In this document: in pieces, positions 1-64,000 of the stretch
Layout of the letters: every line of letters begins with the position of its first letter
Numbering within the stretch: position 1 is the first letter of the stretch
Assembly: GCF_000011105.1 (NCBI RefSeq)
Contig: NC_000961.1
Location: 730,662 to 794,661 of the forward strand
Direction of reading: 5' to 3'
DNA length: 64,000 nt
Origin: Pyrococcus horikoshii OT3
GTDB taxonomy: Archaea; Methanobacteriota_B; Thermococci; Thermococcales; Thermococcaceae
The notes under the pieces: model-generated
The model's input: the letters and a program-made list of their open reading frames with translations, nothing else
Database searches by the model: none
What the model was told of the DNA's origin: nothing
Program-made: the position numbers and the translations under genes

Positions 1-255
1 AGACTTACTAAGGAGCATCTTTCCGTTGAAGTTTCACTTAAGCCAATGATGTTTGACCCATCAGTCTTAAGTTCAGCACTCCGAGTTGAAAGGTTAGGGG
101 ACAAAGTAAAAATTTACACAAATGATCCAGATAAAACAGTAAAGGAAATCGTAGAATACGCTAAGGAAAGAAAATTAAAGATAGTAAGTATCAGAACTTT
201 GTCCCCAAGTCTCGAAGATGTGTTCGTAGAGATAATAGGTGGTAAAAATGATTGA
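1..255 (+). CDS. ABC transporter ATP-binding protein, C-terminal part
   Basis: The reading frame is open from the first base, so only the last 84 residues of this gene are in the window. The closing residues (SPSLEDVFVEII) are the usual end of ABC-2-type exporter ATPases of the CcmA/DrrA kind. The Walker and signature motifs would lie upstream, outside the window. The gene overlaps the start of the permease that follows, the usual arrangement for a two-gene exporter in which this subunit hydrolyses ATP on the cytoplasmic face. The substrate cannot be told from what is visible. Confidence 0.85.
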   Translation, partial: RLTKEHLSVEVSLKPMMFDPSVLSSALRVERLGDKVKIYTNDPDKTVKEIVEYAKERKLKIVSIRTLSPSLEDVFVEIIGGKND

Positions 256-988
256 ACAGCTAAAACGATCGTTTGCTGTAGCCAAGAAGGATATGCTGAT
301 CTTCTATCTGAAGGGTCCAGTAATAATAATGGGACTCATCTTTCCCTTCTTCCTCTTCCTTGCATTCTTCATTGGTAGAAACCTTGAAAAAGCCCAACTT
401 TTCACCGCCTTAATTTCAATGACGGCTTTCTTCACGAGTACCGCAGTTGGACCTACGATAATTCCTTGGGAGTGCCGTGGTCGAACGTTTGAAAGATTAA
501 TAACTGCACCCGTCTCCCTAACAACTGTCTTACTCGGAGATCTTCAAGCATCATTTTACTTTGGAACGGCTATAACCTTCATAATCTCAACCGTGGCAAT
601 CTTTATACTTTCAATAAGGCCTAACCTCCAAATATTTCTAGTAGCAACAATTCTAGCTATATTAACTTTCTCGGCAATGACGATTCTAATGTCCTCTTAC
701 CCACCAACCGATGTTCCCGCAGATATCATGATGCTATCCTCACTTGTTAAGTTCTCCCTCCTGTTTATAAGTGGAATCTTCGTTCCCTTAAAGGATCTAC
801 CAAAATATGCACGGTGGATTTCATACGCTTCGCCCTTAACTTATTACGTAGATGCACTAAGGAACTCCCTTGGAGATGGATGCTTACCTCTATGGATAGA
901 TTTTGGAATGCTAGCACTCTTCGGGATCTTATTCTTTTTAAGTGGAGTTGCAATTCATAAAAAGGTGTTAGAGAGGAGATTTACTTAG
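248..988 (+). CDS. ABC-2 type exporter permease
   Basis: A 246-residue integral membrane protein with about six hydrophobic segments. It has the ABC-2 family pattern in which a long amphipathic stretch (GRTFERLITAPVS, near residue 75) precedes the central segments and SGIFVPLKDLP follows near residue 180. I chose the ATG at 248 over an upstream GTG at 239 because it overlaps the end of the ATPase gene in the usual coupled way. It forms the membrane half of the exporter whose ATPase ends at 255. The substrate is unknown; family members move drugs, polysaccharides or peptides. Its stop codon overlaps the stop of the convergent NifX-like gene by four bases. Confidence 0.88.
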   Translation: MIEQLKRSFAVAKKDMLIFYLKGPVIIMGLIFPFFLFLAFFIGRNLEKAQLFTALISMTAFFTSTAVGPTIIPWECRGRTFERLITAPVSLTTVLLGDLQASFYFGTAITFIISTVAIFILSIRPNLQIFLVATILAILTFSAMTILMSSYPPTDVPADIMMLSSLVKFSLLFISGIFVPLKDLPKYARWISYASPLTYYVDALRNSLGDGCLPLWIDFGMLALFGILFFLSGVAIHKKVLERRFT

Positions 989-1350
989 TGCTCCTTTTCT
1001 ATCTTTTCCTTCCAGTCGTAATCTATCTTAAGTTTCCCACCTATGAACGCCTTGATAACATCACTAATCCTTCCGTAAACCCCAGTTACAACGCTTATCC
1101 CTAAGGAATTGAAGTACTCAATAGCCCTCCTACCAATCCCATATGTCAGAACAATTTTTGCACCATGATCTTTTATGAAATTTGGCAGATCTCCGGGCCC
1201 ATGTTCTTCAAAGGGAACTTCAACGACTTCAACATTCTTTACGTCCTCCCCTTCGATATCCACAAATACAAAGTACCTGGATCTTCCAAAGTGCTTAGAA
1301 ACATTGCTCTTGATCCCTCTATCATCTTCCGCCGGAATTGCCACCCTCAT
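985..1350 (-). CDS. NifX/NifB-type dinitrogenase cofactor-domain protein
   Basis: A 121-residue single-domain protein of the dinitrogenase iron-molybdenum cofactor family. Family features are the opening MRVAIPAEDDRGIKSNVSKHFGRS, where the His near residue 20 belongs to the typical SxHFG-type motif, and the central ADxVLTxGxGxRA-like segment, here GAKIVLTYGIGRRAIEYF. Stand-alone members bind or carry metal-sulfur clusters or act in iron-sulfur and tungsten/molybdenum handling. No nitrogenase gene is present here, so nitrogen fixation is not implied. The ATG at 1350 matches the family N-terminus; a TTG at 1362 in the same frame would add four residues. A second, shorter homologue lies at 56514. 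Confidence 0.8.
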   Translation of the reverse strand: MRVAIPAEDDRGIKSNVSKHFGRSRYFVFVDIEGEDVKNVEVVEVPFEEHGPGDLPNFIKDHGAKIVLTYGIGRRAIEYFNSLGISVVTGVYGRISDVIKAFIGGKLKIDYDWKEKIEKEH

Positions 1351-1463
1351 GTAATCGCCCAATCTATGAAAAAATGCTCATATAAATAAACCTTTTCATA
1401 ACTTAGGTCATTTAAACTTGTCTTTAGTTACACATTTTTGCCCAGTAAAGTTTAAATGTGTTC

Positions 1464-1509
1464 GATATATCTGACATATAAAGGAAATGTAAAATGAAAA
1501 TTATGTCAG
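1464..1509 (+). promoter_or_regulatory. Paired TGACATA elements in the uspA promoter
   Basis: Eight-base arms CTGACATA (1471-1478) and TATGTCAG (1502-1509) form an inverted pair 23 bases apart, between a TATA-like box (about 1447-1458) and the start codon of the UspA gene. The same TGACATAT core appears as a perfect palindrome at 3941-3966, next to the radical SAM gene. A repressor site downstream of the TATA box is the simplest reading. The HTH protein at 3024-3494 is a plausible but unproven ligand. Confidence 0.5.
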
Positions 1510-1518
1510 GTGATATTC

Positions 1519-2022
1519 ATGTTCAGGAAAGTTCTATTTCCAACGGATTTCAGTGAGGGAGCATACAGAGCAGTCGAAGTATTTGAAAAGAGAAATAAAA
1601 TGGAAGTTGGGGAGGTTATACTCCTCCACGTCATTGACGAAGGTACCCTAGAGGAGCTCATGGATGGTTACTCTTTCTTTTATGATAATGCAGAGATTGA
1701 GCTCAAAGATATCAAGGAAAAGCTCAAGGAGGAGGCCTCAAGAAAGCTTCAAGAGAAGGCTGAAGAAGTTAAGAGAGCATTCAGGGCAAAAAATGTTAGG
1801 ACTATAATTAGATTTGGAATTCCCTGGGATGAAATCGTGAAAGTTGCTGAAGAGGAGAACGTCTCTTTAATAATTCTTCCGAGTAGGGGTAAGTTAAGCT
1901 TATCTCATGAATTCCTGGGCTCAACTGTCATGCGTGTTTTGAGAAAAACGAAGAAGCCTGTTTTAATAATAAAGGAGGTGGATGAAAATGAATTGGCTAA
2001 AACTAAAGGAACATCTGGATAA
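1519..2022 (+). CDS. Universal stress protein, UspA family
   Basis: A 167-residue single USP domain. It opens with MFRKVLFPTDFSEGA, the classic USP first strand and the aspartate that contacts ATP, and ends in the VLRKTKKPVLII strand typical of the family. In the nucleotide loop (SRGKLSLSHEFLGSTV, about residues 125-140) the second glycine of the G-x2-G-x9-G(S/T) pattern is serine, so ATP binding may be weakened. The ATG at 1519 is preceded by GGTGAT and is preferred over the GTG at 1510. It overlaps the transporter gene that follows, so the two are probably co-transcribed. USP domains often accompany and modulate membrane transporters. Confidence 0.85.
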   Translation: MFRKVLFPTDFSEGAYRAVEVFEKRNKMEVGEVILLHVIDEGTLEELMDGYSFFYDNAEIELKDIKEKLKEEASRKLQEKAEEVKRAFRAKNVRTIIRFGIPWDEIVKVAEEENVSLIILPSRGKLSLSHEFLGSTVMRVLRKTKKPVLIIKEVDENELAKTKGTSG

Positions 2023-3001
2023 ATTCCTCCCAGTTTACGTTACGATTTCGATGCTACTAGGATTCTACGTGGGAAACCATGTAAACCTTAAACCCTACCA
2101 CAACCTCCTCAAAACCCTAAATATGCTAGTCGTTATCAGCATGATCTACCCAATGATGATAAACCTCCGCGTGGAGGAACTTAAAAACACTGTAAAGCTT
2201 GGAAAGCAACTGGTAGTAGCATTAGCTATGGGACTAATAATCTCCCCCCTAATAATGTATGGGGCAATATGGATAGTCAAGCTCTTCCACCCAATAGATC
2301 ATACACTTGCCCTAGGACTCCTTCTAGCTGTTGTCGTTCCCTGCTCTTCAATGAGCATTGCATACACCGGCTTCACGAAAGGAAACCTCGAACTTGCAAC
2401 GATAGTCGTTGCACTAAGCTTTACCCTAGCAATAGTCACCGTCCCAGGATGGCTGAAGGTGTTCGCTTCAAGTTATCACGTGGCTATATCGGCATGGCTA
2501 CTAATTAAGACAATCCTAATAGTTGTCATAACCCCCATGATACTGGGTATCCTAACCAGGAGCTACCTAATTAGAAAACTCGGCCCAGATGGGTTCCTAA
2601 GGATAAGGCCAGCATTCCCCGCAATCTCTCTCCTGGGAATGTACACGATAGTCTTCCTGATCTTCATGGAGAAGGCCAAGCTCATCGCTAGTAAAGCAAG
2701 TATTGTGGGAATAGCCCTCATTCCTCTAGTGATATACTATTCAACAGCATTGATCTTCATGACCCTGATTGACAGGGCCCTTGGAATTCCCTACAAGGAT
2801 CACATGGCCATAACCTTTACCTCAGTTGGAAAAAACGAAGGAACGGCGATGGCTATAGCCCTAACCGCTGGAACTGGATTGATGGCCATAGCTCCAGCAA
2901 TAACTCCAGTGGTTCAGATCCCGTTCCTTGTAGGTTACGTCAAAGCCTGGAGGGGTATTGCAGGGCTCTGGAACTGTAGGATAACTGCAACTCCCGATTG
3001 A
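1988..3001 (+). CDS. ACR3/bile-acid-symporter-fold transporter
   Basis: A 337-residue membrane protein with about ten hydrophobic helices. It has the two discontinuous-helix motifs of the BASS/ACR3 superfamily: VVPCSSMSIAYTG near residue 115 and GKNEGTAMAIALT near residue 285. The cysteine in the first motif sits where ACR3 arsenite exporters have their essential cysteine. That supports arsenite or another oxyanion or weak-acid export, but sodium-coupled organic anion transport is also possible. The start at 1988 is seven bases after GGAGGTG; an ATG at 1982 lies too close to that site. It is translationally coupled to the UspA protein upstream. A more distant homologue at 62028 lacks the cysteine. 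Confidence 0.75.
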   Translation: MNWLKLKEHLDKFLPVYVTISMLLGFYVGNHVNLKPYHNLLKTLNMLVVISMIYPMMINLRVEELKNTVKLGKQLVVALAMGLIISPLIMYGAIWIVKLFHPIDHTLALGLLLAVVVPCSSMSIAYTGFTKGNLELATIVVALSFTLAIVTVPGWLKVFASSYHVAISAWLLIKTILIVVITPMILGILTRSYLIRKLGPDGFLRIRPAFPAISLLGMYTIVFLIFMEKAKLIASKASIVGIALIPLVIYYSTALIFMTLIDRALGIPYKDHMAITFTSVGKNEGTAMAIALTAGTGLMAIAPAITPVVQIPFLVGYVKAWRGIAGLWNCRITATPD

Positions 3002-3023
3002 TAACTAGAAGAAAAGGGTAGGA

Positions 3024-3494
3024 TTATCTTTTGAGACATTCGCTTTCCTTTTCTTCTAATTCTATTATCTTCTTAAGGACGCATTCCAAGGTTGAGAGGT
3101 CTGAAAGAATATCTTTAAAGCGAGATTTTTCATCTTCATTAGAATTCTCGGAAAGCTTAATTACTATCTCCTTTAGGGGCTTTATTTCCCTTTCAAGGAT
3201 TTCCTTTGGTTGCTGAAGAAACTTCTCCAGAAATGCGGGAACAGCATAGAAGTATTTAGTCTTTTTCTCCTTAGTATAGGTGACAAGATATTCCCTAGAT
3301 AACTTTGAAAGGGCCATTGAAACTGAAGACCTACTAAGACCTGTTATTTTTGTAAGTTCAGATATTGTAAGAGGTTTACTACTTAAAAGAAGAATTGCAT
3401 ATATTTTTCCCCCAGTCCTGTCGTATCCCCATCTTTCCATCAACCTCTCAACAAGTTCTATAAACTTCCTCTCCTCCTGCTTCATCCTCATCAT
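3024..3494 (-). CDS. GbsR/MarR-like winged-helix transcriptional regulator
   Basis: A 156-residue protein with an N-terminal winged helix-turn-helix. Residues about 25-90 include LLSSKPLTISELTKITGLSRSSVSMALSKL followed by a basic wing (TKEKKTKYFYAVP). The C-terminal helices are rich in Glu and Lys and probably mediate dimerisation. GbsR-type proteins sense small molecules and repress neighbouring transport genes. Two adjacent ATGs (3494 and 3491) follow a GGGGGT site, so the exact start is unsure. It is convergent with the ACR3-like gene and lies near two promoters that carry TGACATAT palindromes, which makes it the obvious candidate local regulator. Confidence 0.75.
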   Translation of the reverse strand: MMRMKQEERKFIELVERLMERWGYDRTGGKIYAILLLSSKPLTISELTKITGLSRSSVSMALSKLSREYLVTYTKEKKTKYFYAVPAFLEKFLQQPKEILEREIKPLKEIVIKLSENSNEDEKSRFKDILSDLSTLECVLKKIIELEEKESECLKR

Positions 3495-3563
3495 TTACCC
3501 CCTAAAAATTAAAGCATAAGGATGTATTTTAAAAATTTAATTAAAAGAAAAAAAGAAAATTAC

Positions 3564-3881
3564 TCAAGAGGTCCCATAAGCTATCATTGCTCCACCTATC
3601 AGTGAAATCCATGCACCTATTGTCCAAAAGCCGCCATCGAAGGGCATAGTTATCAAAGCTAGCACCACTATTGTCCACCCAATGGCCTTCTTGTTACTCT
3701 TGTAGTAATAAGCCAGGGCCATAATGGTCAAGCTCAGGATTATCTCTATCCACCCTACTGCTGAAACTCCACCATAGTGCCAGCCGTAGAAGGTTTTGTT
3801 TGCAAGGACTAATATTCCGTCAAGCAATATCAACAGCCCACCAAGGATTGCAGTCCACATTCCACTCTTTGCGGAAACCAT
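3564..3881 (-). CDS. Small four-helix membrane protein
   Basis: A 105-residue, almost wholly hydrophobic protein with four predicted membrane segments joined by short loops (a YYYKSNKKA loop lies near residue 60). I do not recognise a named family. The start at 3881 is preceded by GAGGTGACC. It shares an upstream region with the divergent radical SAM gene, and the palindrome at 3941-3966 lies between the two sets of promoter elements, so the pair may be co-regulated. Its role is unknown. Confidence 0.7.
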   Translation of the reverse strand: MVSAKSGMWTAILGGLLILLDGILVLANKTFYGWHYGGVSAVGWIEIILSLTIMALAYYYKSNKKAIGWTIVVLALITMPFDGGFWTIGAWISLIGGAMIAYGTS

Positions 3882-3940
3882 CTCAGGTCACCTCGATAAT
3901 ACCTCCTCCCCAATACTATTTAAATTTTTCGGATATATTA

Positions 3941-3966
3941 GATATGTCAAAAATATCTGACATATC
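3941..3966. promoter_or_regulatory. Perfect palindrome between divergent promoters
   Basis: Nine-base arms GATATGTCA (3941-3949) and TGACATATC (3958-3966) are perfect inverted repeats with an 8-base spacer. A TATA-like AAAGTTTAT (3976-3984) faces the radical SAM gene and a TTTAAATAG-type box (about 3915-3925, minus strand) faces the small membrane gene. The palindrome lies upstream of both boxes, a position usual for archaeal activators or dual regulators. Confidence 0.6.
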
Positions 3967-4016
3967 TCAACCATAAAGTTTATCACAAGGAACAGAACAA
4001 GCTAAACAGGGGGGTA

Positions 4017-5675
4017 ATGATGACGGAGGACTTCTTAAGTGAGGCCTTGGAGGAACCATTTCCAAAGGCCATGAACACAACGCCCTCATCCTCAAAGAGT
4101 GGAGGGAGTCAAGTAACTACGGCCCTCAAAGCATTCAAGATAATCCTGGGAAATCCATTGGCCAGGGCCCTACTGCGACCAATGCTTAAGAAGTACAAGA
4201 TAAACGGTAGGGAATTACCAGCCTTATACTGGGCCCTTAGCATATATGCAGGGGAAACTATAAAATGTCCTCTAATGTTAAGATTTCAAGCCGATGTCCT
4301 CAAGCTTCTCCTAAAGCTCGGTATAAAGCTAGCCAGAGGAGATGAGGAGGCAGTAAAGGAGGCCTTACTCAGAGATCCCCACATAAGGAGAGGAATATGG
4401 GTAGTATTGGAAGGAATAGCAAAATACGGAGTCACGGTTCCGCAAAAACTAGCAGCTCCCTTCCTAATAGTTTGGAACTTCACGAACATGTGCAACTTCA
4501 GGTGTAAACACTGCTACCAAAGGGCCGATAAGCCACTACCAAGTGAACTTTCACTGGAAGAAAAGCTTATGCTAGTTGATCAGTTAGATAGGGCCGGAGT
4601 AGCTGCCGTAGCCTTAAGCGGTGGAGAACCGACGATACATCCACACTTCTTAAGGATAGTAAAGGAGCTCTCAAGCAGGGGGATACATACCTCAGTAGCA
4701 ACCAACGGGTGGACGTTCGCAGATAAGGAGAAACTTGAGGAAGCCGTAAAAGCCGGACTTAAGTACGTTGAAATCAGCGTTGATTCAGCAAAGCCAGAGA
4801 AGCATGATGAATTCAGGGGAATTCCTGGGGCTTGGGAAAGGGCTATTAAAGCTTTGGAAAATGCTGTTGAGATCGGAGTAAGTCACGGAATGGCCGTAAT
4901 AATGGACAAGGAAACTTACCAGGAAATGGACGACATCCTGGACTTAGCAGAGAGCATTGGGGTAAAGAGGGTTATCTTCTTCAACCTAGTTCCAACTGGA
5001 AGGGCCGAGGATATGGTTAAGGTCGACCTAACACCGGAAGAGAGGGAGGAGTTCTTGAAGGAACTTTATCACCAGATGAAGAAGAGGAAGCTAGAGATCC
5101 TAACGACTGCACCACAGTACGCTAGGGTAACGTTAATTGAATCCCAAGGGAAGAATGTTAGCCCAGCTCACTTCTACGTGGGCCAAAATACTGCCGTGAA
5201 AACACTAGCTGAATTCATAGGTGGGTGCGGTGCTGGAAGAATATACGCGGGTATTGAACCTGACGGGACAGTAGTTCCCTGCGTATTCCTCCCGTTACCT
5301 GTTGGAAATGTGAGAGTTAAACCTTTCAAGGAGATATGGGAAAACAGCAGAATATTTAACCTGCTAAGGGATAGGGATAACTTCACAGGACAGTGTAAGA
5401 AGTGTCCCTACAGGAATATCTGTGGTGGATGTAGAGCTAGGGCTTACCACTACACCCTTGATCTCCTGGGGGATGACCCAGGATGTATAATAAACAAGAG
5501 GGTTTGGGAAGACATAGTTAAGTATGGTAAGCCAAGGGCTTTAAGTGAAGTAAACTGGGTGGATGAAAGCGTCGTCCTCCGTGTCCCAATACTTAACATC
5601 CCAAGGTACTACAGGGCCGTAGAGGAAGTTGGTGAAAAGTTAATTCAAAAGGAAGGTGAAAAAGTTCATGCTTGA
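4017..5675 (+). CDS. Radical SAM/SPASM enzyme with extra N-terminal domain
   Basis: A 552-residue protein. The radical SAM cluster motif CNFRCKHC has its first cysteine at residue 159, and SGGEPTIHP follows near 205 (SAM-binding GGE). A SPASM-type C-terminal region binds extra Fe-S clusters, with cysteines in GGCGAG (about 403), VVPCVF (about 422), and CKKCPYRNICGGC (460-472). Residues 1-140 are a helical extension that I do not recognise, rich in Ala and Leu. SPASM enzymes modify peptides or build cofactors such as haem d1, PQQ or tungstopterin-linked products; the substrate here cannot be read from sequence. No obvious small substrate peptide lies immediately beside it. The start follows a GGGGGGT ribosome site. 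Confidence 0.85.
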   Translation: MMTEDFLSEALEEPFPKAMNTTPSSSKSGGSQVTTALKAFKIILGNPLARALLRPMLKKYKINGRELPALYWALSIYAGETIKCPLMLRFQADVLKLLLKLGIKLARGDEEAVKEALLRDPHIRRGIWVVLEGIAKYGVTVPQKLAAPFLIVWNFTNMCNFRCKHCYQRADKPLPSELSLEEKLMLVDQLDRAGVAAVALSGGEPTIHPHFLRIVKELSSRGIHTSVATNGWTFADKEKLEEAVKAGLKYVEISVDSAKPEKHDEFRGIPGAWERAIKALENAVEIGVSHGMAVIMDKETYQEMDDILDLAESIGVKRVIFFNLVPTGRAEDMVKVDLTPEEREEFLKELYHQMKKRKLEILTTAPQYARVTLIESQGKNVSPAHFYVGQNTAVKTLAEFIGGCGAGRIYAGIEPDGTVVPCVFLPLPVGNVRVKPFKEIWENSRIFNLLRDRDNFTGQCKKCPYRNICGGCRARAYHYTLDLLGDDPGCIINKRVWEDIVKYGKPRALSEVNWVDESVVLRVPILNIPRYYRAVEEVGEKLIQKEGEKVHA

Positions 5676-5695
5676 GAGTGTTAAAATTTTCAAGT

Positions 5696-5701
5696 TTTTT
5701 A
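5696..5701 (+). terminator. Oligo-T run after radical SAM gene
   Basis: A T6 run about 20 bases after the stop codon of the radical SAM gene, preceded by AT-rich sequence. This is the expected archaeal terminator form, with no strong hairpin. Confidence 0.35.
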
Positions 5702-5871
5702 CAATCTTCCTTTAATCCATTAATATACTCTAAGTAGTAAAAATTGCATCTTTTATACTACCTTCAATCGTATTTAATATTTGTTTTAGATAAGCCACAT
5801 TCTTTATCCATTTTTCTTATTACGATATAACGTGATAATCGGGAAAAGGGGCTTAATTTACCCTCTCTTTG

Positions 5872-5941
5872 ATGTTCATTTTTATACATTACTTTAGATA
5901 TAAGGCTGATTATATCTAAAGTAATGTATAAAAATGAACAT
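5872..5941. repeat. 31-bp perfect inverted repeat (8-base loop)
   Basis: Arm 5872-5902 starts ATGTTCATTTTTATACATTA, and arm 5911-5941 is its exact reverse complement, ending AAAATGAACAT. The loop is AGGCTGAT. Just outside, CTTT and AAAG continue the match after a one-base bulge. A perfect 31-bp stem in a gene-poor stretch is far longer than a terminator needs to be. It could be a miniature mobile element, a replication or recombination site, or a double-stranded RNA source. Confidence 0.9.
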
Positions 5942-6334
5942 AAAGAAGTCCAAAAATTTGGAATAAAGCATATGGGTTTATAGCTGGAGACCAATCTTCC
6001 GTTTGGAGAAGTCCTAATATAAGAAGATGTGTAAATAGGTTTTTCTTAAACGTTACTGAAAACCTGAAAAATGGTACTTTAAGGAAAGCAATAAGCCTAC
6101 AGCTGAGAGATCCTCCACTTCTAAGCTCTGTAGACTAATAGACAAGTTTTCTAAAGAAATGTAGTTGCAAAATAGGCAAATTCTACCTAAGAAATAGTAG
6201 GATAAAGGCAAACAAGTTAAATATCGTTTTGAATCATAGCCGCTATCCAGTATATCACTCCATATGTCCAGATCAAGGGAACTCTTAATAAACTTAAGCT
6301 CCAACCTCTTTATATGTCTTATAAGGAAAAGAGC

Positions 6335-6664
6335 GTGAGAATAGCTGTGTATGGAACTTTAAGAAAAGGAAAACCGTTACACTGGTACCTCAAAGGAGCT
6401 AAATTCCTGGGCGAGGACTGGATCGAGGGGTATCAGCTATATTTTGAGTATTTACCCTATGCCGTCAAGGGAAAAGGAAAGCTCAAGGTTGAGGTTTACG
6501 AAGTTGACAAGGAAACATTTGAAAGAATTAACGAGATTGAAATAGGAACCGGGTACAGATTAGTTGAGGTAAGCACTAAGTTTGGCAAGGCTTTCTTGTG
6601 GGAGTGGGGGAGTAAACCTAGAGGAAAAAGGATAAAAAGTGGTGATTTCGATGAGATTAGATGA
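6335..6664 (+). CDS. Gamma-glutamylcyclotransferase-fold (AIG2-like) protein
   Basis: A 109-residue protein with the GGCT/AIG2 signature VYGTLRKGKP at the N-terminus (phosphate or substrate loop) and the acidic residue in KVEVYEVDKETFERINEIE. The fold is established for cyclotransferases that release 5-oxoproline from gamma-glutamyl amines, but many archaeal members have no proven substrate. A longer frame starts at ATG 6314, but that ATG sits inside a probable TATA box (CTTTATATG, 6309-6316). Transcription would then begin near 6333, so I prefer the GTG at 6335 as a leaderless start. Confidence 0.8.
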   Translation: MRIAVYGTLRKGKPLHWYLKGAKFLGEDWIEGYQLYFEYLPYAVKGKGKLKVEVYEVDKETFERINEIEIGTGYRLVEVSTKFGKAFLWEWGSKPRGKRIKSGDFDEIR

Positions 6665-6796
6665 GTATCGATGAGGCGCGTGAGTTTATGGGTACTACAG
6701 CTTTCAGTGTAGGAAACTAGTATCACACTCACTTGAAGATAACATAACAGCTTGACAGCCTGGTACTCAGTCCCCATTAAAATTTTTAATCTCTTT

Positions 6797-7350
6797 CTAA
6801 AACATCTTCAAAAGCTTTTCACACCCATATGGTGCTGGTGGTACATAACTCTTTTTTTGTGGAATTGAGAGTAGCCTCCTTGCTAACGGCCACTCTCTTC
6901 CGTCAATTTGCTTTACCATTTTTTCAGCCTCTTCTGGCTTTAGATTTCCTTCAATAAAGTCAAGCGCTATCCTGAGGGCGTAAGCATCTGTGTAATAATC
7001 TCCCGTCATCTCCATAATCCTGGTAATACCATCATCATACAAGGAGATATCGTCAAATTCATGTTGAGTTGAGTAATGCAAGCAAATTGAAGTGACCATG
7101 CATTTAACAGCTTCTTTTTTTCATTCCCAAAGAGGCATAGGTTGGTCCCAAATTATGCAAGATAAGTCCCCTCTCTTCAGGAGTTTTTGCATACTTTAGA
7201 GCTTTTTAAGTATTGGTAACGCCTTTTGGAAGCGGTCAATCTCGTAGTAATGAGTTCCCAGGTTATTAAGTGTTATTGAGTGATACTCTGGAATAACTCC
7301 TAATTTTATTGCTTTTTCTTCGAGCTCAACGGCAAGTGAAGGGTTTGAAT
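6797..7350 (-). pseudogene. TPR-repeat protein, frameshifted relic
   Basis: Read on the minus strand, the stretch from about 7350 down carries tetratricopeptide-like helices: LAVELEEKAIKLG, then YHSITLNNLGTHYYEIDRF, then ALKYAKTPEERGLILHNLGP. At least two frame changes separate these pieces from the 100-codon open tail 6797-7099 (ending PYGCEKLLKMF). TPR domains mediate protein-protein contacts. The N-terminus is missing, so the gene is broken and probably silent. The lower part could be translated alone from the ATG at 7099, but its start is inside the former coding sequence. Confidence 0.65.
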
Positions 7351-7372
7351 GTTATACATAAAGTATAATACC

Positions 7373-7860
7373 ATGCCAATAACTTTTGTAGATAGGGAGA
7401 GTGAACTTAAAGAGTTAGAAAACTCGCCTTCTAAGAGAATTTCAAAAGATAAAAAGAACCTTCTTCTTTATATTCCCCGAGGCAATAAAAGGAGAGGAGA
7501 TTCAAATGAAAAAATTTAAGTATACAGGGGCAGATTTTCTTGGGATGAATTCATTAGAAAGTTAAAACGGATAACTGTTTTGACCTTCTAAAGTATTTAG
7601 CTGAGAAAGTTGATGACTGTCCCATAGTCCTTAATGAATTTACATAGGCAGCAAAATATTAAGTGAAAGAGTGTGGGATAGTATTCTAAGCATGATGTAG
7701 GATGGGAGGCCCTAAAAGTTCTTCAAGAGGTTGAGGAGAAGAATAAAAAAAGTTAATTTTAGTGGAAAAATTAATCTAAGGCCTCGTAGGAAGAAACGTG
7801 GAGAAAAGGAAAGAGTCAGGAAAGAGGGTTACTTAGTGTAGGATTTGGGGAATCCCTTGG
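7373..7860 (+). pseudogene. Archaeal ATPase relic, deleted and frameshifted
   Basis: The first codons read MPITFVDRESELKELE, the usual beginning of the archaeal AAA ATPase (PF01637-type) family, followed by a KDKKNLLLYIP strand. The Walker A segment is lost. Later pieces match LLKYLAEKVDDC and the tail EALKVLQEVEEKNKK ... RKEGYLV, in order, when compared with the intact copy at 22473. Several stops and frame changes make it non-functional. It is the first of a series of decayed copies of this family in the window. Confidence 0.7.
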
Positions 7861-7948
7861 AGGCCGCTAGAAACAGTAAATGTGGATAGCTGTAATGCTG
7901 GGCTATTTGAAATCAACGGTAAAACTTATTAACTAACAAAACATACTT

Positions 7949-9324
7949 ATGAGTATGATACTCACGAGTAAGTTTGTAGACAGAGAGAGGGAGTTAAACT
8001 TCCTAAGAGAACATTATCATTCCGGAAAGGCCGAACTGATAGTTATTTACGGCCGAAGAAGGATCGGAAAAACATACCTCCTACGAAAATTCCTTGAGGA
8101 AACTAATGGAATATACCTCCTTGCAGAAGAGAACGAGACAAACTTGGAAGATTTCTCCTTAAGACTGGCAGACTACTTCAAGGATCCCTTTCTGAAAGAA
8201 AACCCCATTAGAACTTGGGGGCTTTCTTCACGTATCTAGCTGGAAAGAGTACTAAAAGATTAGTAGTAGTTATAGATGGCGTTCAATATCTTGTTAGAGC
8301 TGAGAAAGGATTCCTCAGCACCCTTCAAAAGTACTGGGATCTATACTTGTCATCAACAAAGATAATGCTCATACTCTGCGGTTCACTTGTTTCCTTTATG
8401 GAGGGCATTCTTTCCGGAAAATCCCCAATATACGGAAGAAGAACGGGAACTTGGAAGGTAGAAGAAATGTCATTTTTTGACGTGCTAAAGTTTCATCCAA
8501 TTGATATAGAGACAGCTATAAAAATATACGGTGTTTTTGGTGGAGTTCCACAGTATTGGGTAGACTATGATCCTGGGAAAGATTTCTGGGAAAATATAAA
8601 GGATCTAGTCCTATCCAAAGGTGCGAAATACTATGATGAACCTAAGTATTTACTTAAGGAGGAGTTAAGGGATGTCTCAAGATACTTCTCAATATTAAGG
8701 GCAATATCACTTGGATACTCACGCTTTGGTCAAATAGCAGACGCGGCAAGGATCGAAACAAAAAGTCTCGGGAAATATCTCAATGTTTTGGAGGAAATGG
8801 GATATATAAGAGAGGAGAAGCCCATTGTTGGAAGAGGCAAAACAGTTTATAAGATAAATGAGCACTTTTTCAATTTCTGGTTCCGCTTCGTCTTTCCCAG
8901 GAGAAGTGAGATAGAAATGGGGTTCGATGTCGTTGAGGAGATAAAGAAGGAGTTTAACAACTACCTTGGTCCTGTGTTTGAGGAGATATCTCGTCAGTTT
9001 CTTATAGAAATGAACAAGAGGAAAAAGCTCCCGTTTAGGTTTACTAAGATCGGTAGGTGGTGGTACAAGGGTGAGGAGATTGACTTAGTTGCTTTGAATG
9101 AAGATGAGAAGAAAGCCCTCTTTATAGAAGTCAAGTGGAAAAATCTTGAGAGAAAAGAGGCATATAAAATTTTAAAAGACCTAAAAAGAAAAGCAGAACT
9201 TACTGGATTGCACGACTGGAACAAGGCCTATGGAATAATAGCAAAAAGCATCATGGAAAAAGAGGAGTTAAGAGAAGAAGGCTTTTTAGCCTGGGATTTA
9301 AGAGATTTTGAATTAATTAACTAA
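7949..9324 (+). pseudogene. Archaeal AAA ATPase with nuclease-like C-domain, one frameshift
   Basis: Two overlapping frames, 7949-8239 and 8215-9324, join into one protein of about 455 residues. The first carries Walker A (GRRRIGKT, near residue 33). The second carries the Walker B strand LVVVIDGVQYLV, the sensor CGSLVSFM, a winged-helix region, and a C-terminal PD-(D/E)XK-like segment (KGEEIDLVALNED ... FIEVKWKN). One missing base in or near the G run at 8217-8221 breaks the frame. Related copies have DE at Walker B; here the glutamate is glycine, which should cripple hydrolysis. The family is abundant in hyperthermophilic archaea, and its role is mostly unknown. The start may be ATG 7949 or 7955. 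Confidence 0.75.
9043..9140 (+). repeat. 98-bp tract shared with a second ATPase copy
   Basis: This stretch matches 20427-20524 at all but two bases (mismatches in GAGAAG/GAGGAG and GTC/GTG), while flanking DNA of the two ATPase genes diverges clearly. It encodes the nuclease-like core KIGRWWYKGEEIDLVALNED. Recent gene conversion or strong DNA-level constraint would explain it. Confidence 0.85.
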
Positions 9325-9656
9325 ATTAATGAGCAGGTTAACCTGAAACTGCATGAGGGTTTAAAGTCTATACAGAAATCCTTATCCACACTTTATCTCA
9401 CGGTGGTGGTAGTAGAGGATCTTGCCAAAAGTTCGGTAATATTGAGTTAAAGGAATGCACCCTAAAGCTTAGGGCATTACGATTGCATCCTTCTACCCCC
9501 CACTATTAATGGTCTCCAGGATTTGCCAATAAATAGGGATATCGAGCCATTAAGTGTTATGATGTTGCTTTGTTCCAAATTTCCTTTAGGGTTCCTGGTA
9601 CAGATTTTAAAATATAAATAAGATGAAAAATGTTGGAAAAAGCTTCTTGAAAGATC
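9325..9656. other. Gene-free spacer
   Basis: About 330 bases between convergent genes. I see no gene. A small perfect hairpin CCCTAA-AGC-TTAGGG lies at 9460-9474. Short in-frame runs (for example around 9538-9610) read like protein but have no start or family match, so this is probably degraded coding DNA. Confidence 0.4.
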
Positions 9657-10340
9657 TTAACCTATTGGAAAGAACCTAAGCTCTGGGTAAACTGTATAGT
9701 ACCATGACTTTAGATTGTACTCAACAAACACGCTCCTTATCACCGTTAATTTTCTTTTAATTTCACTCCCCTTAACATCCACTCCGAATTTAAAGAGGTT
9801 AAGGGCAAAGCTGTTCACGATTTCTGTGATGTTTTCCGGGAATGCTTTAAAGTTAAAGGTGATTATGATGTTGTTATTCTTACCCCCTCCCAAAACCCTA
9901 ATAAGGCCTGGGAGGAGCATGACAAGCTCTCCTGGGTACCTTACCCCGAAGATATCCAAGCCTAAAACTAGGAATAGGGTGTTATTCTTTGTTCCTAAGT
10001 TCGTTTTAATTCTCCCAACGATGAGTTCCGGATCTTTAGTTTGGATGAGAAGTTCTTGACCTAGATTCTCTTCAAAGAAAGAGACTACTGAGATTAACTT
10101 AGCACCCTTTTTGAATATCTCATCGGCATCTTCGTACACGGACTCCAAGTACCTTATAATTGAAGCGTAAGCATCGCTGAAGGATATTATAACGAACTCC
10201 TTATACTCTGGTTTTAGCGATTTTATCACATGATAGAGTACGCTCTCAATGTCGCTACCTATTTCATGGTTGAAAATCGTTGGGGTAACCCTTTTAGAAG
10301 ACTCAACAATTAACTCCAGCGGATTCACGTTACTCACCAT
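9657..10340 (-). CDS. Protein of unknown function in KaiC operon
   Basis: A 227-residue soluble protein predicted as alternating helices and strands. Hydrophobic strands (KEFVIISFSDAY, NTLFLVLGLDIFGVRYP, NNNIIITFNFKAF) occur in the order of a RecA/KaiC-like core, but there is no Walker A glycine loop. It overlaps the 99-residue gene upstream by 11 bases, and that gene overlaps KaiC, so the three form one operon. I infer a non-catalytic partner or output protein of the KaiC-like ATPase. It has a weak overall likeness to the DUF257-type protein at 38608 (same strand pattern); this is unproven. Confidence 0.7.
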   Translation of the reverse strand: MVSNVNPLELIVESSKRVTPTIFNHEIGSDIESVLYHVIKSLKPEYKEFVIISFSDAYASIIRYLESVYEDADEIFKKGAKLISVVSFFEENLGQELLIQTKDPELIVGRIKTNLGTKNNTLFLVLGLDIFGVRYPGELVMLLPGLIRVLGGGKNNNIIITFNFKAFPENITEIVNSFALNLFKFGVDVKGSEIKRKLTVIRSVFVEYNLKSWYYTVYPELRFFPIG

Positions 10341-10629
10341 AAATCTTTCGTATTTCGCTAACTAGTTCCTCCAAGGAGTTTGCTTCTATATCCTCTCCGA
10401 GGCGCCCCTTGAGTTTGCTTATTATTACCATCTCCAACAACCTTGCGCTGTACTCTCCAAAAAGCTTTGAGACCGCTTCTTTAAACTTCTGAGGATCGTC
10501 ATACGCTAGCTCAATTCCGCTATTGAGCGTAGCCCTTAGATGGGCCTCTAACACTGCTTCCAGCCCAGGGGCAACCTCCCTAAGGGCTAATATTATAGTC
10601 TTCGTCAAAATATCCCTCCCTTTACTCAT
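10330..10629 (-). CDS. Small helical protein, middle gene of KaiC operon
   Basis: A 99-residue, mostly helical protein starting MSKGRDILTK. An in-frame start 30 bases upstream would intrude further into the KaiC gene, so I prefer 10629, which overlaps the KaiC stop by eight bases. The sequence is rich in Ala, Leu and Glu (VLEAHLRATL, FGEYSARLLEMVII) without metal or nucleotide motifs. I do not recognise the family. Operon position suggests an adaptor between the KaiC-like ATPase and the 227-residue protein. Confidence 0.65.
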   Translation of the reverse strand: MSKGRDILTKTIILALREVAPGLEAVLEAHLRATLNSGIELAYDDPQKFKEAVSKLFGEYSARLLEMVIISKLKGRLGEDIEANSLEELVSEIRKIYGE

Positions 10630-11983
10630 AAATTTCCACCCCTCTATTCGTGATCTCATACTTGTGTATTTTTCTTGAGTGATTGGAGCCTCTCGCTTTT
10701 ATAATCGCTAGCCTTTTCTCTATTTTTTCATTTTCTATCTCATACTTGAGTAGTATTATGACATCAACCATCGTGCTAGCTCCCGTAAATGGAACAACGT
10801 CAAACTTAGCCTCCTCAGTAAACGTGAAATAAGTTGTGATCCTCTTTTCCTTTGTTAGGAGTTGGAGATATCTTAACATTTTTGTTAGTTCTTTTTCATC
10901 TAAGTGCTCTCTTAAAGCCGTTAGACTATCTATTATCAACGCCTCTGGCTTAAATTCTTCTATTATCTCTTTGATCTTTATGTAAGTATGTACCGGCGTT
11001 TTACTTTCAGGCACCCATGCAAAGATTTTGAGATTCCTTCCTAAAACTTCCTCGATTGGCATCCCGTAGTTTTTAGCAGATCTTATTATCTGATCTATTG
11101 GTTCCTCAAAAGTGATATAAGCAACCTTTCTTCCTTGGAGTGCGTTTGCTATGGCGAAGTGAAGGGAGAAGGTTGTTTTTCCAGTCCCAGTCATACCAAC
11201 TATAAGAACGCTTGAACCTTTGTATATTCCTCCATCAAGCATCTCATCGAGCCTTTCTATTCCGGTTGTAATCTTTTCAGATGTATAATCCTTCTCGCTT
11301 ATCTTGAGTTCAGGAATCGTCAGGAACTCTATTCCATTTTTAGTTATTACATATTCGTACTCAGCTCTTTCAATTTTTCTCCTTCTCATTTTTGGAATTT
11401 CCATTACCCTTCTTGTCACTTCTCCAAAGGATTTATACTTCAATATTATTACTCCATCGACAACGAATTCTTCAACTCCATACCCAATCGTTTTACTTCC
11501 TATAGGTTTTTCAGCAATTAAGAGTGCCGTTGCATCATTGGCTTTTATAAATCTACCAAGGATCGTGTGCAGGAATATTCTGGTCTTTTCAGCACCTAAA
11601 AGCTGAGTAAATACACTTATTGAATCGATAACTATTCTTTTAGGATGAAAACTTGATATTTCGCTCATTAAGAGTTCGATTTCTTTTTCTACAGCATCTT
11701 TACTCACCGTTACAAGATCAATAAATTTAAAGAGTCCGTTATTCTCAAGCTCTTCAAAGTCCATTCCAAGTTGTTTCATGCCTTTATAGAATTCCCACTT
11801 TGTCTCCGCAAGTGAGATATACATTCCCTTCTCTCCAAACTTTTTAGCACCGTTGTAGAGATAAGTGGCCGAAAGTATTGTTTTCCCAGTTCCAGGCTCT
11901 CCTACAATTAATATCATAGATCCGTTAGGGAATCCACCCCTGAGAATGTACTTGTCAAAGTATTCAATTCCAAATTTGGTCAT
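10622..11983 (-). CDS. KaiC-like dual RecA-domain ATPase
   Basis: A 453-residue protein with two tandem RecA folds. The first has Walker A GEPGTGKT at residues 28-35 and a Walker B strand RIVIDSISVF near 120. The second has Walker A GMTGTGKT near 265 and ALIIDSLTAL near 345. The start at 11983 (after GAGGGGT) removes an unlikely 30-residue extension and puts FGIEYFDKYILRGGFPNGS at the N-terminus, as in the family. Archaeal KaiC-like proteins are ATP-driven signalling switches, not clock proteins. The first Walker B ends in aspartate followed by Ser, with no obvious catalytic glutamate pair as in cyanobacterial KaiC. It heads a three-gene operon. Confidence 0.88.
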   Translation of the reverse strand: MTKFGIEYFDKYILRGGFPNGSMILIVGEPGTGKTILSATYLYNGAKKFGEKGMYISLAETKWEFYKGMKQLGMDFEELENNGLFKFIDLVTVSKDAVEKEIELLMSEISSFHPKRIVIDSISVFTQLLGAEKTRIFLHTILGRFIKANDATALLIAEKPIGSKTIGYGVEEFVVDGVIILKYKSFGEVTRRVMEIPKMRRRKIERAEYEYVITKNGIEFLTIPELKISEKDYTSEKITTGIERLDEMLDGGIYKGSSVLIVGMTGTGKTTFSLHFAIANALQGRKVAYITFEEPIDQIIRSAKNYGMPIEEVLGRNLKIFAWVPESKTPVHTYIKIKEIIEEFKPEALIIDSLTALREHLDEKELTKMLRYLQLLTKEKRITTYFTFTEEAKFDVVPFTGASTMVDVIILLKYEIENEKIEKRLAIIKARGSNHSRKIHKYEITNRGVEIYE

Positions 11984-12416
11984 TTTACCCCTCAATTTTG
12001 TTTTTGTTGGGTATTTTAAATCTTTACTTAAATCATAGATATGATTAAAAGGAGTTCCAACAATTAAGAGCATTTTGTTTAGTCTATATTTTGTGTTGAA
12101 ATATTACTTTATATTAAAATTTTATTGTATTAATTAACTTAGTAATAATTTCGAGTTTTTTACTACTAATGATTTTAAATTAATAACATCTTAAATTTAA
12201 AACTAATCCAAAATATAACAAATATCCAAACATTTTAAATAATTTACATTTATAACGATAAATTTTAGTAATGGCTAAATAATTTTAAATCGTAATAAAT
12301 TCGAGGCTCAATATAAAAGTTTGACATATAAAGCAAGAGGTCAATCGAGTAAATTACGTTTAAGGGCTTTATGAAGTAGATTTAGGTTATTGCAGTACTA
12401 AAAAGAGAGAACTTCA
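11984..12416. other. Very AT-rich intergenic region, KaiC operon promoter
   Basis: About 430 bases, visibly much richer in A and T than the rest of the window, with many TTAAAT and TTTAAATAA-like words and no open frame. It must contain the KaiC operon promoter; several TATA-like boxes are possible and I cannot choose one. TGACATATAAAG at 12322-12333 repeats a 12-mer from the uspA promoter (1472-1483). Confidence 0.55.
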
Positions 12417-14132
12417 CTATTCTAACTCTATTAGTGGTTGTCCTGTGTCGACTGCTTCTCCTTCCTTGACTAGTATTCTCTTGACAACACCATCCCTTGG
12501 TGATGGAATCTCATTCTCCATCTTCATGGCTTCAAGAACAAGCAAACCCTGACCAACCCTAACCCTATCCCCAACCCGAACAAGAACCCTCAAAACCTTA
12601 CCAGGCATAGGAGCAGAAACAACGCTCCCGCTAGGGGCTACTACCTCCCGCTTGGGAGGTTGTGAAGGGATAGCTTGAACTTGGGGCTTGGGCTTAGGAG
12701 GCTCAAATTCTATTCCTTCGACGAAAACCTCGAATTCCTTCCCGTTGATGTAAATCTTTATTGGCTTTCCTTTCGGCTTCTCTTCAACTGGTCTAAGTCT
12801 TCCCTGTCTTCTGAGCTCAAAGAATTCCAAAGCTACTTGAGGAAAGAGGCAATAAGTTACAACATCTTCCTCTTTTTCAAGGTAACCCTTCTCCTTAAGC
12901 TCTTTCTTAGCTTTCTCAAGCATTGGTTCAAGTAGATCAGCAGGCCTAACGTTTATGGGTTCCTCATCACCAAGGATAAGCTTTTTAATTTCCTCCTTTA
13001 TCTTCCCAGGAGGTCTTCCATAAAGTCCCCTAACGTAATCCTTCGTCTCCTTGGTGACCTGTTTATACCTTCCAAAGAGAACATTGAGAACCGCTTGAAC
13101 CCCGACTATTTGAGAAGTTGGGGTCACTAACGGTGGATAGCCTAGATCTTCCCTAACCCTTGGTACCTCCTCTAGAACTTCCTCTAACTTATCTAAGGCT
13201 TTGAGCTCGCTTAACTGCTTTATTAAATTAGAATACATTCCTCCTGGGATTTGGTGGATTAGGACATTTGGATCTCCATGTATGGCCTTTTTGGTCAGCA
13301 AGTGATCGTACTTCTTCTCTAGAAGGTTTGTCAGGTACTTGGAAATCTCGTGAATTAGCTTTATATTAAGTTTCGGCCTTTTCCCTTTTGGAAGTGCATA
13401 GTACATCGTTTGAACCGCGGGCTGAGCAGTTCCCCCAGCTAGTGGATAAATTGAAGTATCAATGTAATCGACTCCAGCTTCAACTGCTTTAAGATAAGTA
13501 GCCACCGCTAAACCACTCGTTGCATGTGTATGAAAGTTTACCTTGATTCCATAACGCTCTTTAATTTCCTTCACGAGCTCGTAAGCTGTTTGAGGGTCGG
13601 CCAATCCGGCCATATCTTTAATTGTTATGTAATCCACGTCAAGCTCGATAAGCTCGTCAACCTTCTGTAAGTAGTAGTCTATTGTGAATATTGGACCGGT
13701 GGTATAGCATATCGCCCCCTGAACTTCAGCACCGATTTCCTTGGCTTTCTTAATTGCTGTCTTCATGTTCCTAACATCATTCAAGGCATCAAATACCCTA
13801 AAAATGTCAATACCATTTTTATAAGCAAGTTCTACAAATTTTTCCACGACATCATCAGGGTAGTGCCTATATCCTACTAGATTTTGACCCCTTAGCAACA
13901 TTTGAAGCTTTGTCTTCCTTATATGTTCCCTTAGGAGTTTTAATCTCTCCCATGGATCTTCTCTCAGAAACCTTAGTGAAACATCAAAAGTTGCCCCTCC
14001 CCAAACTTCCATAGAATAGAAGCCTATTTTATCCATCTTCTCAGCAATTGGAAGCATATCCTTCGTACTCATTCTCGTGGCTATAAGAGATTGGTGAGCA
14101 TCCCTAAACGTCGTGTCTATAATTTCAACCAT
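12417..14132 (-). CDS. Pyruvate carboxylase subunit B / oxaloacetate decarboxylase alpha-type
   Basis: A 571-residue enzyme in three parts. An HMGL-like TIM barrel starts with IIDTTFRDAHQSLIATRM and contains the metal-binding HTHATSG near residue 200. A conserved PYC/OADA domain spans about 300-470. A biotin-carrier domain at the end carries the biotinylation motif EAMKMEN near residue 538, after a Pro-rich linker. The reaction is biotin-dependent carboxyl transfer between oxaloacetate and pyruvate. Whether it acts as a carboxylase or a decarboxylase depends on partner subunits, which are not in this window. The start follows GGAGGT. No membrane beta subunit lies beside it. Confidence 0.88.
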   Translation of the reverse strand: MVEIIDTTFRDAHQSLIATRMSTKDMLPIAEKMDKIGFYSMEVWGGATFDVSLRFLREDPWERLKLLREHIRKTKLQMLLRGQNLVGYRHYPDDVVEKFVELAYKNGIDIFRVFDALNDVRNMKTAIKKAKEIGAEVQGAICYTTGPIFTIDYYLQKVDELIELDVDYITIKDMAGLADPQTAYELVKEIKERYGIKVNFHTHATSGLAVATYLKAVEAGVDYIDTSIYPLAGGTAQPAVQTMYYALPKGKRPKLNIKLIHEISKYLTNLLEKKYDHLLTKKAIHGDPNVLIHQIPGGMYSNLIKQLSELKALDKLEEVLEEVPRVREDLGYPPLVTPTSQIVGVQAVLNVLFGRYKQVTKETKDYVRGLYGRPPGKIKEEIKKLILGDEEPINVRPADLLEPMLEKAKKELKEKGYLEKEEDVVTYCLFPQVALEFFELRRQGRLRPVEEKPKGKPIKIYINGKEFEVFVEGIEFEPPKPKPQVQAIPSQPPKREVVAPSGSVVSAPMPGKVLRVLVRVGDRVRVGQGLLVLEAMKMENEIPSPRDGVVKRILVKEGEAVDTGQPLIELE

Positions 14133-14248
14133 TATTTCAACCTCCTTCTTTTACCCCATTTATATTACCTCACTATAAACGTATCTAAACCAGAGGTGTC
14201 CCTTAATGTCTACAAAAGGTTTTTCTTGATCAACGTTAAGGTGTTGAT

Positions 14249-16819
14249 ATGACTAACCCCTGGAAAATTTTCCTTGTGAGTTACGCTCACATAGACAGTG
14301 AATGGCTCTGGAAAGTCGATGAGACTGTTAATATTTGCAAGCTCACCTTCGAAAATACTCTCAAACTTATGGAAAAGTATAACTTCCTTACCTTTGCTCA
14401 CGGGCCAGTTTTCTATTATGAACTTATGGAAAGTCATTATCCAAACATCTTTAGGAAGATAAAGGAAATGGTAGATAGGAAGCAGTGGAAGATCATAGAT
14501 GGATCCTACGTAGAGTTCGATGCCAACATCCCCTCTGGAGAGTCTCTGATCAGGCAGTTTCTATATGGAATTAAGTACCTTGAGGAAAAATTTGGAGTAA
14601 AGCCTAGAACCCTTTACCTTCCGGACTCCTTCGGCTTCCCTCCAACCTTACCTAAAATACTGTGTGAGGTTGGAATAGAAAACTTCGCAACGAGTAAGCT
14701 TAATTGGAACGATACAAACCCCTTTCCATACCATATATTTAGGTGGAAAAGCAGAAGTGGAGAGGAAGTTCTAGCTTACAGCACTCCAGGAAGTTATAGC
14801 GACTATCTTTCGGATATTAAAAGGATACTCTGGAACGTGGAGCAACAGAGGGAAAAGCAGGAGATCCCAGTTATTATGCAAGTCTTTGGTAGGGGAGATC
14901 ATGGGGGAGGACCGGAAGAAATCGAGGTTCAGAACGTTAAAAAGTGGATGGAGGAATATAAGGGTAGGCTGGAACTTATTGCATCGGGGATGGATGAGTT
15001 CTTCGATTATGTGAGGGAGCACTACCTGAAAGATCTTCCCATCTTCGAGGATGAGCTCTACCTTGAGTTTCATCGAGGCATCTTTACTACGGGGGCATGG
15101 ATAAAAAGGTTCAACAGGCTAAATGAGCACCTGATCCTTCAAGTGGAAAAGCTGTACTCTCTTCTGAAGATTCTCTATGGTATTGAATATCCCTGGGAAG
15201 GAATCCTTAATTCCTGGAAGGCGATCCTCCTTACCCAAGGGCACGATGCCTTACCTGCTTCTATAACTAAGGAAGTTTACGATGACGTAATGAGGAGGAG
15301 CTCCAACGTGTACAAGGGTCTTTTATCCTTCCTCAGAAATGGGTTAAAGGTTATAGCTGAGAAGGAAAAAGCCCGCTACATCGTCTTTAATCCAAACTCG
15401 TTCCCTGTTTCCCCCTATATAAGGACATGGGAAAGCGTTAATGGCTTCTATCAAAGGCTTAAAAATGGGAGTAAGCTGGTTTACCTTTCAGAACTACCCC
15501 CGATTGGATTTAAAGGCTATGAAGAGGTGGGGGAAAGGCCGGAGGACTTCGTGAACATTGTGGAAAGGGAGAAGGATTTTATACTTGAGAACTCCTATCT
15601 TAGGGTTACTGTGTCTAAGAGAACAGGTTGGATAACGAGCATCTATGATAAGAAGAACAAGCGAGAAATCCTCAAAGAACCAATACGACCTAGGATTATG
15701 TTAGATTATCCAATGCCTTTTAGAGGTCGCTTTGTGCCAGCTTCAATGTTTGATGCATGGGAGGTTTATTACAGGGAGGGGATAAATAAGTACTTTCACC
15801 GTGACCTCAGGGCTAAAGAAGTTTTTATCTCAGAGAGAGGTCCGCTTTACGCTTCTATCTCAGCTAAATTCCATTATAAGCAGTTCCTAGGAAAGGCCTC
15901 AACTATGGAATTTGAAATTGGCCTCTATGCAGATAAACCTTACGTTGAGGTGAGGTTTAGAGCTCACTGGAATACCCACCATCGCTTCTTGAAGCTTTTA
16001 GTTCCAGTAGCCATTGATTCAGACAAAGCGGTATTTGAAGTCCCCTATGGGATCGTTGAGAGAGCTGATGCCTGCAGATCTGAAAATCCTAGGGAGAGGG
16101 CGAAATACGAGGTTTTGGGGCATAAGTGGGTTGACATCTCCGATGGAAGTTATGGTGTTGCAGTAATAAACGATTCTAAATACGGGTTCAGTTGGTGCAA
16201 TGGGGTTCTGAGAATTAGCTTGTTAAGGTCTCCCTCCCAGCCATTAGCTGACTTCATAATGAAGTTCATTCGCATGAATAAGAAGGCCCAGGAGAAGTTC
16301 CAGGATATTAAGCTCCAAAAGTCCGGAAAATTAAAGAGGGAAATTATAAATATAATAATTTGGCTCATGGTTCTCTTCAATGAGCTTAGGAACAAAAAGA
16401 AAGTAACTCCGATAGATAGAGGTTATCACATAGCCACAGTGTGGGTGTATCCTCATGAGGGAAATTACGTGAAGGGTAACGTTCCAATGCTTGCTACGGA
16501 GTTAAACACGCTTTACATCCTTCAAAAGGGATCAGGAAGTAGCTCTACCATCTGGAACTTTATAAACGTGGAACCTCAGGAAAAACTTCAAGTTGTAACC
16601 GTGAAGCCATGCGAAAATGGGGATTGCTTTGTTTTAAGACTCTTCAATCCAACAGATGAACGCCTTAAAGCGATTCTAAGATTTAACGTTAAGGTTAAGA
16701 GTGCTGCCGAGGCTACCCACGATGAAAGGTTTCTCAGGGGGCTCCCTGTGAGGGACAACTCCGTGGAGGTATCTCTAGGTTCTTATGAAGTGAGAACCTT
16801 ACTCATCACCGTGTTGTGA
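14249..16819 (+). CDS. Alpha-mannosidase, GH38 family
   Basis: An 856-residue glycosidase. The zinc-site opening is SYAHIDSEWLWKVDET (residues 10-25, His-x-Asp pair), and the catalytic region YLPDSFGFPPTLPKIL lies near 130, with the nucleophile aspartate. The acid/base and metal-binding region FGRGDHGGGPEE is near 215. A long C-terminal beta-rich domain begins around residue 400. No signal peptide is visible, so it is probably cytoplasmic and cleaves alpha-mannosides from glycans or stored mannose compounds. It is divergent from the carboxylase gene with a short shared promoter region. Length and motif order agree with the family. Confidence 0.85.
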   Translation: MTNPWKIFLVSYAHIDSEWLWKVDETVNICKLTFENTLKLMEKYNFLTFAHGPVFYYELMESHYPNIFRKIKEMVDRKQWKIIDGSYVEFDANIPSGESLIRQFLYGIKYLEEKFGVKPRTLYLPDSFGFPPTLPKILCEVGIENFATSKLNWNDTNPFPYHIFRWKSRSGEEVLAYSTPGSYSDYLSDIKRILWNVEQQREKQEIPVIMQVFGRGDHGGGPEEIEVQNVKKWMEEYKGRLELIASGMDEFFDYVREHYLKDLPIFEDELYLEFHRGIFTTGAWIKRFNRLNEHLILQVEKLYSLLKILYGIEYPWEGILNSWKAILLTQGHDALPASITKEVYDDVMRRSSNVYKGLLSFLRNGLKVIAEKEKARYIVFNPNSFPVSPYIRTWESVNGFYQRLKNGSKLVYLSELPPIGFKGYEEVGERPEDFVNIVEREKDFILENSYLRVTVSKRTGWITSIYDKKNKREILKEPIRPRIMLDYPMPFRGRFVPASMFDAWEVYYREGINKYFHRDLRAKEVFISERGPLYASISAKFHYKQFLGKASTMEFEIGLYADKPYVEVRFRAHWNTHHRFLKLLVPVAIDSDKAVFEVPYGIVERADACRSENPRERAKYEVLGHKWVDISDGSYGVAVINDSKYGFSWCNGVLRISLLRSPSQPLADFIMKFIRMNKKAQEKFQDIKLQKSGKLKREIINIIIWLMVLFNELRNKKKVTPIDRGYHIATVWVYPHEGNYVKGNVPMLATELNTLYILQKGSGSSSTIWNFINVEPQEKLQVVTVKPCENGDCFVLRLFNPTDERLKAILRFNVKVKSAAEATHDERFLRGLPVRDNSVEVSLGSYEVRTLLITVL

Positions 16820-16875
16820 TTTAATGCTTCTTGAGATTGTGATGTGAAGTCCCGGAGATAGAATGTAAATTAAAA

Positions 16876-17411
16876 ATGATACTCACGAGTAAACTTCCTA
16901 AGAGAGTATTACCATTCCAGAAAGGCTAAACTGATAATTATCTATGATGGAGGATCGAAAGACGTACTTCTTATGCAGGTTCCTGAAGGAAATTAATAGA
17001 CTCGCAGAGGAGAACGGGATGCTTCTCTTCACGATTAGCTATAAGGATCCATCCCTGAAGGAAAATTCTTCCATTAGGAGTTGGGAAGTTTTCTTTACTT
17101 ACTTTTTTTCTTCGAAAGTTTGGGCGGGGAAGAGGTCAGCTAGCTAGAAAGAGCACTAAAAGGTTAGTTGTTGTTATAGATGAAGTTCAGTATCTTGTTA
17201 AAGCTGAGAAAGGGTTCCTCAGCACTCTTTCATGGAAGGCATTCTATCAAGAATAAAGAAGAACGGGTACTTGGAAGAGAGGAGTTGAAGTTTGATGTGC
17301 TGAAATATCGCTGAACTCTTCCTTTATCTCTTCCATTACGTCAAATCTCATTTTTATCTCACTTCTCCTGGGAAGCACAAAGCGGAACCAGAAATTGAAG
17401 AAGGCGTCGTT
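16876..17411 (+). pseudogene. Archaeal ATPase relic with inverted internal segment
   Basis: The beginning (ATGATACTCACGAGTAA) and several later pieces match the ATPase at 7949 closely, including LVVVIDEVQYLVKAEKGFLSTL at about 17165-17230. The Walker A loop is destroyed. The last 100 bases (17311-17411) encode FNFWFRFVLPRRSEIKMRF on the minus strand, while the rest is on the plus strand, so that part has been flipped in place. The gene is dead. In this copy the Walker B DE pair is still readable, unlike in the 7949 copy. Confidence 0.75.
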
Positions 17412-17412
17412 T

Positions 17413-17711
17413 ATCCTAGCTAAGGGATTTGCAGAGGTTCTCAATACAGACCTAGTTAAACCCTGGGAAAATAAAGCCAGAAGAACTACTCAAATATGAT
17501 CTAATAGGATTAGGTTTCGGAATTTATTACTGGAAACATCACAGAACACTCTTTGAGCTTATCAGCAAGTTTCCAGAAGTAAAAGGAAAGAAGGTTTTTA
17601 TTATTCTCTACTGGCGGAATTAGCATACCTTTTATTAATTACAGAAAGCTCAGAAAAGCCTTGAGAGAAAAGGGATTTGAAATAGTTGGAGAATTTTTGC
17701 AGAAAACTTAG
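17413..17711 (+). pseudogene. Flavodoxin-like protein, broken fragment
   Basis: Allowing two frame changes, the sequence reads ILAKGFAEVLNTDLVKP, then EELLKYDLIGLGFGIYYWKHH, then KKVFIFSTGGISIPF and KALREKGFEIVGEF. That is the order of helix, strand and FMN loops in flavodoxin-domain proteins. The N-terminus with the phosphate-binding loop is missing, and the fragment starts right where the inverted ATPase piece ends. It is a rearrangement scar rather than a working gene. Confidence 0.65.
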
Positions 17712-17720
17712 AGACACTTA

Positions 17721-17773
17721 TGAGAAGTATAAATTCTCAACATTTATAAATACTTGAGAACTAAAATTTCTCA
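17721..17773 (+). promoter_or_regulatory. Two identical operator-like palindromes around a TATA box
   Basis: TGAGAA-N7-TTCTCA occurs at 17721-17739 and again at 17755-17773, with the same 7-base spacing and 34 bases apart. A TATA-like TTTATAAATAC (about 17743-17752) lies between them, and the second site abuts the start codon at 17777. A repressor bound to both sites would block TBP and RNA polymerase. Confidence 0.65.
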
Positions 17774-17776
17774 GGT

Positions 17777-18967
17777 ATGCATATGAAGTTGGATGATATA
17801 ACCTATATGAACCCCTGGTGGGAAGGAAAAGAAGATTACCACGTAAAACAATGGGAAAAGCAAAAAGTCCATTGGGAGCCAAAATGGATTAGAGAGATCT
17901 CTCTCAAGCCCTTCTCTCTTAATTTCGTTCTTGGGCCACGTCAGGTAGGGAAAACTACTGGCATAAAGCTTCTCATTCAAAAAATCTTAGAGGAGAATCC
18001 GCCAGAATCAGTCCTTTATTTAAACCTTGAGATTTTACCAACCTATAGGGAGCTTTTAGACATAATTCGAGAGTTTCAAGAATTAAAAAAAGAGGAAGGG
18101 ATAAAGACTGGGTACATTTTCCTAGATGAAGCTTCCTCACTTGAGGGGTGGTGGAGAGGGGTTAAGCCCCTTATCGATTCTGGACTTTTGGAGAACGACG
18201 TAATTACCGTTACAGGTTCAAGCTCACTTCGAGTTAGGAGAGACATTGAATTGTTCCCAGGGAGAAGAGGAGGGGGTAAAACTTTAGAAGTAATGCCCCT
18301 CTCCTTCCCAGAGTATGCAAGAGTAATGGGGCTGAAAAAACACAAGCTAGAGGGTAGCAAGGTCATTAAGCTTTTTGAGAAGTACATCCAAACGGGAGGC
18401 TTTCCTGGATCTATAAACGGTTTTCCCATGGAAGATTTGCTCGGAGCTTATATTGGAGAGTTTGTTCGCTTTGGAAAAAGCTTGGAGATAGCAAAGGAAA
18501 TCTTCTCAGCTTTAATAAGAAGTGCACCTTCGGCGACTAGTTTTAGAGCGTTAGCAGAAATGACATCGGGCTACTCCTACAAGGTAGTCCAGGATTACAT
18601 TGAATTTTTCAGAGATCTCTACATCCTGGGAATGGCATACCTTAAACAGGGAAATCAGGTAATGTACAGAAGGGAAAAGAAGTTCTTCTTTAGGGATCCT
18701 TTGCTTGCGAAGCTCTTCTCCCTGTGGAGTGGAACGGAAATTGGAAAAGATGCCCTTTATGAGTGGATTGTTCAAGAGCATGTATTTAGAAAATTTGGCG
18801 AGATTCATTACTTTAGAAATAGCTATGAAATTGACATCATCGCTAGTGATATGAAGATTGAAGTTAAAGCTGGAAAAGCCCACAGGAAATATCCAAGAGG
18901 TGTGAAAGTTTTAGAGAAAGAAGATGTTCCATTTTTCCTAATTGAACTTTATAATGAGGATTGCTAA
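17777..18967 (+). CDS. AAA ATPase with DUF4143-like C-terminal domain
   Basis: A 396-residue protein with Walker A GPRQVGKTT near residue 52 and Walker B TGYIFLDEASSL near 115. The sensor region TVTGSSSLRVRRDIE is near 150, then a winged-helix part, and a C-terminal nuclease-like domain with YEIDIIASDMKIEVKAGK (D...E-x-K) near 355-370. The order is that of the archaeal and bacterial ATPases with DUF4143, a family related to but distinct from the copies around it. Its role is unknown; toxin, defence or DNA-repair links are often suggested. Either ATG 17777 or 17783 could start it, and the TATA position suggests a leaderless transcript. It is intact, unlike most neighbours. Confidence 0.8.
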   Translation: MHMKLDDITYMNPWWEGKEDYHVKQWEKQKVHWEPKWIREISLKPFSLNFVLGPRQVGKTTGIKLLIQKILEENPPESVLYLNLEILPTYRELLDIIREFQELKKEEGIKTGYIFLDEASSLEGWWRGVKPLIDSGLLENDVITVTGSSSLRVRRDIELFPGRRGGGKTLEVMPLSFPEYARVMGLKKHKLEGSKVIKLFEKYIQTGGFPGSINGFPMEDLLGAYIGEFVRFGKSLEIAKEIFSALIRSAPSATSFRALAEMTSGYSYKVVQDYIEFFRDLYILGMAYLKQGNQVMYRREKKFFFRDPLLAKLFSLWSGTEIGKDALYEWIVQEHVFRKFGEIHYFRNSYEIDIIASDMKIEVKAGKAHRKYPRGVKVLEKEDVPFFLIELYNEDC

Positions 18968-19341
18968 AAGCACAGATTGAGGACTTTTCAACACTCTGAA
19001 AAGTCTCACCCATTATTAGGGTTGTACAAATATAACTTGAAAGTCAACAGCGAAGTGCGCGTGTATGAGCTTATCCCTTATGCGGATCACAGGGAAGCTG
19101 AGGTCTCTTGAAGATTTTAAAATGTGAAAAGCTTAATTTCGAGTGTTGTTGGGTTGAATGTAAAGAAGAACCTTGAAGATGTGGGGAGTCTCCGTTTCCT
19201 GAAGGTTCCACGATGAAAATGGATAATGTTTACACTTTTTACTCAAAAGTACTGGATAGGCAGAACGACTCATTCACTAAACTTTCATCAATTCACCTAA
19301 ACTGGTCATTGGGAAATTGAGCATCCAAAAAGCCTTAAATA
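18968..19341. other. Gene-free spacer after ATPase gene
   Basis: About 370 bases without a gene. It contains the stem-loop listed next. A plus-strand stretch near 19060-19200 reads as scattered protein-like pieces (RITGKLRSLEDFK, VGLNVKKNLEDVGSLRFLKVP) interrupted by stops, probably another decayed gene that I cannot name. Confidence 0.4.
18982..19005. repeat. Perfect stem-loop downstream of ATPase gene
   Basis: GACTTTTCA (18982-18990) and TGAAAAGTC (18997-19005) are exact inverted repeats around a 6-base loop, 14 bases after the stop codon. There is no U-run after it, so it is not a classic terminator. It may protect the 3' end of the transcript. Confidence 0.6.
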
Positions 19342-19355
19342 CTAATCATGATTAG
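19342..19355. promoter_or_regulatory. 14-bp palindrome spanning the start codon
   Basis: CTAATCATGATTAG is perfectly self-complementary and contains the ATG (19348) of the ATPase gene. A close relative, CTAATTATGATTAT, lies at 22443-22456, just before the paralogous ATPase at 22473. This may be an operator for auto-regulation or a shared promoter relic. Confidence 0.45.
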
Positions 19356-20720
19356 TCAATTTATTGACAGGAAAAGGGAGCTGGCAATCCTCGAAAGGGA
19401 ATGGAAGAACACTCCATCCTTTGTAGTCATCTATGGAAGGAGAAGGGTTGGAAAGACCCGGCTTCTCGTGGAGTTTTCCAAGGGAAAGAAGGTCTTCTTT
19501 TACACTTTTATGGAGGGAACGAAGGAGAGTCAGGTTAAAAGCCTCGCAAAGGAGCTGGTAGACTTTTTCAATGATGAGATCTTTCTAAGCTTCTCCGACT
19601 GGTACCCTCTGTTCAAGTACCTTTCGGGAAAATTGATGGAAAAACTCTCTTTGTATTCGACGAGTTTACCTATGCAGTTAAAAGCGATAGAAGCATCTTA
19701 AGTGCCCTTCAAAGAGTCTGGGATCACGAGTTAAGCTACAAGCCAGTAATGCTTGTTCTCTCAGGTTCACTAATGGGGATAATGGAGGATAATGTTCTTA
19801 GCCATTCTTCTCCCCTCTACGGTAGAAGAACAGCTGGCTTCAGACTCCGTTCTCTAGGACTCTTCCCTTCACTCAGGTTCTTCAAGAGCCCCATAGAAGG
19901 CCTTAAGTTTTACATGCTCCTCGGTGGAATTCCAGCTTACCTCATCATCGCCTCCCGCTACGAGACAGTAGGGGAGTTCGTTGAGAGGGAGTTCCTCACT
20001 CCTGAAGGGTACTTCTACGATGAGCCGTACATAGTCCTCTCCGAGCTTAAGGAGCTGAAAACTTACTTTTCAATACTTTCGGCGATGTCATCCGGAAGGA
20101 GAAGGCCCTCAGAGATAGCCAGCGAAGTTGGCCTGGAGGGGAGGAAGATATATCCTTACCTTGAGACGCTAATACGGCTTGGTTTCGTAGAGAGGGAACT
20201 TCCAATTGCAAGAAAGGAAAAACGGGGCCTTTACAGGATTTCCGACCCAATGCTAATGAGCTGGTTCTCGCTCATCTACCCAAACAGGACGGAGATAGAG
20301 CTTGGGACTATAACGCTCGAGAGGGTTGAAAAAATCCTCCAGAGGATTTTTTCCTTCCGCTTCGAGGACGTTTCGAGGGAATTCCTCGTGGAGATGAATA
20401 AAGCTGGAAAGCTTCCCTTTCGCTTCACTAAGATCGGTAGGTGGTGGTACAAGGGTGAGGAGATTGACTTAGTTGCTTTGAATGAAGATGAGGAGAAAGC
20501 CCTCTTTATAGAAGTGAAGTGGAAGGATCTTAAGGAGAGGGAAGTTAAGGGGATCCTGAAGGATCTAGAGAAAAAGGCTGGGCTTGTGGGTCTCGATGGA
20601 TGGGATAAGAACTATGGGTTAATAGAGAAGAGCATCGAGAGGAAAGAAAAGCTTAGAGAAGAGAACTACCTCGTGTGGGACTTGAAAGATTTCGATGCTC
20701 TTAAGATTTTAAGTCAGTGA
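19348..20720 (+). pseudogene. Archaeal AAA ATPase, single frameshift
   Basis: The frames 19348-19701 and 19749-20720 join into one protein of about 456 residues. It carries Walker A GRRRVGKT near residue 32, Walker B FVFDEFTYAVKSD in the intervening frame (about 19645-19680), sensor LSGSLMG, winged helix, and the nuclease-like core RWWYKGEEIDLVALNED ... FIEVKWKD. The break is a missing A near the run at 19629-19636; everything else is open. It is therefore either a freshly broken gene or a correct gene with a sequence error. It is closest to the intact copy at 22473, but its 3' core is nearly identical in DNA to the 7949 copy. Confidence 0.78.
20427..20524 (+). repeat. 98-bp tract shared with ATPase at 7949
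   Basis: This is the partner of 9043-9140, with two mismatches over 98 bases. The sequences either side differ at many codons, so the shared block is a sharply bounded conversion-like tract. Confidence 0.85.
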
Positions 20721-21110
20721 AGTTTCAAGGCTCTCCTCAGCGATCTCCAGTAGTTCCCAGGGTGTTAGGACTTCTATTCCATCCGGCTTTCTTTCAAGTA
20801 CCCTCTCGTTCGGAACGACGAGAACTCTCTTGCATTTGAAGCGGCTCAGCTTCTCCTCGATCCTGTGGATTTCGCTGGCCTTTATCCCTTTTCTCCACTT
20901 GACCTCCCCGACGAGCTCAAGCCTCTTGAATCCTTGAAGGGCAACGTCCAGCTCAAGGTCGGGCAGTTCGACCTTCACCGGCCTCAGACCATAGGCCTTG
21001 GCTAGAAGTCTCTCGATGAAGCCCTCAACGTGCCTCGGGAGCTTTTCGTCTATTGCCTTTCTTATGAACTCACGTGGGGTGAGCTTTTGGGAAAACATCG
21101 AAAACCTCAT
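20709..21110 (-). CDS. PD-(D/E)XK-like domain protein, probable fragment
   Basis: A 133-residue frame on the minus strand, overlapping the end of the ATPase by 12 bases. PDLELDVALQGFKRLELVGEVKW (about residues 48-70) has the Asp ... Glu-x-Lys pattern of restriction-endonuclease-fold domains found at the C-terminus of archaeal ATPases of another subfamily. The frame probably lost its N-terminal ATPase half. Its first codons lie over the truncated end of a plus-strand ATPase relic, so the current start is a rearrangement product. Expression is doubtful. Confidence 0.5.
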   Translation of the reverse strand: MRFSMFSQKLTPREFIRKAIDEKLPRHVEGFIERLLAKAYGLRPVKVELPDLELDVALQGFKRLELVGEVKWRKGIKASEIHRIEEKLSRFKCKRVLVVPNERVLERKPDGIEVLTPWELLEIAEESLETSLT

Positions 21111-21815
21111 GCTGAGGAAGGAGAACTTCCTCTACGCCGAGGCCGAGTTCCTTCTAAGACAGGAGCTTAGGGAGCCGGCAAGATACTTTGCGATCCTGAG
21201 GGCGATATCACTCAGGAAGACAACGCACGGGGAGATAGTGGACTACACCGGCTTTGACAGAGGAATCGTCTCGAAGTACCTTGACAACCTCGCCAGGATA
21301 AGGGTGATCAGAAAGGTTCATCCTGCCTTTGAGCCCGAAAAAAAGGAGGAACATGCGGTACGAGATTGCCGACAACTACTACGCCTTCTGGTTCCGCTTC
21401 GTTTATCCCAACAGGAAACTAGTTGAAAGGGAACTTTATAAAGAAGCCTTGGAACTCGTAAAGAGGGACTACAACCATTACATGGGTCGGGTGTTCGAAA
21501 AAGCCTCCCTTGACTTTCTATGGAAGCGCTTCGCCTTCGAGCGCGCTGGGAGGTGGTGGAGTAGGGAGGAGGAGATCGACGTCGTTGGAGTAAAGAGGGG
21601 AATGGCTTACTTCTTTGAGGTCAAGTGGAAGGATTTGAGCGAGAGGGAAGCTAGGAGATCTTGAAAGATCTTGAGAGAAAAGCAGAACTCGTGAGTAAGC
21701 TGAAAACCCTGCCGAGGAGATTCGGATTGGTGGCAAGGGGATCGAGGGAAAGGAAAGGCTCATCGATAAGGGCTACCTGGTTTTCGACGTCAAGGATATG
21801 TTCCGGTTAGGATAG
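21085..21815 (+). pseudogene. Archaeal ATPase, 5'-truncated and frameshifted
   Basis: Homology begins abruptly at FWENIENL and runs through EFLLRQELREPARYFAILRA, the winged helix, YYAFWFRFVYPNR, and the nuclease-like core RWWSREEEIDVVGV ... FFEVKWKDLS to the normal tail KGYLVFDVKDM. The whole P-loop half is missing. There are frame changes at the A7 run 21338-21344, near 21658 and near 21738. It is a dead copy joined to an unrelated minus-strand frame, which marks a rearrangement junction near 21080. Confidence 0.75.
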
Positions 21816-22302
21816 CTCTCTGGATTTGCTCAGGAAATTGGGTCGTTTCGAAAGGGTTTATGGATTTTATAAGGTGGTTGCTCATCGCTGATGTCACCTG
21901 CTTTGAGATCATCGCTTCAGGAAGCGATGGATCTCAAGTGTCTCGTATGTATTAGACTCAGACCAGTGCAAGGATGAGGGTAGCGTAACAATCACGGCGG
22001 TTCCGACCACGAGCGATGGTCTTATGACAACCTGGCAGTAAGCTATGTCGTCCCCCTAGAACTTCTCAAGGTCTCATTCGCAAATCTCGTCAAGGCAACA
22101 CCTTGTCCTGAGTTCGATCTAGATAAACTGGATGTAGAGGTGAAGGTGGCGACGATCCTATCCGGTCAAGGCACCAGCACGGAAGACATCTGCAACAATC
22201 TGCCCAAGAAGGTAGGAGAGAAATCATCAAAAGTGTTGATCCCTTCAAGGTAGAATAGGAGGACGACAACAAGCGAGCAAGAAGAGCAGAAGGGGGCATT
22301 AC
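21816..22302. other. Unassigned stretch with GC-richer composition and hairpin
   Basis: About 490 bases with more G and C and fewer AGA/AGG codons than the surroundings. A hairpin with arms GAGATC-ATCGCTT and AAGCGATGGATCTC (21905-21935, one bulge) is present. A plus-strand frame from about 21976 to 22254 stays open for some 90 codons (SYVVPLELLKVSFANLVKA) but has no start codon and no family I recognise. It could be transferred DNA or an old gene fragment. Confidence 0.4.
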
Positions 22303-22422
22303 ATGCTGAACACTTACTTTGCTTTCTGGTTCCGCTACGTTTACCCAAACGCTGACTTGATCGAAAGTGGGAAGGCGAATTGTTATGGATGGCATTTATA
22401 TACCTACAAAAATAACGTATAA
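22303..22422 (+). pseudogene. Short ATPase fragment
   Basis: A 39-codon frame whose first half, YFAFWFRYVYPNADLIESG, matches the FWFRFVYPNR segment of the archaeal ATPase family seen in four other places here. The rest does not match, and the frame ends just before the intact ATPase at 22473. It is a relic of yet another copy. Confidence 0.65.
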
Positions 22423-22472
22423 TAATCGAAACGTACTTATATCTAATTATGATTATATATAAGGGTGATTAG

Positions 22473-23843
22473 ATGAAATTCATCGATCGAGAACTAGAAA
22501 TGGAAATCCTTGAAAGGGAGTGGGAGAATAGGCCTTCCTTTGTTGTTCTCTACGGTAGGAGAAGGGTAGGAAAAACCCGTCTCCTGAAAGAATTTTCAAA
22601 GGATAAAAGAACCTTCTTCTTCACCTTTCCTGAAGCGATCAAAGAAGTTCAGATGAAAGAGTTCAAGAAGACCATGGCAGAATTTCTAGGTGATGACTTC
22701 GCCAGAAAACTGGAAACAAGAGACTGGCTTGACCTTTTGAGGTACCTTGCAGAGAAAGTTGATGATTGCCTCATAGTTCTCGATGAGTTCACATATGCCA
22801 TAAAGTCAGAGAGAAAGATATTGAGCGATCTTCAGAGAACGTGGGATGATATCCTAAGTGAGAAAAAAGTCATGCTTGTGATTTCTGGTTCCCTCCTTGG
22901 CATGATGTGGGATGATGTGCTGAGCTATGCATCACCACTCTACGGTAGGAGAACAAGGAGCATGAACCTTAAGCCATTTGATTATCCTAATGCACTAAAG
23001 TTCTTCTCCGATCCGGAGTTTGGAATAAGAGTATATATGCTCGTCGGTGGGATTCCATCATACCTTAAGCTCGCGGGTCGCTACAACACCGTTGAGGAGT
23101 TCATCAGAGAAGAGTTCCTAAGTGACTACGGCTTTTTTTATGATGAACCTTACGTCCTTCTCGGAGAGGAGCTTAGAGAACTGAAGACGTACTTCTCGAT
23201 ACTTAGGGCGATAGCAGAAGGAAACAGAAGACTCGAGAGGATAGCGAACTTTATCGGCTTACCCATGAGGAGCGTTTACCCCTACGTTGATACGCTTGTG
23301 AGGCTTGGATTAGTGGAGAGGGAAAGCCCCATTCTGGGGAGCAGGAAGGTGAGCCTCTATCGCATTAAGGATCCAATGCTCCTCACGTGGTTCACCCTAA
23401 CTTATCCACAGATGGCCGAGATAAGCTCTGGAACGGCGAAGCTTGACAGCTTATACAAGGTCTATTCCATCCGTTTCGAAGAGCTGGCTAAAGAGTTTCT
23501 CACATTATTCCGTCCCATAGAGTTCGAAACCCTTGGAAGGTGGTGGTATAGGGGAGAGGAGATAGATATTGTTGCCCTCAGGAAGGATAAGACCACCCTA
23601 ATAGAGGTAAAGTGGAAGGATTTGAGTAAGAGGAGTGCTCTAAGAGTTCTTCGGGAGCTTGAGGAGAAATCCGAAAAGCTTCATCCTATCGAGAATATTG
23701 GGTTGATAGCAAAGAGCGTGAGGGGAAAGGAAAAGCTCCGGGAAGAAGGTTACCTTGTGTGGGATCTAGAGGATATAATAGCCCATGGATTCAAACAGAA
23801 TCCTCAATTCGGTGATCTATCTGAGTACTTTCCGAAATTATAA
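22473..23843 (+). CDS. Archaeal AAA ATPase with nuclease-like C-terminal domain
   Basis: A 456-residue protein, the only intact member of this subfamily in the window. Walker A GRRRVGKT lies near residue 32, Walker B CLIVLDEFTYAIKSE near 105, and sensor VISGSLLGMM near 140. A winged helix spans about 240-300. The C-domain has RWWYRGEEIDIVALRKDK ... LIEVKWKDL near 355-385, the D...E-x-K pattern of restriction-endonuclease folds. A TATA-like ACTTATAT and a GGGTGAT ribosome site precede the ATG. Family function is poorly known; an ATP-driven DNA-acting machine is the usual inference. It may have supplied sequence to neighbouring copies. Confidence 0.82.
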   Translation: MKFIDRELEMEILEREWENRPSFVVLYGRRRVGKTRLLKEFSKDKRTFFFTFPEAIKEVQMKEFKKTMAEFLGDDFARKLETRDWLDLLRYLAEKVDDCLIVLDEFTYAIKSERKILSDLQRTWDDILSEKKVMLVISGSLLGMMWDDVLSYASPLYGRRTRSMNLKPFDYPNALKFFSDPEFGIRVYMLVGGIPSYLKLAGRYNTVEEFIREEFLSDYGFFYDEPYVLLGEELRELKTYFSILRAIAEGNRRLERIANFIGLPMRSVYPYVDTLVRLGLVERESPILGSRKVSLYRIKDPMLLTWFTLTYPQMAEISSGTAKLDSLYKVYSIRFEELAKEFLTLFRPIEFETLGRWWYRGEEIDIVALRKDKTTLIEVKWKDLSKRSALRVLRELEEKSEKLHPIENIGLIAKSVRGKEKLREEGYLVWDLEDIIAHGFKQNPQFGDLSEYFPKL

Positions 23844-23980
23844 TGGAGGAGTTTAAAAAGGCTTATTAAATTTTGTACGGTCTACTCAACGAGAAGCTCC
23901 GCCTTTTTCAATTCCTTTAACTTCTTGGGAAGAATTTCTGCAGCTCCCCATTTTTCAATAAAATACTAAAAGAGGGTTAT

Positions 23981-24844
23981 CTAGCTAACGATTTCCTTAA
24001 TCTTTTTGAAAACCTCTTCCCCATCCATCATGTAAGGAGGCCTTAAGATGGGTTTTATAGGAAATCCCCTAGCAACCATTGCAAGCTTTACCGCTGAGGC
24101 AAAGGAGGATGCTATGCTGTAGATTTTAGTTATCTTGACAAGCTTTCTTGCAGAATTCATAGCTTTCTCGAGGTTACCCTTCTTAAATGCGTTCCAAACT
24201 TCCAAGTGGATCTCTGGGACAAAGTTCGCACACGCCATTATCCCTCCATCGCCTCCCAGGATTAAATTGGGGAGGAAGTACTGGTCTAATCCAGTAAAGA
24301 CTTTGAAGTCCTTTCTCTCTTCTTTTATCTCAATTAACCCACTAAGGTACGTCAAGCTATCAACGCTGGCCTTTACCCCAATTACATTAGAATATTCAAG
24401 AGCTAGCTTCCTTACAACTTCTAAGCTTATTGGATTTGCACAGGAGGGGATCGCATAAAGGATTATTGGGATGTCAACCTTCTCAGCAACCATTGAAAAG
24501 TGCTTAAATATGGCATCTTCCTTAAGTCTGCAGTAATATGGTGAAACTATCACAACACCATCGGCCCCTATCTCCTTCGCATGCTTCGTCAACTCTATTA
24601 CTTCAAACGTGCTAGTTGAACCAGTACCAACTAGGTAAGTTCTAGAGGTGACTTCCCTTCCCTTTTCAGCTAGTATCTTCCTTTCTTCTAGGCTTAAGCT
24701 TGTAAACTCTCCAGTGGTAGAGTTGATGAATATTCCATGAACTCCCTTTTCCTCTAGGAATTTTATGAGCCATTCGAGGGCTTCAAAGTCTATGGAATGA
24801 TCCTCTTTAAACGGTGTTATTAGGGGAACTATTACGCCTTCCAT
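23981..24844 (-). CDS. DapA-like class I aldolase/synthase
   Basis: A 287-residue TIM barrel of the dihydrodipicolinate synthase/N-acetylneuraminate lyase family. It shows the GxTTGEF-type loop (NSTTGEFTSL, near residue 43), the SPYY segment near 105, the tyrosine in ILYAIPS (near 130, where classic enzymes have YNVP), and the Schiff-base lysine in VIGVKAS near 158. Thermococcales do not use the diaminopimelate route to lysine, and no dap genes adjoin it. I therefore infer a keto-acid aldolase such as 2-keto-3-deoxy-sugar-acid cleavage rather than lysine synthesis. The start follows GGTGATCCC. Confidence 0.8.
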   Translation of the reverse strand: MEGVIVPLITPFKEDHSIDFEALEWLIKFLEEKGVHGIFINSTTGEFTSLSLEERKILAEKGREVTSRTYLVGTGSTSTFEVIELTKHAKEIGADGVVIVSPYYCRLKEDAIFKHFSMVAEKVDIPIILYAIPSCANPISLEVVRKLALEYSNVIGVKASVDSLTYLSGLIEIKEERKDFKVFTGLDQYFLPNLILGGDGGIMACANFVPEIHLEVWNAFKKGNLEKAMNSARKLVKITKIYSIASSFASAVKLAMVARGFPIKPILRPPYMMDGEEVFKKIKEIVS

Positions 24845-24968
24845 GGGATCACCACAAAATAGAGCAACGCTCTATGCACTTTAATTATATATTTAGATGA
24901 AAGTCGAAGCGAAAAAATTTTTATTGTTTTAAATCTACAATTTTATGCATTTGAACGGGGTGGTGTAC

Positions 24969-26390
24969 ATGCATGACCTGTTAGAGTTCGCCATTGAGAA
25001 TGCCCTAGAACTGGGGGCTAGTTATGCTGAAGCGAGGTTCGAGGAAAAGCAAGGAATTTCCTTAGCTATGAAGAACGGCATTCCTGAGGGCATGGAGATT
25101 CTATCCGACAAAGGAATTGGGGTTAGGGTTCTTGTAAACGGTGGGATGGGCTTTGCAAGTACTAACGTTCTAACGAAGGAGAGCATTGCTGAGACTGTGA
25201 AAAGGGCCGTGAAGCTTGCTAAAGCGGCTTCAAAGCTTAGAAAGGAACCGATAACCTTCAGCGAGGAGGACTTCCATAACGTATACTATGAAGTGAAGAT
25301 GAAAAAAGACTTTAGGGATGTTTCGCCGGAAGAGAAGCTCGAGCTACTTAAAAAGATCGAGGAGGAGGTCACCTCAACAAACGTTAACGTCCCTATGAGG
25401 TACATAGCCTATAGCGATCACGTTTGGCACAAGGTATTCATGAACAGCGAAAACGCGAAGATAGAGAGCCTGATCCCAAGGGTTTCCGTAATGTATAACC
25501 TGGTTGTTTTCGAGAACGGTCAAATGGAACAGGCCCCATTCATTCAAAGGGCTTTCTCCGGAGGTTTGGAGTTAATAGAGAAGGATGAACCCTGGGAAAG
25601 GGCAAAGAGAGAGGTTGAAACCCTCCGGAAGATAATAACTGAAGGTAAGAGATCTCCAGAAGGGAAGGTTGACGTTATTATAAGCCCCGAAGTTGCGGGG
25701 ATAGCGGTTCACGAGAGCGTTGGCCATCCATATGAGCTTGACAGGATAATGGGAAGGGAAGCCGCCCAAGCTGGGGAGAGCTTCGTAAAACCGGAAATGC
25801 TTGGAGAGAGGATTGGAAGTGAAGTAGTTACCGTAATAGACGACCCCACGATTCCAAACAGCTGGGGCTTCTACTTGTACGACGATGAGGGAGTCAAAGC
25901 TAGGCCCAGGTACTTGATAAGGAACGGGATCATAACTGAGTTCCTAATGAATAGAGAGTACGCTGCAAAGCTCGGCCTTAGGTCAAATGCTGCTGCAAGG
26001 GCGATAAACTATAACAGGGAACCAATAGTAAGGATGGCAAATACTTATCTAGCCCCAGGAGATTACTCCTTTGAGGAGCTTATTGAGGATGTTAAGCTCG
26101 GTGTTTACATGGTAAGCTTTAACGAGTGGAACATTGACGATAGGAGGTACCAACAGAGGTACATAGGGAGGGAAGCTTACCTAATAGAGAACGGTGAGAT
26201 AAAGCATCCAGTGAAGAGACCTATTCTTGAGATAACGACTAGGGGCCTTTGGAGTAGCGTGGATGCCGTTGGTAAGGAAGTTGAATTCTACGCCGGAACT
26301 TGTGGAAAGGGAGAACCAGGACAGGGAGTCCCAGTTTGGATGGGAGGAGCTCATGCAAGGCTGAGGGATATCCCGCTTAGGAGGCCGTGA
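24969..26390 (+). CDS. tldD: TldD-family metalloprotease
   Basis: A 473-residue protein with the TldD zinc motif HESVGHPYELDRIMG (HExxGH plus downstream Glu/Asp) near residue 245. The conserved tail region ends with GTCGKGEPGQGVPVWMGGAHARLRD. TldD works with TldE as a heterodimeric peptidase that trims unfolded or modified peptides; in bacteria the pair matures microcin B17 and degrades CcdA. I chose the ATG at 24969, which follows GGGGTGGTG, over the longer frame from 24945. TldE begins about ten bases after its stop, so the two are an operon. Confidence 0.88.
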   Translation: MHDLLEFAIENALELGASYAEARFEEKQGISLAMKNGIPEGMEILSDKGIGVRVLVNGGMGFASTNVLTKESIAETVKRAVKLAKAASKLRKEPITFSEEDFHNVYYEVKMKKDFRDVSPEEKLELLKKIEEEVTSTNVNVPMRYIAYSDHVWHKVFMNSENAKIESLIPRVSVMYNLVVFENGQMEQAPFIQRAFSGGLELIEKDEPWERAKREVETLRKIITEGKRSPEGKVDVIISPEVAGIAVHESVGHPYELDRIMGREAAQAGESFVKPEMLGERIGSEVVTVIDDPTIPNSWGFYLYDDEGVKARPRYLIRNGIITEFLMNREYAAKLGLRSNAAARAINYNREPIVRMANTYLAPGDYSFEELIEDVKLGVYMVSFNEWNIDDRRYQQRYIGREAYLIENGEIKHPVKRPILEITTRGLWSSVDAVGKEVEFYAGTCGKGEPGQGVPVWMGGAHARLRDIPLRRP

Positions 26391-26400
26391 GGTGATGGAG

Positions 26401-27723
26401 ATGTTTGAGGTTAACGAGCTTATACTTAAGAAGGCTAAAGAGCTCGGCCTCGGCGATGTAGTTGTTCTAAGTTATGAAACCGACAGGAGGCAAGTTCGCT
26501 TTGCGAACAACGAAGTTACCGTAGCCAAGCATTGGCACGAGAGGAAGGTTGAGCTTTTTGTTGAGTGGAAGAAGAGGATAGCTGGAACTTCAATTACTGA
26601 CTTGAGTGAAGAAAACATAGAGAGAACTCTCAAGACCCTTAAAGCAAACTTGGAGAAGATGAAGCCCAAAGAGGATTACTATGGAATAGCCGAGGGCCCC
26701 TTCGAGTATAAAGATATCCCCGAAACCTTCGACAAAGCTATAATTGAGCTCGACGATCCCAGTGAGTACGTTGAAACCGCTATAAATGCAGCTCTTGAAG
26801 AAGGGGCCAAAAGGGTTGCCGGGGTTCTATACACGGATCACGACAAGATATACTTAACCACGAGCAATGACGTTGAGGCCTTTGATGAGGGTACTGGAAT
26901 AGAGATAAGCGTGAGGGCCTTCATAGGTGACCTTGAGAGCGGTCACGGGACAAATTCCGTAAGGGTTCTCAAGAAGTTTGATCCGGAGAGCGCTGGGAGG
27001 AAAGCTGGAGAGATAGCGAAACTTGCGAGAAATCCTGAGCAAGGGCCTGAGGGAAGGTTCGACGTCATCTTTGATCCATTGGCCTTTGCAAACTTGCTAA
27101 GCTATATGGGATGGGCCTTCTCGGCCTTTGCAGTTGAAGCTGGCTTCAGCTACTTCGCAAACAAGCTGGATCAGAAAGTTGCAAGTGAGATAGTTACCAT
27201 AAAAGATGTTGGAAACCTTCCGAATGGCTACGCGACAAGGAAGTTTGACGATGAGGGCGTACCAACGAAGGAAACGATCCTTATACACAAGGGAATTCTT
27301 AAGACATACCTCTTCAACACGAGTTTAGCTAAAAAGTACGGAAGGGAGACAACTGCTAACGCTGGCCTCATAGCTCCGAGAGCTTGGAACATCGTCCTGG
27401 AGCCGGGGGATTACACTAAGGATGAGCTCTTCCAAGAGGTTAAGAAGGGAATCTACATAACGAACGTCTGGTACACGAGGTTCCAAAACTATATGACTGG
27501 AGACTTCTCAACGATACCCAGAGATGGAATATTCCTGATCGAGAATGGCGAGCTTAAGCCGATCAGGAACATTAGGGTTAGTGACAACATGCTCAGAATA
27601 CTTCAGAACGTTGTAGCTCTAAGCAAGGAAAGCTATCACGTTCACTGGTGGGAGGTTTCAAGGCCCGTCACGACGCCTTACGTTCTCGTAAAAGAAGTAG
27701 GAATAACGAGAGCAACAAAGTAG
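26401..27723 (+). CDS. tldE: TldE/PmbA, partner of TldD
   Basis: A 440-residue TldD/PmbA-family protein that lacks the HExxGH motif, as expected of the non-catalytic TldE partner. Conserved features include VVLSYETDRRQVRFANNEV near the N-terminus and a glycine-poor core ending FQNYMTGDFSTIPRDGIFLIENGEL. Candidate starts are a GTG at 26392 and ATGs at 26395 and 26401; the last has GAGGTGA at a good distance. It lies directly downstream of tldD, and together they form the two halves of the protease chamber. Confidence 0.87.
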   Translation: MFEVNELILKKAKELGLGDVVVLSYETDRRQVRFANNEVTVAKHWHERKVELFVEWKKRIAGTSITDLSEENIERTLKTLKANLEKMKPKEDYYGIAEGPFEYKDIPETFDKAIIELDDPSEYVETAINAALEEGAKRVAGVLYTDHDKIYLTTSNDVEAFDEGTGIEISVRAFIGDLESGHGTNSVRVLKKFDPESAGRKAGEIAKLARNPEQGPEGRFDVIFDPLAFANLLSYMGWAFSAFAVEAGFSYFANKLDQKVASEIVTIKDVGNLPNGYATRKFDDEGVPTKETILIHKGILKTYLFNTSLAKKYGRETTANAGLIAPRAWNIVLEPGDYTKDELFQEVKKGIYITNVWYTRFQNYMTGDFSTIPRDGIFLIENGELKPIRNIRVSDNMLRILQNVVALSKESYHVHWWEVSRPVTTPYVLVKEVGITRATK

Positions 27724-28059
27724 TCACTTACCCTTAAGGAATATCCATAGTCCCAGGAGTAATCCAGGACCCACAAGGAGTAAAGGAGCGACGTAGTCCC
27801 TTAAGTATGAAGCTAATGCATAATAGTTCAGCGCAAAGGAGCCCAATGTCATTCCGAGGATTATATTCTTATCTGCGGCCTTCCTCTTTCTTCTTATATC
27901 CATTGACATGCTTTCAACTACTAAGAAGCCCAGCAAACCGTAACCTATTGCTCCTAGGATTGCAGCAATTCTCTGGGCCCAGGTTATTGAAAACGCTGCT
28001 ATAAAGAGCATCACTAAGCCTCCTCCGGTGAAGAACATAAATGAGAATATCTCAAGCAT
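27724..28059 (-). CDS. Small membrane protein, unknown
   Basis: A 111-residue protein with four hydrophobic segments. A positively charged loop (SMDIRRKRKAADKN) near residue 55 splits it into two hairpins. I do not recognise a family. Its stop lies directly against the stop of tldE, with no spacing, in convergent orientation. A GGTGTTCACTG precedes the start. Confidence 0.65.
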   Translation of the reverse strand: MLEIFSFMFFTGGGLVMLFIAAFSITWAQRIAAILGAIGYGLLGFLVVESMSMDIRRKRKAADKNIILGMTLGSFALNYYALASYLRDYVAPLLLVGPGLLLGLWIFLKGK

Positions 28060-28099
28060 CAGTGAACACCACTTTTACTACGTTGTAAAAGATATATAA

Positions 28100-29452
28100 T
28101 TATTTCGATTTCTCCAGGAGAGCATAGAAGAATCCTATGGTTGAGTGTCTATGGGGCCAAGCTCTCATCGTTCCCTCTAGGAATCCTGGATCATAGGGAG
28201 ATTTTAGGGGTACAAGTTTGAACTCCGGATGAACGTTTAAAAACCACCTTATGTTCTTCTCATTTTCTTCCTTAAATATGCTGCAAGTTGTATATAGTAA
28301 TCTACCGCCAGGCTTAACTAGTCTTGCAGCACTTTCTAACAGTTCCCTCTGAAGCTGGCTCATTTCATTTATCTTATCCTCCCTAAGCCTCCATCTCAAT
28401 TCAGGATTCTTCCCTATAGTTCCTGAGGATGTGCATGGAGCATCTAGGAGAACCTTATCAGCTACTTCCTCCCCTATTATTTCGGGGGCCTTCCTAGCAT
28501 CTTTAACTAAGGGCTTTACTATTTTAATTCCCATCCTCTTAACGAAATCCTTAAGCCTCTTCATTCTCATCTTATCCACATCAAATGCATAGATCTTCCC
28601 CTTATTTTTCATTAGTTCAGCTAGATGGGTAGTTTTTCCTCCTGGGGCCGCTGCTAAATCAACAACAGTTTCTCCGGGCTTGGGATCCAAGACTATGGAA
28701 GCGACAGCAGATGCCTCCTCTTGCACTATAATCTTACCCTCGTTAAAAGCGCTACTTGTGTCAAAGTTGTAGGGCCCTTTAATTTTCAATATCGTCGGTA
28801 CCCTTTCGCTTCTGACTACCTCAACGCCATCTTCCTCTAGTTCCCCTATTACCTCCTCGACGTTTGCCTTAAGGGTGTTCACCCTGATGCTTATCCACTC
28901 GTGCCTCTTGTTAACGGATCTGAAGAAATCTTCGGTTTCATCACCTAAAATTCCCTTCACCCTCTCTATGAGCCAAGATGGGGCTAGATACTTCCACTCA
29001 AGCTCTTCAAGCTCATTCTTTGGATTTGGCTTATATTCAAATATTTTATCTAGCAAATCCCAAAAGTACATTCCAACGTAGGGGTGAGTTCTTGAAGAGA
29101 TAAAGTCGGAAGCCTTCCATCTGAGATTCTTAATAGTTTGAGAGCTTGGATCATGGAAAAGGGCTATATCAACGGCAACCCTAAGGGCAGCTCTCAGCCA
29201 GGGGTCTAAAATTAGTGGAGTTACGCCAACGATCTCTTTTATAACCTTATCGATTAATCCCTGCTTTTTCATGATATCGTAAAATATCATCGTTAGGACT
29301 CTATTTAGCCAGGCTTCCTCTACATCGTGCTTTTTAAATGCTTCCCTCTTTGCGTATTGACTCGGCTTTATTATCTCTCCCAATCTTATGGCCTCTATTA
29401 TGGCCCTTATTCCCTTTGGAGGTATTGAAAGCTTCTTTTTCTCTGCTTCCAT
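28100..29452 (-). CDS. NOL1/NOP2/sun (RsmB-like) RNA m5C methyltransferase
   Basis: A 450-residue protein. The N-terminal 150 residues are NusB-like and helical. The methyltransferase core has SAM-binding VVDLAAAPGGKTTHLAELM near residue 245, the catalytic-cysteine motifs DAPCTSSGTIG near 325 and LLYTTCSIFKEENE near 390, and the family C-terminus MRAWPHRHSTIGFFYALLEK. It methylates C5 of cytosine in rRNA or tRNA; the NusB-like extension is typical of RsmB-type rRNA enzymes, so the substrate is uncertain. Confidence 0.87.
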   Translation of the reverse strand: MEAEKKKLSIPPKGIRAIIEAIRLGEIIKPSQYAKREAFKKHDVEEAWLNRVLTMIFYDIMKKQGLIDKVIKEIVGVTPLILDPWLRAALRVAVDIALFHDPSSQTIKNLRWKASDFISSRTHPYVGMYFWDLLDKIFEYKPNPKNELEELEWKYLAPSWLIERVKGILGDETEDFFRSVNKRHEWISIRVNTLKANVEEVIGELEEDGVEVVRSERVPTILKIKGPYNFDTSSAFNEGKIIVQEEASAVASIVLDPKPGETVVDLAAAPGGKTTHLAELMKNKGKIYAFDVDKMRMKRLKDFVKRMGIKIVKPLVKDARKAPEIIGEEVADKVLLDAPCTSSGTIGKNPELRWRLREDKINEMSQLQRELLESAARLVKPGGRLLYTTCSIFKEENEKNIRWFLNVHPEFKLVPLKSPYDPGFLEGTMRAWPHRHSTIGFFYALLEKSK

Positions 29453-29506
29453 CGAAATATAATCCCTTAAAAATCTCTTTTAAATTCAACGTTTTATCTC
29501 AACAAT

Positions 29507-29512
29507 AAAAAA
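29507..29512 (-). terminator. Oligo-U terminator after purB
   Basis: A T6 run on the minus strand lies ten bases beyond the purB stop, fitting the U-tract terminators of archaea. There is no strong hairpin before it. Confidence 0.4.
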
Positions 29513-29522
29513 TAGAGATAGA

Positions 29523-30875
29523 TTATAATCCCCTTCTTTCCATCTCCTCAACATATTCAATGACTTTTTTGACTATTTCCCTTGCTTTGCCAATGTAATT
29601 TTCTGGTTTTAGCTCCTCAAGATCTCTCTCGGTTAGATACTTAGTTATTTCTCTACTTTCCTTTGCAACTTCCAGGAGGTCTCTGTTTTCACGGAAAGCT
29701 TTCATTGCAAGTTGCCTTACTACTTCATGAGCTTCCTGTCTTCCCATTCCTTTCTCGGCAAGCTTTAACATAAGGGGCTCGGCCATGATCAAGTTCTTTG
29801 TTAAATACAAGTTCCTCCTTATGTTCTCGGGGAAGAACTCCAGTCCAGTTAAAACCTTCTTCATGGTCTTGAGCATCTCATCAAGCAATACAAAGCTCTC
29901 TGGAAGGATAACCCTCTCAACGGAAGAATTCGTCAAATCCCTCTCATGCCAGAGTGGGTTATTTAGCAACGCCGGAATAACGTTGGAGTACAAAACCCTC
30001 GCAAGTCCACAGACCTTTTCAGTTCTTATGGGGTTCCTCTTGTGGGGCATCGTAGATGAACCTACTTGCTTCTCCCCGAAGGGTTCGCTTACCTCAAGTA
30101 TTTCAGTCCTCTGCAGGTTCCTTATCTCCAACCCCATCTTATCCAGAGTTGAAGCCACTAAAGCCAGGAAGAAAAGTAGTTCAGCGTAGACATCCCTTTG
30201 CACTATTTGATTCGTTATCCTTGCAGGCTTGAGACCAAGATCTTCCATCACCAATCTCTCAATTTCAAAGGCTTTTTCTCCAAATGAGGCCGCAGTTCCC
30301 ACGGCCCCTCTCATCTTACCAACGAGAACCCTCTCCTTAAGCTGGTATAACCTCTCTATATGCCTCTGGATCTCATCAAGCCACAGGGCGAACTTCATTC
30401 CATAAGTCGTCGGAACTGCATGTTGGCCATGGGTCCTCCCTATGCATACCGTACCTATATGCTTTTCCGCAAGCTGCTTCAAAATGGATCTAAGCTCTTT
30501 AAGATCCCTTTCAACTATCTCAAGGCTTTCCTTGATTAACAATGCATTGGCCGTATCTATTATATCATTAGAAGTTGCCCCAAGATGAACGTACTTTCCA
30601 TGTTCTCCGCAAACCTCGCTTAACGCTTTAACGACGGCCATTATATCATGATGGATCTCGGCCTCTATCTCCTTAACCCTCTCAAGCTTAACCCACTTTG
30701 TATTAGCCCTTTCCGAAATAACCTTAGCGCTCTCTTCCGGAATGTTTCCTACCTTAGCATGAGCCCTTGCTAGGGCAGCTTCAACGTCAAGTAGCTTTTG
30801 CAACTTGTTCTTTTCATCCCATATCTTCCTCATCTCCTCACTACCGTAGCGGTAATCTATTGGGTGAACCGCCAT
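29523..30875 (-). CDS. purB: Adenylosuccinate lyase
   Basis: A 450-residue fumarase/aspartase-superfamily lyase. The signature loop GSSTMPHKRNPI is near residue 275 and carries the catalytic serine. VHLGATSNDIIDTANALL near 95 and GRTHGQHAVPTTYGMKFALW near 145 supply the other conserved regions. It acts twice in purine synthesis, splitting SAICAR and adenylosuccinate with release of fumarate. Length and motifs are canonical. A GGTGATATA precedes the ATG. There are no purine genes next to it. Confidence 0.95.
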   Translation of the reverse strand: MAVHPIDYRYGSEEMRKIWDEKNKLQKLLDVEAALARAHAKVGNIPEESAKVISERANTKWVKLERVKEIEAEIHHDIMAVVKALSEVCGEHGKYVHLGATSNDIIDTANALLIKESLEIVERDLKELRSILKQLAEKHIGTVCIGRTHGQHAVPTTYGMKFALWLDEIQRHIERLYQLKERVLVGKMRGAVGTAASFGEKAFEIERLVMEDLGLKPARITNQIVQRDVYAELLFFLALVASTLDKMGLEIRNLQRTEILEVSEPFGEKQVGSSTMPHKRNPIRTEKVCGLARVLYSNVIPALLNNPLWHERDLTNSSVERVILPESFVLLDEMLKTMKKVLTGLEFFPENIRRNLYLTKNLIMAEPLMLKLAEKGMGRQEAHEVVRQLAMKAFRENRDLLEVAKESREITKYLTERDLEELKPENYIGKAREIVKKVIEYVEEMERRGL

Positions 30876-31195
30876 TATATCACCATTTTCACGGTAAAAT
30901 TAATCAATATAAATGTTTGTTTTTGACATATTTGTAGAAATCTAAAAGGCTCATCATTTGAGGATTTGTAAAATTTAGTCAGGCAACTTAAGAGCTAGGG
31001 GCTAGAAGCTTAAATTCAAGGATATTAAGTAGCCACACAACTGAGCTAGTGGAAAAGAGCTACCTTATTTTTCTTAGGGTTATCAGTTTGTCTTTATTTT
31101 CTTTCAGTCTTGGAATTTTCGTCGAAAGATAAGTTATTTTATCTTATACCCTCATATCTCTTTACGTAGGAATTAAGAAGCTAACAAGAGCCCGA
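30876..31195. other. Gene-free spacer upstream of purB
   Basis: About 320 bases with no open frame. The purB promoter should lie just above 30876 (TATA-like AATATAAATG on the minus strand near 30910). The rest contains no repeat or gene I can identify. Confidence 0.4.
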
Positions 31196-31477
31196 TTACC
31201 AGAATCCTTCACTTATTCTCTTATATGTTATAGAGGCAAGGTTCTCTGTAAGTGAAATTCCCTCTTTTATCTTGATCCAGCTCTTAAAGTGGGAGTCATT
31301 TCATTTATGGAATGGGGGAATAAAGATACCATACTAAAATATTAACCTCATGGCCAGTTCCTTTGGAACGTATTTCCATCTTACCGCAAATAAAAATGTA
31401 CTCAAGTAAACCACCAGTATAAATGGTACAAGTCTTAAGTTTACAAATTCTAGCTGTTTAAATGCTATTAGTTTACC
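31196..31477 (-). pseudogene. UPF0104/LPG-synthase-TM-like membrane protein relic
   Basis: On the minus strand, one open piece reads NLRLVPFILVVYLSTFLF then AVRWKYVPKELAMR. A shifted frame gives INEMTPTLRAGSR, and a third gives KIKEGISLTENLASITYKRI. In UPF0104 proteins the same order is found: a membrane helix ending in RW, an NN-x-TP-xx-RxGG motif, and an EGIxxxxxLAS helix. Two frame breaks and missing ends make it a pseudogene. The identification rests on motif order only. Confidence 0.5.
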
Positions 31478-31505
31478 TTATAAACTTTTAACAATAAAGT
31501 AAAGA

Positions 31506-31563
31506 AGGCGATGATGAAGCCTTCCGCACCTGAATGATGAGGAGTGGACGGCTTCCTGAGCCT
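31506..31563 (+). ncRNA. C/D-box guide sRNA
   Basis: The order and spacing match archaeal C/D sRNAs. C box ATGATGA lies at 31511-31517, a 12-base guide AGCCTTCCGCAC follows, then D' box CTGA (31530-31533), C' box ATGATGA (31534-31540), a second guide beginning GGAGTGGACGGCTT, and D box CTGA (31556-31559). The ends AGGC (31506-31509) and GCCT (31560-31563) can pair to close the terminal stem. Such RNAs guide 2'-O-methylation by fibrillarin at the base five positions upstream of D or D'. The RNA is antisense to, and just touches, the stop codon of ridA. Targets were not determined. Confidence 0.85.
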
Positions 31564-31942
31564 ACTCCTTATATGCTATGGCCTCTATCTCAATTAACAC
31601 ATCTTTTGGAAGCCTAGAAACTTCTACCGCAACCCTTGCAGGCTTGGATTCTCCAAAGTATTCAGCATAAACCTCGTTCATCTTTGCAAAGTCGTTCATA
31701 TCCTTTAGGTAAACGGTTACCTTAATGACATCATTGAGGGAATAACCGGCGGCTTCCAAAATAGCCTTTATGTTCTCCAACACCTGTCTTGTCTGATCCT
31801 TGATATCTCCTTTTACTATTTCTCCAGTTTTTGGATCTATTGGGATTTGGCCTGCGATAAAGAGGAAGTTTCCGGCCTTAATGGCTTGACTATAGGGACC
31901 TATTGGCTTTGGAGCATTTTCAGTAAAGATCACCTCTTTCAT
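31562..31942 (-). CDS. ridA: RidA family enamine/imine deaminase
   Basis: A 126-residue RidA (YjgF/YER057c) protein starting [21 protein letters not shown]. Substrate-site residues include GPYSQA near the N-terminus, the arginine in [13 protein letters not shown] near residue 105, and the glutamate in [10 protein letters not shown] at the end. Homotrimers hydrolyse reactive 2-aminoacrylate and related imines formed by PLP enzymes; threonine synthase and other PLP-linked genes are nearby. The ATG at 31942, after GGTGATCCC, gives the normal family length. Confidence 0.93.
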
Positions 31943-32031
31943 AGGGATCACCACGAAATAATAGGGGAAAGACATAATAAATGTTTAGAAATGGATTAAG
32001 CTTATAAAGACACGGTACTTTATTTAGGCAC

Positions 32032-32970
32032 ATGTCAATTAAGGTACGTATTGCATCTCTTGATGATGTTAAAGGCATTGTCGAGGTTTACTGTTCTTCA
32101 GTTAGCAAATGGGTTAAATACATCAATGGTAAGGAAGTCGAAGCTAAATATGATGACCTCACTGTAGCTGAACGATGGAGTCACGGAGGTCCTTGGATGA
32201 GTATTGAAACTTGCGCTATAAATATAACCAACCTCCTAATCAACGACCAGTACCCCTTAGTAGCTGAGCTCAATGGTAAAATAGTCGGGGAGCTAGAGCT
32301 CTACATAGGTGAGGAGAAAAGTCTCCTCGGCAAATGTGGATATATAGATGTTTTGGAAGTACACAAAGATTATAGAAAAAGAGGTGTTGGTAAAGCACTT
32401 GTAAACAAGGCGGTCGAAATAGCTAAAGAGCATGAATGCGACACTGTGGCCGTATGGCCGGTTAAAGAAGCTGTTGGATTCTATAGAAAATGTGGTATAT
32501 CCGAGATCGCATACAGGATCGTTCATGTAGAAATAAACCTTAATGAAATCAGTGCTAAGGTTCAAGAACAATACTCAACTACTTCATTTCCTAATAACTA
32601 TGATATTATCAAAGATATGACATTTGTAACCCCTAGGATATATTCATCCTTTGCTGCATGGATAAAAAGTAGATGGGGCTATGCCATAGAGAAGAATAGA
32701 ACAAGTATCGAGGGTTGTATACCCGAACTAAATACATGTTATATAATTAAGGGTCTTTGGAATAATAAAAGTGCAGCTAAATTATTCTTATGGGTTGAGG
32801 ATATAGCAAGTATAAACCAAGTGCTAAATGAGATATTCGGGATCGCTAAGAAGAAAGGAATTACCAGACTACATTTACTAATAGATGAAAATGTGTACCG
32901 AGAGATCGTGAATAAGTATCCTCACAGGGTTTTAGAACACGAGGTTCTCCTGATGAAAAAAGTAAGATGA
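32032..32970 (+). CDS. GNAT-family N-acetyltransferase
   Basis: A 312-residue protein whose first 160 residues are a GNAT domain. The acetyl-CoA loop is DYRKRGVGKALVNKAVEIA near residue 120, preceded by the strand GYIDVLEVHK and followed by VGFYRKCGISEIAYRI. The C-terminal 150 residues may be a degenerate second GNAT-like domain (strands NTCYIIKGL, AAKLFLWVE, ITRLHLLIDENVY). The acceptor substrate is unknown. A TATA-like TTATAAAG lies shortly before the ATG, suggesting a short leader. Confidence 0.85.
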   Translation: MSIKVRIASLDDVKGIVEVYCSSVSKWVKYINGKEVEAKYDDLTVAERWSHGGPWMSIETCAINITNLLINDQYPLVAELNGKIVGELELYIGEEKSLLGKCGYIDVLEVHKDYRKRGVGKALVNKAVEIAKEHECDTVAVWPVKEAVGFYRKCGISEIAYRIVHVEINLNEISAKVQEQYSTTSFPNNYDIIKDMTFVTPRIYSSFAAWIKSRWGYAIEKNRTSIEGCIPELNTCYIIKGLWNNKSAAKLFLWVEDIASINQVLNEIFGIAKKKGITRLHLLIDENVYREIVNKYPHRVLEHEVLLMKKVR

Positions 32971-33097
32971 TTCATTGTATGCTTGTTTAGGTTCCTCACC
33001 TCTTCAGTAATCTCTATTTGGGCTTAAAACCCTATCTATAAACTTTACATTTTTGTGAAATCTCCTAATGATTCTTTGAAAAATCTACCCTTCACAG

Positions 33098-33625
<528 letters not shown>

Positions 33626-33690
33626 CTATGAAAATAATATAAAATATTTAAATTTATTACTCCAATTAGTGAAGTAGGAACATCCACAAA

Positions 33691-33819
33691 ATGCCTCCAA
33701 TGAAGCACGAACAACCAGGAAAGAGGGTTGTGTGGAAACTATATCCCCTTAGGGATAAGAAGGGCTCCAAATTAAAATTATGGGGAAAACAAGAACTAAC
33801 AAATCGCCTTCAAAAATAA
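33691..33819 (+). CDS. Possible 42-residue basic protein
   Basis: A short frame, MPPMKHEQPGKRVVWKLYPL and onward, rich in Lys and Arg, runs from ATG 33691 to a stop at 33817-33819, with a weak AGGAA upstream and an AT-rich promoter-like stretch before it. No family is recognised. It fills most of the gap between two minus-strand genes. It could be a real small protein or chance. Confidence 0.3.
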   Translation: MPPMKHEQPGKRVVWKLYPLRDKKGSKLKLWGKQELTNRLQK

Positions 33820-33845
33820 ATGAATTATTACTATGCTCCCAACCC

Positions 33846-35030
33846 TCATTTAATTACCTCCTTAAAAGCTTCTAATGTTGGTTCTATAGGTTCTGGGATC
33901 TGAAAGTTCTTTATAACGATGTTCGGATCCTTCAACCCATGTCCAGTTGTTATTAAGATGTAACTCTCATTTCTGCTTATTTCACCACTTTCAAGTAGCT
34001 TAATCAAGCCAGCCAAAGATGCTGCAGAGGCAGGCTCAACGAATAATCCCTCTCTAGATGCTAGGAGCCTTTGGGCCCTTAGTATCTCTTCATCACTCAC
34101 GCTTTCAAACAATCCTCCAGACTCTTCAACAGCTTTCCATGCCTTTATCCAGTTTGCTGGATTCCCTATTCTTATTGCAGAGGCAACAGTCTCTGGGTTC
34201 TCTTCAGGTTGAAACTTTTTCTTCTCCTTCCAAGCTTTCACTAAAGGAGAGGCACCTTCAGCTTGAATTCCAATCATCCTGGGAAGCTCATCTATAACTC
34301 CAGCCTCATACATTTCCTTGAACCCCTTCCATATCGCGGAAATGTTCCCAGCGTTTCCAACTGGGAGGATAATGTTGTCTGGAACTTTCCCTAGTTGATC
34401 GTATATCTCATATGCTATTGTCTTCTGTCCTTCAAGCCTAAATGGATTTATCGAGTTCAACATGTATATCCCAAGCTCTCTACTTGCCTCAACAACTATC
34501 CTAAGGGCATCGTCGAAGTTTCCCTTGATTGGGATTACCTTGGCTCCATGGATTATCGCCTGAGCAAGTTTTCCTAATGCTATCTTTCCGCTGGGTATTA
34601 GAACGTACGCTTTTATTCCTGCCTTTGCAGCGTAAGCTGCTAGTGATGCTGAAGTATTGCCCGTGGATGCACATATAACCTTATCCATTCCCAGTTCGAG
34701 AGCCTTTGAAACTCCGACGGTCATTCCACGATCCTTAAAGGAACCAGTTGGATTTGCTCCTTCATTTTTTGCATAAAGCTCCTTCACTTTTAGCTCATTT
34801 TCGAGGTTTGACAACCTATAAAGGGGAGTTCCACCCTCCTCTAGGCTTACCCTCTTTTTTACGGGAAGCCAGCTCTCATACTTCCATAACTTTATATCCC
34901 TACCGTTGAAAATGGAGGTATCAACCTTATCAAGGTCAATAACTACCTCCAGCAATCCTCCGCAATCACACCTATACCTAACTTCGTCCTCAGGGTATTC
35001 TCTTCCGCAAACTACACATCTCAATACCAT
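33846..35030 (-). CDS. thrC: Threonine synthase
   Basis: A 394-residue PLP enzyme of fold type II. The N-terminus carries a zinc-ribbon-like pair, CVVCGREYPEDEVRYRCDCGG. The PLP lysine is in NPTGSFKDRGMTVGVSKA near residue 100, and the phosphate loop is PVGNAGNISAIWKG near 220. It converts O-phosphohomoserine to threonine. It belongs to an ask-thrB-thrC arrangement, but the homoserine kinase gene between it and aspartokinase is decayed here. The start follows GGAGGGTGC. Confidence 0.92.
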   Translation of the reverse strand: MVLRCVVCGREYPEDEVRYRCDCGGLLEVVIDLDKVDTSIFNGRDIKLWKYESWLPVKKRVSLEEGGTPLYRLSNLENELKVKELYAKNEGANPTGSFKDRGMTVGVSKALELGMDKVICASTGNTSASLAAYAAKAGIKAYVLIPSGKIALGKLAQAIIHGAKVIPIKGNFDDALRIVVEASRELGIYMLNSINPFRLEGQKTIAYEIYDQLGKVPDNIILPVGNAGNISAIWKGFKEMYEAGVIDELPRMIGIQAEGASPLVKAWKEKKKFQPEENPETVASAIRIGNPANWIKAWKAVEESGGLFESVSDEEILRAQRLLASREGLFVEPASAASLAGLIKLLESGEISRNESYILITTGHGLKDPNIVIKNFQIPEPIEPTLEAFKEVIK

Positions 35031-35060
35031 TTTGCACCCTCCATTAACTTTTCTTGGTCA

Positions 35061-35465
35061 ATTACCCGTCCCAACTTCAAAACTCCCAAAGACGTCTTTC
35101 ATGACCTTTCTCCAAGACAAGTACCACTAGTCCTAAATCACCCTTCTTCCTACTTCATTCTTGGAAATCAGGAACTAGCAACCTACTATCCTCCTTTAAA
35201 GTGCTATGTTCTTCATAACATCTCCTGAATAAGGAGGAACGATGAGTTTCCAGGAATTTTTCTTTCCTTCTAGAGCGAACCTTAGTATACTCCCTCACTA
35301 TAAAAAGGATAGATACGCTGAGTTGGATAAAGCTTTAGTATATTCCTTTACCCTTACTCTGAAATCCTTGCTCTCCTTTGCAGTTACTAACGCTTCTATA
35401 GCTAGTCCAGAGATGTCAAACCCAAGTCCAAAGTTCACCATCGTGGCTGGAGTGCAGATTCTCAT
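35061..35465 (-). pseudogene. thrB: Homoserine kinase, decayed
   Basis: The ATG at 35465 opens MRICTPATMVNFGLGFDISG, a clear GHMP-kinase N-terminus of the homoserine kinase type (typical form: PAT-x-x-N-x-G-x-GFD). The frame stops after 55 codons at 35298. Further down, shifted frames give GDVMKNIAL, SRLLVPDFQE and RKVMKDVFGSFEVGTG, in the order expected of the C-terminal half. About 160 central residues, including the ATP loop, are gone. It lies between aspartokinase and threonine synthase, the normal operon place of thrB. Threonine synthesis would need another homoserine kinase elsewhere. Confidence 0.75.
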
Positions 35466-36495
35466 TTTCAACAACTCTCCTGTGCACGTCCCTTAAAACT
35501 TCCAGAAACTGATCCTTGGAAGTTTTTATCTTAAAGTATAGATCTCCTTCCTCATAAACTTCGTAAGGTAAGGGAATATTTGTTTTAACTGATACAACAG
35601 ATATTTCGGCATGATTTTCTAGTAACTTGTGGGTAACAATTGGAATTCCCTGGGATTCATGAGAAATTAGCGTTCCAAATTTTAGATCCCTAGTTTTTCC
35701 AAGAATGACTGGGATCTTTCCTTCTACTGGATCGATGGCTCTTGGATGAAGAACCTTCATACCCAATTTTGCAGCTGTTTTTGCTTCTTTGTAGGAAATG
35801 TAATGAATTAGTCTTGCAGGAGGCACTAGCTTTGGATCTGCAGTATAAATTCCCTCAACGTCGCTCATTATTAGAACGGCTTTAGCATTTACTAGACTCG
35901 CTATAGATGTTGCCGAATAATCACTTCCTCCTCTTCCAAAAGTTGCTCGGAACCCGTTCAGATTTCCATAGTATCCAGTAACAACAGGAACGATTCCTCT
36001 CCTAAGCATGCGATAGAGAACATCTACTCCCTGAGCACTCTTCTTAAACTCCACTTCTGCATTTCCAAACTCCCCTTTAACAAAGAGAACATCCTTAGAG
36101 TCAACAGGCCTGGCGGTAATTCCGAGTATTTTAAGACCCTCTGAGAATAGTTTGGCAGAAAATCTCTCTCCAAAAGATGCTATTTCGTCTATAAATGCCT
36201 TTTCTGAGGGGAAACTTGATTTAGAATTTATCGTCTTTTTAAGTTGATGTATTAAATGCTCAAGCTGAACGTTGAGTTCCTGGGATAGTTCTTCGTGAAT
36301 TTCATCAATTTCCAGAAGAGCGGATTTATCCCCCTTTGCGAGCCTTAACAAGCAATCTGTAACTCCTGCAAGTGCAGAAACGACGACAATGATTTTCATG
36401 TTTTCATGTAACTTCGCAACTAGCTCTAGTGCTTCTTCAAAGGCATACCTTACTGAAGTTCCTCCAAACTTTATAACGACAGGTTTCTCCACCAC
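35416..36495 (-). CDS. Aspartokinase
   Basis: A 359-residue kinase with the amino-acid-kinase opening KFGGTSV at residues 9-15, VVSALAGVTDCLL near 40, FGERFSAKL near 110, and FGRGGSDYSATSIA near 190. The C-terminus has only one ACT-like regulatory unit (VVSVKTNIPLPYE onward), shorter than the usual two. It phosphorylates aspartate in the threonine/methionine branch. The annotated start is a GTG; the nearby ATG is out of frame. Its last 50 bases overlap the start of the decayed thrB, so the final residues (ENLHSSHDGELWTWV) may have arisen with that decay. Confidence 0.85.
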   Translation of the reverse strand: MVEKPVVIKFGGTSVRYAFEEALELVAKLHENMKIIVVVSALAGVTDCLLRLAKGDKSALLEIDEIHEELSQELNVQLEHLIHQLKKTINSKSSFPSEKAFIDEIASFGERFSAKLFSEGLKILGITARPVDSKDVLFVKGEFGNAEVEFKKSAQGVDVLYRMLRRGIVPVVTGYYGNLNGFRATFGRGGSDYSATSIASLVNAKAVLIMSDVEGIYTADPKLVPPARLIHYISYKEAKTAAKLGMKVLHPRAIDPVEGKIPVILGKTRDLKFGTLISHESQGIPIVTHKLLENHAEISVVSVKTNIPLPYEVYEEGDLYFKIKTSKDQFLEVLRDVHRRVVENENLHSSHDGELWTWV

Positions 36496-36696
36496 CCATG
36501 TTCATTCCCCCTGGAGTTAACCTCCTTTCGCTATAATAAATCTTTCTATTTTTTTCTTGTTTAATTGATATTTCTTCATTAGATTCTTGAATTTTATACT
36601 CATTTCAACTATACTTGTAGGTGATATATTGAATAAATGACAGCTAAACCTTCACTGACAATTTGGAAAAGCTTAGAAAAAGGACAAAACTTAAAA

Positions 36697-38469
36697 TTAG
36701 TCAGTATAGTAGTATTCGCCTTTCTCTTTCTGCTCCCTATCCTTTACACTTCCCTCCTTGTTCGCCCTTGGTCTTCCAGTGTCGGGATCCCTTCTGAACG
36801 TTATTCCAACAGAAGCCAAGAACCTGTTCATTCCCTCTCTCATCCCCATTGGAGGTAAAGCCTTCCCATATTTACTTGGTTCACCCTCAAACACTATCAG
36901 CCTATCGCTGACGTAGTCTATCATTAAAACATCATGCTCCACAACCAAAGCAGTCTTCTCATTCTTCTCCATGAGGTGTCTTATGGCCCTTGAAGTTGCT
37001 AACCTTTGCTCAACATCTAGGTATGCTGAAGGCTCGTCGAGTAGATAAATGTCGGCATCCCTAAGAAGTGTAGCGGCTATCGCAACCCTCTGAAGCTCTC
37101 CACCTGAGAGTTCATTAACGTTCTTATCGTACAGATCTATAATCCCCAAGGGCTTCAAAAGCTCAGTTTTGTAGAAGTTGCTGTTAAGCTTTGAGGCATC
37201 TATCTTACTCAAGAGGTCATACACCGTCCCCTCGTACTCCGCCTTAATATATTGTGGCTTATAAGCAACCGTTAGATCCCACTCAACTTTCCCTTCGGTA
37301 GGTTCCTCAACCCCGGCAAGCATCTTGACGAAGGTTGTCTTTCCTATTCCATTGGGTCCAACTATTCCAATGACTTCTCCCTTCCTGATTTCTCCTGGTT
37401 CCACCTCAAGTTTAAAGCTCCCGTAATCTTTCACTAACCTTGGATACTCAACTAGGGTTTCCCTCTCCACTTCTACCCTCTCACTCAACTTCGTGAACTT
37501 TATCTCGTATGGCCTAAAACGAACGTTTTCATCCTTTAGGTACCCCTGGAGGAATTCGTTTATTCCATTTCTAGTTCCCTTAGGCTGTGAGAATATTCCG
37601 TAAACTCCCGGCTCTCCATAGACTATGTGAACTATATCGCTTAGATAATCGAGAACTGCTAAATCGTGCTCAACAACGAGCACCGCTTTTCCTTCATCCG
37701 CAAGCCTCCTTATTACCCTAGCTACGTTAAGTCTCTGCCTTATGTCAAGATAACTTGAAGGCTCATCAAAGAAGTAGAAGTGTGCTTTTCTGAGGATTGC
37801 TGCAGCTATCGCAACCCTCTGAAGCTCCCCACCTGAAAGTTGATCTATCTCCCTCTCCAAAACTTTCTCTAGTTCCAGTACCTTGACGATTTCCTCAAAC
37901 TTTCCGGTTTCATCAACTTTCTTTAATAACTCTCCAACTTTACCCTTAACGGCCTTAGGTAATAAATCCACGTACTGTGGCTTAACTACAGGTTTTATCT
38001 CTCCATTCTTTAGCTTTTCAAAGTAGTTCTGAAGTTCACTACCTCTAAATGCTTTTATCACGTCATCCCAGGAATCATTGTCGCAACATAAGTTAGGTAT
38101 TAATTGCCCAGCGAGTATTTTGACTGCCGTAGTTTTTCCAGTCCCATTTGGCCCTACTATTCCAACAACCATCCCATCTTTAACCACGGGAAGTCTATAG
38201 AGGACGAAGGCGTTGACGCCATAGCGGTGAACGCAGTCCTCTTCAAGTTGCTCTGGGAGGTTTACTATGCTAATAGCCTTGAAAGGACACTTATGGACAC
38301 AGATTCCGCAACCAGTACAGCTTGCCTCCTGAATTATTGGCCTGTTGTTCTCCTCATCGATTATTATAGCTTCCCCTCCCATCCTATTGACAGGGCAAAC
38401 TCGCTCACAAAGGAAATGACCACACTTATCTGGGTTACACTTATCATAATCGATGACAGCAATCCTCAT
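36697..38469 (-). CDS. ABCE1/Rli1 ribosome recycling ATPase
   Basis: A 590-residue soluble ABC protein. The N-terminal Fe-S domain has cysteines in NPDKCGHFLCERVCP (about 11-25) and SCTGCGICVHKCP (about 50-62), for two 4Fe-4S clusters. Two ABC domains follow, with Walker A GPNGTGKTT near 105 and GPNGIGKTT near 370, and signatures LSGGELQR near 215 and 465. The enzyme splits ribosomes after termination together with aRF1/aPelota. There is no membrane domain. Motifs and length are canonical, and the start follows GGGGGGAAAG. Confidence 0.96.
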   Translation of the reverse strand: MRIAVIDYDKCNPDKCGHFLCERVCPVNRMGGEAIIIDEENNRPIIQEASCTGCGICVHKCPFKAISIVNLPEQLEEDCVHRYGVNAFVLYRLPVVKDGMVVGIVGPNGTGKTTAVKILAGQLIPNLCCDNDSWDDVIKAFRGSELQNYFEKLKNGEIKPVVKPQYVDLLPKAVKGKVGELLKKVDETGKFEEIVKVLELEKVLEREIDQLSGGELQRVAIAAAILRKAHFYFFDEPSSYLDIRQRLNVARVIRRLADEGKAVLVVEHDLAVLDYLSDIVHIVYGEPGVYGIFSQPKGTRNGINEFLQGYLKDENVRFRPYEIKFTKLSERVEVERETLVEYPRLVKDYGSFKLEVEPGEIRKGEVIGIVGPNGIGKTTFVKMLAGVEEPTEGKVEWDLTVAYKPQYIKAEYEGTVYDLLSKIDASKLNSNFYKTELLKPLGIIDLYDKNVNELSGGELQRVAIAATLLRDADIYLLDEPSAYLDVEQRLATSRAIRHLMEKNEKTALVVEHDVLMIDYVSDRLIVFEGEPSKYGKALPPMGMREGMNRFLASVGITFRRDPDTGRPRANKEGSVKDREQKEKGEYYYTD

Positions 38470-38607
38470 AACTTTCCCCCCATTTCACTGAGCTTTCCCT
38501 CGTTTTAAATAGATTATTCATACATTCCTGGGCAACCTGGGCTTTGGGAATAAGGAAAGTTACAAAATTTTTTAATTTTGTTTAGGTAATTACCCTAAGG
38601 GGATAGC

Positions 38608-39273
38608 ATGGAGAGACTGGAAGACCTGTTTGAGAAGTCAAAATTTGGGGAGTTAATACTTTTTGAGTATAACAGCACAACTCCGCTCCTGTTCATTGTG
38701 TATCCATTGATTAAATGGGCCAGAGAGAAAGGATATCCCCTTGTAATATTTGATATATTCGACTCCTTAACCATTTACACGAAGCAAGCTGAGATGCTGG
38801 GAATAAAGGATAAGCTGTATGAAGGGGCCAACATCGTAAAGATTGGGGGGAGAATGAATCTTGGAAACATCATTTTGAAAATTTCAATAATCGAGTATGG
38901 ACCCTTTGAAAAGACATTAGAAGACACCCTGGAGAAGGCTTACGGAGAAAGGGAAAACGTTATCTCGATAGTTCTTGGAACTGAAAAGATCTTCTCATTT
39001 TATCCCTTCAGAGATCAGTTTATGTTCTCAAATTTCTTGGCCCTAAAAACTGGAGATAGGAGGAGAAAGGCCTTTTATTTTGTAAATGTAGACTTGCTAG
39101 AGAAGATTTCCCCACCTATGGGTCCCCTATTGGAGGAGGAATTCACGACGGTTGTTAAGTTAACGAAAGAGGATAACAAGATAAAGATGAAGGTAATTAA
39201 GAGCTTAAATCCCGAATTAGATGGAATGGAACTAAAGGTTAATGCTCATACTCTAATTGCCTCCAATAGATGA
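38608..39273 (+). CDS. DUF257-type protein
   Basis: A 221-residue protein with the pattern of the Thermococcales family DUF257: alternating strands and helices such as LLFIVYPLIKWARE, YPLVIFDIFDSLTIYTKQAEML and NVISIVLGTEKIFSFYPF. It resembles a KaiC/RecA core without a P-loop. Its function is unknown. It overlaps the minus-strand 74-residue gene by 35 bases in tail-to-tail arrangement. The ATG follows GGGGATAGC. Confidence 0.75.
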   Translation: MERLEDLFEKSKFGELILFEYNSTTPLLFIVYPLIKWAREKGYPLVIFDIFDSLTIYTKQAEMLGIKDKLYEGANIVKIGGRMNLGNIILKISIIEYGPFEKTLEDTLEKAYGERENVISIVLGTEKIFSFYPFRDQFMFSNFLALKTGDRRRKAFYFVNVDLLEKISPPMGPLLEEEFTTVVKLTKEDNKIKMKVIKSLNPELDGMELKVNAHTLIASNR

Positions 39274-39463
39274 GTTTCCTAATTTTAATAGCAAAGGATC
39301 CGTATAATTCCTGGATAACATCTTCGGGTAGGCCTTCCTCCCTTAAAACCTTTTTAAACATCCTCTCCCCTTTATTTTTAATTCTAAACAGTTTAGCTAT
39401 CCCAAACATTATCCTGGGAATTTCGAAAAATAAAAGCTTAAGGAGAGAGATCAACAGCCTCAC
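39239..39463 (-). CDS. Small protein, last gene of HTH/coiled-coil operon
   Basis: A 74-residue protein with a hydrophobic, basic N-terminal helix (LISLLKLLFFEIPRIMFGIAKLF) and a charged C-terminal half. It starts with GTG, overlapping the stop of the gene before it (GTGA), which supports translational coupling. It could be a membrane-associated peptide. No family is recognised. Confidence 0.6.
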   Translation of the reverse strand: MRLLISLLKLLFFEIPRIMFGIAKLFRIKNKGERMFKKVLREEGLPEDVIQELYGSFAIKIRKLIYWRQLEYEH

Positions 39464-39924
39464 TCCTTCTCCTCCTCTTCCTTTTCAGTTACTATCTTTA
39501 TTCCCCGGAAGTTCTTTCCCCTCTGGATCATACTCGTAAACGTTTCTAGTAGGTTTCTCATAACGTTTATGCTTTTCATGTACTCCTTAGTAAGTTCAGT
39601 AGCCGTCTCTTTATCCATGCCAGCTTCAACTAAGTCCTTATAAAACTGGGCAACGCTTTTCCCAAGTGCTTGCATCTTTTCCGGGCTATAGAGATCCTCC
39701 AGGAGTTTCTGAAGAGGCTCGAGTATATCTTCAATCATAGGTCCAATCTTGTCCATCATCATGGCAATCTTATCTAGATCCTTATCCCCCTCATATGCCT
39801 CTATAAGTTTCTCAACAGACTTCACCTTCTCCTTCAGCACCTCAACCTCTTCCTTTGTCTTTGCATTCTTTATCTCCTCCATGAGTTCCTCAAGCAACTC
39901 CTCAAGCTTCGCCTTACCCTCCAT
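39460..39924 (-). CDS. Coiled-coil protein of unknown function
   Basis: A 154-residue, Glu- and Lys-rich, helical protein with heptad-like runs (KLEELLEELMEEIKNAKTKEE and onward), probably a coiled coil. ATG 39924 is seven bases after GAGGTGA and is preferred over the GTG at 39933. It lies between an HTH regulator and a small membrane-like protein with overlapping stops and starts. This resembles regulator plus anti-factor or effector operons, but the role is not known. Confidence 0.65.
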   Translation of the reverse strand: MEGKAKLEELLEELMEEIKNAKTKEEVEVLKEKVKSVEKLIEAYEGDKDLDKIAMMMDKIGPMIEDILEPLQKLLEDLYSPEKMQALGKSVAQFYKDLVEAGMDKETATELTKEYMKSINVMRNLLETFTSMIQRGKNFRGIKIVTEKEEEEKE

Positions 39925-39929
39925 TTCAA

Positions 39930-40376
39930 TCACCTCAAATACTCCTTTATCTGATCAAGATTAATTGGGATTCCGATTATATCTAGCCACCTTTTGATCA
40001 CATCCCTGGATAGGGAATACACCTTTCCCCTCTCCCCAGGAACTTCGACCACAACTCCTAATTTCACCAATTCATTAAGCTTAGCCCTAACCGTATTCCG
40101 AGATGCCTTTCCTCTCCTTCCCTTTAGCTCTCTCGCTATTTGGCTTATATTAGCCCTTTTTAAGTCGAAAAGTATCTTAACTATCTCCCTAGCTATAGGA
40201 TCCTGTCTTATTTCCGGGATCGCAACATCTATTCCTATCCCACCGTACTCGGCGTATATTGAGAGTAACCTTATGTAAGCTTGAGCTATTTGGGTTAGGA
40301 TATCAAAGCTAGCCTTCAATGCTTTCAAGGCCTCTTTGAGCTCCTGGACTTCCATGGTTAGATCGCTGTCTTGCAT
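39930..40376 (-). CDS. Winged-helix transcriptional regulator
   Basis: A 148-residue protein. The N-terminal helix may form a coiled coil. A winged helix occupies about residues 65-135 (EIVKILFDLKRANISQIAREL then KASRNTVRAKLNELVKLGVV), with a PGERGKVYSLS wing. It is first in a three-gene operon with overlapping ends. Upstream, the divergent peptidase promoter lies about 100 bases away, with ATTTCTGGTCATTTCTGATCAG-like repeated words that could be its operator. Confidence 0.7.
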   Translation of the reverse strand: MQDSDLTMEVQELKEALKALKASFDILTQIAQAYIRLLSIYAEYGGIGIDVAIPEIRQDPIAREIVKILFDLKRANISQIARELKGRRGKASRNTVRAKLNELVKLGVVVEVPGERGKVYSLSRDVIKRWLDIIGIPINLDQIKEYLR

Positions 40377-40490
40377 ATTTTTTAGTTGTCCCTCAATTCA
40401 TATATCATTTCTGGTCATTTCTGATCAGTTCGAGATTTTCATCGAAGCGCTTTTATATGAATGAATCATATATCCAATTCCGGTGATTTT

Positions 40491-42389
40491 ATGGGCAAGG
40501 GGCTTTCAGAGAAAGATTTAGGGAAGTTCAAGCTTGTGGGTAATGTAGATGTATTTAAGGGAAAAGCGGTCTTTCAAGTAACGGAGATAAGCCTCAAAGA
40601 CGATGATTACTTCTCTAAGCTTTACCTCTACGATGGAAAGAGGGTAAAACCCTTCACCTCAGGGAACAAGGATTCTAATCCAAGGTTCTCTCCAAATGGG
40701 AAGCTTATAGCATTTACCTCAAAGAGGGATAAGGAAGGAAAGGAATCAGAGCTCTACGTGATTCCAACGGATGGGGGAGAGGCCAGACTTTTAGCAAAGT
40801 TCAAATACGGGATAAAGAACCTGCGCTTTACCGAGGATGGGAAAAGTATAGCCGTGGTTACCCCTATAGACGTTGAGAAAAAAGGGAATGATGACGTTCA
40901 CATTATAAGGGAAATACCATTCTGGTTTAATGGAGTTGGCTGGATCTACGGAAAAAGAAACGTTGTCTACCTTGTTGACGTTGAGAGCGGGAAGAAAAAG
41001 AGACTAACTCCAAAGAACCTAAATGTTGATCAGATAAGGTTCCACAACGGTAGACTATACTTCACGGCCCAAGAGGATAGGGAAAGGAAACCTCTGATAT
41101 CCGATCTTTACGTCCTCGAGAATAGAAAAGTTAGGAAGCTGACCCCAGGGAAGTGGAGGATACTCGACTTCCTCCCCCTTGATGACGGAAGCTTCGTACT
41201 TAAGGCTAACACTTTAGAAAGGGGAATCCCAACCAACGCCCACATCTACCACTACGATCCCAAGACAGGAGAACTTAAGAAGCTCACAAAGGATTTAGAC
41301 AGGAACGCTTACAACTCCTTAAACTCCGATGTTCGAGGAAGTCAGAGGGCCGAGCTTGTGTACAAGGAGGGGTGGATCTACTATGTCGCAACGGATGGCC
41401 CTAGGGCAAACCTCTTTAGGGTCAACTTAGATGGAAAGATTGAAAGGGTAATAGGTGGAGATAGAAGCGTTGAAAGCTTCGATATAGGGGATTACATAGC
41501 TTTCACGGCTCAAGATGCTGTAACCCCAACTGAGCTGTACATATACAGGGATGGAAAGGAGAAGAAGGTTACCGACTTTAACAAATGGATAAAGGGTTAC
41601 ACCCTTTCAAAACCTGAACACTTTAAGGTTAAAGCAAGTGACGGGGTTGAAATAGATGCCTGGGTAATGAAACCGGTGAACTTCAGGAAAGGAAAGAAGT
41701 ATCCAGCTATTCTAGAGATCCACGGTGGTCCTAAAACCGCTTACGGTTACGCTTTTATGCACGAGTTCCACGTTTTAACCTCTAAAGGCTTCGTCGTGAT
41801 ATTCTCAAATCCTAGAGGGAGCGATGGCTACGGAGAGGAGTTCGCGGATATAAGGGGACACTATGGGGAGAGGGATTACCAGGATTTAATGGAGGTAGTC
41901 GATGAAGCATTAAGGAGATTTGACTTCATAGATGGGGAAAGGCTAGGAGTTACCGGGGGTTCCTATGGTGGCTTCATGACGAACTGGATAGTCGGACATA
42001 CCAACAGGTTCAAAGCCGCTGTAACCCAGAGATCAATTTCAAATTGGATAAGCTTCTTCGGGACAACGGATATAGGTTATTACTTTGCTCCAGATCAAAT
42101 AGGAAAAGATCCCTGGAGCAACTTGGAAGGTTATTGGGAAAAGAGCCCATTAAAGTACGCTCCCAACGTTGAAACTCCCCTGCTTATAATCCACTCTACC
42201 GAAGACTACAGGTGTTGGCTTCCCGAGGCATTGCAACTCTTCATATCCCTAAAATACCTGGGGAAGAGAGTTGAATTGGCAATATTCCCAGGAGAAAATC
42301 ATGACCTAAGTAGATCTGGGAAGCCAAAGCACAGGGTTAAAAGACTTGAACTAATAGCAGGATGGATGGAGAAATGGCTTAAAGGATAG
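40491..42389 (+). CDS. Acylaminoacyl-peptidase (S9 prolyl oligopeptidase family)
   Basis: A 632-residue enzyme. An N-terminal beta-propeller of about 370 residues (repeats such as GNKDSNPRFSPNGKLIAFTS) is followed by an alpha/beta hydrolase with the catalytic serine in GGSYGGFM near 500, the aspartate in STEDYRCW near 585, and the histidine in PGENHDLSRSG near 610. It removes N-acylated residues from blocked peptides in the cytoplasm. The ATG at 40491, after CCGGTGA, is preferred to a 10-residue longer frame. Length agrees with known Pyrococcus enzymes of this type. Confidence 0.93.
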   Translation: MGKGLSEKDLGKFKLVGNVDVFKGKAVFQVTEISLKDDDYFSKLYLYDGKRVKPFTSGNKDSNPRFSPNGKLIAFTSKRDKEGKESELYVIPTDGGEARLLAKFKYGIKNLRFTEDGKSIAVVTPIDVEKKGNDDVHIIREIPFWFNGVGWIYGKRNVVYLVDVESGKKKRLTPKNLNVDQIRFHNGRLYFTAQEDRERKPLISDLYVLENRKVRKLTPGKWRILDFLPLDDGSFVLKANTLERGIPTNAHIYHYDPKTGELKKLTKDLDRNAYNSLNSDVRGSQRAELVYKEGWIYYVATDGPRANLFRVNLDGKIERVIGGDRSVESFDIGDYIAFTAQDAVTPTELYIYRDGKEKKVTDFNKWIKGYTLSKPEHFKVKASDGVEIDAWVMKPVNFRKGKKYPAILEIHGGPKTAYGYAFMHEFHVLTSKGFVVIFSNPRGSDGYGEEFADIRGHYGERDYQDLMEVVDEALRRFDFIDGERLGVTGGSYGGFMTNWIVGHTNRFKAAVTQRSISNWISFFGTTDIGYYFAPDQIGKDPWSNLEGYWEKSPLKYAPNVETPLLIIHSTEDYRCWLPEALQLFISLKYLGKRVELAIFPGENHDLSRSGKPKHRVKRLELIAGWMEKWLKG

Positions 42390-43186
42390 CTAAACCCTTA
42401 TCCTTAATTCTTTAACGAGTTCCTTATATCTATTTCTTATCGTTACTTCAGTAATGCCCGCGACTCTAGCTATCTCTTTCTGGGTTCTCCTTTCTCCTTC
42501 CAAAAGTGAGGCTATGTAAAGTATCGAGGCCGCTAAACCGAGGGGATTTTTACCGCTCGTTATACCCTTATCCTTGGCTTCATTTAACAACCTGAGGGCC
42601 CTCCGCTTAACCCTCTCGCTGACTTCAAGTTCGTCGGCAAACTTATCTATGTAATACTCTGGCCTTATTAGCATATCCTTTGATGATAAGCCGAGCTTTT
42701 TGACCACGAGCCTATACACCCTTGCTATAACCTTCTTATCCTCCTTCGCTACTTTTGCTATCTCATCTAGCGTTCTCGGGACTTTGTATAGCCTACATGA
42801 GATGTAGATGCAAGCTGCAGCGACGCTTTCAATGCTCCTTCCCTTAGTGACTCCACTTTTAATTAGTTTCCTGTAAATTCTCACAGCTTCCCTCTCCACA
42901 TGTTTGGGAAGGCAAAGCTGGGAGGATATCCTACTAATCTCTTCAACTCCAAGCTTTTCTGTCTTGTTTCCAAAGCTATCCAATCTTTTAAGCCTATGGA
43001 TCTTTTCCCTAACCATATCCGAAGTTCCCTTACTCCTAAACTTAGGGGGAGAAGAAAATGTTCTAACCCTAGTATCAAAGGATTTAATTACGTGGCCGCA
43101 CTCTGCACAGTAATACTCACCATGCTCGGGGTCATAAATAATTTTTGAAGAACCACAAACTGGACACCTAATCTTGGATCCCCCAT
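42390..43186 (-). CDS. tfb: Transcription factor B, zinc ribbon out of frame by one base
   Basis: Two cyclin-fold repeats are intact from residue 1 of the ATG frame at 43016 (ESVAAACIYISCRLYKVPRTL and GLAASILYIASLLEGERRTQ). Above that ATG the same frame stays open and encodes a B-ribbon, CPVCGSSKIIYDPEHGEYYC then AECG, plus a linker ending SKGTSDMVREK. It is bounded by a TAA at 43188-43190 and has no ATG, GTG or TTG. An ATG at 43186 lies one base out of frame before a GGGGG run; one extra G would join it. A TATA box near 43211-43218 places transcription start at this ATG. TFB recruits RNA polymerase through the ribbon and linker. Confidence 0.85.
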
Positions 43187-43321
43187 ATTATATATACTTG
43201 GAAGGTAAACTTTAAATACCTTTCTCTAAAAAATTTGAAATTTAAACTTCAAGGAAACTGTTGTTTTTATTATCTTCCACTTTTCGAAGTGATAGCCTTG
43301 GGAGATATGTGTTCGGAGATA

Positions 43322-44290
43322 TCAGTAATCCATTTTAACGAATCTCATATATGATAGCCCTATAAATAACATGGATGCTATGGTTAACACCAGGATATTC
43401 TCCCATGCCAATTGTAGGCTTTCTAATATTGACCTATCCTCGACGATGGATTCTTCATATGCTAAGGCCGATATCACTTCACTTATCTGAGGCTTTCCGC
43501 CGAAGATCATTCTAATTATTTCCTGATAATGGTAGTTTGGTGAGATATACAGGATTCCTTCCGTAGTTTTTACGAGTTCGTTCAGCCATTCCTGATAGGA
43601 TGGATCTTGGATTATTAACTCCTGAAGCTCTTCTTCGGTAAGATTTGATGCATCCGCTGGAATGCTTGGGATTGGTGGTAAACCAACGACGGCAAGTGCA
43701 ATAACGCTCGCAATTATTGGTAGGACAAAGCTGAGGAATGCGAAGATAAAAATCCCCATTACAATGGCATTTTTGGGCTTCTTTATAATAGTGGAGATCA
43801 ACATTCCTAAGCTGAAGAAGCACAAGGCGTATAGAAGACTGAAGGGAAGTGTCGTTAGGAACATGACTACATCGTCCTTATTTGGAGTAACCCCTAAGAG
43901 TAAGGCGAATGCTATCGTTAAAATGTAGAATAAGCCTAAAGATGCTCCAAGAATTAGAGCACCTCCCAAGAACTTTCCGAGAAGTATTTGATCCCTATAA
44001 ATTGGCTTTGAGGCCATTATCCTTAGCGTTCCACGCTCTTTTTCTCCATTTATTGTTGTAGCCCCAAGGAGAATTCCTAGTAAAGCTACTGAGTAATTGA
44101 AGGCATTGGAGAAGCTTGAGAGAAAGAGCATTTGGAAAGGCGTTTTGTATAAGCTTGCGCTTACTCCAAGTCTTTTTAAGTTATAAGTCATTCCCAGGGA
44201 GATTATTGTAAAAAGGATTATCATTACTTGAAATCTTCTCGTCCTAATGCCAACTTCAAAATCCTTCATTCCTACATTGATAACCTTCAC
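43322..44290 (-). CDS. ABC-2 type permease, no adjacent ATPase
   Basis: A 322-residue membrane protein with six or more hydrophobic helices. The motif INGEKERGTLRIMASKPIYRDQILLGK near residue 80 is the conserved cytosolic segment of NosY/NatB-type ABC-2 permeases. A long extracytoplasmic loop between helices four and five holds NLTEEELQELI. No ATPase gene is nearby: TFB lies downstream and a small-peptide cluster lies upstream in the other direction. It could work with the ATPase of another locus, or export products of the cluster next door; the latter is speculation. Confidence 0.85.
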   Translation of the reverse strand: MKVINVGMKDFEVGIRTRRFQVMIILFTIISLGMTYNLKRLGVSASLYKTPFQMLFLSSFSNAFNYSVALLGILLGATTINGEKERGTLRIMASKPIYRDQILLGKFLGGALILGASLGLFYILTIAFALLLGVTPNKDDVVMFLTTLPFSLLYALCFFSLGMLISTIIKKPKNAIVMGIFIFAFLSFVLPIIASVIALAVVGLPPIPSIPADASNLTEEELQELIIQDPSYQEWLNELVKTTEGILYISPNYHYQEIIRMIFGGKPQISEVISALAYEESIVEDRSILESLQLAWENILVLTIASMLFIGLSYMRFVKMDY

Positions 44291-44462
44291 ACTATCACCA
44301 GTTCTTGAATGGCAATTAATTTGCTTAAAATAATTACTTTTTGTTTATTATCACTCGTTCAAATAAAATTATAAGAGAAAAAACACAGCGATAATAATTA
44401 TGAAGAAAACTTTAAGTAGTATCTATAACATTCGTAATATGAAGAACCAGGAGGGGATTGAA

Positions 44463-44708
44463 ATGTGGAGGAAAGCTTTAGTATTAGGATTAGTATTGAT
44501 GGCAATTGGAATGGTGGTAGGAGGTGCTACTGGTGACAGCTATTTAACTTATTACATGGCCAAAAACGGAGCTTCCCCAGAAGCGACGCTGGTGACAGAT
44601 TTAGGACTAGGAACAGCAGGTTTAATTTGGTCAACAGCTTTTGGAATAGCCTCTGCAGGCTTGGGATTTGCAGTAGGACTTGCATGGATGGTTGGGCAAG
44701 CTCTGTGA
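44463..44708 (+). CDS. 81-residue glycine-rich hydrophobic peptide, possible circular-bacteriocin-like precursor
   Basis: It starts at ATG 44463 after a strong AGGAGGGG; a longer frame from 44400 is unlikely. Residues 1-26 (MWRKALVLGLVLMAIGMVV and following) resemble a leader or membrane anchor. The rest, from about residue 27, has Gly/Ala-rich amphipathic helices (DLGLGTAGLIWSTAFGIAS, then AGLGFAVGLAWMVG) similar in texture to circular bacteriocins. It heads a run of tiny membrane-protein genes that includes a SpoIIM/DUF95 protein, a combination known from circular bacteriocin loci. Precursor identity is inferred; no homologue search was possible. Confidence 0.55.
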   Translation: MWRKALVLGLVLMAIGMVVGGATGDSYLTYYMAKNGASPEATLVTDLGLGTAGLIWSTAFGIASAGLGFAVGLAWMVGQAL

Positions 44709-44752
44709 TTTAAATTTTTAACATTTTTACAATTGCATAGGAGGTGTGTAGT

Positions 44753-45118
44753 ATGGGTGCTGTGGAGAGGCGTTTGTTGTGGATTGGTGGTGTTGTGGCA
44801 TTGTTGTCGTTGATTTATGTTGTTTTTTCAGTTTCGGCAGTTAATTTGAGGCATGTCGGTGTCATGCTGGTGTTCTTTGGCGTTGCAGGGTTTTCCTTGT
44901 ATGGGGCGTTTAAGGTTTACAGAGAGTCTAAGATTAGGTGGTTGTTGTTTGGTATGGGGTTTATAATTGCTTCAGTTGCCGTTTCCCAGCTTACGATAAA
45001 GTTTGACGATCCAATTAGCGTCATAGTTGCAGGCTTAATAAGCCTCCTCACAATCTCCCTAATAGAAATCATAAAAAACACAAACGCGATTATCAAAAAC
45101 TGGAATTATGGCAAGTAA
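44753..45118 (+). CDS. Four-helix small membrane protein in peptide cluster
   Basis: A 121-residue protein with four hydrophobic segments (LLWIGGVVALLSLIYVVFSV; HVGVMLVFFGVAGFSLYGAF; WLLFGMGFIIASVAV; ISVIVAGLISLLTISLIEII). The ATG at 44753 follows AGGAGGTG. The N-terminal half uses TTG/GTG-rich codons (GGTGGTGTTGTGGCATTGTT), unlike most neighbours. It may be an immunity or processing membrane protein if the cluster makes a peptide, but no family is recognised. Confidence 0.6.
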   Translation: MGAVERRLLWIGGVVALLSLIYVVFSVSAVNLRHVGVMLVFFGVAGFSLYGAFKVYRESKIRWLLFGMGFIIASVAVSQLTIKFDDPISVIVAGLISLLTISLIEIIKNTNAIIKNWNYGK

Positions 45119-45264
45119 CTGGTATTATAGTGAGGAGAAATTAAATGTATGCCTAGTTTGGATCCGTTCCCGCTATCAGTTGCGAGTGGTGTGATTGCCC
45201 TCCCACTCCCGCCCACATTAGGGCTTTGACGGAAGGTTGTCACTCTCAGACCGAGATAATATAA

Positions 45265-45389
45265 AAAGAAGGAACTGCTACTGGATGGTTGGGAGGAAAA
45301 GTTATTGACTACGTAAATAAGTGGGCTAAGAGAAGGTAGGTATATTTGGAGGTCTTGTAGGCTTGGTGGGGGCTGCGATTGGATATTAA
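45265..45389 (+). pseudogene. Degenerate second glycine-rich peptide
   Basis: In one frame KEGTATGWLGGKVIDYVNKW then AKRR stops, and in the next frame VGIFGGLVGLVGAAIGY ends at a TAA (45387-45389). Joined, these read as one glycine-zipper peptide, again bacteriocin-like. There is no start codon left in the first frame, so it is broken. Bases 45119-45264 upstream hold a 26-codon chance-like frame (MPSLDPFPLSVASGVIAL) and GC-rich sequence with no clear gene. Confidence 0.4.
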
Positions 45390-45404
45390 GGAGGTGAGTC
45401 TGAA

Positions 45405-45625
45405 ATGGATGCTTTAAGGAGGCTTGCTTGGTTCCTTGTTCCTTTTTTATGTTGATGCTAGTTGCGAGGTTAACGGAATATGCTGTTTTTGGTACTGTGG
45501 CAAGTATCACTCTTAGAGCCTTCTTGGCAATTACCAAACCTTCGTGGAGGAATATTATAGCGGTTATGGGGCTTATATTAGGACTTTTCATAGGTTACTT
45601 TCTCCTACCAAAATTCTTGCAGTGA
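45405..45625 (+). CDS. Small two-helix membrane protein, frameshifted at a T run
   Basis: ATG 45405, after GGAGGTGAG, reads MDALRRLAWFLVPFLC then stops. One missing T in the TTTTTT run (45443-45448) would continue it as FMLMLVARLTEYAVFGTVAS and then FLAITKPSWRN to a stop at 45625, giving about 73 residues with two or three helices. It lies between peptide-like and SpoIIM genes. Family unknown. Confidence 0.5.
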
Positions 45626-45633
45626 GGGATAAA

Positions 45634-46175
45634 ATGGCGAATCTTAGGTCTGCTTTTCCTCTTATCTGTCTGTCCTTATGTTTACAACTAGTATTGTCCT
45701 TGGTTTTTTCTCGGCTTTAACTCATGATTATTCCGCTTATTTTGGCTTTGATCCTTTTGATAATTCTAATCCAGGATTTTTGTTCTTCTTCAGACATAAT
45801 GTAAAGGTCGCTCTTATGCTCTGGTCAGGCGCTTTAACCTTCGGGGGAACAACTCTACTAAATTTAGCATTTAACGGCATGATCCTAGGCTCAGCCGTTA
45901 AAACCACCGCAGAGCAGATAGGGTTGATAAAAACCATACTCCTCATACTCCCTCACGGTGTTTTTGAAATCCCTGCTATAATCATTGCAGGAGCGGCAGG
46001 CTTTAAAATTCCTTATGAATTGTTGAGGTTTGCTTTAGGCAGGAAGGAGGAGATAATCACGGAAGAGGACGCTAAAGAATTCTTCAAACTTATAGCAATT
46101 TCAATAGTCTTAATCTTCATTGCTGCCTTAATTGAAAGCACGGTAACGGTTAAAATAGCTGAGAGCTTAAGGTGA
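45634..46175 (+). CDS. SpoIIM/DUF95 family membrane protein, early frameshift
   Basis: The open frame from 45678 encodes the SpoIIM core: LMLWSGALTFGG, LLNLAFNGMILGSAVKT, ILLILPHGVFEIPAIIIAGA near residue 90, and the closing AALIESTVTVKIAESLR. The proper start is probably ATG 45634 after GAGGG, which reads MANLRSAF before a shift near the T4 run at about 45653-45656. Proteins of this family bend or remodel membranes in sporulation and are encoded in circular-bacteriocin loci (DUF95 component of AS-48-type clusters). In archaea their role is unknown. About five helices are predicted. Confidence 0.8.
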
Positions 46176-46229
46176 TTGAAATATAGAAGGATTTGGGGTT
46201 AGGATTGATGTTTGTAGGGAGGTAATTAG

Positions 46230-46379
46230 ATGAGCAGAAATAGCGAAGGCATAGCAAGTTTCATTTATAAAACTGGGAAAGCATTCTCATATCAAACCGT
46301 GATGTTCCTTGGTACATTTATTGTAGAATTGCCCATAATCTCACTCCTTGGTGCTGCTGTTTGGCTACAGATTAAATAA
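46230..46379 (+). CDS. 49-residue single-helix membrane peptide
   Basis: It starts at ATG 46230, eight bases after AGGGAGGT, and ends at TAA 46377-46379. The sequence MSRNSEGIASFIYKTGKAF is followed by a hydrophobic segment VMFLGTFIVELPIISLLGAAVW. A strong ribosome site and clean ends in the middle of a small-gene cluster support it as a real gene too short for usual calling. Function unknown. Confidence 0.55.
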   Translation: MSRNSEGIASFIYKTGKAFSYQTVMFLGTFIVELPIISLLGAAVWLQIK

Positions 46380-46532
46380 AGATGACAACATATTCAGTCG
46401 TGGGAGCAAATATTAAACTTTTTATAATAACAATGTATAGATTATTATAGTGGGGAGGAGTAAGATTAAAAGGTTTGAGAATTCGAAGCTGAAAAGGAAG
46501 TACTAGCTTTACTTAATAAGGAGGGAATTAAC

Positions 46533-46795
46533 ATGGAAATCACCAAGAGGGACGTGTTTTGGGTTTTATTGTTGCGATTTGGATATACAATGTCTTCGCT
46601 TTGCTTGACGTCTTAGGAATAACAAGAATCAAAGGGTTGATGTTCTATGCATTGGCCACAATACCGCCGCTCTTCCTTTACTTCTACCTTATGGCTTCAC
46701 CACCAGAGCCAGACATAAAGATGATAGCAAAATTTGGGGGAGCATCAGTGGCAGTTCTCTCAATCCTGGGAGGATTGCATATACTCCTAAAGTAA
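46533..46795 (+). CDS. Small membrane protein, frameshifted at a T run
   Basis: ATG 46533, after AAGGAGGG, reads MEITKRDVF and then needs one extra T near 46557-46560 to join GFIVAIWIYNVFALLDVLG and later helices ending GGLHILLK. The joined protein would be about 87 residues with three helices. It stands just before the 46810 gene with a 14-base gap, in the same orientation as the rest of the cluster. Confidence 0.55.
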
Positions 46796-46809
46796 AGGAG
46801 GGAAGAACG

Positions 46810-47079
46810 ATGAGTAGTATAACTTGGTTCCTGTTACTCGCTGGCGCGGGATTTATAGCAATTCAAGAGGATTACAAAACCCTCCCCGTAGCTTTTCTAA
46901 CAGCGCTTATATACTGGGCTGTGTCCTATTTCAGGTTTGGTTCCAAGTTTTCATTATTCCCTATCGTAATGTTATTTGTAGGAACAATACTTTACCTGAA
47001 TTCAAAAAATAGAAAAGTTATGAAGATTGCTGGCATATCAGAGATTATAGCATCCCTAGCATTCTTAATCCTACCTTAG
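46810..47079 (+). CDS. Small three-helix membrane protein
   Basis: An 89-residue protein with hydrophobic segments ITWFLLLAGAGFIAI, LPVAFLTALIYWAVSYF, LFPIVMLFVGTILYL and an SEIIASLAFLILP tail. It starts at ATG 46810 after AAAGGAGGGAAG. No family is recognised. It is part of a run of same-strand small membrane genes separated by 12-70 bases. Confidence 0.6.
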   Translation: MSSITWFLLLAGAGFIAIQEDYKTLPVAFLTALIYWAVSYFRFGSKFSLFPIVMLFVGTILYLNSKNRKVMKIAGISEIIASLAFLILP

Positions 47080-47091
47080 AGGGGATAGAAC

Positions 47092-47454
47092 ATGGTGAAG
47101 AAACTCATAATTGCAGTAGTTGTAGGGCTCTTAATGGCTCTTGCAATTAATATGACTTTGAACATATTTCCAACACTCTCACTTAAATTCCTCGGGTTGA
47201 GTTTCCTCTTCGTGCTGTTCTGGTTAGAGATACTTGAAGATATAGCTGAAAATAGGAAGAATAATCTAAAGAAGCGGGCAAGAATTGTTGCAGGTGCAAT
47301 AATTATGGCACTAGTGACTGCTCTTACGATTGCAGTAGCCTTTAACGATGTACTTCCAATACCTTCGACTAGGGCCTTCTTTGGAGTAACCTTCGCCTTT
47401 ACTTTATTCTACTTAACCCTTGGGGAAATAATTGAGTTCCAGTGGTTCAGATAA
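47092..47454 (+). CDS. Duplicated-unit membrane protein
   Basis: A 120-residue protein made of two similar halves. The first has VGLLMALAINMTLNIFPTLS, the second MALVTALTIAVAFNDVLPIP, each followed by a helix ending FLFVLFWLEI or FAFTLFYLTLGEIIEF. The second half matches the separate 70-residue gene at 47523. A basic linker (ENRKNNLKKRARI) joins the halves. It starts after GAGGGGAT. Function unknown; possibly a membrane immunity or transport protein. Confidence 0.65.
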   Translation: MVKKLIIAVVVGLLMALAINMTLNIFPTLSLKFLGLSFLFVLFWLEILEDIAENRKNNLKKRARIVAGAIIMALVTALTIAVAFNDVLPIPSTRAFFGVTFAFTLFYLTLGEIIEFQWFR

Positions 47455-47522
47455 TGGAGAAAAATTTCACATTAATGTAAACCTTAAAAATATCAAAAAT
47501 TTCTCAGGTTAAGGGGGTCAAC

Positions 47523-47735
47523 ATGAGGGAACCTTTGCGGAAGTACTTTGGATTGATTATTGTAGGATTCATAATGGGTTTAGGAATGGCAATCAGTGTA
47601 ACCCTTGTATTTAATGACATCCTTCCTATCAGATCAATCATGGACTTTCTCGGAGCAACACTTACTTTCACACTGATATACGCAGAGTTCGGATACATAT
47701 TTGAGTTCCTCTTACCAAAGGCTAGAAATGTCTGA
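47523..47735 (+). CDS. Single-unit paralogue of the 47092 protein
   Basis: A 70-residue protein, MREPLRKYFGLIIVGFIMGL and so on, whose motif VFNDILPIRS and tail FTLIYAEFGYIFEF parallel the second half of the 47092 protein. A preceding GGGGGTC is a ribosome site. Probably two helices. It ends the cluster before the McrBC-like genes. Confidence 0.6.
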   Translation: MREPLRKYFGLIIVGFIMGLGMAISVTLVFNDILPIRSIMDFLGATLTFTLIYAEFGYIFEFLLPKARNV

Positions 47736-47813
47736 CTTTTTGACAACCTGCTTTGAAGGTTTAAGGTAGTACTCCTGGGGTTTGAATTCATTAAGATTAG
47801 GGAGTGAGGTTGA

Positions 47814-49316
47814 ATGGAGAAATTTAAACTGGAAGGGGAATACAAAGTTAAAGATAACCTTTATTATTTCTTCGAATGGTCTGAATATCGGATAATAGGG
47901 AAGGAGAAATTCAAAATCAGGATTGGAAATCAAGATGTCAAAGTGGAAAGATACGGAGACTTGCACGTTGCCAGATTCTCCTTTAAAAACTATATAGGGA
48001 AGACAAAGATAGAGATACTGACCAAAGATAAAACCATTGTTCTAGAGGGGGAGGTCCTCTCGAAAAAAGTTCCCAGAATATATGGAATCAAAGAAGATAA
48101 CCTGGAGACAATCATAAAGGCCCACAGAAAGTTTTATGAAGCGTTAGTTAAAGAGCTATGGAAGATTTCTTCCACGTTACCCTTTTCAGTTAATGCACCC
48201 ACTAGCTTTGGAACTGTAGAATCGAATAGACCGATGAATGAGCTCTTTGCCTACTACTACCTCCGTTCAAACAGGGAGAGAATATTGGGAGCCTTTGAAA
48301 CCTTGATGAAGTTCATTAAAAGGAAGCTCGTGGTTAAGGAGGAGCTCGTTGATGTTTGGGAAGCTGATGATGTAAATCCAGATGCAATACTCTGGATGAC
48401 TCAGCACCCCGAGTATTTAACCCCTGGGCGAAAGTTCAGCCCTACAAAGGTTTTAGCCTTTAGAAAGTATGAAAGCTTCGACACCCCAGAGAATCGCTTT
48501 GCTAAGTACTTCCTGGATCTCCTCATCGAGTGGGGAGAAAGAGCGCAAAGAAACGTGGGTGGTGTGAGGGATATAATTGAGGATTTAAGATTCCTTAGGA
48601 GCGATCCCCTATGGGAAGAAGTTGGGAAGATGAAGATATTCCCCTATACATCGCAAACTCTTCTCAAGGGAGAAGGGTACAGGGAATTACTTGGGCTTTA
48701 CCAGGAATTCGTTGTGAGGATGCCATTCTTTGCTAAGCTTAGGGAAGCAATTGATAACCGGGATATTGCAAGGCTCTACGAGTACTGGGTTTTCTTCAAG
48801 CTCGTGAAAGAACTCGAGAAAATTTTAGGTGAGAAAAATGTCAGAATAACTATAGAGCCTGCTAGAGGACTTTCAGAGGAAGGAAACGTCTATGCGGAGT
48901 TTAAAGGAAAATGGAGACTTTACTACAATAGGAAGTTAAGGCCCAGGAAGTTCAGCTATTCGGTATCCTTAAAGCCAGACTTCTCCCTCTTTAGGGAAGG
49001 TAAGGTAGTTGGTGTGTTTGACGCAAAGTTCAAGCTCGAGCTTGTCGATGTTGATAGGTTTGCTGACGAAGACAAGGAAATGGAGGAGAATCCGAGCATT
49101 GAAACGTGGGCAAAGCTTGAAGATATATACAAGATGCATACGTATAGGGATGCTTTAAGATGCAAATTTGCCGTTGTTCTTTATCCTGGGAGTAAAAGCG
49201 TGTTCTTCGATGCTAAAAGAGGTAAAATTGATGGGGTATCTTTGGCTGAAATTATCGGAAAAGAGGGGATAGGCTACCTGAGTTTTATTCCTGGGGGTGA
49301 AGAGGATGAATACTGA
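47814..49316 (+). CDS. DUF2357/McrC-like nuclease subunit
   Basis: A 500-residue protein. Residues 1-90 look like a DUF2357-type beta domain. A helical middle follows, with PENRFAKYFLDLLIEW near 220. The C-terminus has a PD-(D/E)XK core: SLKPDFSLFREGKVVGVFDAKFK near 385-405, with Asp ... Asp-x-Lys, and HTYRDALRCKFAVVLYPG near 445. It overlaps the AAA+ gene that follows. The pair matches McrBC-like and LlaJI-like restriction modules in which this protein cuts modified or foreign DNA and the AAA+ partner supplies energy. The specificity is unknown. Confidence 0.8.
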   Translation: MEKFKLEGEYKVKDNLYYFFEWSEYRIIGKEKFKIRIGNQDVKVERYGDLHVARFSFKNYIGKTKIEILTKDKTIVLEGEVLSKKVPRIYGIKEDNLETIIKAHRKFYEALVKELWKISSTLPFSVNAPTSFGTVESNRPMNELFAYYYLRSNRERILGAFETLMKFIKRKLVVKEELVDVWEADDVNPDAILWMTQHPEYLTPGRKFSPTKVLAFRKYESFDTPENRFAKYFLDLLIEWGERAQRNVGGVRDIIEDLRFLRSDPLWEEVGKMKIFPYTSQTLLKGEGYRELLGLYQEFVVRMPFFAKLREAIDNRDIARLYEYWVFFKLVKELEKILGEKNVRITIEPARGLSEEGNVYAEFKGKWRLYYNRKLRPRKFSYSVSLKPDFSLFREGKVVGVFDAKFKLELVDVDRFADEDKEMEENPSIETWAKLEDIYKMHTYRDALRCKFAVVLYPGSKSVFFDAKRGKIDGVSLAEIIGKEGIGYLSFIPGGEEDEY

Positions 49317-51663
49317 AAGGATTATCGAAATCGTAAAGGAAATGAAAAAATATTCAATAGAGTTCGAGAAAGTTATTGAGAAAGTTGAGGAATTCAGAAG
49401 GAGAGTAGAAGAAGCGTGGAAAAAAGATAAGAAGGACGTTATCAGATACCTAGGAGAATTTGAACGATATATTAGTGGTAATGAATTATCAAAGGTACTT
49501 TACTTAAAACATGACAATAGGAGGCTTATAGAATACCTGGGAGATGAGGATTTTAGGGGACTCCTTGAAGAAGTTTCCAAAATAACCGATTACGAAGAGT
49601 TTTCTAGGAGAAAAGGTAACATCGCAAGATACCTCGAAAATATAAAGAAAAAGAAGAATGAAAAGAAGCTTATAGACTTGGGACCGGCTATAATAACATC
49701 ATGGATGACGATCTTTAACCCTAAGATGTTTATGCCATTAGGGAACTGGCTTAATCCTATTTTAGAGGAGCTGTCACTTGAGAAAAATTGGGGATTTGGA
49801 GGATGGGATTCAAATAAAATAATTAGAGTTTATGAGGAGCTTAATGAAGAGAATTTCAGAAAGGAGCTAGAGGAGCAGGGAATTAAAACGCTCCTTGAGG
49901 TGGCCTATTACCTTAAAAAATACATAGATAAGGGTGAAAATGAATACGAAATTAATAATTTAAAGCCCAAGAATGAACTAAAAAATGACCTTAGAAGTTA
50001 CTTAGAAGCGAGTGGTTACAAATATTCACAATCCCAGATTTCTCAATTTTATGTTGCACTAAAAACTAAGGGATTCGTAATTCTATCTGGTTTGACGGGA
50101 AGTGGAAAGACAAAGATAGCTCAAGAGCTTGGCGAATTATTGGATCTTCCTCAAGTAATGTCAGCTTCTGGTCCAAATACGGTAGCAAAAAGAGAAATCA
50201 AGAGCTTACAAGAAACAATAAATAGGCATGGATTTGCAGTTTACGGGTGGCATCCCCCAGGAAAGATTAGTAAAATTAAACCTCCTTTCATCTTCTGGGT
50301 TTATGACAGTGATGAAAACGACGAATACTACAAAAAGGTACCATACGGGATCGTGGTGAGAGACGTTATAGTCGGCAAGAATATCCCAGAAGAGTGGAGA
50401 AAAGGGATTGAATGGGCTAAGGAGGTGTATGGATATGACATTGAAAGGTACATCAACGAGCACGATGTATTCCTCAAAGTAGTAGAAGTAATTCCCTGTG
50501 GCCTTGAAATCTCTGAATTTATTGACGTTGAGGAAGGGAGAAATCTAACCACCAAAGATGCCCAAAGAATTCGGAGTGGATTTATATACGTTAAAGCCCC
50601 AGAGGAGTGCAGGAAATGGAGTAGGCCATATATTTTCCTCTCGGTTCGCCCAGACTGGCGCGATTCAAAGCTCCTCCTTGGATACTACAATCCAATAACG
50701 GGAAAGTACAACAAAACGAAACTTCTAGATTTCATAATGCAAGCTATAGAGGATTACAAAAATAATGGAGAGAATGCATTGCCTTACATTATAATCCTCG
50801 ACGAGATGAACCTTGCACACGTCGAGTACTACTTTGCCGACTTCCTGAGCGTTCTAGAAAGTGGAAGGGATGAAAAAGGGTTCACAAGGGAAAGCATAAA
50901 GCTCCACGATGTCGATGAAGTGGAAGAGAAGCAAGGAGTACCGAAGGAGATAAAGTTACCTCCCAACCTTTACATAGTTGGGACAGTAAACATAGATGAG
51001 ACAACTTACATGTTCAGCCCGAAGGTTCTTGATAGGGCCTTTGTAATAGAATTCCATGAAGTTGACCTAGAGAACTATCCTCCCAGAGAAGAGAAACTCG
51101 ACGAAGATCATGTGGTTGCATTGAGGAATTTAATCCTCGAGGATCTCAGAAGGGATGGAAAGTTCCTGAACTATTCAAAGCATGAAATAAATGAAGCCGT
51201 TAGAGAGCTGGATTTATCAAAGGTTAGGATACTCAACGAAGTTTTAGAACCTTATGATCTCCACTTCGGCTACCGTGTCGTTGATGAAATAGCTCTATTC
51301 CTAAAGAATGCCAAGGAAAGCCGGGAAAAAGGTATTGTAAGCTTTGAGAATGAGGACGAGATCTTTGACCTTGCGTTGCTCATGAAAGTCCTTCCAAAGT
51401 TCCACGGTAATAGGAGAAAGCTAGAAAAACCCCTTCTCTTGGTTCTTAAGTTTGCTAAGACTGGAGAAATTAGAGAAGAAGACGCTGAAAAGGGAGAGGA
51501 AGAACTGTGGAAAGAGATATTTGGAGCATCAGAGGTCGGAGATACCAAAGCTGTAATAAAGGAAATGAAAAGAGTTAAAGATTACAAATACAAACATACT
51601 GGTAAGAAAGCTCTCCGCATGCTTAGGCAACTTTACGAGGTGGGCTTTGCAAGCTTCAGCTAA
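49306..51663 (+). CDS. McrB-like AAA+ NTPase
   Basis: A 785-residue protein. The N-terminal 230 residues are helical and charged. The AAA+ domain has Walker A GLTGSGKTKIAQEL near 265, Walker B IILDEMNLAHVEYYF near 500, and VGTVNIDETTYMFSPKVLDRAF near 560, where McrB has a conserved NTxD-type motif. A 100-residue insert between Walker A and B (about 300-430) may hold a PUA/EVE-like DNA-reading domain, but I cannot confirm that. It overlaps the nuclease gene by 11 bases; the ATG at 49306 is preferred over GTG 49297. Together they form a two-component restriction system. Confidence 0.82.
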   Translation: MNTERIIEIVKEMKKYSIEFEKVIEKVEEFRRRVEEAWKKDKKDVIRYLGEFERYISGNELSKVLYLKHDNRRLIEYLGDEDFRGLLEEVSKITDYEEFSRRKGNIARYLENIKKKKNEKKLIDLGPAIITSWMTIFNPKMFMPLGNWLNPILEELSLEKNWGFGGWDSNKIIRVYEELNEENFRKELEEQGIKTLLEVAYYLKKYIDKGENEYEINNLKPKNELKNDLRSYLEASGYKYSQSQISQFYVALKTKGFVILSGLTGSGKTKIAQELGELLDLPQVMSASGPNTVAKREIKSLQETINRHGFAVYGWHPPGKISKIKPPFIFWVYDSDENDEYYKKVPYGIVVRDVIVGKNIPEEWRKGIEWAKEVYGYDIERYINEHDVFLKVVEVIPCGLEISEFIDVEEGRNLTTKDAQRIRSGFIYVKAPEECRKWSRPYIFLSVRPDWRDSKLLLGYYNPITGKYNKTKLLDFIMQAIEDYKNNGENALPYIIILDEMNLAHVEYYFADFLSVLESGRDEKGFTRESIKLHDVDEVEEKQGVPKEIKLPPNLYIVGTVNIDETTYMFSPKVLDRAFVIEFHEVDLENYPPREEKLDEDHVVALRNLILEDLRRDGKFLNYSKHEINEAVRELDLSKVRILNEVLEPYDLHFGYRVVDEIALFLKNAKESREKGIVSFENEDEIFDLALLMKVLPKFHGNRRKLEKPLLLVLKFAKTGEIREEDAEKGEEELWKEIFGASEVGDTKAVIKEMKRVKDYKYKHTGKKALRMLRQLYEVGFASFS

Positions 51664-52498
51664 TTTCTATTATTTTTCCAGAGTGGAGCTTTTCAAACCT
51701 ATCTCCAAGCTCCTGGGCGAATCTTGACTCAGCTTTAAGTCCCGTGCAATGCCCTGCGTAGACCTTTTTAACCTCAAGCTCCTTAAACGCTTCAACAGTT
51801 TTCTCGATCCTAGAGTCTTCAGCGTTTATCAAGTGGAACCCTCCAAGAACTGCATAGACCTTGTCGTTCCCGCTTAGCTTTATAGCCTTCTTAACCATGC
51901 TTACGATTCCAGGATGAGCGCATCCTGCTAGAACAACGAGACCTTTCCTTGTGTTTATTGCGAGCCCGATCTCATCCTCAACTTTATCTTCGATAACCCT
52001 CCCATCTTCAATCTTGAAAAGCCCCGTGCTTCCTTTCTCAAATTCCACCTTTTCCTCCTCTTTAATCTCGCCCAGGGTAAAGACTCCTGGCATTAAGGTT
52101 ATTGGATCCCTAGTTAAGATCCATATCCCTCCGAGCTTCTCGGCCTCCTCCTTAAGCCTTGGCGTTCCAGCGTACATGAACTCGGGCTCCAAAGCAAAGC
52201 TTACCTTGAAGATTTCCGGGTGGGCAAATATAGGTACCTTCCTATTTATCTCCCTCAGGATCCCCAGGAGGCCGCCTGTGTGATCGAAGTGGTTGTGAGA
52301 TAGCACTATCATATCTATATCCCTTGGGTTGAGGTTGAGGAGTTTCATGTTGAATAGTATCGGCTCCGCGTAGGATGCCGTGTCAAAAAGTATCTTCTTC
52401 CCCTCAACTTCAACTAGGAATGAAACCCCGTGCTGAGCCCAGAAGGGGCTGTTGTATCCAGCGTAATCATCGGCCAAGGTATAGATCTTCACCCTCAT
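51656..52498 (-). CDS. Metallo-beta-lactamase-fold hydrolase
   Basis: A 280-residue protein with metal-binding HNHFDHTGG (near residue 68), the downstream HCTGLKAE and AGCAHPGIVSM loops, and DTASYAEP near 40. It resembles archaeal proteins annotated as tetrahydromethanopterin-related phosphoribosyl synthases (MJ0301 type), but substrate specificity is not predictable from sequence. Its stop overlaps the stop of the McrB-like gene by eight bases. Confidence 0.8.
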   Translation of the reverse strand: MRVKIYTLADDYAGYNSPFWAQHGVSFLVEVEGKKILFDTASYAEPILFNMKLLNLNPRDIDMIVLSHNHFDHTGGLLGILREINRKVPIFAHPEIFKVSFALEPEFMYAGTPRLKEEAEKLGGIWILTRDPITLMPGVFTLGEIKEEEKVEFEKGSTGLFKIEDGRVIEDKVEDEIGLAINTRKGLVVLAGCAHPGIVSMVKKAIKLSGNDKVYAVLGGFHLINAEDSRIEKTVEAFKELEVKKVYAGHCTGLKAESRFAQELGDRFEKLHSGKIIEIS

Positions 52499-52554
52499 AA
52501 GGTTCGCCCTACTAGTATAAGCTAAAACTGTAAAAAAAATTTTGATAAAAGGAA

Positions 52555-53973
<1,419 letters not shown>

Positions 53974-54822
53974 TCAAATCACCCCCTTCTTTCTGAGGTA
54001 TTCAAGGTAACGCTCCTTGGCGAGCCTCTCTTGCTCTAAGAAGCGGTTTGCCCTCCTGAGAACGTCTTCCCAGTCCACTTTGTGAGCATCGAAAACTGGT
54101 CCGTCTCTACATGCAAACTTAACTTCTCCATCGTAGAGTATTCTGCAAGAACCGCACATTCCCGTCCCATCAACCATGATCTGCCTCACGGTTGCGTAGG
54201 TGGGAATTCCGTAGGGCCTCGTTAGCTCCGCAAGCTTAGCTAAGCTACCCAACTTCCCTCCAGCGAATATGATATCAACTTTATCCTTCTCTATCAACTC
54301 TTTCACAATGTCAAGGTAATGCCCCTTTATCCCAACGCTTCCATCTTCGGTCGTTAGGTAATGTTCATCGGCAACTGGTTTAGCTAGGAATTCCTCGGGA
54401 TAAACGTTCTCGGCATTTTCAAAAGTTTGAATCGATATTGTATAGTTTCCGACCTCTTTCATGGCTTTAAGCGTTGCATAATTTTCTGCTTGACCGCAGA
54501 CTGCATCTGAGGCAAAGACAACGTTTCCGTAATACTTAACCTTTATAGGCTTTCCAAGTGGACCTACCATGCTGTAGAACTCATCTCCCACGTTGAACTC
54601 ATAGTAGAGTTGTAGGCTAGTTTTACCGAGCTTCCTTATGAACATTCCAATTCTACCATTCTCGGCCTTGTAGACTGACATTGGAACTCTTTCTCCGCGC
54701 TCGTGTAGGATGAAGATTACAAACTGACCTGGCTTCCAGGCTTTCGCTATGTGTGGAGCTTCCACTTCAACGAAGAAGTCTATTGGGCTCAAATCTCTCT
54801 TATCGGTGATTTTGTACCCCAT
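53974..54822 (-). CDS. Nfn/sulfide dehydrogenase beta subunit
   Basis: A 282-residue flavin- and Fe-S-containing subunit. The FAD domain comes first (AWKPGQFVIFILHERGERVPMSV near 30). The NAD-binding region FASDAVCGQAENYATLKAM is near 105. The C-terminal 2Fe-2S site DGTGMCGSCRILYDGEVKFAC has three cysteines and the aspartate of the Asp-Cys3 ligand set. It starts at ATG 54822 after AGGTGG. It is the partner of the alpha gene directly downstream and probably handles NAD(H). Confidence 0.87.
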   Translation of the reverse strand: MGYKITDKRDLSPIDFFVEVEAPHIAKAWKPGQFVIFILHERGERVPMSVYKAENGRIGMFIRKLGKTSLQLYYEFNVGDEFYSMVGPLGKPIKVKYYGNVVFASDAVCGQAENYATLKAMKEVGNYTISIQTFENAENVYPEEFLAKPVADEHYLTTEDGSVGIKGHYLDIVKELIEKDKVDIIFAGGKLGSLAKLAELTRPYGIPTYATVRQIMVDGTGMCGSCRILYDGEVKFACRDGPVFDAHKVDWEDVLRRANRFLEQERLAKERYLEYLRKKGVI

Positions 54823-54904
54823 GTGTACCACCTTTGTTCATTAAAATAATTTTATCCGTTATAGGCCTGGAATTCAGGGTTTATAGCGGTTTTTAAAACC
54901 ATTA

Positions 54905-55027
54905 GTTTAAAACCCTCTAAAAGGAAAGGAAGCGTTTTTCATGCTTATCCTGGAGTAGAGTAGAAAATGCTCCGACAACATTCCCTTTTGGGATAAGGGG
55001 ATAGGTTGAAAACTTTTGGTTTTAAAA
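54905..55027. promoter_or_regulatory. SurR-like GTTn3AAC sites between Nfn and hyp genes
   Basis: GTTTAAAAC (54905-54913) and GTTGAAAAC (55005-55013) fit GTTn3AAC. The second is followed after five bases by GTTTTAAAA (55019-55027), one base short of the extended GTTn3AAC-n5-GTTn3AAC form. The sites lie upstream of the divergent Nfn and hypC genes and overlap a TATA-like TTTTAAAAA. SurR is known from P. furiosus to control hydrogenase and sulfur genes. A single core occurs by chance roughly every few kilobases, so only the extended one carries weight. Confidence 0.5.
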
Positions 55028-55069
55028 ATGTCTAAAAATATTGGTAAGCACTTCTTAATGGTGAAGCTA

Positions 55070-55297
55070 ATGTGTCTTGCCGTCCCAGGAAAGGTTCTTG
55101 AAATTAAAGGAAACATCGGGATAGTTGATTTTGGAGGTGTGAAAAGGGAGGTTAGACTTGACCTTCTAACCGATGTAAGAGCTGGTGATTACGTTATAGT
55201 TCACACGGGTTTTGCAATAGAAAAACTCGACGAGGAAAAAGCTAAGGAAATACTTGAAGCTTGGGAGGAAGTTTTCTCAGCCCTTGGAGGTGAGTGA
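55070..55297 (+). CDS. hypC: Hydrogenase maturation factor HypC
   Basis: A 75-residue protein opening with MCLAVPGKVLEIKG, the invariant HypC N-terminus whose cysteine 2 binds the Fe(CN)2CO group. The remaining beta-barrel, IVDFGGVKREVRLDLLTDVRAGDYVIVHTGFAI, is canonical. The frame could start upstream at 55016, but ATG 55070 is required for an exposed Cys2. It is coupled to hypD, which begins the base after its stop. Confidence 0.95.
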   Translation: MCLAVPGKVLEIKGNIGIVDFGGVKREVRLDLLTDVRAGDYVIVHTGFAIEKLDEEKAKEILEAWEEVFSALGGE

Positions 55298-56401
55298 ATG
55301 CTTGAGAAATTCAGAGAAAGAGCAGTAGCACAAAGAATCATCGAGAAGATAAAGGAGGAAGTCAAGGGAATGGAAGAGGTTAGATTCATGCACGTTTGTG
55401 GAACGCATGAGGATACCGTAACGAGGAGTGGAATAAGATCCCTACTACCAAAGAACGTTAAGATAATGAGCGGCCCAGGATGTCCGGTATGTATAACTCC
55501 CGTTGAAGATATAGTAAAGATGATGGAGATAATGAAAATTGCAAGGGAAGAGGGGGAAGAGATAATACTTACGACCTTTGGCGATATGTACAAGATTCCA
55601 ACTCCAAGGGGAAGTTTTGCAGACCTAAAGAGCCAAGGTTACGACGTGAGGATAGTCTATTCAATATATGACTCCTATAAAATAGCTAAGGAAAATCCAG
55701 ATAAGCTTGTCGTTCACTTCTCTCCTGGGTTTGAAACTACAACTGCTCCGACAGCAGGGATGCTTGAAGTTGTTGTTGAGGAGGGTTTAGAAAACTTCAG
55801 GATTTATTCTGTCCACAGGTTGACCCCTCCAGCGGTTGAAGCTCTCCTCAAAGCGGGAACGGTATTTCAGGGATTAATTACTCCAGGACATGTATCTACG
55901 ATCATAGGAGTGAAGGGATGGGTTTACTTAACGGAAAAGTTTGGAATTCCTCAGGTTGTTGCCGGCTTTGAGCCGGTAGATGTACTTTTAGCGATACTAA
56001 CCTTAATTCGGCTTGTGAAGAGAGGGGAAGCTAAGATTGTTAATGAATACAATAGAGCGGTAAAGTGGGAAGGAAACGTTAAAGCCCAAGAATTAATTCG
56101 GAAGTTCTTTGAAGTTAAAGATGCAAAGTGGAGGGCCTTGGGAATAATCCCGAAAAGTGGTTTAGAGCTTAGAAAGGAATGGAAAGAGCTAGAGATTAGA
56201 AACTATTATGATCCTGATGTCCCAAAGCTTCCAGATCTTGAAAAGGGTTGCCTGTGTGGTGCGGTTCTTAGAGGATTAGCCTTACCTACTCAGTGCCCAC
56301 ACTTCGGGAAGACCTGTACACCAAGGCATCCCATAGGACCCTGCATGGTTTCATATGAGGGAACTTGTCACATATTCTATAAGTATGGAGCGCTGTTTTG
56401 A
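55298..56401 (+). CDS. hypD: Hydrogenase maturation factor HypD
   Basis: A 367-residue protein with the HypD signatures FMHVCGTHEDTV (near 28), GPGCPVCITP near 58, FSPGFETTTAP near 145, and the C-terminal cysteine set KGCLCGAVLRG ... CPHFGKTCTPRHPIGPCMVS that binds a 4Fe-4S cluster. HypC and HypD form the complex on which the Fe(CN)2CO centre of NiFe hydrogenases is assembled. The ATG follows GGAGGTGAG and lies next to the hypC stop. The other maturation genes are not in this window. Confidence 0.95.
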   Translation: MLEKFRERAVAQRIIEKIKEEVKGMEEVRFMHVCGTHEDTVTRSGIRSLLPKNVKIMSGPGCPVCITPVEDIVKMMEIMKIAREEGEEIILTTFGDMYKIPTPRGSFADLKSQGYDVRIVYSIYDSYKIAKENPDKLVVHFSPGFETTTAPTAGMLEVVVEEGLENFRIYSVHRLTPPAVEALLKAGTVFQGLITPGHVSTIIGVKGWVYLTEKFGIPQVVAGFEPVDVLLAILTLIRLVKRGEAKIVNEYNRAVKWEGNVKAQELIRKFFEVKDAKWRALGIIPKSGLELRKEWKELEIRNYYDPDVPKLPDLEKGCLCGAVLRGLALPTQCPHFGKTCTPRHPIGPCMVSYEGTCHIFYKYGALF

Positions 56402-56513
56402 AGTTCCAGAAAATGCATAAAAAAGGAAATCGGAATGATAAATGGAAAAAGCTTATTTGCCATCTAAAATTCTGGTTCTATGTTCTCAATTAAAAACAAC
56501 CTGAGGTGAGATC

Positions 56514-56864
56514 ATGATTAAAATCGCGATCCCAACTTCAAAAGGTGGCCTTGAAGATAAGGTTCATGAGAGCCTTGTACGGGCGGAGACATTTACGTTA
56601 GTGGAAGTAAAAGATGGGAAAATTGAAAGAATAGAAGTTGTGGAAAACCCACACAAGAATGAGCCTTATGGTGCGGGCTCTAAAGTTGCCATATTCCTAG
56701 TTAATAATGGAGTGAACATCCTCTTAACACCTATGGACTGTCCTAAAGGAAAAGCAATACTTGAAGCGGGAGGAGTTAAAATTATCAAAGTGAAACAAGG
56801 AAAAAGTGTGAAAGAAGTGATTGAGGCTTTTCAAAGTAGTTCTTCTGGTTATTCGTTACAGTAG
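56514..56864 (+). CDS. NifX-type dinitrogenase cofactor-domain protein
   Basis: A 116-residue homologue of the 985-1350 protein. Features are KIAIPTSKGGLEDKVHESLVRAETFTLVEV, where the usual HFG is replaced by HESLVRA, and NNGVNILLTPMDCPKGKAILEAGG, where a cysteine stands in the GxGxxA region. It may carry metal or metal-sulfur clusters to a nearby enzyme. The start follows GAGGTGAG. It lies between hydrogenase maturation and SufC/SufB-like genes. Confidence 0.75.
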   Translation: MIKIAIPTSKGGLEDKVHESLVRAETFTLVEVKDGKIERIEVVENPHKNEPYGAGSKVAIFLVNNGVNILLTPMDCPKGKAILEAGGVKIIKVKQGKSVKEVIEAFQSSSSGYSLQ

Positions 56865-56949
56865 CAGATGATCTTCAGGAAAACATTGACTTCCACACTT
56901 TCAATCCCATCTAGGCTTTTACAAACTCTACATACATTCCAATTTATCA

Positions 56950-57384
56950 TCAAGATTTAACATTGAGCTTTATCCCAACCTTCTCAGCTATTGCTAGGGC
57001 AACTTTAAGAACGTCTTCCTCGCTTATGTCAAGCGTTGGTTGCTTAGCTATTCCAAAATCTGTAATGGTAAAGCTGTAGTCTATTTTTATTCCAGCCTTC
57101 TGTATAACTTTTGTTGCGCACTTCATTGGACAACCATCTATAACAATTACCCTTCTAGCCCTTCTTCCTATATCTAGGTGCATCTCCGAACCGGCCGCAA
57201 CTGCAGTGGTACAACAAAGCCTTGCAGCTTCACCAGCTTTAGTTAACAGAACTCCAACCTCATGACCTATCTTCCCAACGCTTGCAGCTCCAGAGCAGGT
57301 GAAGATAATATCTAAGTTCTCAGCTTCCTTGTGACAAAGTGGTAAGAACTTTGGAAGCTTTTCCATATCAACTTTCTCAACCAT
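56950..57384 (-). CDS. DGC-domain cysteine protein
   Basis: A 144-residue protein with the DGC motif IDGCPMKCATKVIQKAG near residue 85 and other conserved cysteines (PLCHKEA, FTCSGAASVG, ARLCCTTAVAAG). DGC proteins are predicted zinc-binding or redox-active and occur near sulfur, selenium and metal genes. The ATG at 57384 follows AGGTGAG. A second DGC-type protein is encoded at 63057. Confidence 0.75.
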   Translation of the reverse strand: MVEKVDMEKLPKFLPLCHKEAENLDIIFTCSGAASVGKIGHEVGVLLTKAGEAARLCCTTAVAAGSEMHLDIGRRARRVIVIDGCPMKCATKVIQKAGIKIDYSFTITDFGIAKQPTLDISEEDVLKVALAIAEKVGIKLNVKS

Positions 57385-57520
57385 TTTTCTCACCTCGATC
57401 TAGGCTAGTATTCAATCATTTAAAATTATTTTCATATGTTTTAGTTTTCAACCAAGAGTGTGAGGGCAAAATTGTCCAGAAAATTTTAAATTCCCTTCAC
57501 ATGACATCCTTTTGGTAGCT

Positions 57521-58234
57521 ATGTTATGCCTTAGAAACGTTACCTATAGGGTGGATGGAAGAAGGATAATAGAAAGGATCAATATGCGCTTTAAGGAGGG
57601 AATGACGTATTCTATTTTAGGGCCTAATGGGGCCGGAAAGTCAACCATCGCTTACATTTTAATGGGAGTCATGAAGCCGAGCGAGGGTAGAGTCTTACTC
57701 GATGGGGATGATATAACTAATTTAAGTATTACTGAGAGGGCAAGACTTGGAATTACCTTGCTTTGGCAGGAACCAGCACGCTACGATGGGATAACCGTCG
57801 AGAAGTATCTTACCCTGGGGGGAAAGATTAAAGTTGACAAAAATGAGATGAGAGAGATCCTTGAACTTGTAGGTCTTCCTTACGAACTTTATGCCCATCG
57901 ATTTGTAGATAAAAGTCTAAGTGGGGGTGAAAGAAAGAGGATTGAGCTGGCATCAATCCTCATGTTGAGACCTAGGTATGCAATACTCGACGAGCCCGAT
58001 TCTGGTCTCGATATAACTGCTGGAGAACTTATTGAAAACGTTTTGGAATACTTTAGAAGGGTGGGAACTACCGTCATTCTAATCACCCATCACGAGGAGA
58101 TAGCGGCCAAAACCGACTTTGCATACTTCGTCTGCGCGGGGAGAATCATCAAAAAAGGTTTCTCTCGGGAAATTGTTGATTACTATAAGAAGACCTGCGG
58201 AAGGTGCTTCTTAACGGGGAGGATGGAAGTATGA
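57521..58234 (+). CDS. sufC: SufC-type ABC ATPase of minimal SUF-like (SMS) system
   Basis: A 237-residue ABC ATPase with Walker A GPNGAGKST near 34, the Q-loop WQEPARYDGI typical of SufC near 85, signature LSGGERKR near 135, and Walker B YAILDEPDSGLD near 155. The following SufB-like protein is only 317 residues, with no sufS, sufD or sufE, the arrangement seen in minimal SMS systems such as that of Methanocaldococcus. The probable role is Fe-S cluster assembly. The TATA-like TTTTAAATT (57484-57492) is so close that the transcript may be leaderless. Confidence 0.85.
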   Translation: MLCLRNVTYRVDGRRIIERINMRFKEGMTYSILGPNGAGKSTIAYILMGVMKPSEGRVLLDGDDITNLSITERARLGITLLWQEPARYDGITVEKYLTLGGKIKVDKNEMREILELVGLPYELYAHRFVDKSLSGGERKRIELASILMLRPRYAILDEPDSGLDITAGELIENVLEYFRRVGTTVILITHHEEIAAKTDFAYFVCAGRIIKKGFSREIVDYYKKTCGRCFLTGRMEV

Positions 58235-59184
58235 CTATAAAGATTAACCATGTTAAAGAGTATGAAGCCCTAGTCGAAATTTACAAAAAAGAGGGGCTTG
58301 ACACTTCTCTTTTCGGCAATAGAATAGCGGCTATAATTATAAGTGGGGATAAGATCATTGGACTCAATAGCGTTCCTGGAGTAAAAATACGGGGAGAGGA
58401 AGTAGAGAATGGCGTTAAGGCTGACATAGAAATAGCTGACAATGTGAAGCTTCCGTTTCCAATTCACCTCTGTACAGGTTATCTAAGAAGTGAGGGTTAT
58501 CAGAAAGTTATCTTCAACATAAAGATTGGTAAAAACTCAATAGTAAAGTTTACTTCTCACTGTATTTTCCCGTACGCAAAGGACTTTAGTCATGAAGCAC
58601 TAACAAGTATAAAGGTAGGTGAAAATTCCTGGGTTTCCTATGAAGACGAGCATATTCACGGTGAAGGGGTAAGGATGATAAGTAAAACAGAGATTGAGCT
58701 TAACAAAAATGCCCGTTATACTGGGAAGTTCTCACTTACAAAGCATAGAGCGAAGGAGCTAAAGCTTGAAATGATCGCTAATCTAGGAGAAAGATCAGTT
58801 CTTGAGCTCGAATCGAAGGTCAAGGCCGTTAAAGATGACTCAGTTGAGGTAAGAGAAGTTGCTTACCTAAAAGGAGCATATTCAAGGGCCAATCTCAAGA
58901 GCACGGTTATAGCCTTCGATGAAGCTAGGGCGAACGTTGTGAACGAGGCCTATGGCTTCGGGGATTATGCAAAGGGGCATGTTGAGTGCCATGAGATAGT
59001 TAAGGGAAATGCAGACGTTCAGACGGTACCGCTCTTGAGGGTGAAGAACGACAAAGCAGAACTCACTCATGAAGCCTCTATAGGTAGGATAAATGAGGCT
59101 CAGCTAATGCAATTGATGGCGAAAGGATTAACAGATGAGGAAGCAACGGAGTTGATAATTAGAGGATTATTGGGGGAATATTGA
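58231..59184 (+). CDS. SufB/SmsB-type scaffold protein
   Basis: A 317-residue SufB/SufD-family right-handed beta-helix protein. It overlaps SufC by four bases (ATGA), so translation is coupled. Features are VKFTSHCIFPYAKDF near 115 and the C-terminal ELTHEASIGRINEAQLMQLM then TDEEATELIIRGLLGEY, the family end that contacts SufC. A cluster-ligand cysteine is present in SHCIFP and another in VECHEIVKG. It is much shorter than bacterial SufB (about 480), as in SMS systems. Confidence 0.85.
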   Translation: MTIKINHVKEYEALVEIYKKEGLDTSLFGNRIAAIIISGDKIIGLNSVPGVKIRGEEVENGVKADIEIADNVKLPFPIHLCTGYLRSEGYQKVIFNIKIGKNSIVKFTSHCIFPYAKDFSHEALTSIKVGENSWVSYEDEHIHGEGVRMISKTEIELNKNARYTGKFSLTKHRAKELKLEMIANLGERSVLELESKVKAVKDDSVEVREVAYLKGAYSRANLKSTVIAFDEARANVVNEAYGFGDYAKGHVECHEIVKGNADVQTVPLLRVKNDKAELTHEASIGRINEAQLMQLMAKGLTDEEATELIIRGLLGEY

Positions 59185-59192
59185 AAGGGGGA

Positions 59193-60185
59193 TTAAGAGG
59201 AAAAGTCGTGGACAAGCGTTTTAATTCCAGTTACTAGCCATAGAGCTAGTAAGAACCAGTAAAGAGCAAAGCCAAACTCTATCATTGCTGTTATTCCGAT
59301 GCTTATCCCAACGTTATAGGTTGCACTCACGTAAGCTCCGAGTGGAAATATGAAAGCCCACCAAGCGAGGCTGTATGGAAGATGGAGGTTTTTTAGGTAG
59401 TGTAGAGTCATTAAAATCGCCATGATGAGCCACCAAAGTCCAAAACCCCAAAGGATAAAGGCAAAAGCCTTAAACGCGCTCTTCGCGATGGGCATTATTT
59501 TAGCGAGGTTTAGGAGGGCCACGGCCCCGGCCCCTAGCGGACCAAGGTTTATCCACACAGCAGGTGCCATTATTGGGGGGAGAAGTTCATGAGTTATGAA
59601 ACGCCTCATAACTATTGCAAAGAGAGCTAGGTAAATGAAAAAGCCAGCACCAAAACCAAAGTAGTTTAATACGATGAATACCTCCCTCCACATCACCGAG
59701 GACGGTACAAACGGTAGGGAGGTGAGAGGGATCACGATAAGTCCAACAGGTGGTATAAACCACGCAGGTGTTATCGTCTTTACATCCACTCCTTCGCTTA
59801 TAAAGAACAGATAAGGTATTAAAAAGGCAAAAATCACAACAAGGATGCTTCCAAGGATCCAGAGTGGGAGTGCTATTTCTTTATAACCAAACATTGCAAG
59901 ATTCACAGCTACAATCGTCATTGCTATTGGCATCGTTCCGTAAAAGTGACTTGTTACGGGATGGTATAGGTCTTTCTTTGCCTCCGAAGGGTATTTGATC
60001 CATCTCAAGAGCCAGGGAATTAAAAGAACGAAGAAAATTATAGTATTGAGGTAAGTAAGAAATTTTGAAAATGCTTCCAATATTGGAAGCTTGAATGAGT
60101 ATGACTTACTTACCAGGGCTAAAGCTCCTGTCCCCATGACACTTGCAAACCAACTTGGTGCAAAGTCCTTTACTCCCATCCTCAT
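59193..60185 (-). CDS. TDT family transporter (TehA/SLAC1-like)
   Basis: A 330-residue membrane protein with about ten hydrophobic helices. It opens FAPSWFASVMGTGALALVSK, the typical TDT/TehA first helix, and has a later phenylalanine-rich pore-like region (NYFGFGAGFFIYLALFAIV). The family carries C4-dicarboxylates, sulfite or anions. Neighbouring TauE/SafE and DGC genes make sulfite or another sulfur anion a reasonable guess. It starts after GGTGGAAAG. The stop is close to the sufB end, in convergent arrangement. Confidence 0.83.
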   Translation of the reverse strand: MRMGVKDFAPSWFASVMGTGALALVSKSYSFKLPILEAFSKFLTYLNTIIFFVLLIPWLLRWIKYPSEAKKDLYHPVTSHFYGTMPIAMTIVAVNLAMFGYKEIALPLWILGSILVVIFAFLIPYLFFISEGVDVKTITPAWFIPPVGLIVIPLTSLPFVPSSVMWREVFIVLNYFGFGAGFFIYLALFAIVMRRFITHELLPPIMAPAVWINLGPLGAGAVALLNLAKIMPIAKSAFKAFAFILWGFGLWWLIMAILMTLHYLKNLHLPYSLAWWAFIFPLGAYVSATYNVGISIGITAMIEFGFALYWFLLALWLVTGIKTLVHDFSS

Positions 60186-60318
60186 CTTTCCACCCGAAAG
60201 CTCCCTTGTTTACCGCTTTTAAGCATTTTTGGACGTTTAGTTTTGTGAAACTTACAAGTTAGAAATAGAATCCTAACTTAAGGAGGAACCTTAAAGAATT
60301 AAAGCTTGGCGCTTTTTG

Positions 60319-60648
60319 TTACTCTCTGAACACCTCACCTGTAACAAGGTCTATTCCAATTTTCCTAACTTTTAGCTTCCAGAGCTTTTCTGGTGCTCCA
60401 CCACCTTCTTCTCTATAACCTGCCATTTCTATTATCCCTGCATCTTCAAGAGTTGAAAGATGATAGTAGAGTGTTGAACGAGGCATTGCTAACCCTTTCT
60501 CCAGAAGTGCTTGGTAAATTTCATTCGTACCTTTAACCCCCTCACTTAAAATTCTTATGATGCTCCTCTTTGGTTCCGCTAAAAGAGGCTTAAGAATCAT
60601 CATAAGGGTCTTGAGGGGAACCATCTCTCCCATCATCCATCTCGGCAT
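60319..60648 (-). CDS. Winged-helix (ArsR-like) transcriptional regulator
   Basis: A 109-residue protein with an HTH at about residues 25-90 (EPKRSIIRILSEGVKGTNEIYQALLEKG, then MPRSTLYYHLSTLEDAGIIE). It ends with a short tail VRKIGIDLVTGEVF. It begins after GGTGAT. It lies between the TDT and TauE/SafE transporters, divergent from the latter, and an inverted repeat between them fits auto-regulation. The ligand is unknown. Confidence 0.8.
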   Translation of the reverse strand: MPRWMMGEMVPLKTLMMILKPLLAEPKRSIIRILSEGVKGTNEIYQALLEKGLAMPRSTLYYHLSTLEDAGIIEMAGYREEGGGAPEKLWKLKVRKIGIDLVTGEVFRE

Positions 60649-60674
60649 CTTCTATCACCATATTATGTACCCTT

Positions 60675-60702
60675 CCAAAATTTATAAAATTACCTATTTT
60701 GG
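60675..60702. promoter_or_regulatory. Inverted repeat in the regulator/exporter promoter
   Basis: CCAAAAT (60675-60681) and ATTTTGG (60696-60702) are exact inverted repeats 14 bases apart. They surround a TATA-like TTTATAAAA that can serve the minus-strand regulator gene. Another TATA-like box (CTTTATAAATA, about 60733-60743) serves the plus-strand exporter. Confidence 0.5.
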
Positions 60703-60786
60703 TTCAGCTTAACTCGAATATTATAGAAAACTTTATAAATATTTTTGTGATATTACAAATTGGGAAAGCAATAGGGGTGGTGAAAG

Positions 60787-61629
60787 ATGATAGGTGTTGC
60801 GATCCTAACTTACATCCTCGCGAGTATCTTCGCAATAGCTGGCATGGGAGCTGCGGGCGTGCTCATACCAAATTACATAGCCCTTGGCCTAAGCGTTCAT
60901 GCAGCAATGCTCCTGGGGCTTACTCAAAACACGGCCGAACTTACGGTGGCGACTGGCATAAATTGGAAGAAAGGGCTTATTGAGTGGAGAAAAGTCGCAA
61001 AAGTCTTCATTCCAGCCGCTCTACTAGTTCCGCTCGGGGCTTATGTAAACATTCACATTCCCAGGATACTGATCCTAGTTGCATTTGCCTTATTCCTGCT
61101 CTTCGCACTTTACCGCATGCTTTCATCTGGGAAGATTGAAAACAGCGATGGGTGGAAGATATACCTCCTTGGAGCAATAGAAGGCTTTACAGCGGGATTA
61201 ATAGGCATGGATGCTGCGCCAATAGCTCTCATAGCATTCTCCTACCTCTTCGGTAACCCAAAGAAAGTCTCAGCTAACACAGCTGCTGCGGCCCTTGGTG
61301 TTTCAAGCGTCACCCTTGTAACCTATCTAGCCCTATTACCAAAAATACCAATAGCAACTGGAACTCTTGTGACGATAGCAACGGCAGGTTTCCTGGGTGG
61401 AATAACGGGAGTATTCTTCATGCATAGGATAAAGCCCCTCTACGTCCGCTATACAATGGTAGCAATACTCAGCCTTGCATTCGTTGAGATAACCGAGAAG
61501 ATAGTAACGGCAAAAGTCCCTGGAACTCTCCATATCCTCAGTATTGGAACCGTTATACTTGGTTTATTTGCATTCCTCTATGGAACTGGAAAGAAGTTCA
61601 AGGAAGGAAAAGCCCTTCCCGCCCCATGA
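60787..61629 (+). CDS. TauE/SafE family exporter
   Basis: A 280-residue membrane protein with about eight hydrophobic helices and the family segment AGMGAAGVLIPNYIALGLSVHAAMLLGLTQN near the N-terminus, repeated in AAALGVSSVTLVTYLALL. TauE/SafE proteins export sulfite or sulfoacetate and related anions. The ATG follows GGGGTGG. It is divergent from an HTH regulator and followed by a small conserved protein. Confidence 0.83.
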   Translation: MIGVAILTYILASIFAIAGMGAAGVLIPNYIALGLSVHAAMLLGLTQNTAELTVATGINWKKGLIEWRKVAKVFIPAALLVPLGAYVNIHIPRILILVAFALFLLFALYRMLSSGKIENSDGWKIYLLGAIEGFTAGLIGMDAAPIALIAFSYLFGNPKKVSANTAAAALGVSSVTLVTYLALLPKIPIATGTLVTIATAGFLGGITGVFFMHRIKPLYVRYTMVAILSLAFVEITEKIVTAKVPGTLHILSIGTVILGLFAFLYGTGKKFKEGKALPAP

Positions 61630-61669
61630 GCCTTTCGTTATTTGAGGAGATATTGTGGAGGTGGTTAAG

Positions 61670-61984
61670 ATGCCATTCGGAGTTCCCGGCTGGAAGTGGA
61701 AGGTTGGAAAATTCGGCTACACCGTTGAGAATGAGCCTAACTACGAAGAGATAAAGGCCAAAGCTAAAGAGGTTCTTTCAAGGACTACTAAGGGAATCGC
61801 TTGGAGAGGTCACTGTGGAAGTCTTCACATCCCTTTAGTATTTGAGGGGCAGATAATAGGCGAACTATGGGAAGATGCTGATCCGAAAGAGGTTGAGATA
61901 GGTGCTTACTGGTTTGGAAAGTGGGGAATCAAAGTCCAGCTCGTGAAAGATGGAAGAGTTATTGGCTTTATCTGGCTCGCTTGA
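61670..61984 (+). CDS. Conserved small protein of unknown function
   Basis: A 104-residue protein starting MPFGVPGWKWKVGKFGYTVE. It is rich in Trp, Gly and Tyr, with WRGHCGSLHIPLVFEG near 50 and VEIGAYWFGKWGIKVQLV near 80, and probably has a beta-barrel-like fold. The ATG at 61670 lies just after GGAGGTGG; a GTG at 61655 is too close to that site. A lone cysteine beside histidines (GHCGSLH) could bind a metal. It is adjacent to the exporter gene and probably in the same transcript. Confidence 0.65.
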   Translation: MPFGVPGWKWKVGKFGYTVENEPNYEEIKAKAKEVLSRTTKGIAWRGHCGSLHIPLVFEGQIIGELWEDADPKEVEIGAYWFGKWGIKVQLVKDGRVIGFIWLA

Positions 61985-61987
61985 GCC

Positions 61988-62000
61988 TTTTTTATTTTTT
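61988..62000 (+). terminator. Oligo-T terminator
   Basis: Two runs of six T (61988-61993 and 61995-62000) follow the stop codon of the small conserved gene, the usual archaeal termination signal. The next gene starts 28 bases further on, so it probably has its own promoter. Confidence 0.55.
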
Positions 62001-62027
62001 GGACTATAAATATAAAAAATTTAACAT

Positions 62028-63053
62028 ATGAAGGGAAGGGAAATGAAGATTGTTGAGTTTATGAAAGATAAGATGGTTTATATAGTGTTCACACTTATCT
62101 TTTCATCAATCTACGCTGGTGTTCACCATCGTAGCATTTTCCTATCCCTTAAAGTAACTCTTCCCATAGCTCTTTTCATGATGCTCTTTCAGCCCATGGT
62201 TTTCATGGACATAAAGAAAGCGTTCACCACGAGGACTAGAGTTAAAACAAAGTACTTAATATTACTAACGTTCTTTTACACTCTGCTCTTTCCGGTCCTG
62301 ACCTGGATCTTCCTGAAGTTCTGGCTTAGGATGATGCCAAATACTGAACCACAGCTTCTTGCAGGTATGGTACTCATAGGTCTCGCCCCACTCCCCAGTT
62401 CATCACCGGCCTTCACTAATCTTGCAGGAGGGAGGTTTCAGCTGACCCTCGTTGGTGTCATGTGGACTTTTCTACTCTCGATCTTTGTGATGCCGTTCTA
62501 TGCGAAGCTTATACTACATACCATCATCCAAGTACCCATTGAAATGCTTCTCAAATCCCTCATCCTATACATAATAACTCCCCTTATAATAGGCCAGCTA
62601 ACCAAGTATATCATCCTTCACTGGAAAGGCACGGATGCACTTATATCCCTCAAAAAGCCCCTCATAGGTATTTCACTAATTGGGATGTATTGGATGATCG
62701 TGGTAGTTTTTGGCATAAATGCTAAGGTAATAGTCGAAAGACCAGAGTTAATACTGATAGGAGCTATCACTATGAACATCTATTTTCTCTTACGTGCGGC
62801 AATAGCATATTTCATCGGAAAAGCTCTTGACTTTCCCTTTGAGCAGAACATTTCTCTAGTTTATTCCACCGGCTCGAACATGACCCTGGCAACGGCCATG
62901 GCAATAGGAACCTTTGGTCCACTAGCAGCTGTTGGTACTGCTTTAGGAGGGCCTTTTAGTGACATGCTTTTGATGATATTCTTTGTCAAGCTCTTTACGT
63001 TAATTCGGAAAAAATATATACACAATGAAAGAAAAAGTATTACAGGTGGCTAA
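62028..63053 (+). CDS. ACR3/BASS-type transporter without the key cysteine
   Basis: A 341-residue membrane protein with about ten helices, distantly related to the 1988 protein. The first crossing-region motif is GLAPLPSSSPAFTNLAGG (near 128), where arsenite exporters have a cysteine and this one has leucine. The second is STGSNMTLATAMAIGTFG near 290. Loss of the cysteine argues against arsenite export; a different anion is likely. The ATG at 62028 or 62043 could be the start. It sits directly before the DGC protein, so the two may be coupled. Confidence 0.72.
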   Translation: MKGREMKIVEFMKDKMVYIVFTLIFSSIYAGVHHRSIFLSLKVTLPIALFMMLFQPMVFMDIKKAFTTRTRVKTKYLILLTFFYTLLFPVLTWIFLKFWLRMMPNTEPQLLAGMVLIGLAPLPSSSPAFTNLAGGRFQLTLVGVMWTFLLSIFVMPFYAKLILHTIIQVPIEMLLKSLILYIITPLIIGQLTKYIILHWKGTDALISLKKPLIGISLIGMYWMIVVVFGINAKVIVERPELILIGAITMNIYFLLRAAIAYFIGKALDFPFEQNISLVYSTGSNMTLATAMAIGTFGPLAAVGTALGGPFSDMLLMIFFVKLFTLIRKKYIHNERKSITGG

Positions 63054-63056
63054 CGA

Positions 63057-63425
63057 ATGGAAATTCCTAAGGTGTGCATAGTTGTTTGTGAGGATTCCAT
63101 CTCCGAGTTAGTTGTTAGAGAAGCCTTAAAAGAACTCAGTGATTATGTTGTTCTTTGCCCCCTAGGAACGGAGAATAAAGGAACTAGTGAGATAATAAAA
63201 AGGGCCAAATACGTAATGGTGGTGGACTCTTGCTCCGACAAATGTGGTAAAAAGCGTGCCGAAACTCTTGGAATACAATACAACGAATATCTTAACCTTG
63301 AAGAAGAGCTTGGCATTAAAATGCCCTGCTTGAAGAACCCTTCTGTTGATGTTATAGATGATATCGGATTAGCCGCAGTTCACTTAGTGGAGAGAGTTAA
63401 AGAGATCCTTGAGAAGCTTTATTAA
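63057..63425 (+). CDS. DGC-domain protein, transporter partner
   Basis: A 122-residue protein with CIVVCEDSISEL near 7, SCSDKCGKKRAETLG near 62 (DGC-like cysteine pair), and MPCLKNPSVD near 95. These are conserved in small cysteine proteins annotated as DGC-domain or putative zinc-binding. It begins four bases after the transporter stop, after GGTGGC. I infer a metal- or sulfur-carrier role for the transporter; there is no direct evidence. Confidence 0.7.
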   Translation: MEIPKVCIVVCEDSISELVVREALKELSDYVVLCPLGTENKGTSEIIKRAKYVMVVDSCSDKCGKKRAETLGIQYNEYLNLEEELGIKMPCLKNPSVDVIDDIGLAAVHLVERVKEILEKLY

Positions 63426-63452
63426 TTTCAAAAATAAATAAGAAAAATATAG

Positions 63453-64000
63453 CTATGACCCTTTCATAGCCTTCCACACTTCTTTTATAAAGGTCTTTGT
63501 GTCACTAATTGAATCTATCCTGATAGGCCTTCTTGTCCTAACGAGATACTCAATGGTTCCTGCATATTGAAGGGCATATTTTCCAACGAGTTGCGCTCCA
63601 TTTAGCCTTCCATTCTCTATAAAGAGCTTAGCTATGTGAGAACCATGCCATATCTCCTTTCTAGCCCCCATAAAAGTTCCAATTGAAGCGAATACTTTGT
63701 CAAAGATCGTTATAATATTCATATTTATGGAGCCACGATAATGCTTTTCGTGTCCAAGCATGTTATAACCAGCCACTCTCCCCTGCTCTCTTGCGAGTGG
63801 CCATATTGCAAATATACCGTAGCGTCCACTTATCACATCTTTTGTTTCTGCACAATCGCCAGCAGCATAAACATCCTTCACATTCGTCTCCATTTTTTCA
63901 TTAGTAAGAATTCCTCCATGTTCTCCAAGTTTTATTTTACCGTCAAGAAAGTTTAAGTTAGGTGTAACACCGAGTGCTGCAACTATTAAATCTCCATAAA
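63453..64000 (-). CDS. FAD-dependent NAD(P)H oxidoreductase, C-terminal part
   Basis: The reading frame runs off the right edge, so only the last 182 residues are seen. DLIVAALGVTPN and VYAAGDCAETKDVISG are the late FAD-binding strands and the GD motif of the pyridine nucleotide-disulfide oxidoreductase family (NADH oxidase, CoA-disulfide reductase, rubredoxin reductase). The dimerisation domain follows (NMNIITIFDKVFASIGTFM). The active-site cysteine and both Rossmann glycine motifs lie outside the window, so the specific substrate is unknown. It is convergent with the DGC gene. Confidence 0.8.
   Translation of the reverse strand, partial: YGDLIVAALGVTPNLNFLDGKIKLGEHGGILTNEKMETNVKDVYAAGDCAETKDVISGRYGIFAIWPLAREQGRVAGYNMLGHEKHYRGSINMNIITIFDKVFASIGTFMGARKEIWHGSHIAKLFIENGRLNGAQLVGKYALQYAGTIEYLVRTRRPIRIDSISDTKTFIKEVWKAMKGS

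Follow-up and report, generated by a model that had tools for sequence, protein, structure and literature searches.

Positions 44463-47735 of the window (the whole 64,000-nucleotide stretch of Pyrococcus horikoshii OT3 DNA analyzed here) are occupied by a locus that is probably a partly decayed member of a bacteriocin-like ("archaeocin") system specific to the Thermococcaceae. The genes fit a bacteriocin-like peptide accompanied by a cognate immunity protein, a SpoIIM maturation/export factor and an ABC-2 exporter. A preliminary description of the sequence had proposed a set of peptide, SpoIIM, small immunity-type proteins and ABC exporter, and conserved synteny, the linkage between cores and partners, orphan arrays and the co-occurrence of the permease in genomes lend this idea strong support. 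Since the peptide, the partners, the SpoIIM and the permease have relatives in the same order in other Thermococcaceae, the run of genes is not due to chance. In the mechanism that we propose, the leader would guide the peptide to SpoIIM and the membrane before being removed, SpoIIM together with the ABC-2 exporter would mature and export the core, the exported core would attack the membranes of competing strains, and the partner would shield the producer cell.

Gene content of the locus

The run consists of small hydrophobic open reading frames on a single strand. One peptide gene is intact and two more are decayed; the remaining genes encode a SpoIIM (DUF95) protein and six small membrane proteins. 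The preliminary description had counted at least eight genes, each with a strong ribosome site. The same-strand hydrophobic run was recovered and good ribosome sites were found for most genes, rather than for all; the number of intact genes was too high, as two precursors are decayed, three open reading frames appear 5'-truncated and the 49-codon frame at 46230, listed as a gene, is actually the tail of a decayed precursor. The 81-residue Gly/Ala-rich peptide opening the run, the SpoIIM protein inside it and the ABC-2 permease upstream on the opposite strand were all recognized correctly.

The system-specific permease (43322..44290, minus strand; PF12679, E 2.7e-37) is divergent from precursor A, the intact precursor (44463..44708, plus strand, as are all features below), which is composed of the leader MWRKALVLGLVLMAIGMVVGG (approximately 44463-44525) and a variable 60-residue core of the SYLTYYMAK type. 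The small membrane partner A (44744..45118; 121-124 residues) is probably the immunity protein for this core, and its relative in L075 lies downstream of the same core type. Its start is at either 44744 or 44753. Decayed precursor B (45265..45389) has lost its leader and is frameshifted, and its core remnant, GTATGWLGGKVIDYVNKWAKRR // VGIFGGLVGLVGAAIGY, matches the cores of L070:8166 and of L067/L068. Partner B (45405..45625; c19 family) follows, with 76% identity to the L070 partner located after an NLTYR-type precursor. The SpoIIM gene (45634..46175; PF01944, E 1.1e-30) is of subtype I, with an FGFDPF motif, and is frameshifted in its start region, where the ATG at 45634 is out of frame and that at 45678 is in frame. 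Decayed precursor C (46181..46379) shows a degenerate leader, then AEIAKA*QVSFI...AFSYQTVMFLGTF; it was aligned by eye, in mixed frames, with the precursor L069:10219-10506, and the frame at 46230 that it includes matches L069 by BLAST. Partner C (46533..46795; c5 family) has 86% identity to a partner-family gene of the same locus, L069. The last three genes are orphan partners: D (46810..47079; c63 family), with 60% identity to the partner after precursor L074:10106; E1 (47092..47454; c8 family), whose relatives sit after WHKTGDW-type precursors; and E2 (47523..47735; c8 family), sharing 60% identity with the partners found with L073:9144 and L078:11267, both WHKTGDW precursors.

The 65-, 165- and 78-codon frames, which correspond to partner B, SpoIIM and partner C, appear truncated because each seems to be one T short, compared with relatives, in a short T-run near the start; the missing bases may reflect either decay or sequencing error. 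Since SpoIIM and two partners are apparently frameshifted in this strain, this copy of the locus may be non-working. The partners at 45405-47735 would represent an immunity collection against peptides that the strain no longer makes.

A common leader on variable cores

The precursor family comprises 35 leader-bearing copies from about 18 genomes (18 of 94 Thermococcaceae genomes), all of them beginning with the common 21-residue leader exemplified by precursor A and continuing into variable cores. The leader is strongly conserved, hydrophobic and positively charged, with GG(A) at its end, and positions M1, W2, K4, L6, G9, L12 and G16 were invariant among 24 aligned copies, whereas the hydrophobic cores vary. 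Between genera, leaders differ at approximately 33-57% of synonymous codons versus 11-30% of residues. As codons have diverged more than residues, the conservation points to selection on the protein and not to recent copying, so that recent gene conversion was ruled out as its cause. When all GTDB species were scanned by pattern, the leader turned up in Thermococci alone, where the family is Thermococcaceae-specific. Viral contigs did not contain it either, so the idea of a viral or widespread origin was abandoned.

Core lengths range from 57 to 99 residues and some cores, including the one in the window, are net acidic. Searches of 24 precursors against Pfam and NCBIfam gave no match at E<=1, and neither Pfam, NCBIfam nor PADLOC scans matched any small protein other than SpoIIM and ABC-2. 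Neither the precursor profile nor SpoIIM had a relative among PDB sequences. Two AlphaFold2 models of precursors were all-helical and of low confidence (pLDDT 58 and 56; pTM 0.28 and 0.30), for which reason we base no claim on them, nor do they bear on the compact saposin-like helical bundle expected of a circular bacteriocin; Foldseek found no PDB fold match to them at E<=0.001.

Linked partners and orphan arrays

Comparison of the locus across the Thermococcaceae, suggested in the preliminary description, revealed that the synteny of peptide and SpoIIM is conserved: the order precursor, small membrane protein, SpoIIM recurs in five genera. Core type and partner type are linked, with 19 of 19 cross-genus pairs of similar partners being similar in their cores too (permutation test: mean 2.8, maximum 11, p<=0.0002) and 18 of 19 under a stricter cut, a linkage that could in part come from transfer of whole cassettes. 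Partner genes outlast broken or lost precursors and build orphan arrays. Eight cassettes have kept a full-length partner although their precursor is broken or truncated, and 33 partner genes, nearly all of them open, have no leader upstream. In L091, approximately 11 tandem small membrane genes, of which at least seven belong to known partner types, lie beside the exporter, with no precursor and no SpoIIM in the array. Polymorphic toxin and bacteriocin systems combine a conserved N-terminal targeting part, a variable toxic part, cognate immunity and orphan immunity arrays. The present loci share with them the conserved N-terminal part, the variable part, the cognate partner and the orphan arrays; they differ in that they encode tiny membrane peptides and SpoIIM instead of large toxins, and the sequences are unrelated.

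A pherotype system, with the cores as pheromones and the partners as cognate receptors or transducers, could likewise combine a conserved leader and a variable core with a variable membrane protein linked to that core. Such signalling is very unlikely, however, as partners measure 31-173 residues, those scanned have no recognized signalling domain, cassettes lack a conserved regulator, and receptor arrays without their own signal would be less expected. Unlikely as well, though less so, is a membrane toxin-antitoxin or abortive antiviral defense in which the peptide kills its own infected cell and the small partner is the antitoxin. Cognate pairs, frequent decay and nearby McrBC-like genes agree with it, and a 2014 survey termed the loci membrane-associated defense (PMC4158269), but the export-type leader, the dedicated permease in trans and the toxin-free arrays of multiple specificities suit released peptides better, and PADLOC had no match for the cassette genes.

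A more specific version of the archaeocin system, slightly less likely than not in our judgment, is that these are SpoIIM-processed, possibly cyclised peptide weapons of hyperthermophiles, with an invariant leader and interchangeable cores that each have their own membrane immunity protein, with strains gathering immunity genes for peptides that they do not make, and with the immunity protein of one class copying the core helix in a membrane-anchored form. One partner class resembles the core helix (approximately 65% of 32 residues are identical, in three cassettes from two genera), and the sequences suggest that such partners may guard by joining the toxin assembly and blocking it. Almost no peptide weapons are known in hyperthermophilic archaea. 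If the system is as proposed, its single leader, its dozens of cores with matched partners and its dedicated permease would make it tractable for examining the role of SpoIIM, the specificity of immunity and archaeal competition at vents, since Thermococcales are genetically workable, and a function would be assigned to genes classed as archaeal "dark matter".

These loci were already noticed in 2014-15, as membrane-associated defense or remodelling (PMC4158269, PMC5898192). As far as the accessible parts of the two papers go, that reading concerned "dark matter" loci of arCOG01996 (DUF95/COG1300) with arCOG01996-arCOG02054-arCOG09673 cassettes, which are very probably the same as ours: they combine DUF95 with small variable membrane proteins and adjoin restriction genes in Pyrococci, whereas those parts mention neither leader peptides nor a linkage of cores to partners, the co-occurrence of a permease or immunity arrays. 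We found no earlier description of the leader-core logic, the partner linkage or the immunity arrays in the accessible literature. The 2015 proposal of a complex of SpoIIM and small membrane proteins for membrane remodelling or vesicle formation was put forward for COG1300 families including arCOG01996 (PMC5898192). It is highly improbable here, as housekeeping leaves the hypervariable cores, the core-specific partners, the patchy distribution, the decay and the orphan arrays unexplained, and nearly every genome also carries a separate, stand-alone SpoIIM paralogue. VARTIG modules are likewise hypervariable, restricted to Thermococcales and equipped with small membrane proteins, with a proposed role in conflict, but they are built around a large immunoglobulin-domain protein and SpoIIM is unmentioned (PMC8416519). 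Counting against the archaeocin system, no activity, peptide product or processing has been reported.

Exporter, SpoIIM and circular bacteriocins

Orthologues of the window-type permease occur in 15 of 94 Thermococcaceae genomes; all 15 of these carry precursors, and the permease was found in 0 of the 76 genomes outside the precursor carriers (p 9e-15; 6e-8 when stratified by genus), an association that is correlative. In several genomes this permease is far from the cassettes. A full operon of permease, ATPase, 730-residue protein and permease, divergent from the precursor, is found in L070, L072, L074, L079 and L093. The 730-residue protein is present in 61 of 94 genomes and was rejected, with the generic permease, as system-specific; it is the window-type permease alone that follows the precursors. 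The earlier suggestion that the upstream permease completes the set agrees with its co-occurrence by genome. Within the window no ATPase adjoins the permease, and the genome encodes at another site an ATPase (78% identical) of the related exporter operon. In double-glycine bacteriocins, a C39-peptidase ABC exporter cuts a GG leader; here GG is found in most leaders, the divergent permease is of the ABC2_membrane_2 type, and no C39-peptidase gene was recognized in the window cluster.

SpoIIM (PF01944) is present in most cassettes. The window protein has close relatives in them and is distinct from the stand-alone paralogue (G000:1437736), and in resolved cassettes subtype I accompanies one group of cores (10/10) and subtype II all others (11/11). 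A small SpoIIM tree had long branches and included some stand-alone sequences cut out of frame, and bears no claim.

SpoIIM is a hallmark common to circular-bacteriocin clusters (PMC5695211, PMC7132975, PMC8659200), and its biochemical part in making these peptides is an unsolved problem. The preliminary description raised the possibility of a circular bacteriocin proper, which would be a special case of the archaeocin system: a complex containing SpoIIM would release the core from its leader and link its ends head to tail, as for AS-48, uberolysin and leucocyclicin Q. The layout resembles that of AS-48, uberolysin, circularin A, leucocyclicin Q and cerecyclin (small hydrophobic precursor, SpoIIM, small membrane or immunity proteins and ABC transporter), and relatives of the locus carry complete ABC operons. 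However, the profile search proposed at the time gave no match: PF09221 and TIGR03651 were silent on 24 precursors, yet both fire on controls from a genuine circular-bacteriocin plasmid of Priestia. Known circular bacteriocins have 58-70 residues and are mostly cationic (PMC10028692), so that the archaeal cores overlap with them only in part in length and charge. Differences also include the long, near-invariant leader on all cores, the absence of a YIP1 gene and of a cassette-borne ATPase (the window cassette has none as a neighbor), the partner arrays and the restriction to an archaeal family. We therefore consider a circular bacteriocin proper doubtful. Within the archaeocin system, head-to-tail cyclisation of the core as in bacterial SpoIIM-dependent circular bacteriocins may take place, a step that we judge slightly less likely than not. 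The closest bacterial plasmid relative of the window SpoIIM (33% identity) sits in the true circular-bacteriocin cluster of Priestia, and the same search of plasmids retrieved one from a methanogen that carries YIP1, SpoIIM and ABC genes together with small peptides.

The gene run in Pyrococcus horikoshii

On the plus strand of the closed genome (1,738,505 bases), a run of small hydrophobic ORFs (44463-47735) surrounds a SpoIIM (PF01944) protein, with an ABC-2 permease (43322-44290) divergent from the run and upstream of it. This locus is a real, conserved, bacteriocin-like system that has degraded in this strain. The outline given by the preliminary description, i.e., hydrophobic plus-strand genes around SpoIIM and a divergent permease, was retained, while its gene detail was revised: only one precursor, the 81-residue peptide at 44463, remains intact. 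Two more are decayed, one at about 45265-45389 and the other at about 46181-46379, where it includes the previously described 49-codon ORF; they were recognized from their resemblance to relatives that are themselves intact, or nearly so, in two loci of other genomes (L069 and L070). SpoIIM and the genes at 45405 and 46533, which encode partners (small membrane proteins that follow a precursor), each read as though a short run of Ts close to the start lacked one T (45405-46560). Genomes G004, G022, G042, and G085 likewise have a split or cut SpoIIM. The single-T deficits may represent recurrent decay, phase variation, or sequencing error.

In Archaeoglobi, Pyrococci, and methanogens, Makarova and colleagues reported clusters of arCOG01996 (DUF95/COG1300) with small membrane proteins, which in some Pyrococci have restriction genes close by. 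They proposed that the clusters form a membrane-associated defence system (PMC4158269), and later favoured membrane remodelling (PMC5898192). These are very likely the same loci as ours, matched by description since the source text holds no gene list. In the literature searched, we found no paper that ties Thermococcales SpoIIM loci to bacteriocins; a 2019 survey of archaeal antimicrobial peptides by the same group might name part of them. Directly 3' of the run, two genes (47814-51663) look like a McrC/McrB-type restriction pair by sequence, the second being assigned to PDC-M26A by PADLOC, in line with the earlier description of restriction genes near such loci in Pyrococci.

Precursors and their partners

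Sequence searches retrieved relatives of the 81-residue peptide from 18 of 94 Thermococcaceae genomes, many of which align only over the first 22-28 residues (57-92% identity). Position-specific scanning of the loci around them yielded 35 leader-bearing precursors, with an almost invariant leader, MWRKAL[VA]LGLVLMAIG[MV]VVGG, and variable, mostly Gly/Ala-rich cores of 57-99 residues, usually ending in a small or hydrophobic residue. Between genera, leaders differ at only 11-30% of residues versus about 33-57% of synonymous codons, so selection maintains the protein sequence. Neither a phylum profile search (115 genomes) nor a pattern scan across all GTDB species identified the family beyond Thermococci. 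A 45-base block, AACTTTTTATTGTAGTTGCTTAGTTATAATCATTGGTGGTAATCA, is strongly conserved upstream of nearly every precursor in genus g4 (loci L064, L065, L067, L068, L076, L078, L080, and L081), suggesting co-regulated cassettes.

The synteny of peptide and SpoIIM on which the preliminary description depended is kept in relatives from five genera, where the cassette usually runs from the precursor through one small membrane protein to SpoIIM. The partners (31-173 aa) belong to several unrelated families. Across 32 cassettes, cores were similar in 25 of 27 partner-similar cross-genome pairs (permutation mean 3.7, maximum 12), and agreement reached 19/19 among pairs from different genera (mean 2.8, maximum 11). 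SpoIIM likewise falls into two subtypes that follow core class (10/10 and 11/11, counting cassettes with a readable subtype). In one core class, spanning two genera, the partner consists of a membrane anchor plus a near-copy of the helix of its own precursor's core, at about 65% identity over 32 residues and z about 15 against shuffles (L065:10010-10204, L078:8656-8850, and L071:7540-7737). An ATPase-like gene of 340-430 aa (cluster c6) lies 3' of the cassette SpoIIM in L064, L065, L067, L068, L080, and L081.

Immunity genes usually show loss of the toxin with retention of the antidote. Eight cassettes whose precursor is broken or truncated still have a full-length partner, and 33 partner-type genes lack an upstream leader peptide, nearly all of them open by a count that misses frameshifts 5' of the aligned part. 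Locus L091 carries about 11 small membrane genes in tandem beside an exporter operon, at least seven of which belong to known partner types; the array contains neither a precursor nor SpoIIM. The window itself is a partner collection, with at least five types and one precursor. That partners outlast precursors and form orphan arrays points to an immunity-like role, and the partner is probably an immunity protein.

Proposed export and relation to circular bacteriocins

Orthologues of the window permease (PF12679; 56-68% identity) were detected in 15 of the 94 genomes, all 15 being precursor carriers, and in 0 of 76 genomes without precursors (hypergeometric p 9e-15; genus-stratified p 6e-8). 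Three precursor carriers lack it: G004 and G008, which have odd or damaged precursors, and G085, which is 61% complete. Since in G073, G074, G075, G078, and others it is encoded at a distance from the cassettes, the association exceeds mere neighbourhood. At five loci the permease is the first gene of a full operon (permease, ATPase, 730-aa protein, and second permease) divergent from the precursor; the 730-aa protein is widespread in its own right. In the window genome, an ATPase at 1233097, 78% identical to its counterpart in the operon, adjoins a homologue of the 730-aa protein, and the window permease could therefore work with it in trans.

The conserved leader, variable core, core-linked partner, cassette SpoIIM, and permease restricted to precursor carriers are consistent with a mechanism in which the leader would direct the peptide to the membrane, cleavage would occur near GG(A), and SpoIIM and the ABC-2 exporter would mature and export the product. 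The core would then act on membranes of competing strains, and the partner would protect the producer.

In bacteria, nearly all circular-bacteriocin clusters include a SpoIIM protein, and leucocyclicin Q depends on its DUF95 protein for secretion (PMC7132975; PMC5695211). Accepted clusters include an ATP-binding protein (PMC8534725), whereas none adjoins the window cassette, and core size and charge overlap only partially with those of known circular bacteriocins (PMC10028692). The suggestion of an AS-48 type peptide found no family match, as PF09221 and TIGR03651 were silent on all 24 precursors searched (0/24); both recognized Priestia plasmid peptides, which adjoin a SpoIIM 33% identical to that of the window. 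AlphaFold models of the precursors were helical and of poor quality. Taken together, the system probably works like a SpoIIM-dependent bacteriocin, and its membership among circular bacteriocins is not established. Outside Thermococcales, plasmid pMETHO01 of Methanomethylovorans hollandica (L095, 2227-9965) encodes a pair of almost identical hydrophobic peptides of 66 aa, together with a membrane protein of 80 aa and a SpoIIM whose best score is against the Thermococcales cassette type. YIP1 and ABC genes lie close by; from its gene content, this looks like a methanogen cluster of the circular-bacteriocin type.
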